From an uncultured Anaerolineae bacterium (lineage in GTDB: Bacteria; Chloroflexota; Anaerolineae; Anaerolineales; Villigracilaceae), in the NCBI GenBank assembly GCA_937120535.1, contig CAKZJX010000009.1:1-59014 (forward strand): a DNA stretch of 59,014 nt, written 5' to 3'. The notes under the pieces are model-generated. The model saw only the letters and a program-made list of their open reading frames with translations, was not told the origin of the DNA and made no database searches. Positions 1 to 59,014 of the stretch are shown piece after piece. The position numbers and the translations under genes are program-made. Every line of letters starts with the position of its first letter. Within the stretch, counting starts at the first letter, position 1.

Positions 1-806
<806 letters not shown>

Positions 807-1064
807 CACACATCCCTTTCGGGATGAAGGTTTCGGAACAAAGGAACTGGGAGACATCCACCTTCCCGTTGCCTTCCTGTCACTTTTCAGTTGTTAAGGT
901 GCATCGCCTTTCCACCGCCAAGCCCACAGACGAAACCGCCGATGTTTCCGCGACATCGGCTCGTCAGACTGCGATCCATCAGGCTTATGTCTCTGACTAC
1001 AAACTACTGGGTTGTGAACGATCTGTCCGGCAAAGACAAGATCAGTGTGTACTGGCAAGCTATG

Positions 1065-1092
1065 ATTATATGCTTTTTATGTGGTTTGTCAA
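1065..1092 (-). promoter_or_regulatory. rrn proximal promoter, perfect consensus
   Basis: On the minus strand TTGACA (1092-1087) and TATAAT (1070-1065) are separated by 16 bp, a full match to both sigma-70 hexamers. Transcription would start near 1058 and run into the 16S gene about 250 nt downstream. rRNA promoters are typically close to consensus, which supports the call. Confidence 0.8.
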
Positions 1093-1192
1093 GGGGGGAA
1101 ACCAACCGATCCTCTACGACTTCAACCTTAAAATTTTTCGCTCATCGGCCCCTTGACCGTACCATTTCATCCCGTGAAAACGTTCTGGTATT

Positions 1193-1221
1193 AGTATATC
1201 ACAGAACACGCTTATAAGCAA
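1193..1221 (-). promoter_or_regulatory. rrn distal promoter candidate
   Basis: On the minus strand TTGCTT (1221-1216) and TATACT (1198-1193) are 17 bp apart, about 120 bp upstream of the consensus promoter. Tandem promoters are usual for rRNA operons. It matches the consensus less well, so it is a weaker call than the proximal one. Confidence 0.5.
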
Positions 1222-1340
1222 CCCCCTGCGAGCCCTTTCTTCGACAGACTCTGCTGCGATCAACCTGTCCGGCCGCCATCGCACCCCTGAGCGCCAGGTC
1301 AAGGCCAAGCCACCGCTTGTTTCACTAGACCCACTTCCGC

Positions 1341-1946
1341 CTATTCCACCTGCTGGCGCCCCTGTAAGGCCCGCAACAGCGTGTGTGGATCGGCGTATTC
1401 CAGGTCGCCACCCACCGGTAAGCCACGCGCCAAACGTGTGACTTGCACCCCTAGCCCGCGCAACTGTTGTTGCAAATAGAGGGCCGTAGCATCTCCCTCC
1501 AAGCTAGGATTGGTCGCCAAGATCACCTCTCGCACACCGCCACGAGCGACGCGCTCAATCAGGGGACGAATCTTCAAGTCCTCGGGGCCTATTCCCTCGA
1601 TCGGATTCAGCACACCCCCCAGGACATGGTACTTGCCTCGATATACTCCCACTCGCTCTAGGGCCAGCACGTCCAGTGCGTCTTCTAGAACGCAGATCAC
1701 CGACTCATCGCGCTCTGGATTGGCGCACACCTGGCACAGTTCGCGTCCGGCATCGGTGATGTTGAAGCACACCGAACAGGCAGCGATTTTCTGTTTTAAA
1801 CCGCTCAGCGCCTCTGCCAATTCGGCAGACACCGAATCGTCCGCTCGCAGCAGGTAGAACGCCAAGCGTGAGGCCGTTTTCGGCCCGATGCCCGGCAGGC
1901 GCTCTAGGGCTGCGATCAACCGTTGAACGGCGTCAGGAAGGATCAC
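1341..1946 (-). CDS. recR: Recombination mediator protein RecR
   Basis: RecR acts with RecF and RecO to load RecA at single-strand gaps. The 201-residue protein has the family's order: helix-hairpin-helix (about 14-33, LPGIGPKTASRLAF), a four-cysteine zinc finger (C57, C60, C71, C74), a Toprim domain (about 82-175) and the C-terminal PVGGDLEYAD motif. Length is normal for the family. The start is GTG at 1946; an ATG a few bases upstream is out of frame. It follows ybaB and dnaX in the classical dnaX-ybaB-recR order, with a 51-bp gap to ybaB, so co-transcription is likely. Confidence 0.97.
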   Translation of the reverse strand: MILPDAVQRLIAALERLPGIGPKTASRLAFYLLRADDSVSAELAEALSGLKQKIAACSVCFNITDAGRELCQVCANPERDESVICVLEDALDVLALERVGVYRGKYHVLGGVLNPIEGIGPEDLKIRPLIERVARGGVREVILATNPSLEGDATALYLQQQLRGLGVQVTRLARGLPVGGDLEYADPHTLLRALQGRQQVE

Positions 1947-1997
1947 GGTGAGTTCATACCTACGCTTTTGGCTTCGATTCGGCCCGGTTTGGGCTGG

Positions 1998-2321
1998 CTA
2001 GAACGGCAGTCCGCCTGCCAAAGGCCCTAACCTCTGCGAAGCTAACTCGCGAGACTGCTCAAGCGCTAGGTTTACCGCCGAGAGCAACAAATCTTGCAGC
2101 ATTTCTGCATCGGCTTCTTGGAGCAGCTCGGGGCTAATTTCAATGGCCTTACACTTTTGATCGCCCGTCATGACGACTTTCACCGCGCCGCCGCCCACGG
2201 AAGCCGTGACCGTCTCGTAGGCTAATTGGGCTTGCGCCTCCTCGAGCTGTTTCTGCAAGCGCTGAATTTGGGCTAGCATGCCTCTTCCTGCGCCTAACGA
2301 ACGGTTGTATCCTTTTGCCAT
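1998..2321 (-). CDS. ybaB: YbaB/EbfC family nucleoid-associated protein
   Basis: A small dimeric DNA-binding protein of 107 residues. It has the family layout: an N-terminal helix that would form the tweezer arms (about 14-35, rich in Gln, Glu and Lys), a central strand region including GGGAVKVVMTGDQK, and the I-x-I-x-PELL motif near residue 61. The start ATG at 2321 is preceded by AAAGGAGG four bases upstream, an excellent ribosome binding site, and lies only 15 bp after the dnaX stop. Placement between dnaX and recR is the conserved bacterial arrangement. The glycine-rich N-terminus (GYNRSLGAGRG) is a little unusual. Confidence 0.95.
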   Translation of the reverse strand: MAKGYNRSLGAGRGMLAQIQRLQKQLEEAQAQLAYETVTASVGGGAVKVVMTGDQKCKAIEISPELLQEADAEMLQDLLLSAVNLALEQSRELASQRLGPLAGGLPF

Positions 2322-2336
2322 TTTGCCTCCTTTCGC

Positions 2337-3884
2337 TCATTCTTGGATGTCCACGATCTCACCACCCTGACGAAGCGCAGTCGCTACCATGCCGTCTTGG
2401 GGCACGTTGGGTGGAAGTTTGCCTTTCACGTTGCTCACCTCGCAGCGGACGTCTAAGGTCACGCCCAAAACGGTTGCCAGCGCTTGGCGAGTGCGCTCTA
2501 GTTCCTCTTCTTTCATCTTCGAGCGCAACACTTCGCTAGCAAACCCAAGCACCAGGGTGTTCCCTTGCATGTCCAACGACCGGACCGAGTTCAACAACGC
2601 TGCTAAGTGAGCCGACTCGGTTTTTACCACGGCTTGTACCTTCTTCCACACGCGAAGCACTTCGGAAAGCGGCACTGACGGCGGCTCGGCCGCTGGTTGT
2701 GTGGAAGGGCTTGAGGATGATTTGGCCGCAGGTGACGGTTCACCCGCCGGGGCCGCCGGCCCCGACCGGGTTCGTCCTCCCTCTTTCCCGAGCAGGGTGG
2801 GCATGGCGGGCGGCTCCAGCGCCTCGGCGAAGGCCAATTCCAGGGCCAAGGCAGGTTGCCAGGCGCTGCGCGCCTCAAGGGCTGCCTCGTTGAAGATGCG
2901 CATCAGGCGAATCACTTCGCCCACCGAAAACGCCGAAGCGTGTTCGGCCATCAGCCGCTTGACCTCACGACCGGCATCCACCTGGGCTTCGTTCCCCATC
3001 TGGATCAGCAACACGCCTCGCAGGTAGTCCACTACCTGGCGCGCCAGGGTACGCGGATCCACACCCGCATCGAGGGCACGGTGAATCCCCTCCAGGCCGC
3101 GGCCGGCCTGATGGTTCAAGATAGACTCGACCAGGTCCAACACGGTCTGCGAAGCGGCTGTGCCCAAGACGGTTTGCACCAATTCGACCGTGATTGGCTC
3201 GCCGGTGGAGGCCAATTGATCCAAGAGCGAGATGGCATCGCGCACCGAGCCGGTCGCCGTGCGGGCGATCGAGACCAGGGCATCCTCATCCGCAGCAATC
3301 CCCTCGCCTTGGGCGATCTGGTGGAGCTGAGCCACGATCTCCTCCACCGGCAGCCGCCGGAACTCATGGCGTTGACAACGGGAAAGCACGGTGGCTGGAA
3401 TTTTATGGATCTCGGTGGTGGCCAAGACGAAGATGGCATGCGGAGGTGGCTCCTCCAGGGTCTTGAGCAGGGCGTTGAAGGCCGCCGTGGAGAGCATGTG
3501 AACTTCGTCAATGATGTAGACTTTGTACTTTCCCTGAGTGGGCGCAAAGTTGATCTTATCTCGCAGATCACGCACATCTTCCACAGAGGTGTTGGAAGCG
3601 GCGTCGATCTCGATCAGGTCCAGGAAACGCCCTTCGTTGACAGCGCGACAGAATTCACAACGGTTGCACGGGCGTCGGCTGCGATCTTCGTCCAGGCAAT
3701 TCACTGCTTTGGCCAGCAAGCGCGCTAGGGTGGTTTTTCCGGTGCCGCGCGGGCCGGCAAACAGATAGGCATGGGCCACGCGATCGGCGATCACAGCGTT
3801 GCGCAATGTCTGCACCACGTGGGACTGACCGATCACTTCGGCCCATCCTTGGGGGCGATATTTCCGATAGAGAGCTTGAGACAT
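2337..3884 (-). CDS. dnaX: DNA polymerase III subunit gamma/tau
   Basis: Clamp-loader ATPase of the replicative polymerase, 515 residues. Visible motifs: Walker A GPRGTGKT (44-51), the zinc-binding cysteines C63, C73, C76 and C79, Walker B with DEVH, and the TLEEPP sensor region. A Ser/Pro/Ala-rich linker (about 370-400) joins the AAA+ core to a C-terminal domain that would bind the polymerase in tau. I see no A-rich slippery run at the linker, so a programmed gamma frameshift is not evident. It heads the dnaX-ybaB-recR group. Confidence 0.96.
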   Translation of the reverse strand: MSQALYRKYRPQGWAEVIGQSHVVQTLRNAVIADRVAHAYLFAGPRGTGKTTLARLLAKAVNCLDEDRSRRPCNRCEFCRAVNEGRFLDLIEIDAASNTSVEDVRDLRDKINFAPTQGKYKVYIIDEVHMLSTAAFNALLKTLEEPPPHAIFVLATTEIHKIPATVLSRCQRHEFRRLPVEEIVAQLHQIAQGEGIAADEDALVSIARTATGSVRDAISLLDQLASTGEPITVELVQTVLGTAASQTVLDLVESILNHQAGRGLEGIHRALDAGVDPRTLARQVVDYLRGVLLIQMGNEAQVDAGREVKRLMAEHASAFSVGEVIRLMRIFNEAALEARSAWQPALALELAFAEALEPPAMPTLLGKEGGRTRSGPAAPAGEPSPAAKSSSSPSTQPAAEPPSVPLSEVLRVWKKVQAVVKTESAHLAALLNSVRSLDMQGNTLVLGFASEVLRSKMKEEELERTRQALATVLGVTLDVRCEVSNVKGKLPPNVPQDGMVATALRQGGEIVDIQE

Positions 3885-3998
3885 AGCGAAAACTGCCTAC
3901 AAAACGGTCAAGCGATCGGACGAGGCGAGCCGGCAGATAAGCCAGGAGTAGGATCCAGATATCGAGGGCAGCCAGGATGTTTGAGAGACACGCTTGTT

Positions 3999-4034
3999 TT
4001 GCCTCAGGCAAGCGCCTGCCCTCATGGGGGCAGG
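3999..4034 (-). terminator. Two small hairpins between genes, possible terminator
   Basis: In the 195-bp gap between the lamin-tail gene and dnaX there are two adjacent inverted repeats: TTGCCT/AGGCAA (3999-4011) and CCTGCCC/GGGCAGG (4015-4034, 6-nt loop). They sit just past the end of the upstream minus-strand gene. No long U run follows, so intrinsic termination is uncertain. Confidence 0.3.
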
Positions 4035-4079
4035 GCTCGATCCGAGGCGCCGGTGCGAGGTCATCCAACAGCCAGCGCG

Positions 4080-4565
4080 TCAGGGAACAATATAGGTTAA
4101 CAGCGGTGTTCCGTCGGCGTCATACAACGTGGCTCTTTCGCCGGAGCGCCACACCGGCGCCGACAGGCCCCAATACAAGTCTACTACGGTGCTGACGCCG
4201 GCCTTGGTGTGAATTTGAAGCGCGCCGCCGCCGGCCAGTCGGAGAGGAGGAAAGATAAAAACGTTACCGTCCTCATCTCGCAATTGCCAGTTAGTCAGGT
4301 CAATCGACCCCTGGCCATGATAGCGCAGGATCACCACTTCGGCGCCGAGGTTCTCGGCTCCGACGATGCTCACGATGCGCAGGTCTTGGATCGAGCCGGG
4401 GGAGCGCGTCGAGGCAGGCGCGGCCGGCCCGAGGTCCGAGAGAAGCGGCGGGAAGGAGGCGGTTGCCCGGGAGTTGCGATCGTACCAGTAGAGGATGGCT
4501 CCCGTCACACAGGCCGAGACCAGGGCGTTCAACACCAGGAAAAGGATCCACCGCCGACGATCCAT
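4080..4565 (-). CDS. Membrane-anchored lamin-tail domain protein
   Basis: About 161 residues. It begins MDRRRW, has one hydrophobic segment (about 5-25) that would be a signal anchor, then a domain with the lamin-tail (LTD) pattern: a strand with VVILRYHG, the IDLTNWQLRDEDGNVFIFP core, an LxxGGALQIHT strand and a closing LYDADGTPLLTY strand. LTD domains are Ig-like folds in secreted or envelope proteins; the ligand here is unknown. ATG at 4574 is an alternative start, three codons upstream. There is no Shine-Dalgarno sequence, but TACAAT lies 10 nt before the chosen ATG, so a leaderless transcript is possible. It sits just downstream of prmA on the same strand. Confidence 0.75.
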   Translation of the reverse strand: MDRRRWILFLVLNALVSACVTGAILYWYDRNSRATASFPPLLSDLGPAAPASTRSPGSIQDLRIVSIVGAENLGAEVVILRYHGQGSIDLTNWQLRDEDGNVFIFPPLRLAGGGALQIHTKAGVSTVVDLYWGLSAPVWRSGERATLYDADGTPLLTYIVP

Positions 4566-4581
4566 GGTCGGCATGATTGTA

Positions 4582-5535
4582 TCACAAGCTGGAGCTGTTC
4601 TCGCCCGAAGGGCGCTGGGCGAGCAACGCCACCCAATCCCCTTGCCGGCGCTGTACGATCGGAGCAAAGCCGTGATCGTGCACCGCTTGGATCACCGTCT
4701 CGGCCTGCTCCTCTAGGATGCCGCTCAGGATGAGCGCCCCGCCTGGCTCCACCAAGTCAGCCAATCCTTGATCCAACAAGCGGAGGATCACCGGCGCCAA
4801 GATGTTCACCAACACCAACGGCGCCGAGGAACGCCCCCAGCGACCGCGGAGCACCTCGGCCACCGATCCCTGTTCAAAAACCAGTTCCGAACCGAAGCCG
4901 TTGTGAGCGGCGTTCTGGCGAGCATTTTGAATGGCATCGGGATCGGTATCCACGCCCAGGGCGCGGGTCCCACCCAAACGCAGGGCTGCCATGGCCAGAA
5001 TGCCCGAGCCGCAACCGATGTCGAACACCAGATCGGGAGGAGAGGCGCCTTCGACCCATTCTTCCATCAGTTCCAAACAGAGCTGGGTGGAGGGATGGGC
5101 GCCGGTGCCGAACGCCATGCCGGGGTCGATTTTGATCGTCTGGCGCGAGGAGTCGGGGGGATCCATCCAGCTCGGCAGGATCAGCAGCCGCCGGCCGATG
5201 GCGATGGGGCGATAGTTCTGTTTCCACGCTTCCATCCAGTTCTGCTCAGGGATCGGGGTGTAGGTGGGGGCCGGCACAGGGCGAACTAGGCTCAGGTAAT
5301 GCAGGGCGGTCTCCAGCTTCTGACGCATCTCCTCTAGCCGCTGGTCGATCTCCAGGTAAGCACGCACGCGAATCGGGCCAACGGCCTGGCCTTTATCTTC
5401 CTCGTCTTGGAAACGGATGGCGGTGCTCTCCAACACCACGCCGTTCGGAGCGAAGCGGGCCAACACGTCGGCCACGGCCTCGGCCAGTTCGCCATCCACA
5501 ACGAGCGAGACTTCTAGCCAACGAGCGTTGCTCAT
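4582..5535 (-). CDS. prmA: Ribosomal protein L11 methyltransferase
   Basis: Uses S-adenosylmethionine to trimethylate ribosomal protein L11. The 317-residue product has an N-terminal substrate-binding domain with ENWMEAWK near residues 98-105, the signature PGMAFGTGAHPST (138-150), the SAM-binding DIGCGSGIL (172-180) and the NILAPV motif IV. Length matches the family. Its ATG overlaps the 3' end of the acyltransferase gene by 4 bp, so translation is probably coupled. Confidence 0.95.
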   Translation of the reverse strand: MSNARWLEVSLVVDGELAEAVADVLARFAPNGVVLESTAIRFQDEEDKGQAVGPIRVRAYLEIDQRLEEMRQKLETALHYLSLVRPVPAPTYTPIPEQNWMEAWKQNYRPIAIGRRLLILPSWMDPPDSSRQTIKIDPGMAFGTGAHPSTQLCLELMEEWVEGASPPDLVFDIGCGSGILAMAALRLGGTRALGVDTDPDAIQNARQNAAHNGFGSELVFEQGSVAEVLRGRWGRSSAPLVLVNILAPVILRLLDQGLADLVEPGGALILSGILEEQAETVIQAVHDHGFAPIVQRRQGDWVALLAQRPSGENSSSL

Positions 5536-6275
5536 CCTTGATCCCGATAGAGGCCGCGATAATCGAGGGGGAGCAGCTGGGCCAGTTGGCGCATGATGCA
5601 GTCGGTGCCGCGTTCAAGGTCGGCGCGGCGATCGCCGGAAGGCGAGAGCAGAAAGGGCCGGCCGATGGTCATTGTCACGGGCAAGCGCGGCCCTCGCCAC
5701 AGGTGGGCGTAGATGCGGTTGTTTTCGGTGCCAGTAACGGCAATTGGGATGACCGGGACGCCAGCCCGCAACGCCAAGAACGCTGCCCCGTGCAGGCCTT
5801 CCTCCAAAGCGCCCAACGGGCTCTCGCGCCCTTCGGGCGCGAGGATCACAAACCGCCCGCTCCGCAACGACTCCAAAGCGCACGTCAACGCCCGTCGATC
5901 AGGACGCCCACGATGCAACCAGATCACACCGTAGGCCTGAGCCACCCAACGCAGGGCCGGAATGTCGTACAGATGGCTAGAAGCCAAGGGATCCACATCG
6001 TGGGTGGGCAGTTGCGAGAGGATCACCACCACGTCGGCATCGCCCAGGTGATTGAACACGATCAGTCCTGGACCGCGGCGCGGGAAATGCTCCAAACCGT
6101 ACACGCTCAACTGCAGCCGCGCCTGGATGATCCTGCGAGCCAGACGCCATAGAATGCGTCGCGCCAGCTTGCGACCCCAAGTATATTCTGGCAGGTGCGT
6201 CAACTCCGGACGCCACACCGAAGCCACCGGCTTGGGAGGCGCCGACGACGGGGATTGAACATTACGGGGGATCAT
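5532..6275 (-). CDS. plsC: 1-acylglycerol-3-phosphate acyltransferase family protein
   Basis: Membrane-associated acyltransferase expected to add the second acyl chain of phosphatidic acid. The catalytic H-x4-D motif is present in NHLGDAD (H76, D81), followed by GVIWLHRG and LAPEGRES, which correspond to the glycerol-phosphate binding blocks, and PVIPIAVTG. About 247 residues from ATG 6275; a TTG at 6302 in frame is an alternative. Neither start has a strong ribosome binding site. The gene overlaps the end of cmk by 14 bp, as is common for cmk-plsC pairs. Substrate specificity cannot be read from the sequence. Confidence 0.88.
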   Translation of the reverse strand: MIPRNVQSPSSAPPKPVASVWRPELTHLPEYTWGRKLARRILWRLARRIIQARLQLSVYGLEHFPRRGPGLIVFNHLGDADVVVILSQLPTHDVDPLASSHLYDIPALRWVAQAYGVIWLHRGRPDRRALTCALESLRSGRFVILAPEGRESPLGALEEGLHGAAFLALRAGVPVIPIAVTGTENNRIYAHLWRGPRLPVTMTIGRPFLLSPSGDRRADLERGTDCIMRQLAQLLPLDYRGLYRDQG

Positions 6276-6948
6276 CTTGACACAACGCCCACACCCGATC
6301 AAACACCTGATCGGCCGTCAAGCCATCGGTGTTGATGATCACAGCATCATCAGCCGGCCGCAGAGGGGCCACCGCGCGGGTCGAATCGATGCGATCCCGC
6401 TCGAGGACGGCGGTCAAGATCGTCTGATAATCCGCTGGTTCGCCGCGGGCGACGAGCTCAACGTAGCGGCGGCGGGCCCGTTCCTCGGCCGAAGCGTCTA
6501 GGTAAACCTTCAAATCTGCTTCGGGCAACACTACCGTACCAATATCGCGTCCCGCCATCACCACGCAGCCGCGCAAGCCGATGCGACGTTGCTGGGCGCT
6601 CAGGGCGCGGCGCACGCCCGAGTAGGAAGAAACTAACGAGACGTGCGAATCCACCTCGGGCCGACGCGTCTCCCAGGTAATATCGCGCCCTCCCACCAAG
6701 ACATCGCAGACGCGTCCATCGAACCTCGAGGCGGGCGCGACCTCGATCGGCGTCTCCTCAGCAAGGCGCGTTAACGCCCCCTCGTCGTGCAGGTCGATCC
6801 CGCTCTGGAGCGCCATCCACGTCACGGCGCGGTACATCACGCCGGTATCGAAGAACAAATAGCCCAGTCGTTCAGCGATCCGCTTGCCGATGGTTGACTT
6901 CCCCGAAGCGGCTGGGCCATCAATCGCAATAATCAACGGTGGGGTCAT
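6262..6948 (-). CDS. cmk: Cytidylate kinase
   Basis: Phosphorylates CMP and dCMP with ATP. The 228-residue protein has the P-loop GPAASGKST (11-19), the FFDTGVMYRAVTWMAL substrate region, GRDIGTVVLPEADLKVYLDAS, the lid region with EERARRR, and the closing D-S-T-R-AVAPLRPADDAVIINTDG pattern. All are diagnostic for Cmk, and the length is normal. It overlaps the downstream acyltransferase gene and is probably in one operon with it and prmA. Confidence 0.97.
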   Translation of the reverse strand: MTPPLIIAIDGPAASGKSTIGKRIAERLGYLFFDTGVMYRAVTWMALQSGIDLHDEGALTRLAEETPIEVAPASRFDGRVCDVLVGGRDITWETRRPEVDSHVSLVSSYSGVRRALSAQQRRIGLRGCVVMAGRDIGTVVLPEADLKVYLDASAEERARRRYVELVARGEPADYQTILTAVLERDRIDSTRAVAPLRPADDAVIINTDGLTADQVFDRVWALCQDDPP

Positions 6949-6979
6949 CCGATTGAACGTTTACCCTCCGAACGAAATG

Positions 6980-8710
6980 TCACGGTCGAGATGGTTGGAC
7001 ATCCACCATTAAGTCGGAACGCACCCACAAGATGATGACCTCCGAGGTGACCGGCAGATGGCGATAGGTGAGCCAACGAAACACATGGGACGGAAAGACT
7101 TCCCAAATGGGCGACTGACGCCAGGCAAAATCTTGGCCACGATAGGCAGCCGCCAATCCCAACTCGCGCTGCAGGGGCGTGAGCACCATCTCAGGCGCTG
7201 AGGTAGGCAGGAGAACCGAGACCGCGCTCGGCCGATGGCGGCGCAAGGCCCATAGCAGGGCCGGGGAATCCACACCGTAGACCACCATCGGCAGACGATG
7301 AGCATGGCCAGTCGTCCATTCCGAGATCTGATCGGCGGTTTGGGCCACCAACCTGGCCTGGGCCACCGGCGGAGCCAGATGCCAGAGTTCAACAGCTCCG
7401 GGATCGCGCAGGCCGGCTGCGCCCCAAGCCGCGCCCAGGGTATACAAGCCAAGCATCAGGCTACTGCCTGCAATGGCGCCCGCTTGCACCACTCGTTTGG
7501 ACCAACCCAGACTGATTAGAACCAGCAAGGCGACTAGGAAGAGGAGCACACCGATGGACAGGATCAGGCGCAGGGTTGCCTGTTCAGAAGGGAAGGGGGT
7601 CCAATACAAGGCGTTGAAGTTGAGCCACGCAAGGGCGCTCAACACTACGGTCAAGGTTGCTACCCCAACGGCTTCCCATCGACCTTCGGACGGGAGGCGC
7701 AGGTCATGGGCCAGCTGGCAGGCAGCTAGCGTCCACAGCGGCAGGAGCGCCCAGGCCAGATCGGCCACTTGGCGACTCGGGTAAAACAGGGTCACTAGCA
7801 TCGCAGCAAGCGCCCACAGGGCCAGGAAGAGCGTGCGGCGGCTCCCCCAAAGCAGGCCGCGGACTATGGCGATCCCAGCAAAGAGCAAGCCAAGCAGGGG
7901 ATATACTCCTAGGGCCAGGCCGATGCGCCCTACTGGCGCGCCCCCCTCCGCTATCCAGCCGCGCAGGTAATCGGGCAAGGAATTGGCCCAGGCGCCCCAC
8001 CCCTGCGGCACCATTAACATCAGGGTGGATAGGGAGAAGAGGGCGGCGAGGGTTGGGAGGATCAGCGGGGTGAAATCTGCTAGGCGCAAGGGGGAGTGGG
8101 CAGGCGATGGAGCAGGGGGCTTGGCCTCAGCGGTTTGGGCCGGCGCCGGCGGTCGAAGGGCAGTAAACTGGAACAGCAGGCCGGCTAGGGTCAAACCGAG
8201 CAGCCCATGCCAGAGGGAGGGGCCAGAAAGAAGGGCCAAGGCCAGGAAGATCCCGCTCCACGTTTGCCGGCGGTGGAGCCAAAAGCCCACTGCCAACAAG
8301 AGGCAGGTCAACGCTAGGATGGGGCTGCCCGCTTGGCGGGAGAGGGCCACCAGGCCGGGCTCGATGGCCAGCAGAACGCTCAAGATCAGCGCTGGACGTG
8401 GGCGCAACCAGCGACGGAAGAGGAGAGGCGCCCCAACGGCCAAGCCGACGCCGGCCAGGGCCGGCCAGAAGCGGGCCAAGCCGTCCGAGTCTCCAAAGAC
8501 GAAGAACAACAGGGCTGTGAGGTGGGTATAGGCGACGTGGGAACTCAGGGTCACATCCTCCCCCCGTGCGATGCGCAAGGCATCCAGCGCCAGGCGCGCC
8601 TCCACATCGTTGAGGGGCAGATCGCCCAGGTGAGCCAGGCGCAATCCTAGCGCCAAGAAAAACGCCGGCAGATACAGGAGATATTGGCGGCGAAAGGTAC
8701 GACCAGTCAT
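6980..8710 (-). CDS. Multi-spanning membrane protein, GT39/ArnT-like glycosyltransferase
   Basis: A 576-residue integral membrane protein with about a dozen hydrophobic segments and a C-terminal soluble part (about 470-576). An early loop contains LNDVEAR (about 34-40), at the place where GT-C glycosyltransferases of the PMT/ArnT group have their catalytic acidic residue. Such enzymes move sugars from polyprenyl-phosphate carriers to acceptors outside the membrane. The precise acceptor is unknown and the family assignment is by layout, not by strong motifs. It is divergent from the flippase-like gene at 8765, 54 bp away, so the two may be functionally paired. Confidence 0.6.
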   Translation of the reverse strand: MTGRTFRRQYLLYLPAFFLALGLRLAHLGDLPLNDVEARLALDALRIARGEDVTLSSHVAYTHLTALLFFVFGDSDGLARFWPALAGVGLAVGAPLLFRRWLRPRPALILSVLLAIEPGLVALSRQAGSPILALTCLLLAVGFWLHRRQTWSGIFLALALLSGPSLWHGLLGLTLAGLLFQFTALRPPAPAQTAEAKPPAPSPAHSPLRLADFTPLILPTLAALFSLSTLMLMVPQGWGAWANSLPDYLRGWIAEGGAPVGRIGLALGVYPLLGLLFAGIAIVRGLLWGSRRTLFLALWALAAMLVTLFYPSRQVADLAWALLPLWTLAACQLAHDLRLPSEGRWEAVGVATLTVVLSALAWLNFNALYWTPFPSEQATLRLILSIGVLLFLVALLVLISLGWSKRVVQAGAIAGSSLMLGLYTLGAAWGAAGLRDPGAVELWHLAPPVAQARLVAQTADQISEWTTGHAHRLPMVVYGVDSPALLWALRRHRPSAVSVLLPTSAPEMVLTPLQRELGLAAAYRGQDFAWRQSPIWEVFPSHVFRWLTYRHLPVTSEVIILWVRSDLMVDVQPSRP

Positions 8711-8764
8711 GGCCGCAATTTTAGCACGGAAACGCCGGACAGTTCTTCTGGTACAATGGCCATC

Positions 8765-9784
8765 ATGAAACGATGGCAGTTCTGGTTGGGGCTGGCGATC
8801 AGCCTCGTTTTTGTGTATTGGGTGGTGCGCGGCCTGGATTGGCTGGCCTTCTGGGAAGCGTTACAAACGGCGCGCTACGGCTGGCTGATACCGGGTGTGT
8901 TGGCCTATTTGTTGGCCATGTGGGCCCGAGCTTGGCGCTGGCATTACCTGTTGCAACCGATCAAGTCCATCTCGACGGCCAAGATGTTTCCTGTGGTATG
9001 CATCGGATACCTAGGAAACAATATTTATCCGGCTCGGGCGGGGGAGGTGTTGCGGACAGTGGTGCTGAAGCGCAAGGAAGGGGTTTCGATCTCGGCTTCG
9101 CTGGCAACGGTGATCGTGGAACGCGTCTTCGATGGGGTGGTGATGTTGGCGTTTGTGTTCCTGAACCTGCCCGAGCTGGCGCAGGTGAATCGCGCTTCGG
9201 GATTTGTCGGCGACATTCAGTCGCTGGCGGTGTGGGGTACGATGGGATTCGTGGGAGCTTTAGCGATCTTTTTGCTGGCGGCATCGTTTCCGCAACAGGC
9301 GGCCGGCATCGGCAGGCTGTTGATCGATCGCGTCGTCCCTTATCCGCTTCGAGAGCGAGTGATCGGGATGATGACCACCTTCCTACAGGGATTGGAATCG
9401 CTGCGTTCGCCGGCCCACGTATGGATGGTGTTCGCGACCTCGGTGGTGATCTGGTTGCTGGAGACTTGCAAATATTGGTTTGTGATGCATGCTTTCCCGT
9501 TCGAAGTATCGTTCTTTGGGTTGATGTTGATGAACGGGATCGTGAATTTGGCGACCACCTTGCCATCGGCGCCCGGTTACGTGGGGACGTTTGATACGCC
9601 GGGGATCGCCGTGTTGCAAGCCTACGGCGTAGACCAAGCCTTGGCCACTGGCTATACGCTGGTGTTGCACATTGCGTTGTGGATCGTGCCGACGGCGCTC
9701 GGCGCCTACTTCTTGGCCCGTGAAGGGGTGCGTTGGAGCGACGCGCTGCGCCAGGAGGCGATGGAGAAGCCGGCCAACCAGTAG
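8765..9784 (+). CDS. Lysylphosphatidylglycerol synthase TM region/UPF0104 family protein
   Basis: A 339-residue integral membrane protein. It has the family's RAWRWHYLL, GNNIYPARAGEVLR and VERVFDG motifs and a late LPSAPGYVGTFD segment, which identify the flippase-like (AglD/MprF N-domain) superfamily. Members are thought to move lipid-linked substrates across the membrane. The start at 8765 was chosen because TACAAT (8752-8757) lies 7 nt before it and no Shine-Dalgarno sequence is visible, which fits a leaderless message. ATG 8756 is an alternative. The adjacent divergent GT-C-like protein suggests shared work on a lipid-linked sugar. Confidence 0.85.
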   Translation: MKRWQFWLGLAISLVFVYWVVRGLDWLAFWEALQTARYGWLIPGVLAYLLAMWARAWRWHYLLQPIKSISTAKMFPVVCIGYLGNNIYPARAGEVLRTVVLKRKEGVSISASLATVIVERVFDGVVMLAFVFLNLPELAQVNRASGFVGDIQSLAVWGTMGFVGALAIFLLAASFPQQAAGIGRLLIDRVVPYPLRERVIGMMTTFLQGLESLRSPAHVWMVFATSVVIWLLETCKYWFVMHAFPFEVSFFGLMLMNGIVNLATTLPSAPGYVGTFDTPGIAVLQAYGVDQALATGYTLVLHIALWIVPTALGAYFLAREGVRWSDALRQEAMEKPANQ

Positions 9785-9798
9785 GGAGGAGGGACTCT

Positions 9799-10431
9799 AT
9801 ACCCACCTTCGAGCAAGCTCGCCGATGGTATCGCTGCGCCGACCCGATGCATGATTTCGACCATGTGCTGCGGGTCTATCGAATGGCCGAGCGCCTGGCC
9901 CAAGCGGAAGGAGGCGACTTGGAGATCGTACGCGCTGCAGCGCTGCTCCACGATGCCAGGGGCGCCGCAGCCGGCCAGGTCTCTCGCACGGAGCATCATC
10001 TGGCTTCGGCCGAGTTTGCCGGCCGAGTGCTGGCCGCCGAAGGTTGGCCGGCCGAGCGAATTGCGGCCGTGCAACACTGCATTCGAGCGCATCGCTTTCG
10101 GGGCGATGAACAGCCGAGGTCCCTCGAAGCCAAGATTCTGTTCGACGCCGATAAACTCGATGCGCTAGGAGCGATCGGAGCGGCGCGTGTGATTGCCTAT
10201 GCCACTCTGGTTGGCACGCCATGGTATTGGCCCCCCTCGGAAACCTTTCTGAAAACCGGCCGGGAAGAGGAAGGAGAGCCGCACAGTGCTTATCACGAGC
10301 ATTTGTTCAAGCTGCGCCGGGTGTCAAAGCGGTTGTTCACGCCTACTGCGCGCGCCATTGCCGCCAAACGGCTGGAGTTCTTGGAAGAGTTTTTTGGACG
10401 GTTGGTCGAGGAGTGGGAGGGGAGAGGCTAA
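9799..10431 (+). CDS. HD-domain phosphohydrolase, apparent ATA start
   Basis: About 210 residues. The metal-binding pattern HDFDHVLRVY, LLHDARG, HCIRAH and FDADKLDALG is that of the YedJ/YpgQ-like HD hydrolases. The substrate is unknown, probably a nucleotide. The best-placed start is an ATA codon at 9799, five bases after the strong site GGAGGAGGG (9785-9793), giving a protein beginning IPTFEQARRWY. The only upstream in-frame candidate is TTG at 9733, inside the preceding gene and without a binding site; the next ATG (9847) cuts into the HD motif. The gene follows the flippase-like gene by 14 bp and is likely co-transcribed. Confidence 0.8.
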   Translation: MPTFEQARRWYRCADPMHDFDHVLRVYRMAERLAQAEGGDLEIVRAAALLHDARGAAAGQVSRTEHHLASAEFAGRVLAAEGWPAERIAAVQHCIRAHRFRGDEQPRSLEAKILFDADKLDALGAIGAARVIAYATLVGTPWYWPPSETFLKTGREEEGEPHSAYHEHLFKLRRVSKRLFTPTARAIAAKRLEFLEEFFGRLVEEWEGRG

Positions 10432-10974
10432 ACGCGAGAGCAGCGGAGAAGGGAGGAGAGCGTGATGAGCCGCGAGGCGTGGGCCGGCCGCTCGCAAGTT
10501 CGTTTCTTCGTTTTTCTCGTCGAGGCCGGCGCGCTGCAGGTAGGCGGCGAGTCCGCGCTCGGCTTCGCGACTCAAGGGGTCGAGCAGGGGGCCGAGCAGG
10601 GGGGAGTCGCCAGGAGGGCTTTGAGGTAGGAGGTGAGGAGGGAGAGGAGGAAGGGGAGCATGGTTCGGTTTTCAGTCAGTGATCAGTGGGCGGTGGACAG
10701 TGGACAGTGGGTGAGGGCGTGGGGCGTAAGGCGTGTGGGGAAGTACCGTCAACGAATGGGAGAACGGATGAGCGAATGTGCCCCCGTACCCTATTCGTTG
10801 TCCTATGTTGACGGCCGCCGCTCCCCTCTTGATTGACGGTTTTTTGGCGCCTGAAACAGGGTTCAGGGGGTTTAAGATTCCTCAGGAAATTGTACGCTAG
10901 CCTGAGCGGTTTATCGGCTAGAATATACTACCAAAGTCTCTGCACCCCTTATCGGTTGTCCAGCAGGAGTACCT
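10432..10974 (+). other. 543-bp non-coding stretch with repeats and decayed frames
   Basis: No intact gene is seen. The stretch holds a near-tandem 12-bp duplication (around 10577-10610, GGGGGCCGAGCA-like), a CAGTGGACAGTGG simple repeat (10693-10710), and an imperfect inverted repeat pairing CCGTCAAC/GTTGACGG (10746-10753 with 10807-10814) and CAACGAAT/ATTCGTTG (10750-10757 with 10793-10800). On the minus strand a protein-like frame begins ATG at about 10660 and breaks within the C-rich repeat before continuing in another frame to about 10430, so it could be a broken gene. The 3' end leads into the promoter and ribosome binding site of the next fragment. Confidence 0.5.
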
Positions 10975-11283
10975 ATGTCGCAACAAGAGAAGAGTAGTAA
11001 CCAGAAATGCCCGATCAAAGCCTATGAGCGCTGCAATGAGGAGCAGGTCAACAACCCGCCCGCCGGCCGGGTGACCCCCGAGACCGATCCCGATACCGGC
11101 CAGCACAAGAAGACCTACGCCTACGATCCCCACCTGGACCCGCAGCTGACCTGGGCCGGCAAGGCCGAGCATACCTCCTTTTACGCCTATTGTGCCTTTG
11201 GACGCTGGCACTTTCGCGTGGCGACCTCGCCCAAGATGATTTACGACGTCATCCAACGTTGTGCACCTCTTAGACCTGCTTGA
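10975..11283 (+). pseudogene. Remnant of a type III restriction-modification methyltransferase (Mod) N-terminus
   Basis: The 102-residue frame starts with a good ribosome binding site (AGGAG five bases before ATG). Residues about 20-70 (VNNPPAGRVTPETDPD, then TYAYDPHLDPQLTWAGKAEH) read like the start of site-specific DNA methyltransferases of the type III Mod group, which run to 500 or more residues. After the residues TSF the similarity stops, and a 33-residue tail of different character leads to a stop. No SAM-binding or catalytic motif remains, and no Res subunit is nearby. I infer a deletion remnant. The family match is from memory and needs a search. Confidence 0.6.
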
Positions 11284-11294
11284 AAGGTGATCCG

Positions 11295-12014
11295 ATGACT
11301 CGCCCTCTCGCCCTCGTCACTGGCGGTGCCCGACGACTCGGCCGCGAATTTGCCCTCTCCCTGGCCTGCATGGGCTTTGCCGTGGGCCTACACTACCACG
11401 CCTCCGAATCCCAGGCTCAAGCGACCGCTGAGATCCTGTACGGTGTCGGCGTGCCCGTGTATCTGCTGCGCGCCGACCTATCTCAGCCGGCCGAGATCGA
11501 CCACCTCATGCGCCGCGTTCGAGAGTTGCCCGAACCGATGACCGTGCTGGTCAACTCGGCAGCGGTGATCTCTGCCGCCCGTCCCCACGATCTGTCCCTC
11601 TCGGATTGGGACCTCACCCTAGACGTCAACCTGCGCGCCCCGTTCCTGCTGGCCCAAGCTGCCGCACGCATCATGCCTGAAGGCAGCCTGATCGTCAACG
11701 TGAGCGACGTAGGTGCCCAAAAGGCCTGGACCCGTTTCTCCGCCTATTCGGTCAGCAAGGCCGGCCTCGAAGCCCTCACCCGCCTTTTGGCGCGCGCCTT
11801 CGCCCCGTCCATTCGGGTCAACGCCATCGCTCCGGGCTTGGTCTTCCACTCTGACGTGGTCAGCTATCAGGAGTGGAAACGCCTGGTGAACCGCATCCCT
11901 CTGCGCCGGCCGGCCCGCCCCGACGAGATCACCTCGACCCTCGAATTCCTCATCCGCAACCAATACATCACCGGCCAGACCATCGTCGTAGATGGCGGCT
12001 ACTCCCTCCTCTAA
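11295..12014 (+). CDS. SDR family oxidoreductase, pteridine reductase-like
   Basis: NAD(P)-dependent short-chain dehydrogenase of 239 residues. The cofactor motif is TGGARRLGRE (9-18), the structural NSAA motif is at 87-90, the catalytic Tyr and Lys are in YSVSK (Y151, K155), and the C-terminus has the TGQTIVVDGG strand. The arginine in the glycine-rich loop and overall pattern resemble the pteridine reductase/FolM branch more than FabG. The start at 11295 has AGGTG five bases upstream. It opens a run of plus-strand genes with C-rich coding strands (11.3-15.6 kb). Confidence 0.85.
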   Translation: MTRPLALVTGGARRLGREFALSLACMGFAVGLHYHASESQAQATAEILYGVGVPVYLLRADLSQPAEIDHLMRRVRELPEPMTVLVNSAAVISAARPHDLSLSDWDLTLDVNLRAPFLLAQAAARIMPEGSLIVNVSDVGAQKAWTRFSAYSVSKAGLEALTRLLARAFAPSIRVNAIAPGLVFHSDVVSYQEWKRLVNRIPLRRPARPDEITSTLEFLIRNQYITGQTIVVDGGYSLL

Positions 12015-12043
12015 CCCCTCGCCGCTAGCCACTGACCCCTACC

Positions 12044-12502
12044 ATGCACCAAAAACTCCTCACCGAAGGCGGACGCCTACTCGCCTTCTTCCAAACCCTC
12101 ACCGAAGCCGACTGGCAGACCATCGTCTACCCGGGCGAACCCTCCTGGACCGTGCGACACATCCTGGCCCATCTGGTAGCCTCCGAACGCGACCTGGCGG
12201 CCCTCTTCGAGCACATCCGTCAAGGCCATCCGGGCGTCCCGCCCAATTTCTCGATCGACGAACGCAACGCCCAACACCAAGCCGAGGCCGCCCACCTCAC
12301 CCCTGCCGAACTCCTAGAAGCCTTTTGGACGGTGCGCGCCAACACCGTAGCATGGGTACAAACCCTGACCGAGCACGACCTAGAACGCACTGGCCGCCAT
12401 CCCTTCCTCGGCCAGACCGCCCTGCGCAAAATGATCCAACTGCTCTCGGTCCACGCCCACCTCCACTGGCGAGATATCAAACACGCCCTGCACAAGGCCT
12501 GA
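12044..12502 (+). CDS. DinB family protein
   Basis: A 152-residue four-helix protein of the DinB/YfiT superfamily. The expected metal-binding histidines are visible: H43 in ILAHLVASERD and H137/H141 in the terminal HAHLHWRDI. Family members include thiol transferases (bacillithiol, mycothiol) and uncharacterised enzymes; no specific substrate can be given. It starts 29 bp after the SDR stop and ends 3 bp before the next start, so it is within an operon. Confidence 0.85.
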   Translation: MHQKLLTEGGRLLAFFQTLTEADWQTIVYPGEPSWTVRHILAHLVASERDLAALFEHIRQGHPGVPPNFSIDERNAQHQAEAAHLTPAELLEAFWTVRANTVAWVQTLTEHDLERTGRHPFLGQTALRKMIQLLSVHAHLHWRDIKHALHKA

Positions 12503-12505
12503 GCT

Positions 12506-13375
12506 GTGATCTACCTCAAACTGGCTCGTCCCCTTCACCTGCTGTTTCTCACCCTGGCCTACACCCTGGGTGTAGCCATTGCCGATTATCTAGGCGCCCC
12601 CTTCTCGGCCTCCGCCTTCCTCCTTGGCCTGCTCGGCTTGGCGGCGGCCCACACCAGCCTCAACCTGCTGGCCGAAGTCTTTCGGCCTGCCAACGAATCC
12701 CTGCCCTTTGATTCATCTCCCGCCGAGCGAATCCTCCTGCGCCATCGGCTCCTGCTTCTCTCCATTGCCCTCCTGACCTTTGCAGCCAGCATCGTCTACC
12801 TGCTTCACCTGGCCAAGCGGCTCTCGCCGGCCGTGCTGATGGGGATCGGGCTGTCCCTGCTGATCGTCTTTGCCCACAGCGTGCCCCCCCTTCGCCTGGC
12901 CCGTCGCGGCTTTGGCGAACTGTTGCTGGCCCTACACATCGGCTACATCGCTCCTCTCCTGGCGTTCGTTCTACAAACCGGCCAATTCCATCGCCTCATG
13001 CCCATCTTAGCCCTGCCGATCACAGCGCTCATCCTGGCCTACCTTCTGGTGTTGGATTTCACCACCTTTGCCGACGACCTCAAATACGAACGCCAGACCC
13101 TGCTCACCCGTCTGGGCTGGCAGCGCGTCCTCCGCCTGCACCATCTCCTGCTGGGGATGGCCTTCGTGCTGATAGCCGGCGCCTCCTTACAAGGCCTCTC
13201 GCTGGCCCTGCTCTGGCCGGCCCTGCTGGCACTCCCCTTTGCCCTCTGGCAGATCCTCCTCCTGCGCAACATCGGCCTTGGCGCGCGCCCGCTCTGGAAG
13301 CCGCTCACCCTACTAGCGGCTACCTTGCCGGCCCTTACCATTTACCTGCTCACCCTATCGTTCTTCTTGCGATAA
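12506..13375 (+). CDS. UbiA-like prenyltransferase family membrane protein
   Basis: A 289-residue membrane protein with about eight hydrophobic segments. It follows the UbiA/MenA layout: the first loop has NLLAEVFRPANES where the family normally has an N-x-x-D-x-x-D motif, and the later loop has DFTTFADDLKYERQTLLTRLG, which keeps the second Asp cluster and the family's R-x-T-L pattern. Loss of the first Asp pair makes canonical prenyl transfer uncertain. The start is GTG at 12506, directly after the DinB stop. Confidence 0.65.
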   Translation: MIYLKLARPLHLLFLTLAYTLGVAIADYLGAPFSASAFLLGLLGLAAAHTSLNLLAEVFRPANESLPFDSSPAERILLRHRLLLLSIALLTFAASIVYLLHLAKRLSPAVLMGIGLSLLIVFAHSVPPLRLARRGFGELLLALHIGYIAPLLAFVLQTGQFHRLMPILALPITALILAYLLVLDFTTFADDLKYERQTLLTRLGWQRVLRLHHLLLGMAFVLIAGASLQGLSLALLWPALLALPFALWQILLLRNIGLGARPLWKPLTLLAATLPALTIYLLTLSFFLR

Positions 13376-13409
13376 ACTTAACTCACAGAACCTTCCTTCC
13401 CGATCAACC

Positions 13410-14690
13410 ATGCCCGAATTCCTAACCCTTCTCCCTCCCGATGAAGCTCGCACCCTCCTCCTCTCGCATCTTGCGGGACCCCTAGCGGATTCCCAGACGA
13501 TCGACGCCAGCCACGCCCTGGGCCGGGTCACTGCCGACGACGTGCGTGCCCCTCATCCCCTGCCCGAATTTCCTCGCTCGAGCGCAGACGGCTATGCTGT
13601 GCGCGCTGCCGACACCTTCGGCGCCAGCGAGTCCCTGCCGGCCTACCTAACTCGGATCGGCGAAGTCCCCATGGGGGCTGCTCCGGAGTTCACCCTGGGG
13701 CCTGGCCAATGCGCCCTGATCCACACCGGCGGCATGCTGCCGGCCGGCGCCGATGCGGTCGTCATGCTGGAATACACCCAGACCATTTCCCCCTATGCCG
13801 ATGGAGCGGTTTCGGCTGAGATCGAAGTCTTGCGCCCTGTGGCAGTGGGCGAGAATGTGATCCACCTTGGCGAAGACGTCCAACAGGGACAAGTGGTGAT
13901 CTCGCGCGGCGTGCGGTTGCGCGAGGCCGAGATTGGCGGTTTAATGGCCCTGGGCATCACCCGCCTGGCGGTCGTCCGGCCGCCGCGCCTCGGCCTGATC
14001 TCCAGCGGCGACGAGGTGATCGATCCCGAACAACCCACCGCCCCGGGCAAAATCCGCGACATCAACGCCTACTCCCTCTCGGTCTTGGTGCAGCGTGCTG
14101 GCGGCGAAGCGGTGCGCTACGGCATCGTCCCCGACGACTTTGCTGCCCTCCAAGCCTGCGCCCGTCGAGCCCTCGACGAATGCGATGCCGTGGTGATCAC
14201 CGCCGGCTCTTCGGCTTCCACCCGCGACATGACTGCCGCGGTGATCGATTCGCTCGGAGCACCGGGCGTGCTGGTGCACGGTATCAACACCCGCCCGGGC
14301 AAACCGACCATCCTGGGGGTAGCCGGTGGCAAAGCGGTGATCGGTCTGCCCGGCAACCCGGTCAGCGCCCTGGTGAACGGCTATCTGCTGGTGGTTCCGG
14401 TGATCGAATGGTTGCTTGGCCTGGTTCCGCGCCCACGCCCGCTGGTGATGGCGCGCTTGGCGGTCAACCTACCCTCCCAGGCCGGCCGTGAAGACTGGTG
14501 GCCCGTGCGCCTGGTGGAAGAGCCGTCCTCCGAGGCGAGCGGTGCTGCCGGCCGTTCCTGGCGCGCCGAACCCATCTTCGGCAAATCGAACCTGATCTTC
14601 ACCCTGGTGCAAGCCGATGGCCTATTGCGTATCCCTGCCGATGCCACCGGCGTGAGCGCCGGCGAGTGGGTAGAAGTGTTTCTGATGTGA
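13410..14690 (+). CDS. moeA: Molybdopterin molybdenumtransferase
   Basis: Inserts molybdenum into adenylylated molybdopterin. The 426-residue protein carries the MoeA domains in order: the N-terminal SSADGYAVRA motif (about 53-62), HTGGMLPAGADAVVMLE, the central MogA-like domain (ISSGDEVI, GKIRDIN, ITAGSSAS...RDMT and GLPGNPVSA) and the small C-terminal domain IV. In place of the usual GG(V/I)S there is AGSSAS, which is a variant. No other cofactor gene (mogA, moaA) is in the window. Confidence 0.94.
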   Translation: MPEFLTLLPPDEARTLLLSHLAGPLADSQTIDASHALGRVTADDVRAPHPLPEFPRSSADGYAVRAADTFGASESLPAYLTRIGEVPMGAAPEFTLGPGQCALIHTGGMLPAGADAVVMLEYTQTISPYADGAVSAEIEVLRPVAVGENVIHLGEDVQQGQVVISRGVRLREAEIGGLMALGITRLAVVRPPRLGLISSGDEVIDPEQPTAPGKIRDINAYSLSVLVQRAGGEAVRYGIVPDDFAALQACARRALDECDAVVITAGSSASTRDMTAAVIDSLGAPGVLVHGINTRPGKPTILGVAGGKAVIGLPGNPVSALVNGYLLVVPVIEWLLGLVPRPRPLVMARLAVNLPSQAGREDWWPVRLVEEPSSEASGAAGRSWRAEPIFGKSNLIFTLVQADGLLRIPADATGVSAGEWVEVFLM

Positions 14691-14697
14691 GAGGCCT

Positions 14698-15612
14698 ATG
14701 ACCACCTTTCTCGAACGATTGCAACACGGCGGCCCGCTGTTGCTAGACGGGGCTACTGGCACCGAGCTCAACCGCCGCGGTGTAGATACTGGTTTGCCTC
14801 TCTGGTCGGCCAACGCCCTATTGACCGAGGAGGGCCAGCGCATCTTACTGCAGATTCACGAGGACTACTTGCGGGCCGGCGCCGAGATCCTGACCACCAA
14901 CACCTTTCGCACCCATCGCCGCGCCCTAGCGCCGAGCGGCCGGGCCGGCCTTGCCCTGGAACTCACCCGTCGTGCTGTCGAAATCGCCCGCACCGCCTTG
15001 GTCAACGTCCCCGCCGAGCGGCCGCGCTTCCTCGCCGGCTCGATCTCCACCCTCGAAGATTGCTACCGCCCCGATCTCGTCCCTTCGGACCAAGAGCTTT
15101 ACGACGAACATGCCGAGCGCGTGCAACACCTGGCGCGGGCCGGCGTCGACCTGTTCATGATTGAGACCATCAACACCCTGCGCGAAGCCCGCGTCATCGC
15201 TTGCTTAGCGGTAGAGACCGGCTTGCCGGTGGTGGTCAGCTTCGTTTGCGATCGCAATGGTCGGATCCTCTCCGGCGAAAGCCTGCGCGATGCGGCGCGC
15301 CAACTGCTTCCCCTGCGGGTGGCGGCCCTGGGCGTGAACTGCGCTCCCACGCCCGACCTACACCGCGGCCTGGCCGAACTGCGGGCTGCCTGCCCGCCCG
15401 ATTTCCCCCTGATTGCCTACGGCAACATCGGCTATGCCGATGATCAGGTCGGCTGGATCAACACCGATGCTGTGCATCCCCAGGCCTACTGCGAGTATGC
15501 CCGGCGCTGGCCTGCCCGCATTGTGGGCGGCTGCTGTGGCACTACCCCCGCCCACATCGCCGCCCTCCACGATGCCTTACACGACGGCGACTCGGACACA
15601 GCAACAGCCTAA
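14698..15612 (+). CDS. Homocysteine S-methyltransferase family protein
   Basis: A 304-residue barrel enzyme that moves a methyl group to homocysteine from a donor such as S-methylmethionine or betaine. The DGATGTELNRRG start, the TNTFRTHR motif, GVNC, and the terminal GGCCGTTPAHI, which supplies two of the zinc-binding cysteines, are all present; the third is in ALGVNC. It follows moeA by 7 bp, and a small hairpin follows its stop. The methyl donor is not predictable. Confidence 0.9.
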   Translation: MTTFLERLQHGGPLLLDGATGTELNRRGVDTGLPLWSANALLTEEGQRILLQIHEDYLRAGAEILTTNTFRTHRRALAPSGRAGLALELTRRAVEIARTALVNVPAERPRFLAGSISTLEDCYRPDLVPSDQELYDEHAERVQHLARAGVDLFMIETINTLREARVIACLAVETGLPVVVSFVCDRNGRILSGESLRDAARQLLPLRVAALGVNCAPTPDLHRGLAELRAACPPDFPLIAYGNIGYADDQVGWINTDAVHPQAYCEYARRWPARIVGGCCGTTPAHIAALHDALHDGDSDTATA

Positions 15613-15626
15613 CGGCTCGCCTCCAT

Positions 15627-15642
15627 CGGCCTTCAAAGGCCG
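15627..15642. terminator. Hairpin between convergent genes
   Basis: A short perfect inverted repeat, CGGCCTT/AAGGCCG, lies between two convergent stop codons (plus-strand gene ending 15612, ppk ending 15656). It is placed as a bidirectional terminator would be, but has no T run. It also contains part of the abundant GGCCGGC-type repeats of this genome. Confidence 0.35.
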
Positions 15643-15655
15643 GCGCAGGGCCGGC

Positions 15656-17815
15656 TTAGGAGTGCTTCTTGGTTCTCTTCTTTTCCTTCTCGAGCAATCG
15701 GGCGCTCAATTGATTGCGGTGCTCCATCAACCATTGCTGGACGTCCAGCGGCGGTTCATCGCCCTGGGGATGCAAGCGCAGGTAGAGGCCATCGGGCTGC
15801 ATCAAGCGAGCCCGTAGGTTGTCGTTCAAGTAGGCTTCCAGCACTTTGTCGCGTAGATGGCGCAGGTGGACTGCGTCTTCGATTGGAAAGAGCACTTCTA
15901 CGCGATGGTTCAAATTGCGCGGCATCAGATCAGCGCTGCCCACGTACATCTCTTCGTGCCCCCCGTTCCAGAAGTAATAGATGCGGCTGTGTTCCAAAAA
16001 ACGCCCTACGATGCTGATCACGCGGATCGACTCGCTGACGCCTTCTATGCCAGGACGCAAGCAGCACATACCGCGCGCCAGCACATCCACGCGCACGCCA
16101 GCCTGAGAAGCGGTGTAGAGCAAGGCGATGATCTGGGGATCTACCAGGGCGTTGGTCTTCAGGATCAGATGGGCTTTCTCGCCCTTTTTAGCGTGCTCGA
16201 TCTCGCGCCAGATCAAGGCCTCCAAGCGCTGTCGTAGGTTCACCGGCGCTACCAACAACTTGCGATAATTCCGAATAGCCGAGTAGCCGGTCAAAAAATT
16301 GAACAAGTCGGTGGCGTCGGCGCCGATCGCCTCATCGCAGGTAAACAAGCCGATGTCTTCATAGATGGCGCTGGTCACTGCGTTGTAGTTGCCGCTGGCC
16401 AGATGCACATAACGGCGGATGCCGTCTCCTTCTTGGCGCACCACCATAGCGATCTTGCAGTGGGTCTTGAGTCCCACCAATCCGTACACCACGTGCACAC
16501 CGGCCTGCTCCAACTTGCGCGCCCAACCGATGTTGCTCTCCTCATCGAAGCGGGCCTTCAGCTCCACCAACACGGCCACTTGCTTGCCGCGCTCAACGGC
16601 CTCGAGCAAGGCCTCCACCACGGGCGAGTCCTTTCCCACGCGGTAGAGAGTCTGCTTGATGGCCAGCACATGCGGGTCGCGCGCTGCAGCGCTCAAGAGC
16701 CCGACCACCGGCATAAACGAATCGTAGGGGTGATGAAGCAGGATGTTCTGTTGGCGGATGGCAGCAAACACATCCTCGGTTGCCGATAAGTTGCGGAACG
16801 ATTTGGGTAGATGAGGTTTGTAGGGGGGAAATTTCAGATCATGCCGCTCGATCTGATAGAGTTGCATCAAGGCAGCTAGCCCTAGGGGAAAGGACTGTAC
16901 GAATATATTGCTCGGTTCGATTTCCAGGTTTTCAATCAGCAGGTCTCGGATGGATTGCGGCATGGAGTCACAGACCGCCACTTGGACCACCGAGCCAAAC
17001 TTGCGCCGCCGCAGGCTCTGCTGAATGCTCTCCAGTAGGTCGTCGGCCTCGATCTCTTGAATTTCGATGTCGGCATCGCGGATCACGCGGAAAGGGTGAA
17101 CAGCGATGACATCCATGCCTGGGAAGAGCAATTCAGCATTGGCGGCGATCACCTCTTCTAGCCAGACGAAGTAATGGTGGTGGGCCACCGTGCCATCCCT
17201 TCGTGTGCTGCCTGAAGAGCGTTTGACCGGCAACAAGCGCGGCAAAGTATTGGGGACCTTGACGCGGGCGAAGCGTTCTTGCCCCTTGCGGTCGCGAATC
17301 ACCACGGCTAGGTTCAGGCTGAGATTCGAGATGTGGGGAAAGGGGTGGCCGGAGTCTAGGGCGAGAGGCGTGAGAATGGGGAAGATCATCTCGCGAAAGC
17401 GGATATCCACCCTTTCTTTCTGGGAGGGGCTGAGTTTTTTGTAGTGTAGGATGTGAATGCCGTGCTTGTCCAGTTGGGGAACGAGTTTGCGGTTGAAGAG
17501 GCGGGTGGCTTGGTCGAACAATTCGGTAGCGCGTTTGCGAATGGAGGCCAGCTGTTGGCGCGGAGTTAGGCCGTCAGGGGAGAGGTCGAGCACTTGGGCT
17601 TCTACTTGTTTGAGCAGGCCCGAGACGCGCACCATGAAGAACTCGTCCATGTTTGAGCCGAAGATGGAGAGGAACTTGACCCGCTCCAGCAGGGGATTGC
17701 GTTCATCATCGGCTTCTTCCAACACTCGCGCTTGGAATTCGAGCAGGCTGAGTTCGCGGTTGATATACAACGAGGGATCTAAGGGGACGATCTCTTTTGG
17801 ATCGGGGGGACTCAT
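15656..17815 (-). CDS. ppk: Polyphosphate kinase 1
   Basis: Reversibly polymerises the gamma phosphate of ATP into polyphosphate at the membrane. The 719-residue protein has the PPK1 domains: N-terminal (YINRELSLLEFQARVLEEA, and FLSIFGSNMDEFFMVRV), head (FPHISNLSLNLAV), and the two C-terminal PLD-like domains with RYVHLASGNYN (the phospho-histidine) and HSRIYYFWNGG. The ATG at 17815 overlaps the sixA stop in an ATGA arrangement, so translation is coupled. With sixA, the CHAD gene and ppx it forms a polyphosphate gene group. Confidence 0.96.
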   Translation of the reverse strand: MSPPDPKEIVPLDPSLYINRELSLLEFQARVLEEADDERNPLLERVKFLSIFGSNMDEFFMVRVSGLLKQVEAQVLDLSPDGLTPRQQLASIRKRATELFDQATRLFNRKLVPQLDKHGIHILHYKKLSPSQKERVDIRFREMIFPILTPLALDSGHPFPHISNLSLNLAVVIRDRKGQERFARVKVPNTLPRLLPVKRSSGSTRRDGTVAHHHYFVWLEEVIAANAELLFPGMDVIAVHPFRVIRDADIEIQEIEADDLLESIQQSLRRRKFGSVVQVAVCDSMPQSIRDLLIENLEIEPSNIFVQSFPLGLAALMQLYQIERHDLKFPPYKPHLPKSFRNLSATEDVFAAIRQQNILLHHPYDSFMPVVGLLSAAARDPHVLAIKQTLYRVGKDSPVVEALLEAVERGKQVAVLVELKARFDEESNIGWARKLEQAGVHVVYGLVGLKTHCKIAMVVRQEGDGIRRYVHLASGNYNAVTSAIYEDIGLFTCDEAIGADATDLFNFLTGYSAIRNYRKLLVAPVNLRQRLEALIWREIEHAKKGEKAHLILKTNALVDPQIIALLYTASQAGVRVDVLARGMCCLRPGIEGVSESIRVISIVGRFLEHSRIYYFWNGGHEEMYVGSADLMPRNLNHRVEVLFPIEDAVHLRHLRDKVLEAYLNDNLRARLMQPDGLYLRLHPQGDEPPLDVQQWLMEHRNQLSARLLEKEKKRTKKHS

Positions 17816-18327
17816 GCCTTCTTGCCGATTTTGATCAGATGGGACGGGAAGAGCGCCCAATCCAGCGTAGCGCAGCGTTCGTAGTGCAAAGCGTCTACGG
17901 AGAGCCGGCACACGCCGCCTTTCTTCAAGGTCAACGCCAGATGGGGCTCGCCGGTGGTCAATAAGGAGACCAATTCGCTCAGGTAGGGTTCATGCCCGAC
18001 CAGGGCAATGTGCTGCGCCTCGGTGTATCGGGTTTGAATTTCTTCGATCAGTTGATCGGGAAAACCCATAGGGATCAGATGCTCGGTGGAGATCACCTTG
18101 GCCGGGTCGAGGTCATAGGTTTGGCGGAGGATCTCCGCCGTCTGGATGGCTCGCAGGTAAGGGCTGGTGAGGATCAGGTCGAGCCGCTTTTCCAGCTCCC
18201 GCAGTCCGCGGGCGATGCGAACCATCTTCTTGCGCCCCTTCGGGGTAAGCGGGCGTTGGCTGTCGGCTTCGGCGCCGGTCTCCTCGGCCGGCGCGGCGAT
18301 GGCGTGTCGGATGATGTACAGTCTCAT
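17812..18327 (-). CDS. sixA: Phosphohistidine phosphatase SixA family protein
   Basis: A 171-residue histidine phosphatase of the phosphoglycerate mutase superfamily. It has RHAIA (catalytic His 8), the ILTSPYLRAIQTAEIL segment with the second catalytic Arg, and GHEPYLSELVSLL with the second catalytic His. The start ATG has AGGAG seven bases upstream. Because PPK1 works through a phospho-histidine, its position before ppk hints at a link, but this is only an inference. The first 215 bp overlap the reading frame of the upstream CHAD gene. Confidence 0.9.
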   Translation of the reverse strand: MRLYIIRHAIAAPAEETGAEADSQRPLTPKGRKKMVRIARGLRELEKRLDLILTSPYLRAIQTAEILRQTYDLDPAKVISTEHLIPMGFPDQLIEEIQTRYTEAQHIALVGHEPYLSELVSLLTTGEPHLALTLKKGGVCRLSVDALHYERCATLDWALFPSHLIKIGKKA

Positions 18328-19201
18328 CGGCGTTCTCCTGGAGGGGTGGCTGGGGGGGCTCCCATGGGAAGGGTTGATCGGGTTGGGATCGCCAGAAGGT
18401 GAACAAGGTCTCTCGCACGTTCATGAATTCGGTGATGCGCGCCGAGCGATGTTGTTCCAGGGCGGCGCGCACCGGCAGCATGTCGTGTTCAGGATAGCGC
18501 TCGGCAAAGTCGTTCACCATCTGCAGGAGCACTTCTACGTCCTGCACCTCGCCCATCTTGCTCTGGTAATCGTGCATGGCTTTCATCAGCTCCTCGGGAT
18601 GACCACGCAAGGCAGGACGGGCAATCTCTACCACATAGCGGAATTTTTTGAAGGCGATGCGCAGGCGATGAATGGATGCGGCGTCGCTTGGATCGAGTTG
18701 CTGATAGGCCTGCTGGGCGCGTTCGAAGGCCTGGTCCACGGCGGCGACGAGTCGCTTTCGGAACCCTCGCGCAGGGAGGCCAGCCTCGAGCGACTCGTAC
18801 AACCGCTCGATGCGCTTGCTCAATTTGGCCAGGAGCGAGCGGGTCAGCTCGCCCTCGGCCTGGCGCAGCAGTTTTTTCTCCTGTCGTTTCAGGCGTTGGA
18901 GCAGGGGTTCGGCCTGGGGAAGCTCTTGCAACAGTTCGGCGCCATCCGCCAGCTGGACTTGGACGTCACGTAGCTCGTCCAGGCTATCCAAAAAGCGCTT
19001 GAAGGCGCGACGCGTTTTTTGAAGCTCAGGCGAGGGGGCGAAGGTGCGCGCCATGTCTAGGACGGCTAACAAGCGACGCGAGGCCACACGCAAGTCGTGG
19101 ACGGCTTCCTCCGAGAAGTTGCGCCGGCAGGCTTTGAATTCGGCGCGAAAGGTGTCTAGGCACTTGCTCAGAGCGTGTAGCAAGGGATTGGGTTGGACCA
19201 T
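18113..19201 (-). CDS. CHAD domain protein with long overlap into sixA
   Basis: CHAD domains are helical bundles with conserved histidines and many basic residues that bind inorganic polyphosphate. Residues about 1-280 show the pattern: HDLRVASRRLLAVLDMAR near 35-52, later IHRLRIAFKKFRYVVEIA, then QSKMGEVQDVEVL. The start ATG 19201 follows the strong site AGGAAGGAGATAGCT. The frame does not stop at the end of the domain. It continues 71 residues (292-362) in another phase over the sixA start, giving an Arg/Pro/His-rich tail. Either the genes overlap by 215 bp or the original stop has been lost. Confidence 0.88.
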   Translation of the reverse strand: MVQPNPLLHALSKCLDTFRAEFKACRRNFSEEAVHDLRVASRRLLAVLDMARTFAPSPELQKTRRAFKRFLDSLDELRDVQVQLADGAELLQELPQAEPLLQRLKRQEKKLLRQAEGELTRSLLAKLSKRIERLYESLEAGLPARGFRKRLVAAVDQAFERAQQAYQQLDPSDAASIHRLRIAFKKFRYVVEIARPALRGHPEELMKAMHDYQSKMGEVQDVEVLLQMVNDFAERYPEHDMLPVRAALEQHRSARITEFMNVRETLFTFWRSQPDQPFPWEPPQPPLQENADETVHHPTRHRRAGRGDRRRSRQPTPAYPEGAQEDGSHRPRTAGAGKAARPDPHQPLPASHPDGGDPPPNL

Positions 19202-19309
19202 AGCTATCTCCTTCCTGTGGCGAGAGGGCCATCAACGGCAGTGAGGCCGGCCTTCGCCAAGCCTGGGCGAAAAGAGCGGCTCCGACGTTGCCGTAGACAG
19301 CGCTAACAA

Positions 19310-20821
19310 TTATCGAATCTCCAATTTCACGCCGTACACCTCCTCAAACAAGGCCTTCCGCTTCTGCAGCGCCCAGCGTTCGAGCATAAAGTCGCCTTCA
19401 CCGTGCAAGGAAAGCCGCCAACCCTGGGCGGTATGCTGCATCGAGACACTGTGAACGCGTCCGGTGTGACTGACATCCATGCTGTCGGCCAAGCGAAGCA
19501 GGGCTTCCAGGCGGAGCACGGTCAGCCGATCTTTGGGGGAGAGGATTCGGAAGTGTTCTTCGTCCAGGCTTGGGGTGTGTTTACGATGGTAGTAGGCCAG
19601 ATTGGCGACGATGGCTTGTTGGCGGTCGTTCAACCCGATCAGACGGTGGGCCTTTAGGACGTAGTAGCTGTGTTTTTCGTGGTCGATGGTGCTGATAAAG
19701 TGACCGATGTCGTGCAGCAGGGAGGCCACTTCTAGGAGTAACCGTTCTTCGTCGTTGAGGTTGTGGAGCGGCAGGGTCTGATCGAACAGTTGGGCGGCCA
19801 GGCGGGCAGTGAGGTGGGCGTGTCTGGCGTCATATTGGTATTTTTCGCCCATGCCCAGCGCCGATTGCCACACTTGTTTTCGGTCCAGGAATTTTTGGCC
19901 GCCCATGATGCGAGCCATTTGATGGAGCACGCCGTCTTTCAGGCCGACTTTGGGGATCAGAATCTGATGGACGCGTGCTTCGCGGGCGATGATCTGCAAG
20001 ACGATGGCCGCCGGCAAGATGACGTCGGCGCGATCGGGACGCAACTCGTATTTGCGGATGCGCTGTTCCACGGTGAGTTTGCTTAGTTTTTCGATCAGGT
20101 CCTGCAGTTCGCCGAGCGAGATGGCTTTGTCGCTGCGTTCGAAGAGTTTTGAGCGCAGGCGTCCCAGTTCTTCGACGTTGCCGCCAGTGCCGATGCATAG
20201 GTGGATTTTGCGCGAGCCGATGTCCCGCTCGATGCGACGACGGGCGGCTTCGGCATATTCGCGCACGAGGAGATGGAAGGGCCGGCGCGCTGAGACAGTG
20301 TCGTTCTGCTGGTCCAGTTTGTTGAGCAGGCGCACGGTGCCCATGTTGTAGCTTTCGGTGGACAGGATCTGCCCGTCTTCTGAAATGGTGACTTCCACGC
20401 TGCCGCCACCGATATCGATCAGCACAGCACGCTTCTCCCCCAGGTCCACCGCATGGCTGACGGCCAGGTGAATCAGCTCGGCTTCCTCTTCTCCGCTGAT
20501 AATTTCAATCTCGATTCCAGTAGCGCGCAGGATGCGATCGATCAGGATGTCGCTATTGGCCGATTCGCGCATAGCACTGGTAGCTACTGCACGAATGGCA
20601 GAAACTCCCATGGCATCGGCCGCTTTGCGAAAGAAAAGGAATGCTTCAACGGCTTTTTGGATGGTTGCTTCGCTCAATCGGCCTAGGGTGAAGGCGTCTG
20701 CTCCCAGGCGGACGGGGAGGCGAATGTTTTCCAGGACGCGCACGTGATCAGGCTTTTCCGTCTCGCCGATCACCATGCGGATCGCGTTTGATCCAATGTC
20801 AACAGCAGCGATTCGTTGCAT
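19310..20821 (-). CDS. ppx: Exopolyphosphatase (Ppx/GppA family) with HD domain
   Basis: Removes terminal phosphates from polyphosphate or pppGpp. The 503-residue protein has the ASKHA ATPase fold with DIGSNAIRMVI at the N-terminus, SGEEEAELI, and IDIGGGSVEV, then a C-terminal HD domain (VASLLHDIGHFIS). This two-part layout fits Ppx. No Shine-Dalgarno sequence is visible; TATAAT (complement of 20828-20833) lies just 6 bp before the ATG, so the message is probably leaderless. It belongs with the CHAD, sixA and ppk genes downstream. Confidence 0.93.
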   Translation of the reverse strand: MQRIAAVDIGSNAIRMVIGETEKPDHVRVLENIRLPVRLGADAFTLGRLSEATIQKAVEAFLFFRKAADAMGVSAIRAVATSAMRESANSDILIDRILRATGIEIEIISGEEEAELIHLAVSHAVDLGEKRAVLIDIGGGSVEVTISEDGQILSTESYNMGTVRLLNKLDQQNDTVSARRPFHLLVREYAEAARRRIERDIGSRKIHLCIGTGGNVEELGRLRSKLFERSDKAISLGELQDLIEKLSKLTVEQRIRKYELRPDRADVILPAAIVLQIIAREARVHQILIPKVGLKDGVLHQMARIMGGQKFLDRKQVWQSALGMGEKYQYDARHAHLTARLAAQLFDQTLPLHNLNDEERLLLEVASLLHDIGHFISTIDHEKHSYYVLKAHRLIGLNDRQQAIVANLAYYHRKHTPSLDEEHFRILSPKDRLTVLRLEALLRLADSMDVSHTGRVHSVSMQHTAQGWRLSLHGEGDFMLERWALQKRKALFEEVYGVKLEIR

Positions 20822-21050
20822 GTATCAATTATACGCTATCCTTTTCCGCTGGGATGGCGAGCCGAGAGAGTGGTCCAGGGGCGCTTGCGCTTTGGAGATG
20901 GCCGGCCACTGGCGCCTAGACAAGCAAGCAAAAAACGGCGTGAATTTGCTGGGGTCACACCGCAGATCGGTTAGCGGCAGGAGATGCCCTCCCTATCTTC
21001 CCAAGTTCGGGTTGGCTTTTAGCAGGGCGTCTTGCGCTGAGGATGGCTGG

Positions 21051-21695
21051 CTAGGGGAGGAGAGGGTCATGGCTGGCAGCCGAATCAGCCGATGCCGAGC
21101 AGCAGATGGCCGCTGCGCAGTGGGCGACGTAGGTCAGATGGCGTGCTAGCCTGAGGATGAGGGACAAGCGTTCCTCATCGCCTGTTTGGTTCTCGCTCAC
21201 CAGGTCCAAGGCACTGTAGTAGATGATGTGGAAGAGGGAGTCAAGCTGCTGGAGATGGTAGGCCAATCGGTGGGGGGACTCTGGATCCCGTTCCAGGAAG
21301 GCAGCGAAGGCTTCTTGCAGCAAGGAGAAGACGCGCTGCGCCATGAGGTTGAGATCGGCCAGCAAGGTGGTCTCGGAGGGCGAGGGCGCCGGCAGCAGGG
21401 CTTGCAGCTGGTGCTCCAGTTGTTCTAGCTCTTGGGCTAGAACGAGGAGCGCAGCTAGCCCGTTCAGGCGATGGGCGTCGAGAGGAGTAGCTTCGGGCTG
21501 AGAAGCGTTCGTCCGCTCTGGGGGGTCGGCTAAGAGGCGTCGAAAACGGTAGGCGATTGGGCCGGCGAGATCATCTATCAGGGTGGCGCCGCACAAGCAG
21601 GGGAGGTGCTGAGGGAAGTAGGGGAAATGGGCCATAAGGAGTTCCAGGCGGGCGAGACGCTGTGGGCGAGAGAGTGGCTTTGGGAGAGTGAACAC
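21051..21695 (-). CDS. PhoU-like helical protein, Pho-box promoter
   Basis: A 214-residue protein I can place only by pattern. Residues about 105-195 read like a PhoU repeat: hydrophobic heptads, the SLFHIIYYSALDLVSE segment and a final LARHLTYVAHCAAAIC, in the place of PhoU's ERxxDHxxNIAE. The N-terminal part (1-60) has a CLCG pair and no recognised domain. The start is GTG at 21695. The upstream region carries five heptamers at 11-bp intervals, so expression should rise under phosphate starvation. It is divergent from the 33-residue peptide gene. A function in phosphate signalling is an inference. Confidence 0.6.
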   Translation of the reverse strand: MFTLPKPLSRPQRLARLELLMAHFPYFPQHLPCLCGATLIDDLAGPIAYRFRRLLADPPERTNASQPEATPLDAHRLNGLAALLVLAQELEQLEHQLQALLPAPSPSETTLLADLNLMAQRVFSLLQEAFAAFLERDPESPHRLAYHLQQLDSLFHIIYYSALDLVSENQTGDEERLSLILRLARHLTYVAHCAAAICCSASADSAASHDPLLP

Positions 21696-21730
21696 CCGCT
21701 AGGGGTAGGCAGATTCGTGTCGTTATCATA

Positions 21731-21785
21731 ATTTAATCAAGGGAGCGTTAAGAGGGGAGGAAGAAGCTGTTAAGGGCGTGTAAAG
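21731..21785 (-). promoter_or_regulatory. Pho box upstream of the PhoU-like gene
   Basis: On the minus strand five heptamers lie exactly 11 bp apart: CTTTACA (21785-21779), CTTAACA (21774-21768), CTTCCTC (21763-21757, weak), CTTAACG (21752-21746) and CTTGATT (21741-21735). After CTTAACG, 9 bp lead to TTAAAT (21736-21731), a possible -10; TATGAT slightly downstream is another. Phased direct repeats of this kind are the binding pattern of PhoB/PhoP regulators. Confidence 0.75.
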
Positions 21786-21854
21786 GTTGATCGTTCTTCA
21801 GGCGCTTGATGAGGAGGGCAAGACAGCATAGAGCGATAGCATGCAGCAAGAGAA

Positions 21855-21909
21855 TCTAACAAAATGTTAACGTTTTGATAAAGTAGCGTTCGCTGATCGG
21901 GAGTAGAAT
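21855..21909 (+). promoter_or_regulatory. Pho box and promoter of the 33-residue peptide gene
   Basis: Four heptamers at an 11-bp period: TCTAACA (21855), GTTAACG (21866), GATAAAG (21877) and GTTCGCT (21888), then 9 bp and TAGAAT (21904-21909) as -10. The -35 hexamer is poor, which suits an activator-dependent promoter. The match of the outer repeats is weaker than in the two neighbouring sites, but phase and distance to the -10 are the same. Confidence 0.65.
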
Positions 21910-21935
21910 GTCGTTGACGCAGAATGGAGACCAGC

Positions 21936-22037
21936 ATGACAGTGTTTTTAGCACTTACTCTTCTAGCAATGGTGGTTGTGTTCGGTGTGGACATTGTGCA
22001 AAAGCGCCGCGAGGTCTTGCTCAAGCGCAAGGGATAG
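21936..22037 (+). CDS. 33-residue single-span membrane peptide
   Basis: The frame starts at ATG 21936 with GGAG six bases upstream and ends at TAG 22037. The product has a hydrophobic N-terminal half (VFLALTLLAMVVVFGV, about 3-18), followed by a basic tail (QKRREVLLKRKG). This gives a type I or II single-span peptide with a positively charged cytoplasmic tail. It is not recognised. It sits between two Pho-box promoters and has its own. Candidates for its partner are the PhoU-like protein, the Pst transporter or a Pho sensor kinase, all by inference. It is too short for most gene finders. Confidence 0.6.
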   Translation: MTVFLALTLLAMVVVFGVDIVQKRREVLLKRKG

Positions 22038-22101
22038 TTGTTCTCCTCTCCTCCTCCCCGGCCATACGGCCGCTGCCCGCTTAATCAGGCGGGCAGTTGC
22101 G

Positions 22102-22167
22102 TTTAACAGGAACGAATCCAAATCTTAATGAGCGCTTGACGATTCCTTAACACAGGCTTGCTATAGT
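22102..22167 (+). promoter_or_regulatory. Pho box and promoter of the PHP gene
   Basis: Heptamers on an 11-bp grid: TTTAACA (22102), a degenerate unit (22113), CTTAATG (22124), CTTGACG (22135) and CTTAACA (22146-22152). Nine bases later TATAGT (22162-22167) serves as -10. The last repeat covers the -35 position, as in PhoB-activated promoters. A ribosome binding site (GGAG) and ATG at 22194 follow. Confidence 0.82.
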
Positions 22168-22193
22168 TGCTCCGAAGGAAACGGAGTAAACAT

Positions 22194-22907
22194 ATGGGAC
22201 TAGCAGACTTGCACGTTCACACCATCTATAGCTTTGACGGCACCGCATCGGTGCCGGCCGTGTTGCAGCGCGCTCGTCAGGTCGGCTTGGATGTGATTGC
22301 CATCACCGATCATGATGTGGTTGAAGGTGCTCGGTTGGCCTTGGACTTGGCGCCTGTTTATGGGATTGAGGTGATCCCCGGGATCGAGATCAGTACAGCA
22401 GATGGTGACCTGTTGGCGCTCTCGGTGTGGGAGCGCATCGCCCCTGGCCGTTCGCTGATCGAGACGGTGTTGGCCGTCCGTGAACGAGGGGGGGTGTGCA
22501 TTGTCCCCCACCCTCAGGCTCGTGGCTTGGGGATGCGTAGTGTCGCCGTGCCGACGTTGGTGAAGGCGCTGTTGCATCCAGGGGTGGCCGATACGTTGGT
22601 TGGGGTTGAGGCCTATAATGCTACGGCGTTGGATCGAATGGGCATCGCTACGGCGCGATTACTCACCAGCGGGTTGAACTTGGCTTCGGTGGGAAACAGC
22701 GATGCTCATGTGACGGCGGCCATTGGACTGGGGGCCACCGAGTTCCCCGGCCATACGGCGGCCGATTTGTTGGCTGCTCTGCGTGCCCGCCAGACTGTGG
22801 CTCATCGTCGAGAGGAGTGGAGTGTGTTTCAGATCTTGGGAAGTTGGTTGTTTGGCTATTTGGGAAGCTTGTCCGCTCGTTTGGGGATGGCGATCGGGTT
22901 AGGCTAG
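22194..22907 (+). CDS. PHP-domain metal-dependent phosphoesterase
   Basis: About 237 residues. The PHP metal site is complete: LHVHT near the start, ITDHD, PGIEIS, IVPHPQ and SVGNSDAHV. A C-terminal hydrophobic stretch ends GLG. Relatives include the RNase AM/YciV nucleotide phosphatases, which release phosphate from 3',5'-nucleotides. The Pho-box promoter directly upstream supports a role in phosphate scavenging. The start at 22194 has GGAG seven bases upstream and is nine codons inside the longest frame. Confidence 0.88.
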   Translation: MGLADLHVHTIYSFDGTASVPAVLQRARQVGLDVIAITDHDVVEGARLALDLAPVYGIEVIPGIEISTADGDLLALSVWERIAPGRSLIETVLAVRERGGVCIVPHPQARGLGMRSVAVPTLVKALLHPGVADTLVGVEAYNATALDRMGIATARLLTSGLNLASVGNSDAHVTAAIGLGATEFPGHTAADLLAALRARQTVAHRREEWSVFQILGSWLFGYLGSLSARLGMAIGLG

Positions 22908-23180
22908 GTGTTCAGTATGTTCATTTTTCGTTTGGGGGTAGGGTAGCAAGGTGAAGGCGTTTGGAGGGGTTCGGCCTCTACAGCAGGGGTGGCCGAAGCA
23001 ACCATCATGAATAGGGGAGACGAAGTCATGAGCGGCGGTCGTTGTTTTGATCCGCCGAGCAGGGGCCAGCGCGCCTTTGCACATTGATGGGCAGGTTTTG
23101 CCTATCGTTCGCCAGAGCCTGGTTTCAATGTTGGCGGGGTACGGTGGACGAAGTAACGATTTTAGGATACACTATTTTCT

Positions 23181-23963
23181 ATGCAGAAGCACATTTTGGT
23201 CACAAACGATGATGGGATTCTATCGGCTGGGTTGTTGGCGCTGGCCCAGGAGATGCACAAGGTGGGACGAGTGAGCGTTCTGGCGCCTGAACGCAACTGG
23301 TCGGGTGGAGGACACGTGAAAACGCTGGATCGGGCGCTGCGCGTTCGCGAGTATCGCCTGGCCGATGGGTCTACGGCATTTGCTAGCGACGGCGCGCCTT
23401 CAGATTGTGTGGCGCTGGCCTTGCTGGGGTATTTCAAGGAGACGTTCGACCTGGTCGTTTCCGGGATCAACTATGGGGCCAATTTGGGATACGATGTGAC
23501 GTATTCGGGCACGGTCACGGCGGCGATGGAAGCGGTGATTATGGGGGTGCCGGGCGTGGCTGTGTCGCTGGAGGTGCCGGAAGGACAGATCGGGGATGCG
23601 GACTATGGGCCGGCGGCGCGCGCCGCTCGTGAGGTGGTGGAGCGCTTGATCAAGAATGGGCTGCCGGCCGGCATTTTGCTCAACGTGAATGTGCCGGCCC
23701 TGCCGGCCGATCAAATCAAGGGGTATATGATGACTCGCCAGGGGTTGCGCGTCTATCACAATCGCTTGGACGAGCGGACCGATCCACGGGGCCGGCCGTA
23801 TTATTGGATCGGCGGCGACGCACCGACTGGAGTGCCGGAGCGCGGAACCGACGTGGGTGCTTTGGCCGAGGGGTACATCTCGGTTACACCGTTGCAGTTG
23901 GATCTGACGGCGTATCGCGCTCTCAGCGACTTGAACACTTGGGGGTTTCCAGATTATCCCTGA
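23181..23963 (+). CDS. surE: 5'/3'-nucleotidase SurE
   Basis: Metal-dependent nucleoside monophosphate phosphatase, 260 residues. It starts LVTNDDGILSAGLLAL, the SurE hallmark with the two metal-binding Asp residues, followed by APERNWSGGGH, SDCVALAL, VSGINYGANLG (metal Asn) and YSGTVTAAMEA. The length is normal. There is no Shine-Dalgarno sequence; TACACT (23168-23173) sits 7 nt before the ATG, so a leaderless message is likely. The 273-bp gap after the PHP gene holds no evident Pho box or gene, so its control seems separate. Its position inside the phosphate island fits nucleotide salvage. Confidence 0.95.
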   Translation: MQKHILVTNDDGILSAGLLALAQEMHKVGRVSVLAPERNWSGGGHVKTLDRALRVREYRLADGSTAFASDGAPSDCVALALLGYFKETFDLVVSGINYGANLGYDVTYSGTVTAAMEAVIMGVPGVAVSLEVPEGQIGDADYGPAARAAREVVERLIKNGLPAGILLNVNVPALPADQIKGYMMTRQGLRVYHNRLDERTDPRGRPYYWIGGDAPTGVPERGTDVGALAEGYISVTPLQLDLTAYRALSDLNTWGFPDYP

Positions 23964-24015
23964 TCGTCACGATGGGGCCTTGGATCGCTTCCCACCGCTG
24001 TCGGCGGGAGGTTTC

Positions 24016-24081
24016 GTTAACTGTATGTTTACATGACGTTAACTTGGATTTTTGTTCGCATTAAGAGCACACTGATAATAT
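24016..24081 (+). promoter_or_regulatory. Pho box and promoter of pstS
   Basis: Heptamers at an 11-bp period: GTTAACT (24016), GTTTACA (24027), GTTAACT (24038), a poor unit (24049) and ATTAAGA (24060-24066). Nine bases later TAATAT (24076-24081) can serve as -10. An alternative reading is TTGTTC (24052) with GATAAT (24074), 16 bp apart. The spacing from last repeat to -10 equals that in the other Pho boxes of the window. Shine-Dalgarno AAGGAGAAGAAAGGA leads to the pstS ATG. Confidence 0.82.
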
Positions 24082-24125
24082 CCATGTGCTGAAATGCTGA
24101 ATCACTTTGGAAGGAGAAGAAAGGA

Positions 24126-26102
24126 ATGACCAAAGCAGTCCGATATTCGTTCGTTTTTTTTGTGGCATTGGCCATGGTGCTGGCCGCTTGTGCGCCTGCA
24201 GCAACGCCGGCACCGACGGCAACCAGTGCTCCTGTGAAGCAACCGACGGCAACTTTGGCTCCGACCCAGGCGCCCATGCCGACGGCCACTGAGGTGCCTC
24301 AGCCTATCGTGCTGCCAGAAATCCCTGAACCTGCCTCGGTGACGGGCGACATTATCACGGCTGGTTCTTCGACGGTGTTCCCGTTGTCGGAGCGACTAGC
24401 AGAGCTGTTCCAGCAAGAGGGATACAACGGGCAGATCACGATTGATAGCATCGGCACTGGCGCTGGGTTTGAGCGGTTCTGCAAGGCCGGCGAGACCGAC
24501 ATTGCGAACGCTTCGCGCAAGATCAAGAGCAGCGAGGTCGAGCAATGTGTGGCGATCGGGCGCAAGCCGTTGGAGTTTCGCATAGGGACGGATGCGCTGG
24601 CGGTGGTGGTATCGGCGCAGAACGACTTTGTGAGCGGCCTGAGCGTCGAGCAGCTGGGGAAGATTTTCTCGGGCCAGGTGAAGACCTGGAAGGAGGTAGA
24701 CCCGGCGTTCCCGGCGGAGCCGATCAAGGTGTACTCGCCTGGGGCGGACTCGGGGACGTTCGACTACTTCATCGAGGCAGTGGTAGCGAAGGTAGTGAAG
24801 ACGGCGGAAGGGAAGGATGACGTCAAAGGCGCCAAAGCAGCGTTGTTGGGGCTGGAGGGGGCGCAGTTCTCGGAAGACGATAACGTGCTGGTGCAAGGCA
24901 TTGCTGGGGATAAGTATGCGATTGGGTACTTTGGCTATGCCTACTACCAGGAGAACACGGACAAGCTGAAAGCGATTGCGGTGAACGGGGTGGAAGCGAC
25001 CAAGGAGAACGTGGATGCGGGCACCTATCCGCTTTCGCGGCCGCTGTTCCTGTATAGCGATGCAGGGATCATGCGGGAGAAGCCTCAGGTAGCTGCTTTC
25101 ATCGCCTTCTACTTGCAGCGGGTGAACGACGAGATCCTGGATGTAGGGTACTTCCCGGCCCCTAGCTTGCACGCCGCCTGGGGTGCGTGGCTGTCCACCC
25201 AGGAGGTGACGATTAATCCGGACGCCGTGACGGGCGACATTATCACGGCTGGTTCTTCGACGGTGTTCCCGTTGTCGGAGCGACTAGCAGAGCTGTTCCA
25301 GCAAGAGGGATACAACGGGCAGATCACGATTGATAGCATCGGCACTGGCGCTGGGTTTGAGCGGTTCTGCAAGGCCGGCGAGACCGACATTGCGAACGCT
25401 TCGCGCAAGATCAAGAGCAGCGAGGTCGAGCAATGTGTGGCGATCGGGCGCAAGCCGTTGGAGTTTCGCATAGGGACGGATGCGCTGGCGGTGGTGGTAT
25501 CGGCGCAGAACGACTTTGTGAGCGGCCTGAGCGTCGAGCAGCTGGGGAAGATTTTCTCGGGCCAGGTGAAGACCTGGAAGGAGGTAGACCCGGCGTTCCC
25601 GGCGGAGCCGATCAAGGTGTACTCGCCTGGGGCGGACTCGGGGACGTTCGACTACTTCATCGAGGCAGTGGTAGCGAAGGTAGTGAAGACGGCGGAAGGG
25701 AAGGATGACGTCAAAGGCGCCAAAGCAGCGTTGTTGGGGCTGGAGGGGGCGCAGTTCTCGGAAGACGATAACGTGCTGGTGCAAGGCATTGCTGGGGATA
25801 AGTATGCGATTGGGTACTTTGGCTATGCCTACTACCAGGAGAACACGGACAAGCTGAAAGCGATTGCGGTGAACGGGGTGGAAGCGACCAAGGAGAACGT
25901 GGATGCGGGCACCTATCCGCTTTCGCGGCCGCTGTTCCTGTATAGCGATGCAGGGATCATGCGGGAGAAGCCTCAGGTAGCTGCTTTCATCGCCTTCTAC
26001 TTGCAGCGGGTGAACGACGAGATCCTGGATGTAGGGTACTTCCCGGCCCCTAGCTTGCACGCCGCCTGGGGTGCGTGGTACGCTGCGATGCTCGGTCAGT
26101 GA
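24126..26102 (+). CDS. pstS: Phosphate ABC transporter substrate-binding lipoprotein, two identical domains
   Basis: A 658-residue PstS with a lipoprotein signal (LAAC, Cys 22), a Thr/Pro/Ala-rich linker (about 25-70) and two periplasmic phosphate-binding domains. Domain 1 is residues 72-355, domain 2 is 368-651, joined by a 12-residue linker (LSTQEVTINPDA). Each begins VTGDIITAGSSTVFPLSERLAE, the typical PstS phosphate loop, and each keeps GADSGTFDYF. Normal PstS proteins have one domain (about 330-370 residues). The domains are encoded by 852-bp DNA repeats that look identical. It heads pstS-pstC-pstA-pstB-phoU behind a Pho box. An assembly artefact should be excluded. Confidence 0.93.
   Translation: MTKAVRYSFVFFVALAMVLAACAPAATPAPTATSAPVKQPTATLAPTQAPMPTATEVPQPIVLPEIPEPASVTGDIITAGSSTVFPLSERLAELFQQEGYNGQITIDSIGTGAGFERFCKAGETDIANASRKIKSSEVEQCVAIGRKPLEFRIGTDALAVVVSAQNDFVSGLSVEQLGKIFSGQVKTWKEVDPAFPAEPIKVYSPGADSGTFDYFIEAVVAKVVKTAEGKDDVKGAKAALLGLEGAQFSEDDNVLVQGIAGDKYAIGYFGYAYYQENTDKLKAIAVNGVEATKENVDAGTYPLSRPLFLYSDAGIMREKPQVAAFIAFYLQRVNDEILDVGYFPAPSLHAAWGAWLSTQEVTINPDAVTGDIITAGSSTVFPLSERLAELFQQEGYNGQITIDSIGTGAGFERFCKAGETDIANASRKIKSSEVEQCVAIGRKPLEFRIGTDALAVVVSAQNDFVSGLSVEQLGKIFSGQVKTWKEVDPAFPAEPIKVYSPGADSGTFDYFIEAVVAKVVKTAEGKDDVKGAKAALLGLEGAQFSEDDNVLVQGIAGDKYAIGYFGYAYYQENTDKLKAIAVNGVEATKENVDAGTYPLSRPLFLYSDAGIMREKPQVAAFIAFYLQRVNDEILDVGYFPAPSLHAAWGAWYAAMLGQ
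24339..25190 (+). repeat. 852-bp direct repeat, copy 1 (within pstS)
   Basis: Identical by eye to 25227-26078 at an offset of 888 bp. Both forward and reverse translations of the two copies agree. Upstream flank (ending GCCTCG) and downstream flank (CTGTCC) are different from those of copy 2, so the repeat boundaries are sharp. Confidence 0.93.
25227..26078 (+). repeat. 852-bp direct repeat, copy 2 (within pstS)
   Basis: Second copy of the PstS domain. The 36-bp spacer before it and the 24 bp after it match neither flank of copy 1. A plain recent tandem duplication would carry the spacer along, so homogenisation of an older duplication by gene conversion is the better reading. Confidence 0.93.
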
Positions 26103-26120
26103 GTTCGGGCATGATCACTC

Positions 26121-26160
26121 GGGCTGGCCTCTCCATAACAGGGGTGGGGCCAGCCCCTTT
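26121..26160 (+). terminator. Hairpin terminator or attenuator after pstS
   Basis: GGGCTGGCC (26121-26129) pairs perfectly with GGCCAGCCC (26148-26156), followed by a CTTTT tail. It lies 19 bp past the pstS stop and before pstC. Partial termination here would give more PstS than membrane components, which is usual for such operons. Confidence 0.75.
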
Positions 26161-26465
26161 TCCTCCTAGGCCGGTCCTCGAAAAAACGGCCTTGCTATTC
26201 CGAATAAGCATTTGCAGCGTTCGGCTCAGACGCGAGGAGCTTCTTTACCCTGTTTGCCCTTGCGGCGTTTGGACTTCGCTGAGTTGCGCGTTTGTCACTT
26301 TGATGGTATGGTATATTTTAATCGCGTGTTGTTTCACAAACTGTTCGAGAACGCGAGCAGACCTGAAGTTGAATTTCGGTAGCACTTCTTCGAATAGGCA
26401 ACGGCCAGCGTAAGAGAACAGCTCGATGGTCGCAACAAACTCGTTCACGAGGAGAGGTAAGAACC
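26161..26465 (+). other. pstS-pstC intergenic region
   Basis: About 305 bp without a supported gene. It includes an AT-rich spot (TATATTTTAA near 26311-26320) that could be a -10 region, and a 67-codon minus-strand frame (26245-26448, GTG start) with no recognisable family. I see no 11-bp heptamer array here. The pstC ribosome binding site (GAGGAGAGG) ends the region. Confidence 0.4.
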
Positions 26466-27410
26466 ATGGAACTTGAAGTGAAATCTGTTGCCCCTCCTAC
26501 CACCTTTCGTCTGATGAACTTGCAGAAAAAAATGCGCTTCAAGGAGCAGGCGATCGAAGGAGTGTTGTTTTTGGTAGGGGTCTTGACCATTTTTATCACG
26601 CTTAGCATCGTGTTTGTCTTGGGCAATGAAGCGTTGCTCTTCTTTGAGGATCCCGAAGTCACACTGGCAGAATTTCTGGGAAGCACGAAATGGGCGCCGG
26701 CGATCGGGGAGTTTGGCATCTGGGCTTTAGTTAGTGCCACCTTGACGACCAGCGTTATTGCTCTGGCGGTCGCTGTTCCGTTGGGGCTGAGCGCAGCTAT
26801 TTATCTGAGCGAATATGCTAGTCTGCGGGTTCGGTCTATCTTGAAGCCGATCTTGGAGATCTTGGCCGGCATTCCTACTGTGGTTTATGGGTATTTTGCG
26901 CTGATGTTCGTTACCCCGCTTTTGCGATCCGTGGTGGGTAATCAAATCGGGGTGTACAACATGCTCTCGGCCGGCCTGGTGATGGGGATCATGATCTTGC
27001 CGCTGATGTCGTCCATGAGCGAGGATGCCCTAAACGCTGTTCCCAATTCGCTGCGCGAAGCTGCATACGCTTTGGGGTCCACGCGGTTTGAGGCCGCCTT
27101 ACAGGTAGTGGTGCCGGCCGCCTTTTCGGGGATCGGCGCAGCGATCATTGTCGGCGTCTCTCGTGCGGTGGGTGAGACCATGATCGTAGCGATCGCTTCC
27201 GGTGCCACTTCGAAATTTACCTTCAATCCCTTGGAAGCGGCCGAGACCATGACGGCTCACATTGCCCGTATCAGCGGCGGTGATCTTTCCTACAATTCGA
27301 TTGATTACAATAGTCTATTTGCGATCGCTCTAATGCTCTTCCTCGTGACCTTGGTCTTGAATTTGCTTAGCCAGTGGATTGTAAAGCGCTTCCGCGAGCA
27401 GTACGAGTGA
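26466..27410 (+). CDS. pstC: Phosphate ABC transporter permease PstC
   Basis: A 314-residue inner-membrane subunit with six hydrophobic segments. The cytoplasmic N-terminus starts before a transmembrane helix at about 35-60; the permease core has the EAA-like loop [34 protein letters not shown], which contacts PstB, and the SRAVGETM motif typical of PstC/PstA. The start has GAGGAG upstream. It follows pstS after a 363-bp gap with a hairpin and precedes pstA by 4 bp. Confidence 0.96.
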
Positions 27411-27414
27411 GCCT

Positions 27415-28647
27415 ATGTACCACTATGTTTATCCTGAAGAGACTGAACTGCAGCGTTTCATCCAAGCGCGCTACCGCAAGGCCTGGATCTGGCAGAATCT
27501 ATTTTTGCTCTCCTTGCTGATTGCCGTTATCAGCCTCACGGCGCTCTTGCTGGACATTATAGATGGCTCGTTTGGCTACATCGCTTATGAGTTCAAGAAA
27601 GATCCGCTCACCATCAGCGAGAAACCGATCGAACAATTCACCAAGGAAGAATTGATTCAGGTGTTGCAGGCCAATTTGTCGCGAGGTGCTCTCAATAAAC
27701 TCAACAGTGAGATGCCTTTGGAGCAACGGTCGGAGGCCGATCTGTATTCGCTGGTGTTAGAGCGTATCATCCAGATTGATACCAAGCAAACATACTCGCT
27801 CTTTGAATCTCTGTTCCGCCGAGCGGAGATCGAGGCCGAAGTGGCGGAGAAGTATCCGAACGCTCGCTTGGAATTTCGCTATTGGTTGCAGCCGGAGTTC
27901 ATCGTCAGCCCCCAATCGAGCAAGGCCGAGTTTGCTGGTGTGCGGACCGCCATTTTCGGTTCATTGTGGGTGGTGCTCATTGCGATGATATTGTCTATGC
28001 CGGTGGGAGTCGGCGCAGCCATCTACCTTCAGGAATATGCCCAAAAGAACTTTATCAACAGCGTGATCCAGACCAACATCAACAATCTGGCCGGCGTGCC
28101 TTCTATCGTGTATGGCATGCTTGGCCTGGCGATCTTTGTGCGCGCCTTTGAACCGCTCACCAGCGGTGCTGTGTTTGGCATTACCGATACAAACGGTCGC
28201 ACAATTTTGTCGGCCGGCCTCACGATGGGCATTCTGGTGTTGCCCTTGGTGATCATCAATGCCCAGGAAGCGATTAAGGCCGTCCCCGACTCGATCCGTC
28301 AGGCGGCCTACGGGGTGGGGGCCACCAAATGGCAGACGATTTGGAGCCATGTGCTCCCCAACGCTCTGCCCGGCATCCTCACCGGCAACATCTTGGCGAT
28401 GTCGCGCGCCATGGGCGAGACGGCGCCGCTGATCATCGTCGGCGCATCCACCTTTATTAGCCAGGATCCCAGCGGACCGTTCAGCAAGTTTACAGCTCTG
28501 CCCATTCAGATCTACCAATGGACCTCACGAGCCCAATCGGAATTTCACAATATTGCTGCAGCAGCGATTGTTGTGTTGCTAGTCTTGTTGCTGCTTCTGA
28601 ACACCACCGCTATCTTATTGCGCAATCGCTTCCAACGTCGTTTTTAA
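27415..28647 (+). CDS. pstA: Phosphate ABC transporter permease PstA with large periplasmic insert
   Basis: A 410-residue permease, longer than the usual 280-300. After the first membrane helix (about 28-50) there is a hydrophilic insert of about 125 residues (50-175), rich in Glu and Lys, before the permease core. The core has the EAA loop PDSIRQAAYGVGATKWQTIWSHVLPNALPGILTG and SRAMGETAPL, the PstA signature. The insert would lie outside the membrane, next to the binding protein. An extended first loop may relate to docking the two-domain PstS, which is speculation. It is tightly linked to pstC and followed by pstB. Confidence 0.93.
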   Translation: MYHYVYPEETELQRFIQARYRKAWIWQNLFLLSLLIAVISLTALLLDIIDGSFGYIAYEFKKDPLTISEKPIEQFTKEELIQVLQANLSRGALNKLNSEMPLEQRSEADLYSLVLERIIQIDTKQTYSLFESLFRRAEIEAEVAEKYPNARLEFRYWLQPEFIVSPQSSKAEFAGVRTAIFGSLWVVLIAMILSMPVGVGAAIYLQEYAQKNFINSVIQTNINNLAGVPSIVYGMLGLAIFVRAFEPLTSGAVFGITDTNGRTILSAGLTMGILVLPLVIINAQEAIKAVPDSIRQAAYGVGATKWQTIWSHVLPNALPGILTGNILAMSRAMGETAPLIIVGASTFISQDPSGPFSKFTALPIQIYQWTSRAQSEFHNIAAAAIVVLLVLLLLLNTTAILLRNRFQRRF

Positions 28648-28685
28648 TGCGGCGTTATCTATCCAAGGTGTTTATGGAGTGAACC

Positions 28686-29516
28686 ATGTTTGTGTCATTA
28701 CGAGAGAAAGAAGAATCGACCACCTCTACCCAAGCTGCTCAACCCACGCAGGAATACGCTATCGAGACGCGGAACCTGAACATTTACTACGGTGACTTCC
28801 TGGCCGTGCAGGACGTTAATCTGCAGATTCAGAAACAGAAAATCACGGCTATCATTGGCCCTTCCGGCTGTGGCAAGTCCACCTTGTTGCGCGCCTTCAA
28901 TCGGATGAACGATTTTGTGAACGGGGCGCGAGTGGAGGGCGAAGTCTTGATGCATGGGGTCAATCTCTATGGAAAAGACATTGATCCTGTGGAAGTGCGC
29001 CGCCGCATCGGCATGGTGTTTCAGAAACCCAATCCGTTTCCCAAGTCGATCTACGAGAACATCGCCTGGGGAGCGCGCATCAACGGCTATAAAGGCAACA
29101 TGGATGACCTGGTGGAGCAGGCCTTGCGAGCGGCAGCTTTGTGGAATGAAGTGAAGGACAAGCTCAAGCGCAACGCCTACGAACTCTCAGGCGGTCAGCA
29201 GCAACGTTTGTGTATCGCTCGTGCAATTGCAGTTCGCCCCGAGATCATCTTGATGGATGAACCTGCTTCCTCTCTCGACCCCATCTCTACGCTGCGCATC
29301 GAAGAGCTGATGCAGGAACTCAAGAAGAACTACACGATCATCATCGTTACCCATAACATGCAACAGGCAGCCCGCGTCTCCGATTACACGGCGATGATGA
29401 TGCTCGATAGCGAAACTCGTGCTGGCACAGTGATCGAATTTAACGATACAAAGACGATCTTCACCCGACCTCGGGATAAGCGCACCGAGGATTACGTCAC
29501 CGGTCGCTTTGGGTAG
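28686..29516 (+). CDS. pstB: Phosphate ABC transporter ATP-binding protein PstB
   Basis: The 276-residue ATPase energises phosphate import. It has Walker [10 protein letters not shown], the PstB-type RAFNRMND, Q-loop [19 protein letters not shown], signature [16 protein letters not shown], Walker [13 protein letters not shown] and the switch His in [13 protein letters not shown]. All match PstB closely. About 22 extra residues precede the domain (Thr/Glu/Gln-rich). It starts 38 bp after pstA. Confidence 0.97.
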
Positions 29517-29833
29517 AAAGGACGTGCAGTGTGGGTCGATCGGCTGGGTGCCGGCCTGGCGCGCCCAAGGACCGATGGCCGAGCGCTTTCTGCCGGCCCG
29601 ACACTGTAACATTTTTGGTGGGTTGGAAAATGAGTGGGATAAAGCTGCCATTTCTTTGCTTGTTTTAGGCGTTTATGTGGGAGAAAATCGAAAATATGGC
29701 GCTGAAAAAGGAAAAAGTGGGGGATTTAAACTCGCCCACCGTTATGTATGTCACATGTCACAGTGTGGCGTTTTTGGAAATTTGAGTTAAAATACGACTC
29801 TCTCTGTCAGGATAACCAGTTTGGTGGTCGAAT
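29517..29833 (+). other. pstB-phoU intergenic region
   Basis: About 317 bp without a gene. It is AT-richer than its neighbours. A tandem heptamer pair GTCACAT-GTCACAG (29750-29763) and a TAAAAT hexamer (29788-29793) precede phoU, so phoU may have its own promoter. No heptamer array of the Pho-box type is present. Confidence 0.45.
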
Positions 29834-30526
29834 ATGCGAGGAGAAATGGTTCGGAAGGCATTTGAAAACGAATTGCAAGAACTGAAGAACGAGATCCTGG
29901 TCCTGGGCAGCATGGTGGAACAAGCGGTATTTGCCTCGATCGAAGCGCTAAAGAAGCGTGATCTTGAAGCTGCTAGGCGCATCTACGATGACGATCGCAA
30001 GATCAACGAAAAGCGCTTCGAGATCGAGGATCGCTGCATGGTTGTGATTGCCACGCAGCAACCCATGGCGCGCGACCTGCGGTTGTTGGCCTCGATACTC
30101 GAGATCACGACGGAACTGGAGCGAATGGGCGATTACGCCAAGGGCATTGCCACCATTAACATTCGCATGGGCGATCAGCCGTTGCTCAAGCCGCTGATCG
30201 ACCTGCCGCGCATGGCCGAAAAAGCGTGCGACATGTTGCATCGCGCTCTGATCGCCTTTGTCAACGAGGATGCCGAAACAGCACGAGCCATCCCTCCCGA
30301 AGACGACGAGGTCGATGCGCTCTATCTTCAGGTTTATCGTGAGTTGATCACCTACATCTTGCAGGATCCCAGGAACATTGAACGGGCGAACATGTTGTTG
30401 TGGGCGGCGCACAACATGGAACGTTTGGCCGATCGCGTGACCAACATCTGCGAGCGCACTGTCTTCGTAGCGACCGGCGAAATGAAAGAATTGCAAACCA
30501 CGCTCCGTCCGGATGAGATGAAGTGA
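29834..30526 (+). CDS. phoU: Phosphate signalling complex protein PhoU
   Basis: Negative regulator that links Pst transport to the Pho two-component system. The 230-residue protein shows two PhoU repeats: the first with LGSMVEQAVFASIEAL, D-x-x-IN-E-KRFEIEDRCMVVIATQQPMARDLRLLASILEITTELERMGDYAKGIA, the second ending AAHNMERLADRVTNICERTVF. These two ERxGD/ERxAD blocks are diagnostic. GTG-like or later starts are possible; ATG 29834 has GGTGG six bases upstream and ATG 29846 follows GAGGAG too closely. It completes the pst operon. Confidence 0.96.
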   Translation: MRGEMVRKAFENELQELKNEILVLGSMVEQAVFASIEALKKRDLEAARRIYDDDRKINEKRFEIEDRCMVVIATQQPMARDLRLLASILEITTELERMGDYAKGIATINIRMGDQPLLKPLIDLPRMAEKACDMLHRALIAFVNEDAETARAIPPEDDEVDALYLQVYRELITYILQDPRNIERANMLLWAAHNMERLADRVTNICERTVFVATGEMKELQTTLRPDEMK

Positions 30527-30545
30527 CGGGGAAGGGAACGACAGA

Positions 30546-31109
30546 ATGTCCCACCCCCTAAGCGCCATCCCGGCCTCCCAGCGCGGTATCCTGTTCCTTG
30601 CGCTTCTCTTCCTGACCTCGATCCTGCTGGCCGTCTTCCAGGCATTAAATTCCCCCCTGCGGACTCTTAGCGCCCCGCTGGGCATTCTCTCCCTCCAATT
30701 TGCAGCGACACCCGAGCGGGCGTTTCAAATTTTGGTGGAATGGCAGCGGAGCTGCATCGACTGCGCTCCCATCCAAGCCTATGAAGGGTATCTCTATGCG
30801 GCCTTTGGCCTGGGCTTGGATTACCTGTTTCTGGTCAGCTACGCCCTGACGTTCTCGCTGGGCATCTTGCTGGCTGCGGCACGTCGCAGCGGGCGATGGA
30901 ATCGGCCGGCCGCCGTGATGGGCTGGCTGCCTTTCGTGGCAGCGTTTTTGGATGCAACGGAGAATGCGGCCCTGTTTCGCATCTTGCTGGGAGCCTATTC
31001 AAGCCCTTGGCCACAACTAGCGACGGCTTGTGCAGAGGTGAAGTTCAGCCTGTTGGCGCTGGGGCTCGGCTTTGCTCTGGTGGCTTGGCTTTGGCCTCGG
31101 GCATCCTGA
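30546..31109 (+). CDS. Uncharacterised membrane protein
   Basis: A 187-residue protein with about four hydrophobic helices (about 16-35, 80-108, 120-140, 160-182) and a loop holding C-x2-C (RSCIDCAP) that could bind a metal or form a disulfide. The segment LPFVAAFLDATENAALFRILLG resembles a motif seen in scattered hypothetical membrane proteins. I do not recognise a named family. It starts 19 bp after phoU with GGGAAGGG nearby, so it may be read from the same transcript. Confidence 0.6.
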   Translation: MSHPLSAIPASQRGILFLALLFLTSILLAVFQALNSPLRTLSAPLGILSLQFAATPERAFQILVEWQRSCIDCAPIQAYEGYLYAAFGLGLDYLFLVSYALTFSLGILLAAARRSGRWNRPAAVMGWLPFVAAFLDATENAALFRILLGAYSSPWPQLATACAEVKFSLLALGLGFALVAWLWPRAS

Positions 31110-31366
31110 TCGGCGGCGCGCTGGGGTTCTTGTCGCTGCACCCAAATTCTAAGTGGTCGTTTGTTCTCTGCGCCGATTTATTTTGCGATCAGGGTTGAGT
31201 TTCTGGTTGCCGCGCTCAGATCCTAGGGGTGAGAAGCTGCCTTTGGGTGAGCCGGCCCGTTGTGGGGTTCGGCAGGAAGCGCCGTAGGAAAAAGCCGTTC
31301 GAGCAGGAATTCGCTATGTTGGAGGAAGCAGTGGGGGAGCAGAGAGCGGTATATCCGTTCTTTCCG
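31110..31366 (+). other. Intergenic region between convergent genes
   Basis: About 320 bp separate the membrane protein from gdhA, including the terminator listed next. I see no supported gene, tRNA or repeat in the first 257 bp. Short frames on both strands have no recognisable content. Confidence 0.45.
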
Positions 31367-31407
31367 AAAAAAAAGAACAAGGGACGCGTTGAGAGAGCGT
31401 CCCTTGT
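31367..31407 (-). terminator. Intrinsic terminator of gdhA
   Basis: On the minus strand an 11-bp perfect stem (ACAAGGGACGC/GCGTCCCTTGT, 31377-31407, 9-nt loop) is followed by TCTTTTTTTT. It lies about 20 bp past the gdhA stop. This is a textbook rho-independent terminator. Confidence 0.93.
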
Positions 31408-31427
31408 CAGCAACGCTGCAGGCGAGG

Positions 31428-32726
31428 TTAGAAACTACCGGTTAGCCAGCCGCGCAATTCCATAGCGTTTACCACGCGGGTGATGGCAACAATGTATGCG
31501 GCATCTCGCATGTACGCCTTGCGTTCCAGGCTGGTTTCTAGAACGTCATGGAAAGCCGAGGTGATTTTCTCGTCCAGCCGCTTGAGGATCTCATCTTTGC
31601 TCCAGTAGAAGTTCATATCGTTTTGCACCTGTTCGAAGTAGGAACAGGTCACGCCGCCGGCGTTGCACAAGAAATCGGGGATGTCGAAGATGCCGTTCTG
31701 TTTGAGATACTCATCGGCTTCTGGGGTGACTGGCCCGTTGGCGCCCTCCGCAATGATGCGCACTCGCTTAGACATCAACTTGACGGTTTCGGCGTTGATG
31801 TGACCCTCGATGGCGGCTGGGATCAGCACATCGGCTTCTTTGGCGATCCAGGCGCCGCCGTCTTCAACGATGTAGCCGGCCTGTTCCGCTTTTTCGCGAT
31901 CGATGGTGCCGTATTCGTCCACGATGGTCATCAGGAAGTGGGGATCGACGCCGTCTTTATGGCTATAGGTGAAGGCCTTTTTGGCGCGATGATCCCAGCA
32001 GGATACGCAGGCCACCCTGCCGCCCAAGATGTCCACAAAGCCTAAGGCGGCATATTGGGCGACGTTGCCGAACCCTTCGATGGCAGCCACGCTCTTGGTG
32101 GGGTCAATGCCGAGGTGTTTCATCGCTTCGCGCACAGTGTAGATGACGCCGAAGCCAGTGGCCTCTGTGCGGCCTAACGAACCGCCGCTGCCGATTGGTT
32201 TGCCGGTAAACACCCCAGGGGTATACTGGCCGACCAGCTTGGAGTACTCGTCCATCATCCAGCCCATCATCAAGGAGGTGGTGCCCACATCGGGCGCAGG
32301 GACGTCAGTGCGTGGGCCCAGGTTTTTCCACATAGCGCGCACCCAGCCTCGGCACAGTTCTTCCTTCTCTCGCAGGGAAAGAGTGGAGGGGTCCACCACG
32401 ACGCCGCCTTTGCCGCCCCCGAGGGGGAGATCAGCGACGGCGCATTTCCAGGTCATCCACATGGCCAGGGCGCGCACGGTGTCGAACGTCTCAGCTGGGT
32501 GGAAGCGGATACCACCTTTGTTGGGACCCCGGGCATCGTTGTGTTGGACGCGAAAACCTTGAAAGACGCGAATAGAGCCATCGTCCATGCGTACTGGGAT
32601 GCGGAAAGAGTACTCGCGTATGGGCCAGCGCAAGATTTCGGCAATGCTCGGATCGAGGTTCATTTGCCGCGCTACGCTGTCGAATTGTTTTTGGGCCATT
32701 TCGAACGGATTGATCGATTGGGACAT
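31428..32726 (-). CDS. gdhA: Glu/Leu/Phe/Val dehydrogenase (glutamate dehydrogenase)
   Basis: Interconverts glutamate and 2-oxoglutarate plus ammonia. About 432 residues from ATG 32726, which has AGGAG six bases upstream. Visible motifs: GFRVQHNDARGPNKGGIRFHP, the catalytic Lys region KCAVADLPLGGGKGGVVVDP, APDVGTTSLMMGWMMDEYS, the NAD(P) Rossmann turn IEGFGNVAQYAA, and EGANGPVTPEAD, then NAGGVTCSYFEQVQN. Length and motifs match the hexameric, NAD-type enzymes of bacteria. It has its own terminator and a promoter about 115 bp upstream. Confidence 0.96.
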   Translation of the reverse strand: MSQSINPFEMAQKQFDSVARQMNLDPSIAEILRWPIREYSFRIPVRMDDGSIRVFQGFRVQHNDARGPNKGGIRFHPAETFDTVRALAMWMTWKCAVADLPLGGGKGGVVVDPSTLSLREKEELCRGWVRAMWKNLGPRTDVPAPDVGTTSLMMGWMMDEYSKLVGQYTPGVFTGKPIGSGGSLGRTEATGFGVIYTVREAMKHLGIDPTKSVAAIEGFGNVAQYAALGFVDILGGRVACVSCWDHRAKKAFTYSHKDGVDPHFLMTIVDEYGTIDREKAEQAGYIVEDGGAWIAKEADVLIPAAIEGHINAETVKLMSKRVRIIAEGANGPVTPEADEYLKQNGIFDIPDFLCNAGGVTCSYFEQVQNDMNFYWSKDEILKRLDEKITSAFHDVLETSLERKAYMRDAAYIVAITRVVNAMELRGWLTGSF

Positions 32727-32840
32727 TGTACTCTCCTGCGGTTCAAGGGATGAAAAAAATAAGCAGGCATCCTCGGACGGAACGCCCGCTCTGCTAGGAT
32801 CTATGTACCATGCTTGGGTCATAAAGGAAAAACCCTGGCA

Positions 32841-32869
32841 TTTTTAACCTAGATTGTAGGGTTCGTCAA
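32841..32869 (-). promoter_or_regulatory. Candidate gdhA promoter
   Basis: On the minus strand TTGACG (32869-32864) and TTAAAA (32847-32842) are 16 bp apart, or TAAAAA at 17 bp. It lies between gatB and gdhA, about 115 bp before the gdhA ATG, leaving a 5' leader of roughly 105 nt with no structure I can name. Confidence 0.5.
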
Positions 32870-32924
32870 TGTGATGAACTTCGTGTTTTCGGAAGGTGCT
32901 CGCAGAATGGATATCGGAAGATTG

Positions 32925-34364
32925 TCATGAGCCCAGTTGGCGGATGAGTTCTTGGCGCACAATGTGCGGGTTGGCTTTGCCGGCCGCTTTTTTCATCACT
33001 TGGCCGAAGAGCCAGTTGAACACACCTTCCTTTCCCGATCGGAAGCTTTGCACTTCGTTGGGGAATTCGATCAACGTTTGACGGACGATCTCGGCGATGA
33101 AGTCGGCATCGGAGACTTGTTTCAGCCCACGTGCTTCGACGATCTCGGCGGGCAAACGGCCGCTCTTGGTAATTTCGGCCAGCACCTCGCGCCCGGTTGT
33201 CTGATTGATCTCTCCTTGAACCACGAGGGCAATCACCTCGGCTAAGGCCTGAGGCCGAATGTTGAGTTGGTAGATGTCTGCGTTGCAGGCGTTCATCAGG
33301 GCAAAGAGGTCGCCCAGGATCCAATTGGCAGCTACTTTGGGAGCGATGCCCGGCGGCAGATGGGTCACAGTTTGTTCAAAGTAGTCGGCGATAGCCCGTT
33401 CTTCTATGAGGCGCGCTGCATCTTTGGGGGTGAGGTGGTATTGGGCGATGAAGCGTTGGCGTTTGGCGTTCGGTAGTTCGGGAAGTTCGGCCCGCAGGCG
33501 TTCGAGCCAGGTTTCGTCAATTTTGAGGGGAGGGAGATCGGGCTCGGGGAAGTAGCGATAGTCGGGCGCGTCCTCCTTGCTGCGTTGGGGGTAGGTGTAT
33601 TCACCGGCCTCGTTCCACCCCAGGGTTTCTTGCTCCACCGTGCCGCCGGAGGCCAGGATGCGGCTTTGGCGTTCGATCTCGTAGGCGATGGCCCGCTCGA
33701 GAGCGCGGAAGGAGTTCAGGTTTTTCACTTCGGTTCGGGTGCCTAGCTCGTGGCTGCCGGCAGGCCGCACGGAGACGTTGGCCTCGAAGCGGATCACCCC
33801 CTTTTCCATGTCGCCGCTGTTGACGCCTAGGTAGCGCAGGATGTGTCGTAGGGTTTCGCCGTAGGCCACCGCTTCCTCGGGGGAGTGCATATCGGGCTCA
33901 CTGACGATCTCCAGCAGGGGAACACCGGCCCGGTTGAGGTCCACCAAAGAGCCGTTTGGGATGTGGGTCAGCTTGCCCGTGTCCTCTTCCAGGTGGATGC
34001 GGCGGATGCGGATGGTGCGTTCGCCGGCCGAGGTGTGGATCACCAGTTTGCCTCGTTCGGCCAGGGGCTGTTCGTATTGGGAAATCTGATATCCTTTGGG
34101 GAGATCGGGGTAGAAATAGTTTTTGCGGGCGAAGATGCTGACGCAGTTGATATGGCAGTCTAGGGCCAGCGCAACTTGCAGTCCCATTTCGACCGCACGG
34201 TGGTTGACCACGGGCAGGGTTCCCGGCATGCCGGCGCATATTGGGCACACGGAAATGTTCGGCGGGGCTACCGTGGTATCAACAACGGCGCAACCGCAGA
34301 ACATCTTCGATTGGGTTTGCAGTTCGGCGTGGACTTCCAGTCCGATGACGGCTTCGTAGGGCAT
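32925..34364 (-). CDS. gatB: Aspartyl/glutamyl-tRNA amidotransferase subunit B
   Basis: Subunit of GatCAB, which converts Glu-tRNA(Gln) or Asp-tRNA(Asn) to the amide form. The 479-residue product starts [13 protein letters not shown], has the zinc cysteines (C-x-C in MFCGCAV, and [13 protein letters not shown]), then [23 protein letters not shown] and [10 protein letters not shown], and a C-terminal YqeY-like tail domain (about 330-479). Length is normal. gatA and gatC are not in the window. No clear ribosome binding site precedes the ATG; ssb lies 27 bp upstream. Confidence 0.97.
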
Positions 34365-34391
34365 GTGGCAGATGCCAAGGCAAAAAGGAAG

Positions 34392-34772
34392 TTAGGCTTC
34401 GTATTCTGAGGATTCTTCTTCGATGGCTAGGACGGGTTCCTCGGTAGGTTTGCGATCCAGGAATTGCAGGGTCAGGGCGACGACTTTGGTGTAGTATTTG
34501 GTATCGCCTTTTTCCTCGTAGCGCTCAGTCCTTAGGCGACCTTCAACGTACACCAGGCTACCTTTTTTCAGGTATTCCTGGGCCACTTCTCCGAGGCGTC
34601 CCCAAGCTTCGATGTTGAACCATTCGGTGTATTCCTTGAGCTCCTCACCGGCCCTCCAGCGCTGGGTGACGCCAACCGAGAAGTGACATACTTTTCTGCC
34701 GGAGGGGGTAAAGCGCGTTTCGGGGTCGCGGCCCAGGTAACCAATGAGTTGTACGCGGTTGAGAGCAGGCAT
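34392..34772 (-). CDS. ssb: Single-stranded DNA-binding protein
   Basis: An OB-fold protein of 126 residues that coats single-stranded DNA. It has the family start NRVQLIGYLGRDPETRFTPSG, the core TEWFNIEAWGRLGEVAQEYLKKGSLVYVEGRLRTERYEEKG, and a short acidic tail (EEESSEYEA) that replaces the usual DDDIPF end. The ATG at 34772 has AAGGAGG eight bases upstream; upstream in-frame codons are not needed. The tail lacks a clear terminal Phe, which may weaken partner binding or point to a second, non-replicative SSB paralogue. Confidence 0.93.
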   Translation of the reverse strand: MPALNRVQLIGYLGRDPETRFTPSGRKVCHFSVGVTQRWRAGEELKEYTEWFNIEAWGRLGEVAQEYLKKGSLVYVEGRLRTERYEEKGDTKYYTKVVALTLQFLDRKPTEEPVLAIEEESSEYEA

Positions 34773-35055
34773 GTGAGCATCCTCCTTGGGTAGAGAGATG
34801 AGCAGGAAGCAAGATAGCGCCCTGCCGAGAAACAGAAGGGAGTACGGTCCTAAGTGTAGCGCATCTTGCCGAAAATTCAAAGGGATACTCTGGGAACTAT
34901 CGAAAAGTTGATCCCAGAACCTGCAGAGACGCCCGTGAGAGTCCTGCTAGCTCAGTCCATTCTGCGAGGAGATAGCCTGGCCCTCTGGTCGGCGTAGGAA
35001 AGCTCCGTTGGTTCTGCGAGGCGAGGACATGGTCTAGAGTGGGCGCAAGGCTCTT

Positions 35056-35610
35056 TTATTTTGCCAGCTCCGGCTGAGACAATGGTTGCAGATATTGAGC
35101 GACTTGCTCTGCAAAGAGGGAGGTGATCAGGTCTTCGTGGAATGGCCAGGCATATTCGATGCTCACATCTGGATGCCGCTGACGGGCTTGGATCACCGAA
35201 GCGTAAATCTCATGTTCGGTGTGAGAGTTGCCGCGCAGCAACATGGTCGGTATCACGATCACCCGGCGTGCTCCTTCTTCAACGGCCTGATCGATAGCTT
35301 CGTCTACTGTAGGAGCACAAAACTCGTTGTAGCTTGCGATCACCCGGCAGCCCAGGCGGGCAGCGAGACGTTGGGCTAGATCATCTACAGCGCGCTTGTA
35401 CGGATCGTTTTCCGGAGTACGTGGCCAGCGGATCACTTCTTGGGTCAATCGTTCTCGCCACGAGCGCAGGGGGCGCAGGCGCTCGGCTTTGTTGCCGGCA
35501 AATTCCAGCATCATCAGCAGTCCTACCCGCATAGGAGGATAATCGGTGGGTGGTGCGCCGTGTGCGGCCAATACAACGATGAGATGGTGGGGAAGGGGAT
35601 TCACGGTCAT
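35056..35610 (-). CDS. CbiX/SirB-type sirohydrochlorin chelatase family protein
   Basis: A 184-residue single-domain chelatase-like protein. LAAHGAPP near the start and VIVIPTMLLRGNSHTEHEI are the two CbiX blocks, with metal-binding His in each. Length is above the short archaeal CbiXS (about 130). The reaction, insertion of cobalt or iron into sirohydrochlorin, is the family role; the metal is not predictable. The start ATG has AGGAG three bases upstream, a little close. No corrin or siroheme gene is adjacent. Confidence 0.8.
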   Translation of the reverse strand: MTVNPLPHHLIVVLAAHGAPPTDYPPMRVGLLMMLEFAGNKAERLRPLRSWRERLTQEVIRWPRTPENDPYKRAVDDLAQRLAARLGCRVIASYNEFCAPTVDEAIDQAVEEGARRVIVIPTMLLRGNSHTEHEIYASVIQARQRHPDVSIEYAWPFHEDLITSLFAEQVAQYLQPLSQPELAK

Positions 35611-35750
35611 GCTCTCCTGTACAGTTCATTCGATAGCTGATTAGGATTGGATTATAGTGTGTTGGATGGTTGGGTCAACAGGGTTTGGCCGTTTGCACGA
35701 GTTTCCCTGAGAGGGCAAGCCGTGAGGGACAGAATAGCTTGACTAGGGGG

Positions 35751-37127
35751 TTATGCATCTAGGATGGTGTCCACAGCGGCGATCAGTTCAGAGAGGGTGC
35801 CGACTTTCAGGATCAGGTCGCAGTAGGGAGCGTAGCGGTGCATGTCGCTGTCGCCGGCGCCCCATAGGGCTGGAGGTTCGGGGTTGAGCCAGATAGTGCG
35901 AGCGGCCCGACGGGCGAGGATGGAAAACAAGTCCAAGCGCGGATCGTTGTAGTTGTTGCGTCCATCTCCGACCAGGATCAGGGTGGTTTGGCCGTTTAGG
36001 GTGTCTAGGTAGTCGTCCACGAAGTTTTGCAAAGCGTGGCCAAGGTCGGTGTTGTAGTAGCCGGCCGGCATACGGTGGAGGACGTGAGCCACGGCGGCGT
36101 TGCCGTCGGCGCCGACAAAGTCATTGGAGATGTATTCTAGATGGTCAATGAAAGCGAAGGCGTGGGTCTTGCGGATCTGCCCTTGGAGGGTGAACAGGAA
36201 GGAGAGCATGAGTTCGGAGCAGAAGCGCATGGAAGTGCTGATGTCGCACAGGGCGACGATCTTGGGCTTGCGGGTGCGATCGCGGTGACGGATCAGGATG
36301 GGCACCGATTGGTGTTTCAGGTTGATGCGCAGGGTGGCTTTGGCATCGAGCCGGCCTTGTTTGGCGCGCTTTTGCCGAAGGGCGATGCGGGTTCGCAAGG
36401 CTATCGCTAATCGGTGCACTTCGCGTTGCAGGATCTTTTTCTCGGCGTCAGAGAGGGCCTGAAAGGGACGGTTCATCAATCCATCAATGCTCTCCGGATG
36501 CGGATGTTCGCTCAGGTTTTTAATGATCCGCTCGCCGGCGAAACGACTGAGTTGGCGCGATAAGCTTTGTAGATTCTGCTCGATGCGGGCGCGGATCTGT
36601 TCGATTCGTTGGCGATTCATCCCGATCTCCGCTAAGGCGCGCATCAGCTCTTGCAACGCCCGACGCACTTCGGGGAACGCTAGGGCGCGTTCCATCTGTT
36701 GGGCCATCCACGGCTGATAGCGCAGGTCGTTGACATGATTTAGGCCAACAAGCTTGGCCAGGGCATCTAGTTCTTCTGGGGAAAGGGGCTTGCCCTCCAA
36801 CAGGCGCTGAATCTGGCGGCGTAGGTGGTCGGCCAATTGGCGCAGGGCTTCGGACAGCAGGCGGGCTTCTTCGGGGGTAAGGTCGTCAAGAATGTTATTC
36901 AAGGGCGGCTGGAACCCTGGTCCGAAGAAGAGCGGGAAGAGTTTCTCGAAGATGGGGATATGACGCGCGTCTTTGATCAAGGTGGCTCGCAGGCTCAGTC
37001 GAAAGGTCTCGCGATCTCGGATCCCTATTTTGTCCACGGCCAAGAAGGCCTCGGCACTCTCAGCCAGGCTGATGCGCACCCCAGAAGCTCGTAACGCTGA
37101 GATGAACTGTAAAATGCGGGTTTCCAT
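35751..37127 (-). CDS. VWA domain protein, CoxE-like
   Basis: A 458-residue protein that pairs with the MoxR ATPase encoded just upstream. The C-terminal half (about 265-450) is a von Willebrand A domain with the MIDAS motif D-x-S-x-S in CDISTSMRF, followed by DLGHAL and LVGDGRNNYND. The N-terminal half is helical and charged, as in CoxE-like proteins. MoxR-VWA pairs act as chaperones that mature or insert cofactors into target enzymes; the target here is unknown. It starts 18 bp after the MoxR stop. Confidence 0.85.
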   Translation of the reverse strand: METRILQFISALRASGVRISLAESAEAFLAVDKIGIRDRETFRLSLRATLIKDARHIPIFEKLFPLFFGPGFQPPLNNILDDLTPEEARLLSEALRQLADHLRRQIQRLLEGKPLSPEELDALAKLVGLNHVNDLRYQPWMAQQMERALAFPEVRRALQELMRALAEIGMNRQRIEQIRARIEQNLQSLSRQLSRFAGERIIKNLSEHPHPESIDGLMNRPFQALSDAEKKILQREVHRLAIALRTRIALRQKRAKQGRLDAKATLRINLKHQSVPILIRHRDRTRKPKIVALCDISTSMRFCSELMLSFLFTLQGQIRKTHAFAFIDHLEYISNDFVGADGNAAVAHVLHRMPAGYYNTDLGHALQNFVDDYLDTLNGQTTLILVGDGRNNYNDPRLDLFSILARRAARTIWLNPEPPALWGAGDSDMHRYAPYCDLILKVGTLSELIAAVDTILDA

Positions 37128-37145
37128 GGCTGCCTCGCTTGAGGG

Positions 37146-38102
37146 TCAGTTGCCGGAAAAGGAGTCAAACTCGTCGGGATAGCGTTGTGTGGAGGGCTTG
37201 TAAAGGTGTCGTTTGATTTTGGCTAGGTCGCTCTCGTGTTTCAGGAGCACACTCAGGGTCTGTTCAAGGGTGTCTTGATCGAGGTGATGGGCGTTCAGAG
37301 CAACCAAGGCTTGGGCCCAATCGAGCGTTTCGCTGATGCTGGGGGCCTTGCGTAGGTCGAGTTGACGCAGATGTTGGACGAATTCTACCGCTTGGCGAGC
37401 CAGTTTTTTATCGAGGGCCGGCACTTTGAGGTGAACCACGGCCAGTTCTTCTTCTAAGGAAGGGTAGTCAATAAACAGGTATAAGCATCGCCGTTTGAGG
37501 GCTTCGCTTAGCTCGCGGGTGTTGTTGCTGGTCAGCACCACGAACGGGTGATGTTTGGCCCGCAGCGTGCCCAGTTCGGGGATGGATACCTGGAAATCGC
37601 TGAGGATCTCTAACAAGAAAGCTTCGAATTCGGCATCGGCTCGGTCGATCTCGTCAATGAGCAAGACCACGGGCTGTTCGCTCAGGATGGCACGCAACAG
37701 CGGCCGTGGCAGGAGGAATCGGGTAGAGAAGAAGATGTCTTCTTCCTTGGCCAGGAGATCGGCTGCCTGAGACAGAGTGGCAGCGCGCGACAGGGTTTCG
37801 TTCAATTTGTCTCGCAAGAGTTGGGTGTAGAGCAGTTGTTTGGCGTATTCCCACTCGTAGAGGGCCTTGGTTTCATCTAGCCCTTCATAGCACTGCAGGC
37901 GGATCAGCTCACACTCCATAGCGCCGGCCAGAGCTTTGGCCAATTCGGTCTTGCCTACGCCAGCCGGCCCCTCAACCAGGAGCGGCTTGCCCAAGCTGTG
38001 GGCGAGGTAGGCAATGGTCACGATCTCGTTGCTGGCGATGTACTGCTGTTGAGAAAGGGCACGCTGCAGGGTAGCTACGCTCTGGAAAATGTTTGGGTTC
38101 AT
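37146..38102 (-). CDS. MoxR-family AAA+ ATPase
   Basis: A 318-residue AAA+ protein with Walker A GPAGVGKTELAKALA (about 41-55), the MoxR-type CYEGLDE, Walker B LLIDEIDRADAEFEAFLLEIL, and sensor 1 LTSNNTRELSEALKRRC. It is followed by the VWA gene with an 18-bp gap. MoxR ATPases are chaperones that work with VWA partners. No metabolic target gene lies in the same cluster, unlike the cox and mox loci. Confidence 0.92.
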   Translation of the reverse strand: MNPNIFQSVATLQRALSQQQYIASNEIVTIAYLAHSLGKPLLVEGPAGVGKTELAKALAGAMECELIRLQCYEGLDETKALYEWEYAKQLLYTQLLRDKLNETLSRAATLSQAADLLAKEEDIFFSTRFLLPRPLLRAILSEQPVVLLIDEIDRADAEFEAFLLEILSDFQVSIPELGTLRAKHHPFVVLTSNNTRELSEALKRRCLYLFIDYPSLEEELAVVHLKVPALDKKLARQAVEFVQHLRQLDLRKAPSISETLDWAQALVALNAHHLDQDTLEQTLSVLLKHESDLAKIKRHLYKPSTQRYPDEFDSFSGN

Positions 38103-38445
38103 CGTTATCGCTTCTTTCCACTCGCTTCATCAGAGGAGACATAAGGGCGGTCCTGGTTGCCGGCGCCTTGTCCACGGTTGGAGAACGAGGAGCCGCTTGG
38201 TCCAGGTAGGCATTAATTTAGAGTAGTATACTCCGGTATGGTGGAGGGCGAATTAAGTGGGCATAAGAGTTGGGGGTTGAAAGGGCAGCCAAGAACAGGT
38301 AGAGACGTTTCTTGGCTGTGCTCCCTGCTCGGCGGAGTCTCTGCCGAGCTCGGTTCTGGCCTGCGATAGTCGGCGGGGGTAGGAGGGGCCGGCGGGGCGC
38401 CAGGAGGTCCTTGCAGCGGGAGATTTTATAGTAGAATTTTTTCCT
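38103..38445. other. Divergent intergenic region with two perfect hairpins
   Basis: The 343-bp gap between MoxR (minus) and the ABC exporter (plus) has no gene. Two adjacent hairpins stand out: CAGCCAAGAA/TTCTTGGCTG (38286-38318, 13-nt loop) and GCTCGGC/GCCGAGC (38327-38349, 9-nt loop). AGTATA at 38225-38230 could be a minus-strand -10. Next to the ABC gene, TAGAAT (38432-38437) lies 8 nt before its ATG. The hairpin pair could be part of a structured RNA or operators. Confidence 0.45.
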
Positions 38446-40215
38446 ATGACGTCTTCTGCGCTTGCCGAATTTAGCTTACCTCGCGTCTATCGGGTAAATG
38501 GCGCTGGCCCAGTGCGCTGGATCGCCTCGCATGCCTTGCGCTACTGGCCCCTGTTGATTATTATGCTGATCGGCGCCTACGGCAACGGCGCGCTAGCCGG
38601 CATTGTGCCGGCCTTGGTCGGGCAGGCATTCGACGATATGTTGGCCTCGCCGCCGCGCCTAGAGGTCTTGCTGCCGACGGCGCTGTGGATCGCTGGCTCT
38701 CAGCTGTTGCGGGCTGTGTTGCAATTTGGGCGGAATTTCGGAGCCGAGTTGATCGCCCAACGTTTGGAGCGAGACATCCGTGACGAACTCTATCTGGCCT
38801 TGTTGGGGAAGAGCATGACCTTCCACAACCTGCAGCCGGTGGGGGATACGATGGCCCGCGCCACCAACGACGTGCGCGAGATCAACCTAATGTTCAGCCC
38901 TGGCCTGAACCTGGTGGTCGGTTCCTTCTTCTTCCTGATTGTGCCGCTGATCAACGGGCCTCGCCTCCACCCAAGCTTGGTGCTCGTCCCCGTGTTGTTT
39001 TTGGTTGCCTACTTCGTTGCGCTGCGTCATTATCTACGTGCTCTGTCGCCGGTGACCGACGCCGCACGGGCCACCTTTGGCAAGATGAACGCTCATTTGG
39101 CCGAGACCCTAGATGGGGTGGAGACGGTGAAGAGCGCTGCTCAAGAGCGGAGCGAAATCGAGCGCTTCGTTACCCACGCACGGCAGGTGCGCGATGCCTT
39201 CATTCGTCAGGGCGATTTGGAAGCGCGTTTTGTGCCGATGCTGTTGCTCGGTGTGACGTATGCTGCCGGCCTGTTCCATGCGTTGTGGTTGTATCGCGCC
39301 GGCGCGCTATCGGTGGGAGATGTGGTTGCCTATTTCGGCCTTTTGCGCTTGTTAGAATTCCCGACCTTTGCTTCTACCTTTGCCTACAGTCAGATCTCGC
39401 TGGGGCTCTCCAGCGCACGCCGCATTTTGGACTTGATCCATCGCCAGAATGACTTGGATCAGAACGTTAGCGGCTATGATGGGGAAATGAAGGGCGCCGT
39501 CGAGTTTCGCGAGGTGTGTTTTAATTATCCGACTGCTCAGGGACCGAAGCGCGTCTTGGAAGGGATCACGTTCACCGTGCGACCAGGACAGACGGTAGCC
39601 ATCGTCGGGCAGACGGGTGCCGGCAAAACGACGCTGGTCAAGTTGATCAACCGCATTTATGACGCGTCCAGCGGATCGGTTAAGGTGGATGGGGTGGATG
39701 TGCGCGATTGGAATCTGGCGGCGCTACGGCGGCAGGTTTCGATGATTGAGCAGGATATCTTTCTTTTCTCGCGCACCATTGCAGAAAACATCGCCTTTGG
39801 AAGGCCAGACGCAAGCCGAGAGGAGATCGAGGCGGCCGCTCGAGCAGCTCAAGCCCATGAGTTTATTATGGAGCTAGAACACGGCTACGATACGGTGATC
39901 GGCGAACGGGGGGTTACTCTCTCCGGAGGCCAGCGCCAGCGCATCGCTTTGGCTCGCGCTTTTTTGACCGATCCACGCATTTTGATCTTGGATGACTCGA
40001 CCTCGGCGATTGACTCGGCCACCGAGGATCGAATCCAACGCGCCATCGCCGCGGCCGCTAAGGGGCGTACTACGTTTATCATCACCCACCGCTTGTCGCA
40101 GATTCGCTGGGCCGATCTGATCGTTGTGCTTGGTAAAGGGCGCGTGGTCGCCATCGGCGCCCATGATGAGTTGATGAAAGCTTCGGAGGCGTATGCACGC
40201 CTGTTTCGAGAATGA
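38446..40215 (+). CDS. ABC exporter, fused permease/ATPase
   Basis: A half-size exporter of 589 residues: six-helix membrane domain (about 30-310) then an ATPase domain. Motifs: Walker A GQTGAGKT, Q-loop IEQDIFLFSRTIAENIAFG, signature LSGGQRQRIALARAF, Walker B ILILDDSTSAIDSATE (with Asp where Glu is usual before the D-loop, and ending in ITHRLSQIRWADLI). It would work as a homodimer unless another half is elsewhere. The substrate is unknown (lipid, peptide or drug). TAGAAT lies 8 nt before the ATG and no Shine-Dalgarno sequence is seen. Following genes (FAD oxidoreductase and others) are in the same direction. Confidence 0.9.
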   Translation: MTSSALAEFSLPRVYRVNGAGPVRWIASHALRYWPLLIIMLIGAYGNGALAGIVPALVGQAFDDMLASPPRLEVLLPTALWIAGSQLLRAVLQFGRNFGAELIAQRLERDIRDELYLALLGKSMTFHNLQPVGDTMARATNDVREINLMFSPGLNLVVGSFFFLIVPLINGPRLHPSLVLVPVLFLVAYFVALRHYLRALSPVTDAARATFGKMNAHLAETLDGVETVKSAAQERSEIERFVTHARQVRDAFIRQGDLEARFVPMLLLGVTYAAGLFHALWLYRAGALSVGDVVAYFGLLRLLEFPTFASTFAYSQISLGLSSARRILDLIHRQNDLDQNVSGYDGEMKGAVEFREVCFNYPTAQGPKRVLEGITFTVRPGQTVAIVGQTGAGKTTLVKLINRIYDASSGSVKVDGVDVRDWNLAALRRQVSMIEQDIFLFSRTIAENIAFGRPDASREEIEAAARAAQAHEFIMELEHGYDTVIGERGVTLSGGQRQRIALARAFLTDPRILILDDSTSAIDSATEDRIQRAIAAAAKGRTTFIITHRLSQIRWADLIVVLGKGRVVAIGAHDELMKASEAYARLFRE

Positions 40216-40224
40216 TGGAAATAT

Positions 40225-41526
40225 ATGATGAAAGTTGCTGTGGTTGGAGCAGGCTTTGGAGGTTTGGCAGCTGCGTTTGATCTGGCTCGCGCCGGCCATG
40301 GGGTGACGATTCTTGAGGCGGCCGATTCGGTCGGCGGTTTGGCCAGCGGTTTTCGCGAGCCGCATTGGGAATGGTCGGTGGAGAAGTTCTATCATCACTG
40401 GTTTCAAACCGATCGGGCAATATTGGGCCTGATTCGCGAATTGGGATGGGAAGACAAGGTGTTGTTTCTTCGCCCGTTGACAGTGATGTATCATAACGGG
40501 CGGTTTTATCCGTTTGACTCGATCGTTAAGGCGTTGTTGTTTCCTGGGCTGGGGTTTGGGTTGGATAAGATACGCTTTGGGTTGGTGGGGTTGTATCTGC
40601 GCTTGACCAACCACTGGCAGCCGCTAGAGTCGGTCACCGCTGAGGCGTGGATGAGCCGTTGGGCCGGCCGGCGGGTGTATGAGAGGATGTGGAAGCCGTT
40701 GTTGGTGGGCAAGTTCGGGCCATATGCCTCTCAGGTCAATATGGCATGGTTGTGGGCGCGTTTGAAAGCCCGTACCACACGCTTGGGGACGTTTGAAGGT
40801 GGGTTTCAAGCTTTTGCCGATGCCTTTGCCGATCGTCTACGCGAGATGGGGGTGACGATCCGGCTGGGGGTGGCTGTGCGCCGAATTCGGTCGAACCCGG
40901 CTGGGGGGTTGGTGGTCGAAGCGAGCGAGGGGCAGGAGGCGTTCGATCAGGTGTTGGTCACCATATCTCCGCGGGGACTGGCAGCCATGTGTCCCGATCT
41001 TCCACCGAGTTATCTGCGGGGATTGTTGGCCTTGAAGTCGTTGGGGGCGGTGGTCATGGTGGTCTCGCTCCGAGAGCAGTTGTCGCGGGAGGGATACTAT
41101 TGGTTCAATCTGCCTAAGGAGGCTGGGTTTCCTTTTTTAGCGTTGGTCGAGCACACCAATTTTCTCTCGCCGGCTTATTTTGGGGGCGATCACATTGTCT
41201 ATGCCGGCGATTATCTGGAGCCGGAGCACGAATATTTTTCGCTGAGCGAGGGCGAGCTGTTGGAGCGCTTTTTGCCGGCCTTTTTGCGCATTAACCCGGC
41301 CTTTCGACGGGATTGGATCAAGAAAGTCTGGGTGTTCAAGACAGCCTATGCTCAGCCGGTGCCCATGGCGAATCATTTGCGCGCAATACCGGCAATTCGC
41401 ACGCCCGTGCGTGGGTTGTATTTTGCCTCGATGAGCCAGGTGTATCCGTGGGATCGGGGCACCAATTTTGCAGTTGAGATCGGCCGCCGCGCCGCCGCGC
41501 AAATGTTGGAGAATGAAGCTGAGTAA
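40225..41526 (+). CDS. FAD-dependent NAD(P)-binding oxidoreductase
   Basis: A 433-residue flavoprotein of the amine oxidase/protoporphyrinogen oxidase-like superfamily. It begins VAVVGAGFGGLAAAFDLARAGHGVTILEA, a standard FAD dinucleotide fold, followed by GGLASGF, and ends RGLYFASMSQVYPWDRGTNFAVEIGRRAA, the second FAD-contact motif. This subgroup is often found near glycosyl or lipid genes and also includes UDP-galactopyranose mutase relatives. No specific substrate is claimed. ATG at 40228 is an alternative start. Confidence 0.82.
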   Translation: MMKVAVVGAGFGGLAAAFDLARAGHGVTILEAADSVGGLASGFREPHWEWSVEKFYHHWFQTDRAILGLIRELGWEDKVLFLRPLTVMYHNGRFYPFDSIVKALLFPGLGFGLDKIRFGLVGLYLRLTNHWQPLESVTAEAWMSRWAGRRVYERMWKPLLVGKFGPYASQVNMAWLWARLKARTTRLGTFEGGFQAFADAFADRLREMGVTIRLGVAVRRIRSNPAGGLVVEASEGQEAFDQVLVTISPRGLAAMCPDLPPSYLRGLLALKSLGAVVMVVSLREQLSREGYYWFNLPKEAGFPFLALVEHTNFLSPAYFGGDHIVYAGDYLEPEHEYFSLSEGELLERFLPAFLRINPAFRRDWIKKVWVFKTAYAQPVPMANHLRAIPAIRTPVRGLYFASMSQVYPWDRGTNFAVEIGRRAAAQMLENEAE

Positions 41527-41539
41527 CTAAGGAGCGCTT

Positions 41540-42724
41540 ATGCTGGATGGATTTGTCAAGCCCCGCTATGACGAGGGCGGTTTTGCTTCGCTCCCCGGTC
41601 GGGTTCAACAGGCTCTGCTTTCGGGAAGGTATGATGCAGTGGTGTTCTGTTTGGCCGATGGGTTCGGTTGGCGATTTATTGAGCGTTTCCAGTATGAGCC
41701 GTTTTTGCGGCGCCTGTTTGCGCTGGGAAGGTTAGATCGGTTGACGTCGCAGTTTCCCTCCACCACGTCGGTTCACGTGACCACCATTCATACGGGACTG
41801 ACGGTCGGGGAACATGGGGTTCTGGAGTGGTTTTACTACGAGCCGCTGTTGGACCGGTTGATTGCCCCGCTGCTGTTTTCGTATGCCGGCGATAAGGAGC
41901 GGAATACGTTGCGGTCGCACATCTCGCCGCGGCGCCTGTTGCCGGCAAGTAGGCTATATGCGGCCTGGCGTCGGCAGGGGATCGATGCCCATGTGTTCGG
42001 GTCTCGAGATCATACGCCGTCCACCTATTCGAAGGCGGTGATGTATGGGGCGTTGCTGCATCCGTTCAAGACGCTTAGCGAAGCGTTGATCAACATCGGG
42101 TTGCTGCTGGAGAGCGCTTCTCGACCGCTGTATGTGCATTTGTACGCTGGCGATATGGATGGGATTTGTCATACTTATGGTCCGACAGCGCCTCAAACCG
42201 AAGCAGAATTTCAAACGTTCTTGTTGCTCTTGGAACACTTTTTTACCCGTTTGGCGCCGGCCCGAAAGCGGGTATTGTTCTTATTTACGGCGGATCACGG
42301 CGCAGTGGAGGTCGATCCGAAAACCACGATCTATCTGAACATCGATCCGCAGTTTCAAGGGGTGGAACGATTCTTGCGAACCAACCACCGCGGCATGCCT
42401 CTCGTCCCGGCCGGGTCGCCGCGGGATATGTTTTTGTACATCAAAGAAGGGTTGGTAGATGAGGCTCAGGCGTTTTTGGCCGAGCGACTGGCGGGTCGAG
42501 CAGAGGTGGTGAAGGTGGATACGCTGATTGCCGAGGGGTATTTTGGTCCAACGCTGACTTCAACGTTTCGCGAGCGGGCCGGTGACCTGGTGATCTTGCC
42601 CCGAGCGGGCGAGTCGGTGTGGTGGTATGTCCGGGATAAGTTTGTGCAGAAGTATTATGGCCATCACGGGGGGTTGACGCCGGAAGAGATGGAGATCGGG
42701 CTGTTCACCTGCGAGTGGGAATAG
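41540..42724 (+). CDS. Alkaline phosphatase superfamily phosphodiesterase/pyrophosphatase
   Basis: A 394-residue metal hydrolase of the nucleotide pyrophosphatase type. Metal ligands expected for the superfamily are visible: the first Asp in FCLADGFGW, a Thr nucleophile in the STTSVHVTTIHTG segment, YAGDMDGICHTYGP and TADHGAVEVD. No signal peptide is visible, so it may be cytoplasmic. The start has AAGGAG five bases upstream and lies 13 bp after the FAD gene. It may handle a phosphorylated sugar or nucleotide derivative. Confidence 0.85.
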   Translation: MLDGFVKPRYDEGGFASLPGRVQQALLSGRYDAVVFCLADGFGWRFIERFQYEPFLRRLFALGRLDRLTSQFPSTTSVHVTTIHTGLTVGEHGVLEWFYYEPLLDRLIAPLLFSYAGDKERNTLRSHISPRRLLPASRLYAAWRRQGIDAHVFGSRDHTPSTYSKAVMYGALLHPFKTLSEALINIGLLLESASRPLYVHLYAGDMDGICHTYGPTAPQTEAEFQTFLLLLEHFFTRLAPARKRVLFLFTADHGAVEVDPKTTIYLNIDPQFQGVERFLRTNHRGMPLVPAGSPRDMFLYIKEGLVDEAQAFLAERLAGRAEVVKVDTLIAEGYFGPTLTSTFRERAGDLVILPRAGESVWWYVRDKFVQKYYGHHGGLTPEEMEIGLFTCEWE

Positions 42725-42804
42725 GTTGTGCTTGCCGCAGGGAAGCCAGGGTGTTGTTTTCGTAAAATGTCGGTCGGTTTGGCCTCTGCTATAATAGTGA
42801 CAGC

Positions 42805-43791
42805 ATGTATCTGGTTACCGGCGGCACAGGGTTTATCGGCCGTGCCTTGTTGCGACATTTGTGTGAGGCGGGACCGCGGGTGCGCGTTCTGCTCCGCCCT
42901 TCACCCCACACGCCGCGGCTGCCGATCGGGGTTCCGGTGGAAGCGGTCGTGGCCGGCCTGGACGATTGGCGCGGCTTGCGCGCCGCCGTGGCCGGCGTAG
43001 ACTATGTGATTCACCTGGCTGGGGCCGAGAACCAAGGCCCTCACGCCGATCTGTTAAAGACGGATGTTCTGGGGACGAAGAATCTGGCCGAGGCGGCCGC
43101 TGATGCCGGCGTGAAGCGGCTGATCTATGTGAGCCATTTGGATGCCGATCGGATGTCGGCCTTTCCGGTGCTGCGCGCCAAGGGGATCGCCGAGGAGCAT
43201 ATTCGCCGCTCGGGCGTTCCGTTCACCATTCTGCGCTCGGCGGTCGTCTTTGGCCCGGAGGATCATTTCACGGTGACCCTGGCTCGCCTGCTTCGTTATG
43301 CGCCGCTCTTCCCGTTGCCGGCCAGCGGTCGCACAGTGGTGCAACCATTGTGGATCGAAGACCTGATCACCTGTATTCTCTGGGCGGTGGAGCGTCCGGA
43401 GATGGAAAATCAGACCTACGAGATTGGAGGGAGCGAGTATTTTACCCTGCGCGAGGTGGTGGAGATTATCATGGAAATGACCCAACAGCGCAGGATGGTG
43501 GTCTCGCTCTCGGTGCCGATGGTGCGTGCTTTGATCGTCACGCTGGATGCTATCTTTCCAAATTTTCCGATCTCGTCGTTTCACTTGGACTATGTCTCGC
43601 TGAGTCGCACGTGTCCGGTGGATAATCTGCCCCGTTTCTTTGGGCTGATGCCGGCCCGTTTTACGTATCGCTTGGAATATCTACGCCGTCGGTCATGGAC
43701 ACAGCGCTTGGAGCGTTGGGCGACGGTTCACTGGAAGCGGCTGGCCGAGCGCCTGCGGGAACGGTTCCCGGCCTTGCGGCCGCCGGAGTAA
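42805..43791 (+). CDS. NAD(P)-binding protein, complex I NDUFA9-like (extended SDR)
   Basis: A 328-residue atypical extended SDR. It starts MYLVTGGTGFIGRALLRHL and has the HLAGAEN and VSHLDAD segments, and then RSGVPFTILRSAVVFGPEDHF, which are the NDUFA9/NmrA-like group features. The Tyr-x3-Lys pair is absent in the usual place, as in the atypical group. TATAAT (42790-42795) is 9 nt before the ATG, without a Shine-Dalgarno sequence. Role unknown; relatives bind NADPH in complex I assembly or act on quinones or carotenoids. Confidence 0.8.
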   Translation: MYLVTGGTGFIGRALLRHLCEAGPRVRVLLRPSPHTPRLPIGVPVEAVVAGLDDWRGLRAAVAGVDYVIHLAGAENQGPHADLLKTDVLGTKNLAEAAADAGVKRLIYVSHLDADRMSAFPVLRAKGIAEEHIRRSGVPFTILRSAVVFGPEDHFTVTLARLLRYAPLFPLPASGRTVVQPLWIEDLITCILWAVERPEMENQTYEIGGSEYFTLREVVEIIMEMTQQRRMVVSLSVPMVRALIVTLDAIFPNFPISSFHLDYVSLSRTCPVDNLPRFFGLMPARFTYRLEYLRRRSWTQRLERWATVHWKRLAERLRERFPALRPPE

Positions 43792-43820
43792 AATCTGTTT
43801 GGTTGTTGGGCGTTGGCTGT

Positions 43821-44684
43821 ATGTGGACCATTCGTGTGCTTGAGAGCCCGGAAGAGATGGTCGCGGTGGAGGAACTCCAGCGCCAAGTTTGGCCTGGTTC
43901 GGAGACGGAGATCGTGCCGGCCCATTTGTTGATCGCTGCGGCCCATAACGGCGGCTTGGTGTTGGGAGCCTTCGAGGAAGGGCGACTGATCGGGTTTGTG
44001 TTCGGTTTTCCAGGGTTGGAGTTTCTGCCGGATGGGCCGCATCCTAAGCATTGTTCGCACATGTTGGGGGTGCTGCCCTCTCATCGGAACAGCGGCGTGG
44101 GCTTTGCGCTCAAGCGCGCACAATGGCAAATGGTGCGCCATCAAGGGATCAGCCATATCACATGGACGTATGACCCGCTCTTGAGTCGCAATGCGTATTT
44201 GAATATCGCCAAGTTGGGCGCAGTGTGCAACACGTATCTGCGCTCGGTCTACGGCGACTTGCGCGATGGGTTGAATGCCGGCCTGCCAACAGATCGCTTC
44301 CAGGTGGATTGGTGGATCCTCACCCGCCGTGTGGAGAGTCGGTTGAGCGGGCGTCGGCGTCGGATTCTTGGGTTGGCCGACTTCGAACAAGCCCAGGTCC
44401 AGGTGCTGTATCGAGCCGCTGAGGGTGATGACGGTTGGTTGCATCCCCCTGAGCAGTTTGCGATGCCCGAGGGGCCGCTAGCGTTGGCCGAAATCCCTTC
44501 TGACTTCCTCGCCCTTAAGGCGACCGATTTGGCCTTAGCGCGAGATTGGCGTTTCTTCTCGCGGGAGGTGTTTGAGAGTGTATTCAAGGCTGGCTATTTG
44601 GTCACCGATTTCATTTTCGATCGTGCGTCGGGGCGCAGTTGGTACGTGTTGACCAACGGGGAGTCCACACTGGGGGAGGAGTAA
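43821..44684 (+). CDS. Predicted GNAT superfamily acetyltransferase (COG3375 type)
   Basis: About 287 residues. The acetyl-CoA site pattern is loose but recognisable: LVLGAFEEGRLIGFVFGFPG, HSHMLGVLPSHRNSGVGFALKRAQWQMVRHQGISHITWTYDPLLSRNAYLNIAKLGAVCNTYLRSVYGD. This strongly resembles the COG3375 group. The C-terminal 110 residues form a separate domain with no known function. I start at ATG 43821, since upstream codons overlap the preceding gene's 3' end; a Shine-Dalgarno sequence is not evident. Confidence 0.85.
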   Translation: MWTIRVLESPEEMVAVEELQRQVWPGSETEIVPAHLLIAAAHNGGLVLGAFEEGRLIGFVFGFPGLEFLPDGPHPKHCSHMLGVLPSHRNSGVGFALKRAQWQMVRHQGISHITWTYDPLLSRNAYLNIAKLGAVCNTYLRSVYGDLRDGLNAGLPTDRFQVDWWILTRRVESRLSGRRRRILGLADFEQAQVQVLYRAAEGDDGWLHPPEQFAMPEGPLALAEIPSDFLALKATDLALARDWRFFSREVFESVFKAGYLVTDFIFDRASGRSWYVLTNGESTLGEE

Positions 44685-44724
44685 ACGCTAGGGCCGGCGT
44701 CCCGTCCTGTACAAGGAGAGAGCA

Positions 44725-45780
44725 ATGCTGGAATCTCTTGGTAATTTTCTAAACGCCCTGATCCACCTGATTCTTTCACTGTTTCAACGCAAACCGGCGC
44801 CAACGCCGCCGGAACCGCCATCCAAGCCTGCTGAACCTCCTGCCGGGCCGGCCCTCCCCCCCGACAATCTCACCGAACCGGCGCTCCCGACCCCGGTCAA
44901 CGTTCTGCTGATCGTCTTCAACCCGATCATGCAGAACGGGCAATCGCTCTCGGAGTTCATGGGATGGTATCACCCCAATCAGCTGATCGCCGGCTTTCTT
45001 GACGATCTGCAAGAATGTAGTTATGGCCTAGCAGCGTATCGGATTGTGCAACGGGTGGACTTGGAGGAATTCACCATCCTCGTGGATGGTTTTCGTTATA
45101 CGCCGCAAACCTATCTCGATGTGCTGCAAAAGACAGCGCCTCCCCATTCCCCGTCCCTGGCCGATTATGGTCAGATTCTCTCTCGTTTCAATGTTCTGGA
45201 TCGGGTAGCTCGCCGGGAGATTGATGAAGTATGGATTATGGCGTTTCCCTATGCGGGTTTTTATGAATCAGTGATGGGTGGAGCCGGAGCGTTTTGGTGC
45301 AACGGCCCGGTATTGCAGGGCACCGAAAGCTGTCCGCGCCGCTTTGTGGTGATGGGGTTTAGCTACGAGCGATATGTGGGCGAGATGCTCGAGGCGTTTG
45401 GCCATCGCGCTGAGTCGATCTTGACCAAGACCTTTGAGCGGCTAAGCGGCGAGGCCAATCTCTGGCAGCGCTTCACCCGCTACGATAAGATCGCACCTGG
45501 GAAAGCCGCTTGCGGCACCATCCATTTTGCTCCAAACAGTGAGCGGGATTATGATTGGAACAATCCCCGTTTGGTTCCTAGTGAGTGTTACGACTGGTTG
45601 CTGAATTTTCCGGTCTTTCGCGGCGATGTGCGTTTGGTGAACGCCGATGAGTGGGGGGACGGTAACCTCCGTCTGCATCATACGTGGTGGCTCAAGCATC
45701 TGCCGCATGCCCCTGGCCGTAAAAACGGCATTCATCACAATTGGTGGAAGTATGTGCTGGATCCGAACGCAGTGGTGTAG
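44725..45780 (+). CDS. Uncharacterised protein with signal anchor and proline-rich linker
   Basis: A 351-residue protein. Residues about 5-20 are hydrophobic, 22-60 form a Pro/Glu/Lys-rich linker, and 60-351 make one domain with no motif I can name. Within it, EIDEVWIMAFPYAGFYESVMGG and SCPRRFVVMGFSYERYVGEMLEAFGHRAE are likely core strands; the C-terminus is Trp/His-rich (HHTWWLKHLPH, IHHNWWKYVLDPN). The Trp/His cluster suggests a carbohydrate or metal site, but this is a guess. The start has AAGGAG seven bases upstream. Confidence 0.7.
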   Translation: MLESLGNFLNALIHLILSLFQRKPAPTPPEPPSKPAEPPAGPALPPDNLTEPALPTPVNVLLIVFNPIMQNGQSLSEFMGWYHPNQLIAGFLDDLQECSYGLAAYRIVQRVDLEEFTILVDGFRYTPQTYLDVLQKTAPPHSPSLADYGQILSRFNVLDRVARREIDEVWIMAFPYAGFYESVMGGAGAFWCNGPVLQGTESCPRRFVVMGFSYERYVGEMLEAFGHRAESILTKTFERLSGEANLWQRFTRYDKIAPGKAACGTIHFAPNSERDYDWNNPRLVPSECYDWLLNFPVFRGDVRLVNADEWGDGNLRLHHTWWLKHLPHAPGRKNGIHHNWWKYVLDPNAVV

Positions 45781-45890
45781 AGGGGTTGCGCAGGATAGGG
45801 GGAGCACAGTCAGGCGCCGTCAAAATACGTGAATCATAACCCTCCTGCCTATCCTTTCTCTCTTTGAGCAAGGCGCGTATAATCACTGTG

Positions 45891-46853
45891 ATGGCTTCTC
45901 TTCCCGTGCCTGTCCAAACCGTTGCTGCCGGCCGTTTGCGGGCCATGAATGCCTGGCGCGACCTGTACCAGGTGGCCGATTTGATCGAAGTGTGCTTTGC
46001 TCGCTCAATGGAAGGGGAAAGCGCCCTCTACGCCCGAGAGATGCGCCGCGCAGCTCGAGCGCCGGCCTGGCTGCGCCTCTTGGAGGGCGTGTCTTCGGCG
46101 CCCTTGCATGGCTTTGTTTGGGAAGAAGATGGGAAGATCGTTGGCAATGTCAGTGTGATTCCCTTTTATTATCGTCGTCGGCGCATTTTCCTGATCGCTA
46201 ATGTGGCCGTTCATCCGCAGTATCGTCGGCGAGGAATCGCCCGTGCGCTGACAACCCATGCCATGAAGCAGGCCCGTCGTCAGGGCGCCGATGAACTCTG
46301 GCTGAACGTTCGTGAGGATAACCCCCAAGCAGTTCGGCTGTATGCGGATCTCGGCTTCTGGGAACATTCGCGCCGCACCCAGTGGAGGCCCGATCTTTCG
46401 TTTTTGCCGTCATTTCCCTCGGTGGTCCAAGTGGTCCCGCGCCGGCCGGAGCATTGGCCGCAACAGCGGGCCTGGCTTCAGCATTTGCATCCGCCTGAGC
46501 TGGCTTGGTACCGCAACTGGGACTTAAATCACTTGGCCCCTGGTCTGTTTCACCGATTGCGCCTTTTCCTTTCTGATGTCTCCGTCCAGCAATGGTCGGC
46601 CTTGAAGGACGGAACCCTGCAAGCGGTTCTGGCCTGGACCTCGAGCGGATTAGGCCACGACATGCTTTGGCTGGCCCTCAGATCGGACTCGGCTCTCGAT
46701 GCGGTGACCGGCTTGTTGATCCATGCCCGATCGGTTCTTGGGCGTCGTACGCTGCTTCTCGAACAGCCGGCCGGCGTAGCCGAGGAAGCGCTTCGGATGG
46801 CTGGCTTTGTCCCGCATCGAACCTTGATCTGGATGCAGGCCGCCGGCGCATAG
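45891..46853 (+). CDS. GNAT acetyltransferase with tandem domain
   Basis: About 320 residues. The first half has the classical acetyl-CoA loop: IANVAVHPQYRRRGIARALTTHAMKQARRQGADELWLNVREDNPQAVRLYADLGF. The second half (about 185-320) resembles a degenerate second GNAT fold without that loop. Target unknown. I place the start at ATG 45891: TATAAT (45878-45883) lies 7 nt before it and no Shine-Dalgarno sequence exists, which fits a leaderless message. An in-frame upstream start would span the -10. Confidence 0.85.
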   Translation: MASLPVPVQTVAAGRLRAMNAWRDLYQVADLIEVCFARSMEGESALYAREMRRAARAPAWLRLLEGVSSAPLHGFVWEEDGKIVGNVSVIPFYYRRRRIFLIANVAVHPQYRRRGIARALTTHAMKQARRQGADELWLNVREDNPQAVRLYADLGFWEHSRRTQWRPDLSFLPSFPSVVQVVPRRPEHWPQQRAWLQHLHPPELAWYRNWDLNHLAPGLFHRLRLFLSDVSVQQWSALKDGTLQAVLAWTSSGLGHDMLWLALRSDSALDAVTGLLIHARSVLGRRTLLLEQPAGVAEEALRMAGFVPHRTLIWMQAAGA

Positions 46854-46896
46854 GGATGAGCCCCTTAACTTACTCCGAGAACAGAAAGGATTGAAG

Positions 46897-47280
46897 ATGG
46901 AACGCTTTCTCACGCGTTGGATCATTAGTAGCCTAGCGATTTGGGTGGCTATTTCGATCGTCCCAGGCATTGATGGCAGGGGAGATTGGATCTCGATCGT
47001 TCTCCTGGGCCTGATCTTCACCTCTGTGAACACTTTCATTCGTCCCTTGGCGAAGTTGGTAGGCTGCATCCCGATTATCCTGACCTTGGGCCTGTTTACC
47101 TTGGTCATCAACGCCTTTCTCTTTTGGCTCACCGGTCAAATCGGACTAGCTTTTGGCGTAGGGTTCACCACCGACGGGTTTTGGCCGGCGTTTCTGGGCA
47201 GCTTGGTCGTGAGCTTGGTCAGCCTGATCATGGGGATATTCCTGCGCGAGAATGGTCGAGAACGTAAGAAACAGTCGTGA
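46897..47280 (+). CDS. Phage holin family (YvlD-type) four-span membrane protein
   Basis: A 127-residue membrane protein with four hydrophobic segments, typical of the PF04020/YvlD group. The segments run about 5-23, 30-50, 60-80 and 92-113, and the conserved loop NTFIRPLAKLV follows the second. The C-terminus is basic. Despite the family name, no phage gene is nearby, and related proteins are found in stress-response contexts. ATG 46897 has AAAGGA upstream; a TTG two codons earlier is less likely. Confidence 0.8.
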   Translation: MERFLTRWIISSLAIWVAISIVPGIDGRGDWISIVLLGLIFTSVNTFIRPLAKLVGCIPIILTLGLFTLVINAFLFWLTGQIGLAFGVGFTTDGFWPAFLGSLVVSLVSLIMGIFLRENGRERKKQS

Positions 47281-47549
47281 TGGGCTTTCTGAGTGATATG
47301 ATCATAAAAAACATGTGGTGCCGGCCTAGCCGTTTGTGACAAGTAGACTATTGATTGAGTTGGAGGCTTTTTCGCCTGTCTTCGGGCGAGCGATTTTCTT
47401 GGCCAGTTGGCCTATTTCCTGAGTTTTGCTGATCGGTAGAACGTCTACGCGCCGCGATCGGGGTAGGTAGGCTTCGGTGAGCGGAGAATAGGCTGGTTAT
47501 CTTACACGATCGCGTCGTCATCTATCTCATCAAAGCGGACACCAAGACC

Positions 47550-48854
47550 ATGGAGCGAGTCTACCTAGTTCACTGCGATCGCTACGATTCTCAAGCAATC
47601 GCAAAGAGTATTGTTGTTGCAGCTCAGGCGCTCGGGGTTTCTCTTCCCCATAATCAATCCGTTTGGCTTCATCCTTCTTGCCCGTGGGCACATTCCCAAT
47701 TTGCGCCTCATGCCTTCACTCACCCAGCTATCTTAGAAGGCGCCATGCTTGCCTTGCAGGGGAATGCCTATACCATCGCTACAAACAGCCTGACTGGCTT
47801 TCCGACCCGCTATTCCTATCAAAAAGCAGGATACAACGATTTAGTTCGCAAAAAGAACGTTCGGTTGGTGGCGCTGGACGAACTTCCGACCTCGCATGTG
47901 CCAACCGCTTCCGATGCGCTGGTACATAAGGAAGTTCCGCTGCCGCATTGGGTACGAACAGCGCCCTTCACAGTAGCGTTGCCGAAATTAACTGGGAGCA
48001 CCTTTCTTTCCTATGCGGGCGCGCTTCGTCATCATCTCAGCCTGCTTTCAGGGCCGGCCCAGGTGCAACACCATCATCGCCTGCCGGCCAAAATGGTAGA
48101 CCTGCTGCCGATTGCCCCGCCGAATTTGATCGTTGTAGACGCCATCCAAGCTGCTCATGAGGGTGGGGAACTCTCAGGACGCCCCGTTGCTTTGAACCTC
48201 TTGATTATTGGGACGAATTTAGTTGTTGTGGATGCTATCTGCGCCTTGGCGTATGGGTTAAACCCAATAGAGATGCCCCACTTACAAGTTGCTGCTGAAC
48301 GTGGCTATGGGCCGATCGATCCGGCACAGATTGCTGTCTTGGGAGAGCTTTCTCTAGACGAACTCAGACGACGAGGCCAGCAGGTCAAAGGCGTGGACCC
48401 CTTGCCGGAACATTACCCACTTCCCCCTCAGGTTCGGGTGGTGCGTTCGCCCAAGGCAGAGATCTTCGGGACGGCTGGCGGATTGACCGAAGTCTTTTTC
48501 ACCTTTGAACATGCCGGATTTTCGTGGAGGAAAGCCCGAGAGACCACCCTGGTGATCGGTCCAGTGGATGCCGTTCCAGATGGAAAGAGCGATGTGGCGA
48601 CTATCCTCTTTCTCGATGACACCTCTCGTGTGACCTCGTATCGTGGATATAGCCGCATTGCCCGGTTGCGCGGGCGCAACATTCCGCTCAGCACGCTGCT
48701 GAGCGAAGTGCCGTACATCATGCAAGTTGGAAATTTGCGTAATTCCTTGGGTGGGGAAATGCTCCTCGCACGTCTGACCTCGCAGATCATGCGCCTGTAT
48801 TATGCTTGGTTGATCCCTCAAAAGTCGTCTATGGAAAAGGAGGTGATTGTTTGA
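47550..48854 (+). CDS. DUF362 domain protein
   Basis: A 434-residue cytoplasmic protein of the DUF362 group. The segment TVALPKLTGSTFLSYAGALRHHLSLLSGPAQ...HHRLPAKMVDLLPIAPPNLIVVDAIQAAHEGG and the later NLLIIGTNLVVVDAICALAYGL are recognisable. Ferredoxin-type cysteines found in some members are absent. About 150 extra residues follow, with DUF2088-like character but no motif I can confirm. It starts 269 bp after the previous gene with no evident Shine-Dalgarno sequence, and the PTS operon begins 100 bp after its stop. Shared control is possible but unproven. Confidence 0.7.
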   Translation: MERVYLVHCDRYDSQAIAKSIVVAAQALGVSLPHNQSVWLHPSCPWAHSQFAPHAFTHPAILEGAMLALQGNAYTIATNSLTGFPTRYSYQKAGYNDLVRKKNVRLVALDELPTSHVPTASDALVHKEVPLPHWVRTAPFTVALPKLTGSTFLSYAGALRHHLSLLSGPAQVQHHHRLPAKMVDLLPIAPPNLIVVDAIQAAHEGGELSGRPVALNLLIIGTNLVVVDAICALAYGLNPIEMPHLQVAAERGYGPIDPAQIAVLGELSLDELRRRGQQVKGVDPLPEHYPLPPQVRVVRSPKAEIFGTAGGLTEVFFTFEHAGFSWRKARETTLVIGPVDAVPDGKSDVATILFLDDTSRVTSYRGYSRIARLRGRNIPLSTLLSEVPYIMQVGNLRNSLGGEMLLARLTSQIMRLYYAWLIPQKSSMEKEVIV

Positions 48855-48954
48855 CAAAGAGCGAACCATCTTCTCTAGAACGAAGTCTGTAGAAAGACCC
48901 AGTGCGAATCTTCCTAAACTCTCCATTCAATCAACATCGAAAGGAGAATGGACT

Positions 48955-50058
48955 ATGTTTGCCACCCTACAGAGAATCGGTCGTTCGCTAATGCTCCCGA
49001 TTGCCGTGCTTCCTGCGGCGGGTATTCTCTTGCGCTTTGGTCAGCCTGATCTGCTCAATATCGCCTGGTTGGCCGATGCCGGCGGAGCCATTTTTGGAAA
49101 CTTACCTTTGCTGTTTGCTATCGGCGTGGCAGTCGGCTTCACCGCAGATATTGGAACAGCAGGCGTAGCCGGCGCTGTTGGGTACTGGGTATTCACCAAG
49201 GTTCTGGTGGATATTTCCAAGTCCGTGTACGGCGATAAAGGAGCTGAAGTGAACATGGGCGTGCTGGCCGGCATCCTGATGGGTCTCACGGCAGCCTGGC
49301 TGTATGAGCGATACCACACCATCAAGTTGCCGGAATGGCTAGCGTTCTTCGGCGGCAAACGCTTTGTACCGATTGTCACGGCTTTTGCGGCGCTGGTGCT
49401 GGGCATCGTCTTCGGCCTGATATGGTACTGGCCGGAGCAGTTGCTGGCTGCGGTGGGCAATTGGGTAATTGGCGCCGGTGCGCTGGGCGCAGCTATTCAC
49501 GCCTTCTTGAATCGTTTGCTGATCCCGTTTGGGTTGCACCATGTGGTCAACAGCATCGTTTGGTTCCAATTCGGCGATCTGACCCGATTCTTCGATACGG
49601 CCGGCAGAGAAGGCGGTCTATTCATGACGGGCTTCTTCCCGATCATGATGTTTGGCCTGCCGGCAGCTGCTTTAGCGATGTATGTGACTGCTAAGGAGAA
49701 AAACAAGAAAGCCATCGGCGGTGTGTTATTCAGCGCAGCCCTAACGTCAATCATCACAGGAATCACCGAGCCGGTCGAGTTTGCCTTCATGTTCGTTGCG
49801 CCGGTGCTTTACGTGCTCCATGCGGTGCTCACAGGCATCTCGGCCTTCGTTACGATCGCCTTGGGATTGCGTCATGGCTTTACATTCTCCTCTGGGCTGA
49901 TCGACTACCTCCTCAACTTCGGGATCGCCACCAACCCGTTGCTGTTGCTGGTGGTGGGTGTGGTCTTTGGTGTGATCTACTACTTTGTCTTTGTAGCTGT
50001 GATTCGCGCCATGGATATTCCCACGCCTGGGCGCGAACCCGAGGTCGCTGAGGAGTAA
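48955..50058 (+). CDS. PTS system EIIC component, glucose/N-acetylglucosamine family
   Basis: A 367-residue membrane transporter subunit. It starts LQRIGRSLMLPIAVLPAAGILLRFGQPDLL, typical of the Glc/GlcNAc branch, and has FADIGTAGVAG-like and GVLFSAALTSIITGITEPVEFAFMFVAPVLYVLHA, the EIIC signature with the substrate-binding Glu. No EIIB domain is attached; it is encoded separately. AAAGGAG lies nine bases before the ATG. With NagA in the same operon, N-acetylglucosamine or a related amino sugar is the likely substrate. Confidence 0.93.
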   Translation: MFATLQRIGRSLMLPIAVLPAAGILLRFGQPDLLNIAWLADAGGAIFGNLPLLFAIGVAVGFTADIGTAGVAGAVGYWVFTKVLVDISKSVYGDKGAEVNMGVLAGILMGLTAAWLYERYHTIKLPEWLAFFGGKRFVPIVTAFAALVLGIVFGLIWYWPEQLLAAVGNWVIGAGALGAAIHAFLNRLLIPFGLHHVVNSIVWFQFGDLTRFFDTAGREGGLFMTGFFPIMMFGLPAAALAMYVTAKEKNKKAIGGVLFSAALTSIITGITEPVEFAFMFVAPVLYVLHAVLTGISAFVTIALGLRHGFTFSSGLIDYLLNFGIATNPLLLLVVGVVFGVIYYFVFVAVIRAMDIPTPGREPEVAEE

Positions 50059-50083
50059 CGCGGCCTGGGATAAGCTCATGCTG

Positions 50084-50120
50084 GGAGGGGAGGTCTTGCG
50101 TCCTGCCGGACCTCCCCTCC
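50084..50120 (+). terminator. Strong hairpin between EIIC and EIIB genes
   Basis: A perfect 12-bp stem, GGAGGGGAGGTC (50084-50095) and GACCTCCCCTCC (50109-50120), with a 13-nt loop. It stands alone in the 281-bp gap that interrupts an otherwise tight operon. No U run follows, so it may protect or process mRNA or attenuate instead of terminate. A TTGTCA (about 50289) could be the -35 of an internal promoter, but the -10 is uncertain. Confidence 0.6.
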
Positions 50121-50339
50121 TCCGCACCTGTTTGGATGTGTAAAATTTGAGTTTAGGCGGCTGCGAACCTCTTGCCTCTATGTTCCTGTCAGTCGATGGG
50201 AGTCTCGATAAGACGGTCGGATACTCAAAGCAGGTTCTTTGCGGCCGAGGTTCGGCCAAGGGTGTTGATGGGAACGGAAGGTAGGCAGTTGTCAAGATAA
50301 TCCTGTGTCCGAATATGTAGCAATGCAATGGAGGCAACC

Positions 50340-50591
50340 ATGGAAATCCGCGAACGCGCGTTAAAGTTTCTAGAAGCCTTGGGTGGGGCGGAGAACATTG
50401 AGGAGATTGAAGGCTGCATCACTCGTCTGCGCGGCACGGTCAAGGATCCCTCAAAAGTGGATGTAAAGAAATTGCAGGCCCTAGGCATCATCGGACGTCC
50501 GATTTTGATGGGCAAGGGGATTCAAATCGTGGTTGGGACACATGCCGAGTTGATCGGAACCGAGATGAATAAGATCATGAGGGGAGGATGA
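50340..50591 (+). CDS. PTS system EIIB component, glucose family
   Basis: An 83-residue phosphocarrier domain. The active cysteine is C26 in IEEIEGCITRLRGTVKD, the family's phosphorylation site; the closing GIQIVVGTHAELIGTEMNKI matches the domain end. The ATG at 50340 has GGAGG five bases upstream; an upstream start at 50328 has none. It ends overlapping the EIIA start by 4 bp. Confidence 0.93.
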   Translation: MEIRERALKFLEALGGAENIEEIEGCITRLRGTVKDPSKVDVKKLQALGIIGRPILMGKGIQIVVGTHAELIGTEMNKIMRGG

Positions 50592-51058
50592 AAATTGAGG
50601 TCGTTGCCCCGCTGAGCGGTCGTGTCGTGTCGCTGGAGAAAGTGCCCGATCCGGTATTTTCACAACGCATGTTGGGCGATGGGCTGGCGATTGAGCCGAC
50701 GGAGGGACGGGTGGTCGCACCGGTCAGCGGCCGGCTGAGTGTGTTTCACAGTTCGAAGCACGCGTTCGTCGTTCAGGCGTCGGAAACGGTGGGCGTTTTG
50801 GTTCACATCGGGTTGGATACGGTGAAATTGCAAGGTCGCAGCTTTTTCTCTGAAGTGCAACTAGGGGACCAGGTGCAGGCCGGCCAAGAGTTGGTTCGCT
50901 TTGACCTCCAGAGTGTTGTGGACGCCGGCTATTCGCCGCTTTCACCAGTCATCTTGCCAGATCTACCGTCGCACTATCGGATTGAGAAAACGAATCGAGA
51001 GCAGGTGCGGGCCGGCGTAGATATCTTGTTGGTGATTCTTTTCGACGAAAGAGAATGA
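50588..51058 (+). CDS. PTS system EIIA component, glucose family
   Basis: A 156-residue Crr-like phosphocarrier. The active His is H73 in VLVHIGLDTVKLQG and the second conserved His is H58 in SKHAF. It also has VAPVSGRLSVF and the closing strands with QVRAGVDILLVILFD. The ATGA overlap with EIIB couples the two. General PTS proteins (HPr, EI) are not in this window. Confidence 0.92.
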   Translation: MKIEVVAPLSGRVVSLEKVPDPVFSQRMLGDGLAIEPTEGRVVAPVSGRLSVFHSSKHAFVVQASETVGVLVHIGLDTVKLQGRSFFSEVQLGDQVQAGQELVRFDLQSVVDAGYSPLSPVILPDLPSHYRIEKTNREQVRAGVDILLVILFDERE

Positions 51059-51074
51059 CTGGATCGAATGCCTT

Positions 51075-51995
51075 ATGCGCATTGCTGTGATCGGCTTGGG
51101 CGACATCGCCCAAAAAGCTTACTTGCCTTTGTTGGCTTCTTGGGAGGGGATCGAGCTTTTTTTGTGCAGTCGTTCTCCGGCTACTGTGGAGCGTTTGCAG
51201 AGGCAATATCGCGTGTTGTCTGGGACAACGAACCTCAGCGATGTGCCAAAATGGAATCCAGACGCTGCTTTCGTGCTAACGCCTTCGCCAACACACGTAG
51301 CAGCGGCTCGCTTTTTGTTGGAGGCCGGCATTGATGTGTTTCTGGAGAAGCCGGCCACGCTTCATAGCCAAGAGACGCTAGAGATAGCGCAACTGGCAGA
51401 TTCCCAGGAGCGAATCCTGATGGTGGGCTTCAATCGGCGCTTCGCTCCATTGCATCAGCAAGCCAAAGCGCTCTGGCAAGAACGCCCAATCGGTTTCTGT
51501 GTGCTCGAAAAGCATCGCGCTACGGCAGCTCATCCCGACCTGTTTAGCAATTACCTTGATGATACCATTCACATCATTGACCTGTTGCGCTTCTTCTGCG
51601 GGGAGGGCGAGGCGCTTTTTACGGTTCAACAGGTGAGAGAAGGGCGACTGGTTGGCGCGGTGAGTTTGATCGCCTTGCATGGAGGGGGATATGGTCTGGT
51701 GGTTACCAGCTTGCAGGCCGGCGGTTGGCGCGAGCAGTATGCCTTGCATGGCTCGGGGAGATCGTTGTATCTGGATGCGTTTTCGCGGTTGCGCTTGGTG
51801 AGCGATGGGAGCGAACAGGTGTGGGAGCTAGGAAGTGGGGAATGGCGGCCTATGTTGGAGGCGCGAGGATTCGTCAGCCAGATTGCGCATTTTTTGACAT
51901 GCGTTCGCCATCGCCAATCGCCATTGACATCGGCTTGGGAGGCCTATCGCACCCAGAGTTTGTTGGAAGAAATGGTAGCCCGACGAAAGGAATGA
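51075..51995 (+). CDS. Gfo/Idh/MocA family oxidoreductase
   Basis: A 306-residue NAD(P)-dependent dehydrogenase-like protein. The N-terminal Rossmann fold (MRIAVIGLGDIAQKAYLPLL), the catalytic-type EKPATLHSQE (Lys of E-K-P) and the GFNRRFAPLHQQAKAL segment place it. Such enzymes oxidise or dehydrate sugars and inositols. The 16-bp gap to EIIA, and the 1-bp gap to the next gene, place it in the amino-sugar operon. It may act on the imported sugar or its phosphate. Confidence 0.9.
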   Translation: MRIAVIGLGDIAQKAYLPLLASWEGIELFLCSRSPATVERLQRQYRVLSGTTNLSDVPKWNPDAAFVLTPSPTHVAAARFLLEAGIDVFLEKPATLHSQETLEIAQLADSQERILMVGFNRRFAPLHQQAKALWQERPIGFCVLEKHRATAAHPDLFSNYLDDTIHIIDLLRFFCGEGEALFTVQQVREGRLVGAVSLIALHGGGYGLVVTSLQAGGWREQYALHGSGRSLYLDAFSRLRLVSDGSEQVWELGSGEWRPMLEARGFVSQIAHFLTCVRHRQSPLTSAWEAYRTQSLLEEMVARRKE

Positions 51996-51996
51996 G

Positions 51997-52932
51997 ATGA
52001 TCAAGCGCTTGTTGGATGCCAATCCATCGGACTTCATGGGCATGTCGGCCCATGAGTTGATCGAAAGTATTCGGCTGAGTGATGGACGGGCGGTGGCTGC
52101 CGAAGTGGTTGCTGTGGCTCCACCGTTGCTGGATAAGGTGTCGAATGCTGAACTGGCTGCGGCCATGGGCGCCGATCTGATCCTGTTGAATATGTATGAT
52201 GTGACTGCGCCGCAGGTGATGGGGTTTCCCGATCGGGTTCCGACAGAGAATCGCTCGTCGGTTTGGGGGAGGATGACGCTCGGGCGAGGGGTCACTTTGG
52301 GGCAGGTAAAGGATTGGGTGGGCCGTCCAGTTGGGATTAATTTGGAGCCGATCGAGAATCGCGAGTCGATCACGACCAGCGGCAGGTTGGCCTTGCCAGA
52401 GAATGCGCGCGCTGCGCTAGAACAGGGAGCAGATTTTTTGGTGCTTACTGGTAATCCCTATACCGGCGTAACGATAGATGGGATCCGTCGCGCTTTGAGG
52501 CAAATTCGCGAGGCGGTGGGGGATGCGGTGGTGATCTTGGCCGGGAAAATGCATGCTGCCGGCACCTCTGGCCCGCTGATCACGTCGGAGGATATTGCTG
52601 CTCTGGCCGATCACGGAGCGGATGGGGTGGTGTTGCCTGCGCCGGGCACCGTCCCTGGTATGACCGTGGAACGGGTTCACTCGCTGGTCGAGCAGGCCCA
52701 CCGCTATGGTTTGTTGGTAATGAACACGGTAGGGACCTCCCAAGAAGGGGCAAATGTTTCTACAATCGAGCAATTGGCGATCATGAGCAAGATGACCGGC
52801 GCCGATATTCATCATCTTGGCGATGCTGGAACGATTGGGATTGCCGTGCCGGAGAATATCCTGGCTTGGTCGTTGGCTTTGCGTGGTCGCCGTCACACAT
52901 GGCATCGTATGGCCGCTTCTCTTCGCCGATGA
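51997..52932 (+). CDS. Uncharacterised barrel-like protein (PEP phosphonomutase-like/DUF7916)
   Basis: A 311-residue protein that looks like a TIM barrel: strand-like VVAVAPPLLD, ADLILLNMYDV, PVGINLEPIE, ADFLVLTGNPYTGVT, VVILAGKMHAAG, GADGVVLPAPGT and then MTGADIHHLGDAGTIGIAVPENILA. I recall this from PTS-linked operons without a known function (often labelled haloacid dehalogenase-like or PEP phosphonomutase). The motifs NLEPIENR and HHLGD may hold catalytic acids. It stands between the oxidoreductase and the SIS protein with almost no gaps. Confidence 0.75.
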   Translation: MIKRLLDANPSDFMGMSAHELIESIRLSDGRAVAAEVVAVAPPLLDKVSNAELAAAMGADLILLNMYDVTAPQVMGFPDRVPTENRSSVWGRMTLGRGVTLGQVKDWVGRPVGINLEPIENRESITTSGRLALPENARAALEQGADFLVLTGNPYTGVTIDGIRRALRQIREAVGDAVVILAGKMHAAGTSGPLITSEDIAALADHGADGVVLPAPGTVPGMTVERVHSLVEQAHRYGLLVMNTVGTSQEGANVSTIEQLAIMSKMTGADIHHLGDAGTIGIAVPENILAWSLALRGRRHTWHRMAASLRR

Positions 52933-52941
52933 AGGTGAGCG

Positions 52942-53664
52942 ATGTACCAGGAATATCTTCATCATCTATCGCACTTGCTGGCGCGCCTTGAAGAGACCCA
53001 GGGTGAGGCGATTCGTCAGGCAGCCCTTCGAGTGGGGAAGACGTTACGTAACAAAGGCTGGGTCTATGCTTTTGGAAGCGCACATTCGCAACTTTTGGCG
53101 CTAGAGATCCAGGGCCGGGCCGGCGGCTTGTATCCGGTGTATACGATCGTGGATCCATTGTGGGGGCGAGCAGAACGCCTGGAGGGCCTGGCTCAGGTTT
53201 TATTGGAAGATGTCCCCCTGCGGGCCGGCGAGACCTTGTTTGTGATCTCGAATTCCGGGCGCAATCCGTTGCCGGTGGAGATGGCCGTGCACGCCAAGCA
53301 GCGTGGGGCGTCGGTGATCGCCATCACGTCGCTGGCCCATTCCCAGAGTGTCACGTCGCGCCATTCCAGCGGAAAGAAGCTGTATGAGCTTGCGGATGTG
53401 GTTCTGGATACCGGTGCGCCGGCCGGCGATGCCTGTCTGGAAGTGGCCGGACTGTCGGTCAAGATTGGACCGGTCTCTACAGTGTTGGGTGCTATACTTA
53501 TCAATGCCGTGATGGTAGAGGCCGTTCAGTATTTGCTGGAGCGGGGCGAGGCACCGCCTGTTTTGATGAGTTCCAATCTGGATGGCGGCGACGCCCACAA
53601 CGCGCGCTTGAAAGCGCGCTATCGCGGCATCTCTGGTGGTGGTTTGTTCGGTCTACATGGTTGA
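52942..53664 (+). CDS. SIS domain protein (UPF0309/COG4821 type)
   Basis: A 240-residue sugar-phosphate binding protein. Its phosphosugar loop is visible as AFGSAHSQLLALEIQGRAGG, with VISNSGRNPLPVEMA as the second SIS motif. It lacks the length and motifs of MurQ or the glucosamine-6-phosphate synthase. It could be an isomerase or a lyase of a phospho-amino-sugar, and may take the place of NagB, which is missing. GGTGAG lies upstream of ATG 52942. The stop overlaps upstream alternatives of nagA. Confidence 0.85.
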   Translation: MYQEYLHHLSHLLARLEETQGEAIRQAALRVGKTLRNKGWVYAFGSAHSQLLALEIQGRAGGLYPVYTIVDPLWGRAERLEGLAQVLLEDVPLRAGETLFVISNSGRNPLPVEMAVHAKQRGASVIAITSLAHSQSVTSRHSSGKKLYELADVVLDTGAPAGDACLEVAGLSVKIGPVSTVLGAILINAVMVEAVQYLLERGEAPPVLMSSNLDGGDAHNARLKARYRGISGGGLFGLHG

Positions 53665-53678
53665 TGGAGAGGATGCCT

Positions 53679-54848
53679 ATGCCTTATGTGTTTTACAACG
53701 CCCGAGTGGTGACGCCAAGGCAGGAGATCGAGAATGGCGCAGTGGTCGTCTCCGAGACGGGCCAGATCGCTTACGTAGGGCCGATGGACGGCCGGCCGAC
53801 CGTGGACGGCGCCCAAGTAGACCTTCAGGGCCGTATCTTGGCGCCGGGCTTGATCGATGTTCACGTTCACGGCGGGAAGGGGATTACCTTCGGCAACTTA
53901 GATCGCTTGGAAGAGGAGATACGTTTCTATTCTGAATGGGTGGCTAGCGCTGGAGTCGCTGGTTTTGTATGCTCGGTGGCTGCGCCGAATACCGAAACTC
54001 TGTTGCGCATTGTGGATTGCTACGCAACGATCTTTGAACGGGGATTACCGGGCGCCGAGGCCCTGGGTCTCCACCTGGAGGGCCCTTACCTGAACCCCGA
54101 GCGGAAGGGCGCCTTTAACCCGGCTTGGTTGCACCTTCCTACGCTGCAGGAGGCCGAGGCCTTGCTGCAAGCCGGCCGAGGCTGGATCCGTCAGGTGACA
54201 CTGGCCCCCGAACTGCCTGGCGCACTGGAGACAGCAGCTCGTTTCCGGGCGGCAGGCGTGGTGGTGGCTTTGGGACATAGCAATGCTGATTATGAGACGG
54301 CTTGGCAGGCCTTGCAAGGCGACTTTCGACATGTGACTCACACCTACAACGCTCAACGAGGCTTCCAACATCGCGAGCCCGGCGTCGTAGGGGCGGTGTT
54401 GACCTCGGAGGGAACGACCGCTGAACTGATTGCCGACCTGGTCCACGTCCATCCTGGGGCGATGCGCTTACTCGTCCGTTGCCTGGGGCGTGATCGGGTG
54501 GTGTTGGTGACCGATGCCATGGCCGGCGCCGGCCTGGCCGATGGACAGTATGAATTGGTGGGCCATCCGGTCACTGTCAAAAACGGCATGGCTACCCTGG
54601 CTGATGGCACCCTTGCCGGCAGCACAGTCCTCCTGAACCAGTGTGTGCGCAACATGCACTTGGAGGTCGGTGTGCCCTTGCGAGAAGCGGTTCAAATGGC
54701 CTCGCTCAATCCAGCACGGGCCATGGGGCTGGACTCTCGCCTGGGAAGCCTAGAGGTAGGCAAGGATGCCTCGCTAGTGGTCTTGGACGACCAAGCTAGG
54801 GTGTATTTGACTGTAGTCAGAGGGAAGATCGTCTACCGGAGCGACTAG
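53679..54848 (+). CDS. nagA: N-acetylglucosamine-6-phosphate deacetylase
   Basis: Removes acetate from GlcNAc-6-phosphate. The 389-residue amidohydrolase has the metal site in GLIDVHVHGG, HLEGPYLNPERKGA, GHSNADYETA, HTYNAQRGFQHREPGVVG and the catalytic Asp in VTDAMAGAG. The start at 53679 has GGAGAGG six bases upstream; three upstream starts (53661, 53664, 53673) are less good. Without NagB in the operon, the product's fate is open. Confidence 0.93.
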   Translation: MPYVFYNARVVTPRQEIENGAVVVSETGQIAYVGPMDGRPTVDGAQVDLQGRILAPGLIDVHVHGGKGITFGNLDRLEEEIRFYSEWVASAGVAGFVCSVAAPNTETLLRIVDCYATIFERGLPGAEALGLHLEGPYLNPERKGAFNPAWLHLPTLQEAEALLQAGRGWIRQVTLAPELPGALETAARFRAAGVVVALGHSNADYETAWQALQGDFRHVTHTYNAQRGFQHREPGVVGAVLTSEGTTAELIADLVHVHPGAMRLLVRCLGRDRVVLVTDAMAGAGLADGQYELVGHPVTVKNGMATLADGTLAGSTVLLNQCVRNMHLEVGVPLREAVQMASLNPARAMGLDSRLGSLEVGKDASLVVLDDQARVYLTVVRGKIVYRSD

Positions 54849-55152
54849 CTTCCACATCAGAGCGAACGGTGCAGTTGCCTATTTCCACCATTCCTGTCCA
54901 AAATATGACAACTCGCGGGGGGATTCGGGCCATAAATAACTAACGCGCAACTTGGGGAAGGGGATACACTTAGCAGGAATGCCAAAATGCGCCTACCGAT
55001 GACCAAATCGCGTGGGCGTTCTTCCTCGCCAAGGGAAGGTTTGCGCGTTCAATTCAAAGCACCATCCGTTCGCAGACGCATTTGCTGTGCTAGAATTCAA
55101 TAATGGCAAATCATCAGGTCGGATGACCTGTTTCTAAGGCAAGGAGCAGAGT
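54849..55152 (+). promoter_or_regulatory. nifJ upstream region with promoter and palindrome
   Basis: A 304-bp gap after nagA. TTCGCA (55069) and TAGAAT (55091-55096) are 16 bp apart and would start transcription near 55103. A perfect palindrome CAGGTC-GGAT-GACCTG (55115-55130) follows in the leader, then AAGGAG before the ATG. The palindrome may be an operator or a hairpin. The first 200 bp contain nothing I recognise. Confidence 0.5.
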
Positions 55153-58713
<3,561 letters not shown>

Positions 58714-58736
58714 AAGCTTCCTAGGGAACAGCTCTT

Positions 58737-59014
58737 TCAGGCCGGGGCGAGCTGGAAACCTAATCGGGCGGCTTTTCTTTGCAGGGATTTCACCGGTTGG
58801 CGGCGGTATTTTTGCCGGTAGGCCTCCACGTCGGCGGGTTGGTATTCGACTTTGTACTTTAACATGCGGTGGGCTGCCCGTGCGATGAAGTGCGCCGCGG
58901 CCACCGCCGCCTGGGCCGGCCCCAGGCGGGCTTTCATCCGCCGATAGAAGACGCCGAAGACGCCGTCCGAACGCATGACCGAGGCGGCTGCCTTGCGAAA
59001 GGTCTGCCCGGCGC
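58737..59014 (-). mobile_element. IS110-like transposase, 3' part (partial)
   Basis: The minus-strand frame enters from the window edge and stops at 58737. The segment ending GVFGVFYRRMKARLGPAQ, followed by AAHRMLKYKVEY and the terminal SLQRKAARLGFQLAPA, fits the C-terminus of IS110-type transposases. The 5' part is beyond the window, so intactness is unknown. No terminal inverted repeat is seen between it and nifJ, as expected for IS110; a short palindrome (TTCCTAGGGAA) is near 58720. Confidence 0.65.

Follow-up and report, generated by a model that had tools for sequence, protein, structure and literature searches.

In PMC4415409, a Pho box is defined by direct 7-bp units separated by 4-bp spacers (an 11-bp period), with at least two units present. 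The cyanobacterial SphR box, as given in PMC1906773, is built of TTAACC-type 8-bp direct repeats (CTTAACCT) with a 3-bp linker, contains at least three repeats, and lies before pst genes. Among the open-licence PMC papers listed, none was on a Chloroflexota Pho box. Here we analyse a 59,014-nucleotide stretch of DNA from an uncultured Anaerolineae bacterium (the window), for which an original prediction, made from the letters alone, had placed four promoters with direct heptamers near CTTAACA at an 11-bp period within 2.4 kb. We interpret the four as very probable binding sites of a PhoB-type activator in a Chloroflexota Pho regulon, whose TTAAC box resembles that of cyanobacteria; the genes behind the four promoters are probably induced by phosphate depletion. 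The suspected phylum was borne out: for the PHP protein encoded here, the 14 closest named relatives are all Anaerolineales or other Chloroflexota records.

Results

Four phased heptamer sites in the window

The four sites were found at the predicted places and are listed with the surrounding features.

21051..21695, minus strand: PhoU-like gene, GTG start (PhoU PF01895, 28.8 bits, cut-off 23.5)
21731..21785, minus strand: PhoU-like gene promoter (Pho box), heptamers CTTTACA/CTTAACA/CTTCCTC/CTTAACG at 21785-21746, period 11 bp
21855..21909, plus strand: peptide gene promoter, heptamers TCTAACA/GTTAACG/GATAAAG/GTTCGCT at 21855-21894
21936..22037, plus strand: 33-residue microprotein gene, one hydrophobic stretch then D-x3-KRR
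22073..22096, plus strand: terminator-like hairpin, perfect 8-bp stem and 8-base loop, then TTGCGTTT (read from sequence)
22113..22167, plus strand: PHP gene promoter (Pho box), heptamers CTTAATG/CTTGACG/CTTAACA at 22124-22152, 9 bp, TATAGT at 22162-22167
22194..22907, plus strand: PHP-domain phosphoesterase-like gene (PF02811 and PF13263 above cut-off)
23181..23963, plus strand: surE gene (PF01975)
24016..24081, plus strand: pstS promoter (Pho box), five phased heptamers GTTAACT/GTTTACA/GTTAACT/TTTTTGT/ATTAAGA at 24016-24066
24126..26102, plus strand: pstS gene, two fused PstS domains (PF12849, two stretches)
26466, 27415 and 28686, downstream of pstS: pstC, pstA and pstB, named by reading translations
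29834-30526, downstream of pstS: phoU (PhoU PF01895)

The PhoU-like gene lies upstream of ppx, CHAD, phosphohistidine-phosphatase-like and ppk genes, and pstS contains an exact 852-bp internal repeat. The hairpin follows the peptide gene and precedes the PHP promoter, and hairpins were seen by eye at the corresponding place in three relatives' loci (L002, L003, and L007).

Direct 7-bp units at an 11-bp period are present at the window sites. The three plus-strand sites also have the predicted spacing, their last heptamers ending 9 bp before TAGAAT (21904-21909), TATAGT, and TAATAT (24076-24081) in the peptide, PHP, and pstS promoters, respectively. On the minus strand the 9-bp spacing to the proposed TTAAAT (21736-21731) also holds. 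The choice of this hexamer is tentative: TTAAAT is without the second A, the match to the sequence model described below (R1) stops at model position 41-44 so that the -10 is without model support, and TATGAT, 6 bases beyond, is an alternative. A TG precedes the -10 at three of the four sites (TGa for the PhoU-like and pstS promoters, TGc for PHP), the exception being the peptide site. The boxes lie just upstream of a -10, at the position of a -35 element, with the minus-strand -10 uncertain.

Both strands of the window were scored for a block of four CTTAACA-like heptamers spaced by 11 bp, followed after 9 bp by a TATAAT-like hexamer of the form T....T, and the named sites took ranks 1-4 (PhoU-like 26, PHP 25, pstS 21, and peptide 21; next 18). 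Among 60 order-3 Markov control sequences, the top score ranged over 17-22 and was at least 21 in 4/60, and the fourth-best site never exceeded 18. Since the scoring rule was derived from these four sites, this is a first test only, and the independent evidence is the footprint in relatives and a model trained on other genomes. The three-heptamer score alone (PHP 17, PhoU-like 16, pstS 15, peptide 13; control maxima 13-15 in 10 of 20 controls) puts pstS at the top of the control range and the peptide site within it. The latter has two good heptamers (TCTAACA and GTTAACG) and two weak ones (GATAAAG and GTTCGCT), and in its own window it is weak by itself.

The layout recurs in relatives

PHP homologs and pstS were searched in the same 60 relatives, and the best 30 of each (own copy included) were taken as loci; the footprint set comprised 17 PHP loci (L002-L018, with L015 and L017 retained despite being without a site) and 29 pstS loci (L032-L060). 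Weaker PHP matches (L019-L030) are more distant PHP proteins (28-46% identity) with no phased site by eye upstream, and were left out. A four-heptamer block was picked in each upstream region blind to the -10. The best -10 then fell at gap 9 in 15/17 PHP regions, 17/29 pstS regions, and 6/17 peptide regions (further upstream of PHP), and the mean -10 score at gap 9 versus the best other gap was 4.8 versus -1.2, 1.2 versus -2.0, and 0.6 versus -2.9, respectively. Using three-heptamer blocks lowered the gap-9 share to 13/17, 9/29, and 4/17. In 14/17 PHP, 29/29 pstS, and 7/17 peptide regions the four-heptamer score was above the 95th percentile obtained from resampled regions. These results agree with the proposal that the shared geometry is a Pho-regulon layout, as it recurs in orthologous promoters. 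The other 12 of the 29 pstS regions had their best -10 at another gap, most commonly 17 (4/29). By eye, gap 9 is visible in a different register in some of these off-gap regions.

The training set for R1 was composed of the gap-9 blocks, minus pstS L033 and L046 and peptide-region L017, plus three pstS promoters (L037, L043, and L047) re-registered by eye. The 38 relatives' sites align gap-free: NTTAAC-N5-GTTAAC-N5 is followed by a third unit of which TT is left, a fourth unit TTAA, 9 bp, and TAnnnT, with an extended -10 TG in 24/38. Since the 9-bp gap was a criterion for choosing these sites, R1 cannot test that gap independently. The consensus first suggested, CTTAACA, is better given as YTTAAC.

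Genome scans place the motif before phosphate genes

R1 is a sequence-only model with none of its 38 training sites from the own genome. We used it to scan that genome (3,110,644 bases in 140 contigs), scoring 150 of 267 first-look candidates, and six matches were obtained at E ≤ 10. Three lie within the window, i.e., pstS (23.9 bits, E 1.4e-4), the PhoU-like gene (17.2 bits, E 0.019), and PHP (15.0 bits, E 0.0995). The best match of all (C127:9001-9054, E 6.8e-6) overlaps the 3' end of a PhoR-like kinase gene and precedes a glycosyltransferase-like gene; here too the gap is 9 bp. A fifth (C18:26561, E 0.029) lies before a gene for a GAF-like protein (its GAF_2 match is below cut-off); GAF-like proteins of relatives carry such a site too (L081, GAF above cut-off; L086, below; and L091, named by similarity). 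The sixth (C54:105893, E 0.2) lies before an ECF sigma gene without phosphate link and is unsupported. The peptide site scored 8.8 bits (E 0.17 in the window) and was absent from the genome-wide list at E ≤ 10 among the 150/267 candidates scored, and in the same scan there was no match before phoB. Searching the whole genome with a two-heptamer IUPAC pattern, one mismatch allowed, was useless (42 forward and 40 reverse hits, as against 166 and 196 when the pattern was reversed).

The expectation that the motif would find more members was also realized. At E ≤ 0.02, R1 gave 61 matches in 26 of 41 genomes (∼0.8 expected), 26 being training sites and 35 not; 15/41 relatives had no match at this threshold. 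We traced 26 sites to genes in relatives and set aside one training site and one with a training-site sequence. Among the 24 distinct non-training sites that remained, 13 precede pstS (6), the microprotein (4; L078, L084, L079, and L080, the latter two with surE directly after the microprotein), surE (1; L077), PhoU (1), or Ppx (1). Eight precede two recurring new genes, encoding the glycosyltransferase-like protein (5, including the own C127 site) and the GAF-like protein (3), and three are without clear target (L093, L094, and L095, the last adjoining a PhoB-type gene). SurE, PstS, PhoU, and Ppx were confirmed by Pfam in one to three examples each, and the others were named by reading. The remaining ten non-training sites are eight before pstS (by coordinates), the own PhoU-like site, and one (G042:C71) without assigned gene. 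As judged from these gene assignments, the sites are placed before phosphate genes and not scattered, with 3/24 followed sites lacking a clear target.

Across the phylum, R1 matched at E ≤ 0.001 in at least 42 of 301 genomes; the filters were strict, 19 candidates were scored in each genome, and the count takes in the training genomes. Reading the translations behind 20 of these sites gave PstS-like proteins (9), methylglyoxal synthase (3; L178, L180, and L196, one confirmed as PF02142), a PhoR-type kinase (L181, 50% identical to the C127 kinase), a PstC-like protein (L187), a surE directly behind its site (L193), and a metallophosphatase-like protein (L183); L179, L190, and L192 are without clear target. 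One further site (L177) precedes a broken or short frame with the same start as methylglyoxal synthase, and all four of these loci belong to family f30. Phosphate control of methylglyoxal synthase would be in keeping with the phosphate-releasing bypass of glycolysis. No Pfam family matches the glycosyltransferase-like protein, which has a partial NCBIfam match (TIGR04396, 33.2 bits, cut-off 125) and two weak PDB matches (E 0.6). The glycosyltransferase-like protein and the GAF protein are likely further members of the regulon, as is methylglyoxal synthase elsewhere in the phylum.

A candidate PhoB/PhoR pair on contig C127

The search for phoB and phoR led to a regulator and kinase pair on C127. 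The genome encodes ten Trans_reg_C proteins, and seven of these plus three kinases were scanned with NCBIfam. On the PhoB model the C127 regulator scored 221.9 and three others scored 219.5, 218.8, and 217.6, all below the cut-off of 296.2, and the C127 regulator scored higher with YycF (248.4) and MtrA (230.3); the family-model scores alone do not single out a PhoB-type regulator. The C127 kinase, with PAS, HisKA, and HATPase domains, scored 324.7 for PnpS (cut-off 400) and 284.1 for PhoR (cut-off 334.2), both below cut-off, versus PhoR-model scores of 222.2 and 218.2 for two other kinases, and it is the best PhoR candidate by NCBIfam among the three kinases scanned. The nearest PDB sequence to the C127 regulator is RegX3, the mycobacterial phosphate regulator.

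The kinases encoded next upstream of the microprotein in ten relatives' loci are 55-71% identical to the C127 kinase; their identity to three further kinases of the own genome is 35-42%, measured across a shorter core. G001 and G005 are examples of relatives with the gene order phoB-phoR-box-microprotein-box-PHP-surE-box-pstS; in the own assembly phoBR lies on the separate contig C127, with the glycosyltransferase-like gene behind. As the C127-type kinase is kept in the relatives' PHP/pst block, synteny settles the predicted identity of the C127 pair as PhoB/PhoR, orthologous to the pair in those blocks.

A conserved microprotein with its own box

Homologs of the 33-residue microprotein (37 residues if the in-frame ATG at 21924 is used) are ∼31-44 residues long, with one hydrophobic stretch followed by D-x3-K(R). 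Matches at E ≤ 1e-5 were present in 59/120 family genomes, of which 10 gave alignment rows and 11 hold two or more copies. V, D, and K are invariant in 12/12 alignment rows, one row being a duplicate. No Pfam or NCBIfam family was found for it at E ≤ 0.01 (12 rows for Pfam). In 86 pairs of 30 cores, which are non-independent, single-change codons comprised 466 synonymous and 230 nonsynonymous cases, with 185 synonymous expected without selection; by this comparison of coding sequences, the microprotein is under purifying selection.

Of the 29 best microprotein loci other than the own, 22 have a promoter of the full layout within 200 bases upstream of the gene or at its start, five of the 22 being training sites and the test pattern being drawn from such sites; none was found at L209, L212, L216, L220, L221, L225, and L227. 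Among 30 loci, counting the own one, the first recognised gene upstream encodes PhoR (10), the glycosyltransferase-like protein (7), Ppx (3), or a PhoU (2), with none recognised in 8, and the first recognised gene downstream is PHP in 21/30. The new part of the system is the peptide itself, a conserved single-helix, putative membrane microprotein with its own Pho box. We tentatively suggest that it might target the membrane portion of PhoR or Pst and, by feedback, tune phosphate signalling in Anaerolineales or switch it off; we consider this possible rather than probable.

Discussion

From the observed sequence, geometry, conservation, and genome placement of the sites, and from a regulator pair identified by orthology and synteny, we infer binding, phosphorylation, polymerase contact, and a phosphate response as follows. 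At low phosphate, the PhoR-like kinase would phosphorylate the PhoB-like regulator. Phosphorylated PhoB would then occupy the four direct heptamers (YTTAAC), which recur once every helical turn, its two dimers being arranged head to tail along a single face of the DNA. This face would be positioned such that PhoB substitutes for the -35 element and recruits RNA polymerase to a -10, often extended (TGnTAnnnT), 9 bp past the last heptamer. The predicted output would be phosphate uptake (pstSCAB and phoU), phosphoesterases (PHP and surE), polyphosphate handling (the PhoU-like gene beside ppx and ppk), the glycosyltransferase-like protein, the GAF protein, and the membrane microprotein.

Other members of the OmpR family, such as MtrA-, YycF-, or RpaB-like regulators, also bind direct repeats, and one of them could own these sites, with phosphate genes as part of its targets. 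The number of Trans_reg_C proteins encoded, the higher YycF and MtrA scores of the C127 regulator, and the near-equal PhoB scores of four regulators are in keeping with such a reading. We nevertheless consider it improbable, given that matches occur at pst, phoU, PHP, and the 3' end of phoR, that the relatives' PHP/pst blocks hold the C127-type kinase and regulator, and that RegX3 is the nearest solved sequence to the latter. That the phased heptamers reflect chance or the composition of AT-rich promoters is hardly credible: the peptide site alone does score inside the shuffle range, but the four sites head the window ranking, the spacing is equal in other genera, and the genome scan points the same way.

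One can also ask whether the peptide reading frame is untranslated and the conserved short transcript acts as a Pho-regulated small RNA. The unit is short, with its own promoter and a terminator-like hairpin, as would suit this explanation; it is very unlikely in view of the excess of synonymous changes (from non-independent pairs) and the invariant V, D, and K residues (one of the 12 rows duplicated).

For phosphate control in Chloroflexota, the analysis yields a consensus and a spacing that have been cross-checked. With regulator pair, motif, and target list linked, unassigned target genes become candidates for a role in phosphate starvation. The microprotein, near phoR and PHP in several genera and with its own box, is a new candidate component of a signalling system that has been studied in depth.

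Very small proteins occur in other Pho systems as well: DUF1127 proteins interact with PhoR, as stated in PMC12501420, and yoaI is a direct PhoB target in Escherichia coli, as stated in PMC10294691. The microprotein resembles both in size and differs in having no Pfam family at E ≤ 0.01 and in its hydrophobic helix followed by KRR; an interaction with PhoR is reported for DUF1127 proteins and hypothetical for the microprotein. At the DNA level, the pstS promoter of E. coli K-12 likewise has four phased heptamers, a degenerate third unit (CTTACAT), and a -10 just downstream. It differs in its TGTCA rather than TTAAC units and, for this one E. coli promoter, in a gap of 10 bp rather than 9; the E. 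coli-type CTGTCAT consensus was not found in the 38 relatives' sites, which have YTTAAC-type units. The units of the window and its relatives instead are of the cyanobacterial type, similar to CTTAACCT as given in PMC1906773. Relative to that description, the Chloroflexota box belongs to another phylum, has four heptamers of which the third is degenerate, and controls other putative members, and on the Chloroflexota side the gap to the -10 is fixed at 9 bp; it is alike in its 11-bp period, its TTAAC-type repeats, and its position before pst genes.

Recurrent targets of the Pho-box-type promoter

The Pho-box-type promoter (phased heptamers at an 11-bp period, then a -10 element 9 bp further on) recurrently targets a conserved gene in one locus of the window's own genome (L096) and four further loci (L086, L087, L088, and L089).

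L096:3461-4489 (own genome, contig C127), glycosyltransferase-like protein; further copies in L086, L087, L088, and L089

The encoded protein of ∼342 residues begins near ILFI.GSLNQTT; a Pfam search with it returned no match, and comparison with NCBIfam gave a weak glycosyltransferase-type match. Its gene lies next upstream of the microprotein gene (33 residues in the window) in 7 of the 30 loci compared. The promoter was also found at the gene for a GAF-like protein in four genomes (L074, on contig C18 of the own genome, L081, L086, and L091). With the same geometry, it precedes methylglyoxal synthase in L178, L180, and L196 (and L177), all from small-genome Chloroflexota of family f30; a Pfam match (PF02142) backs this identification for L196 alone.

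Behind the PhoU-like gene lies a polyphosphate cluster.

15656-20821, minus strand, ppk, phosphohistidine-phosphatase-like, CHAD, and ppx genes

Fused PstS and its internal repeat

24126-26102, pstS, two fused PstS domains

Within this gene, an 852-bp stretch (24339-25190) recurs as an exact, in-frame copy 888 bp downstream. The fused two-domain PstS also occurs in two other genera (L032 and L034), each genome containing a perfectly repeated stretch (813 and 683 bp), and one stop is reported within the second match in the genome of L032. Despite the identical runs inside each genome, these proteins share only 72 to 76% identity with the PstS of the window. Duplication that happened more than once, concerted evolution, or an artifact of assembly could each account for this pattern.
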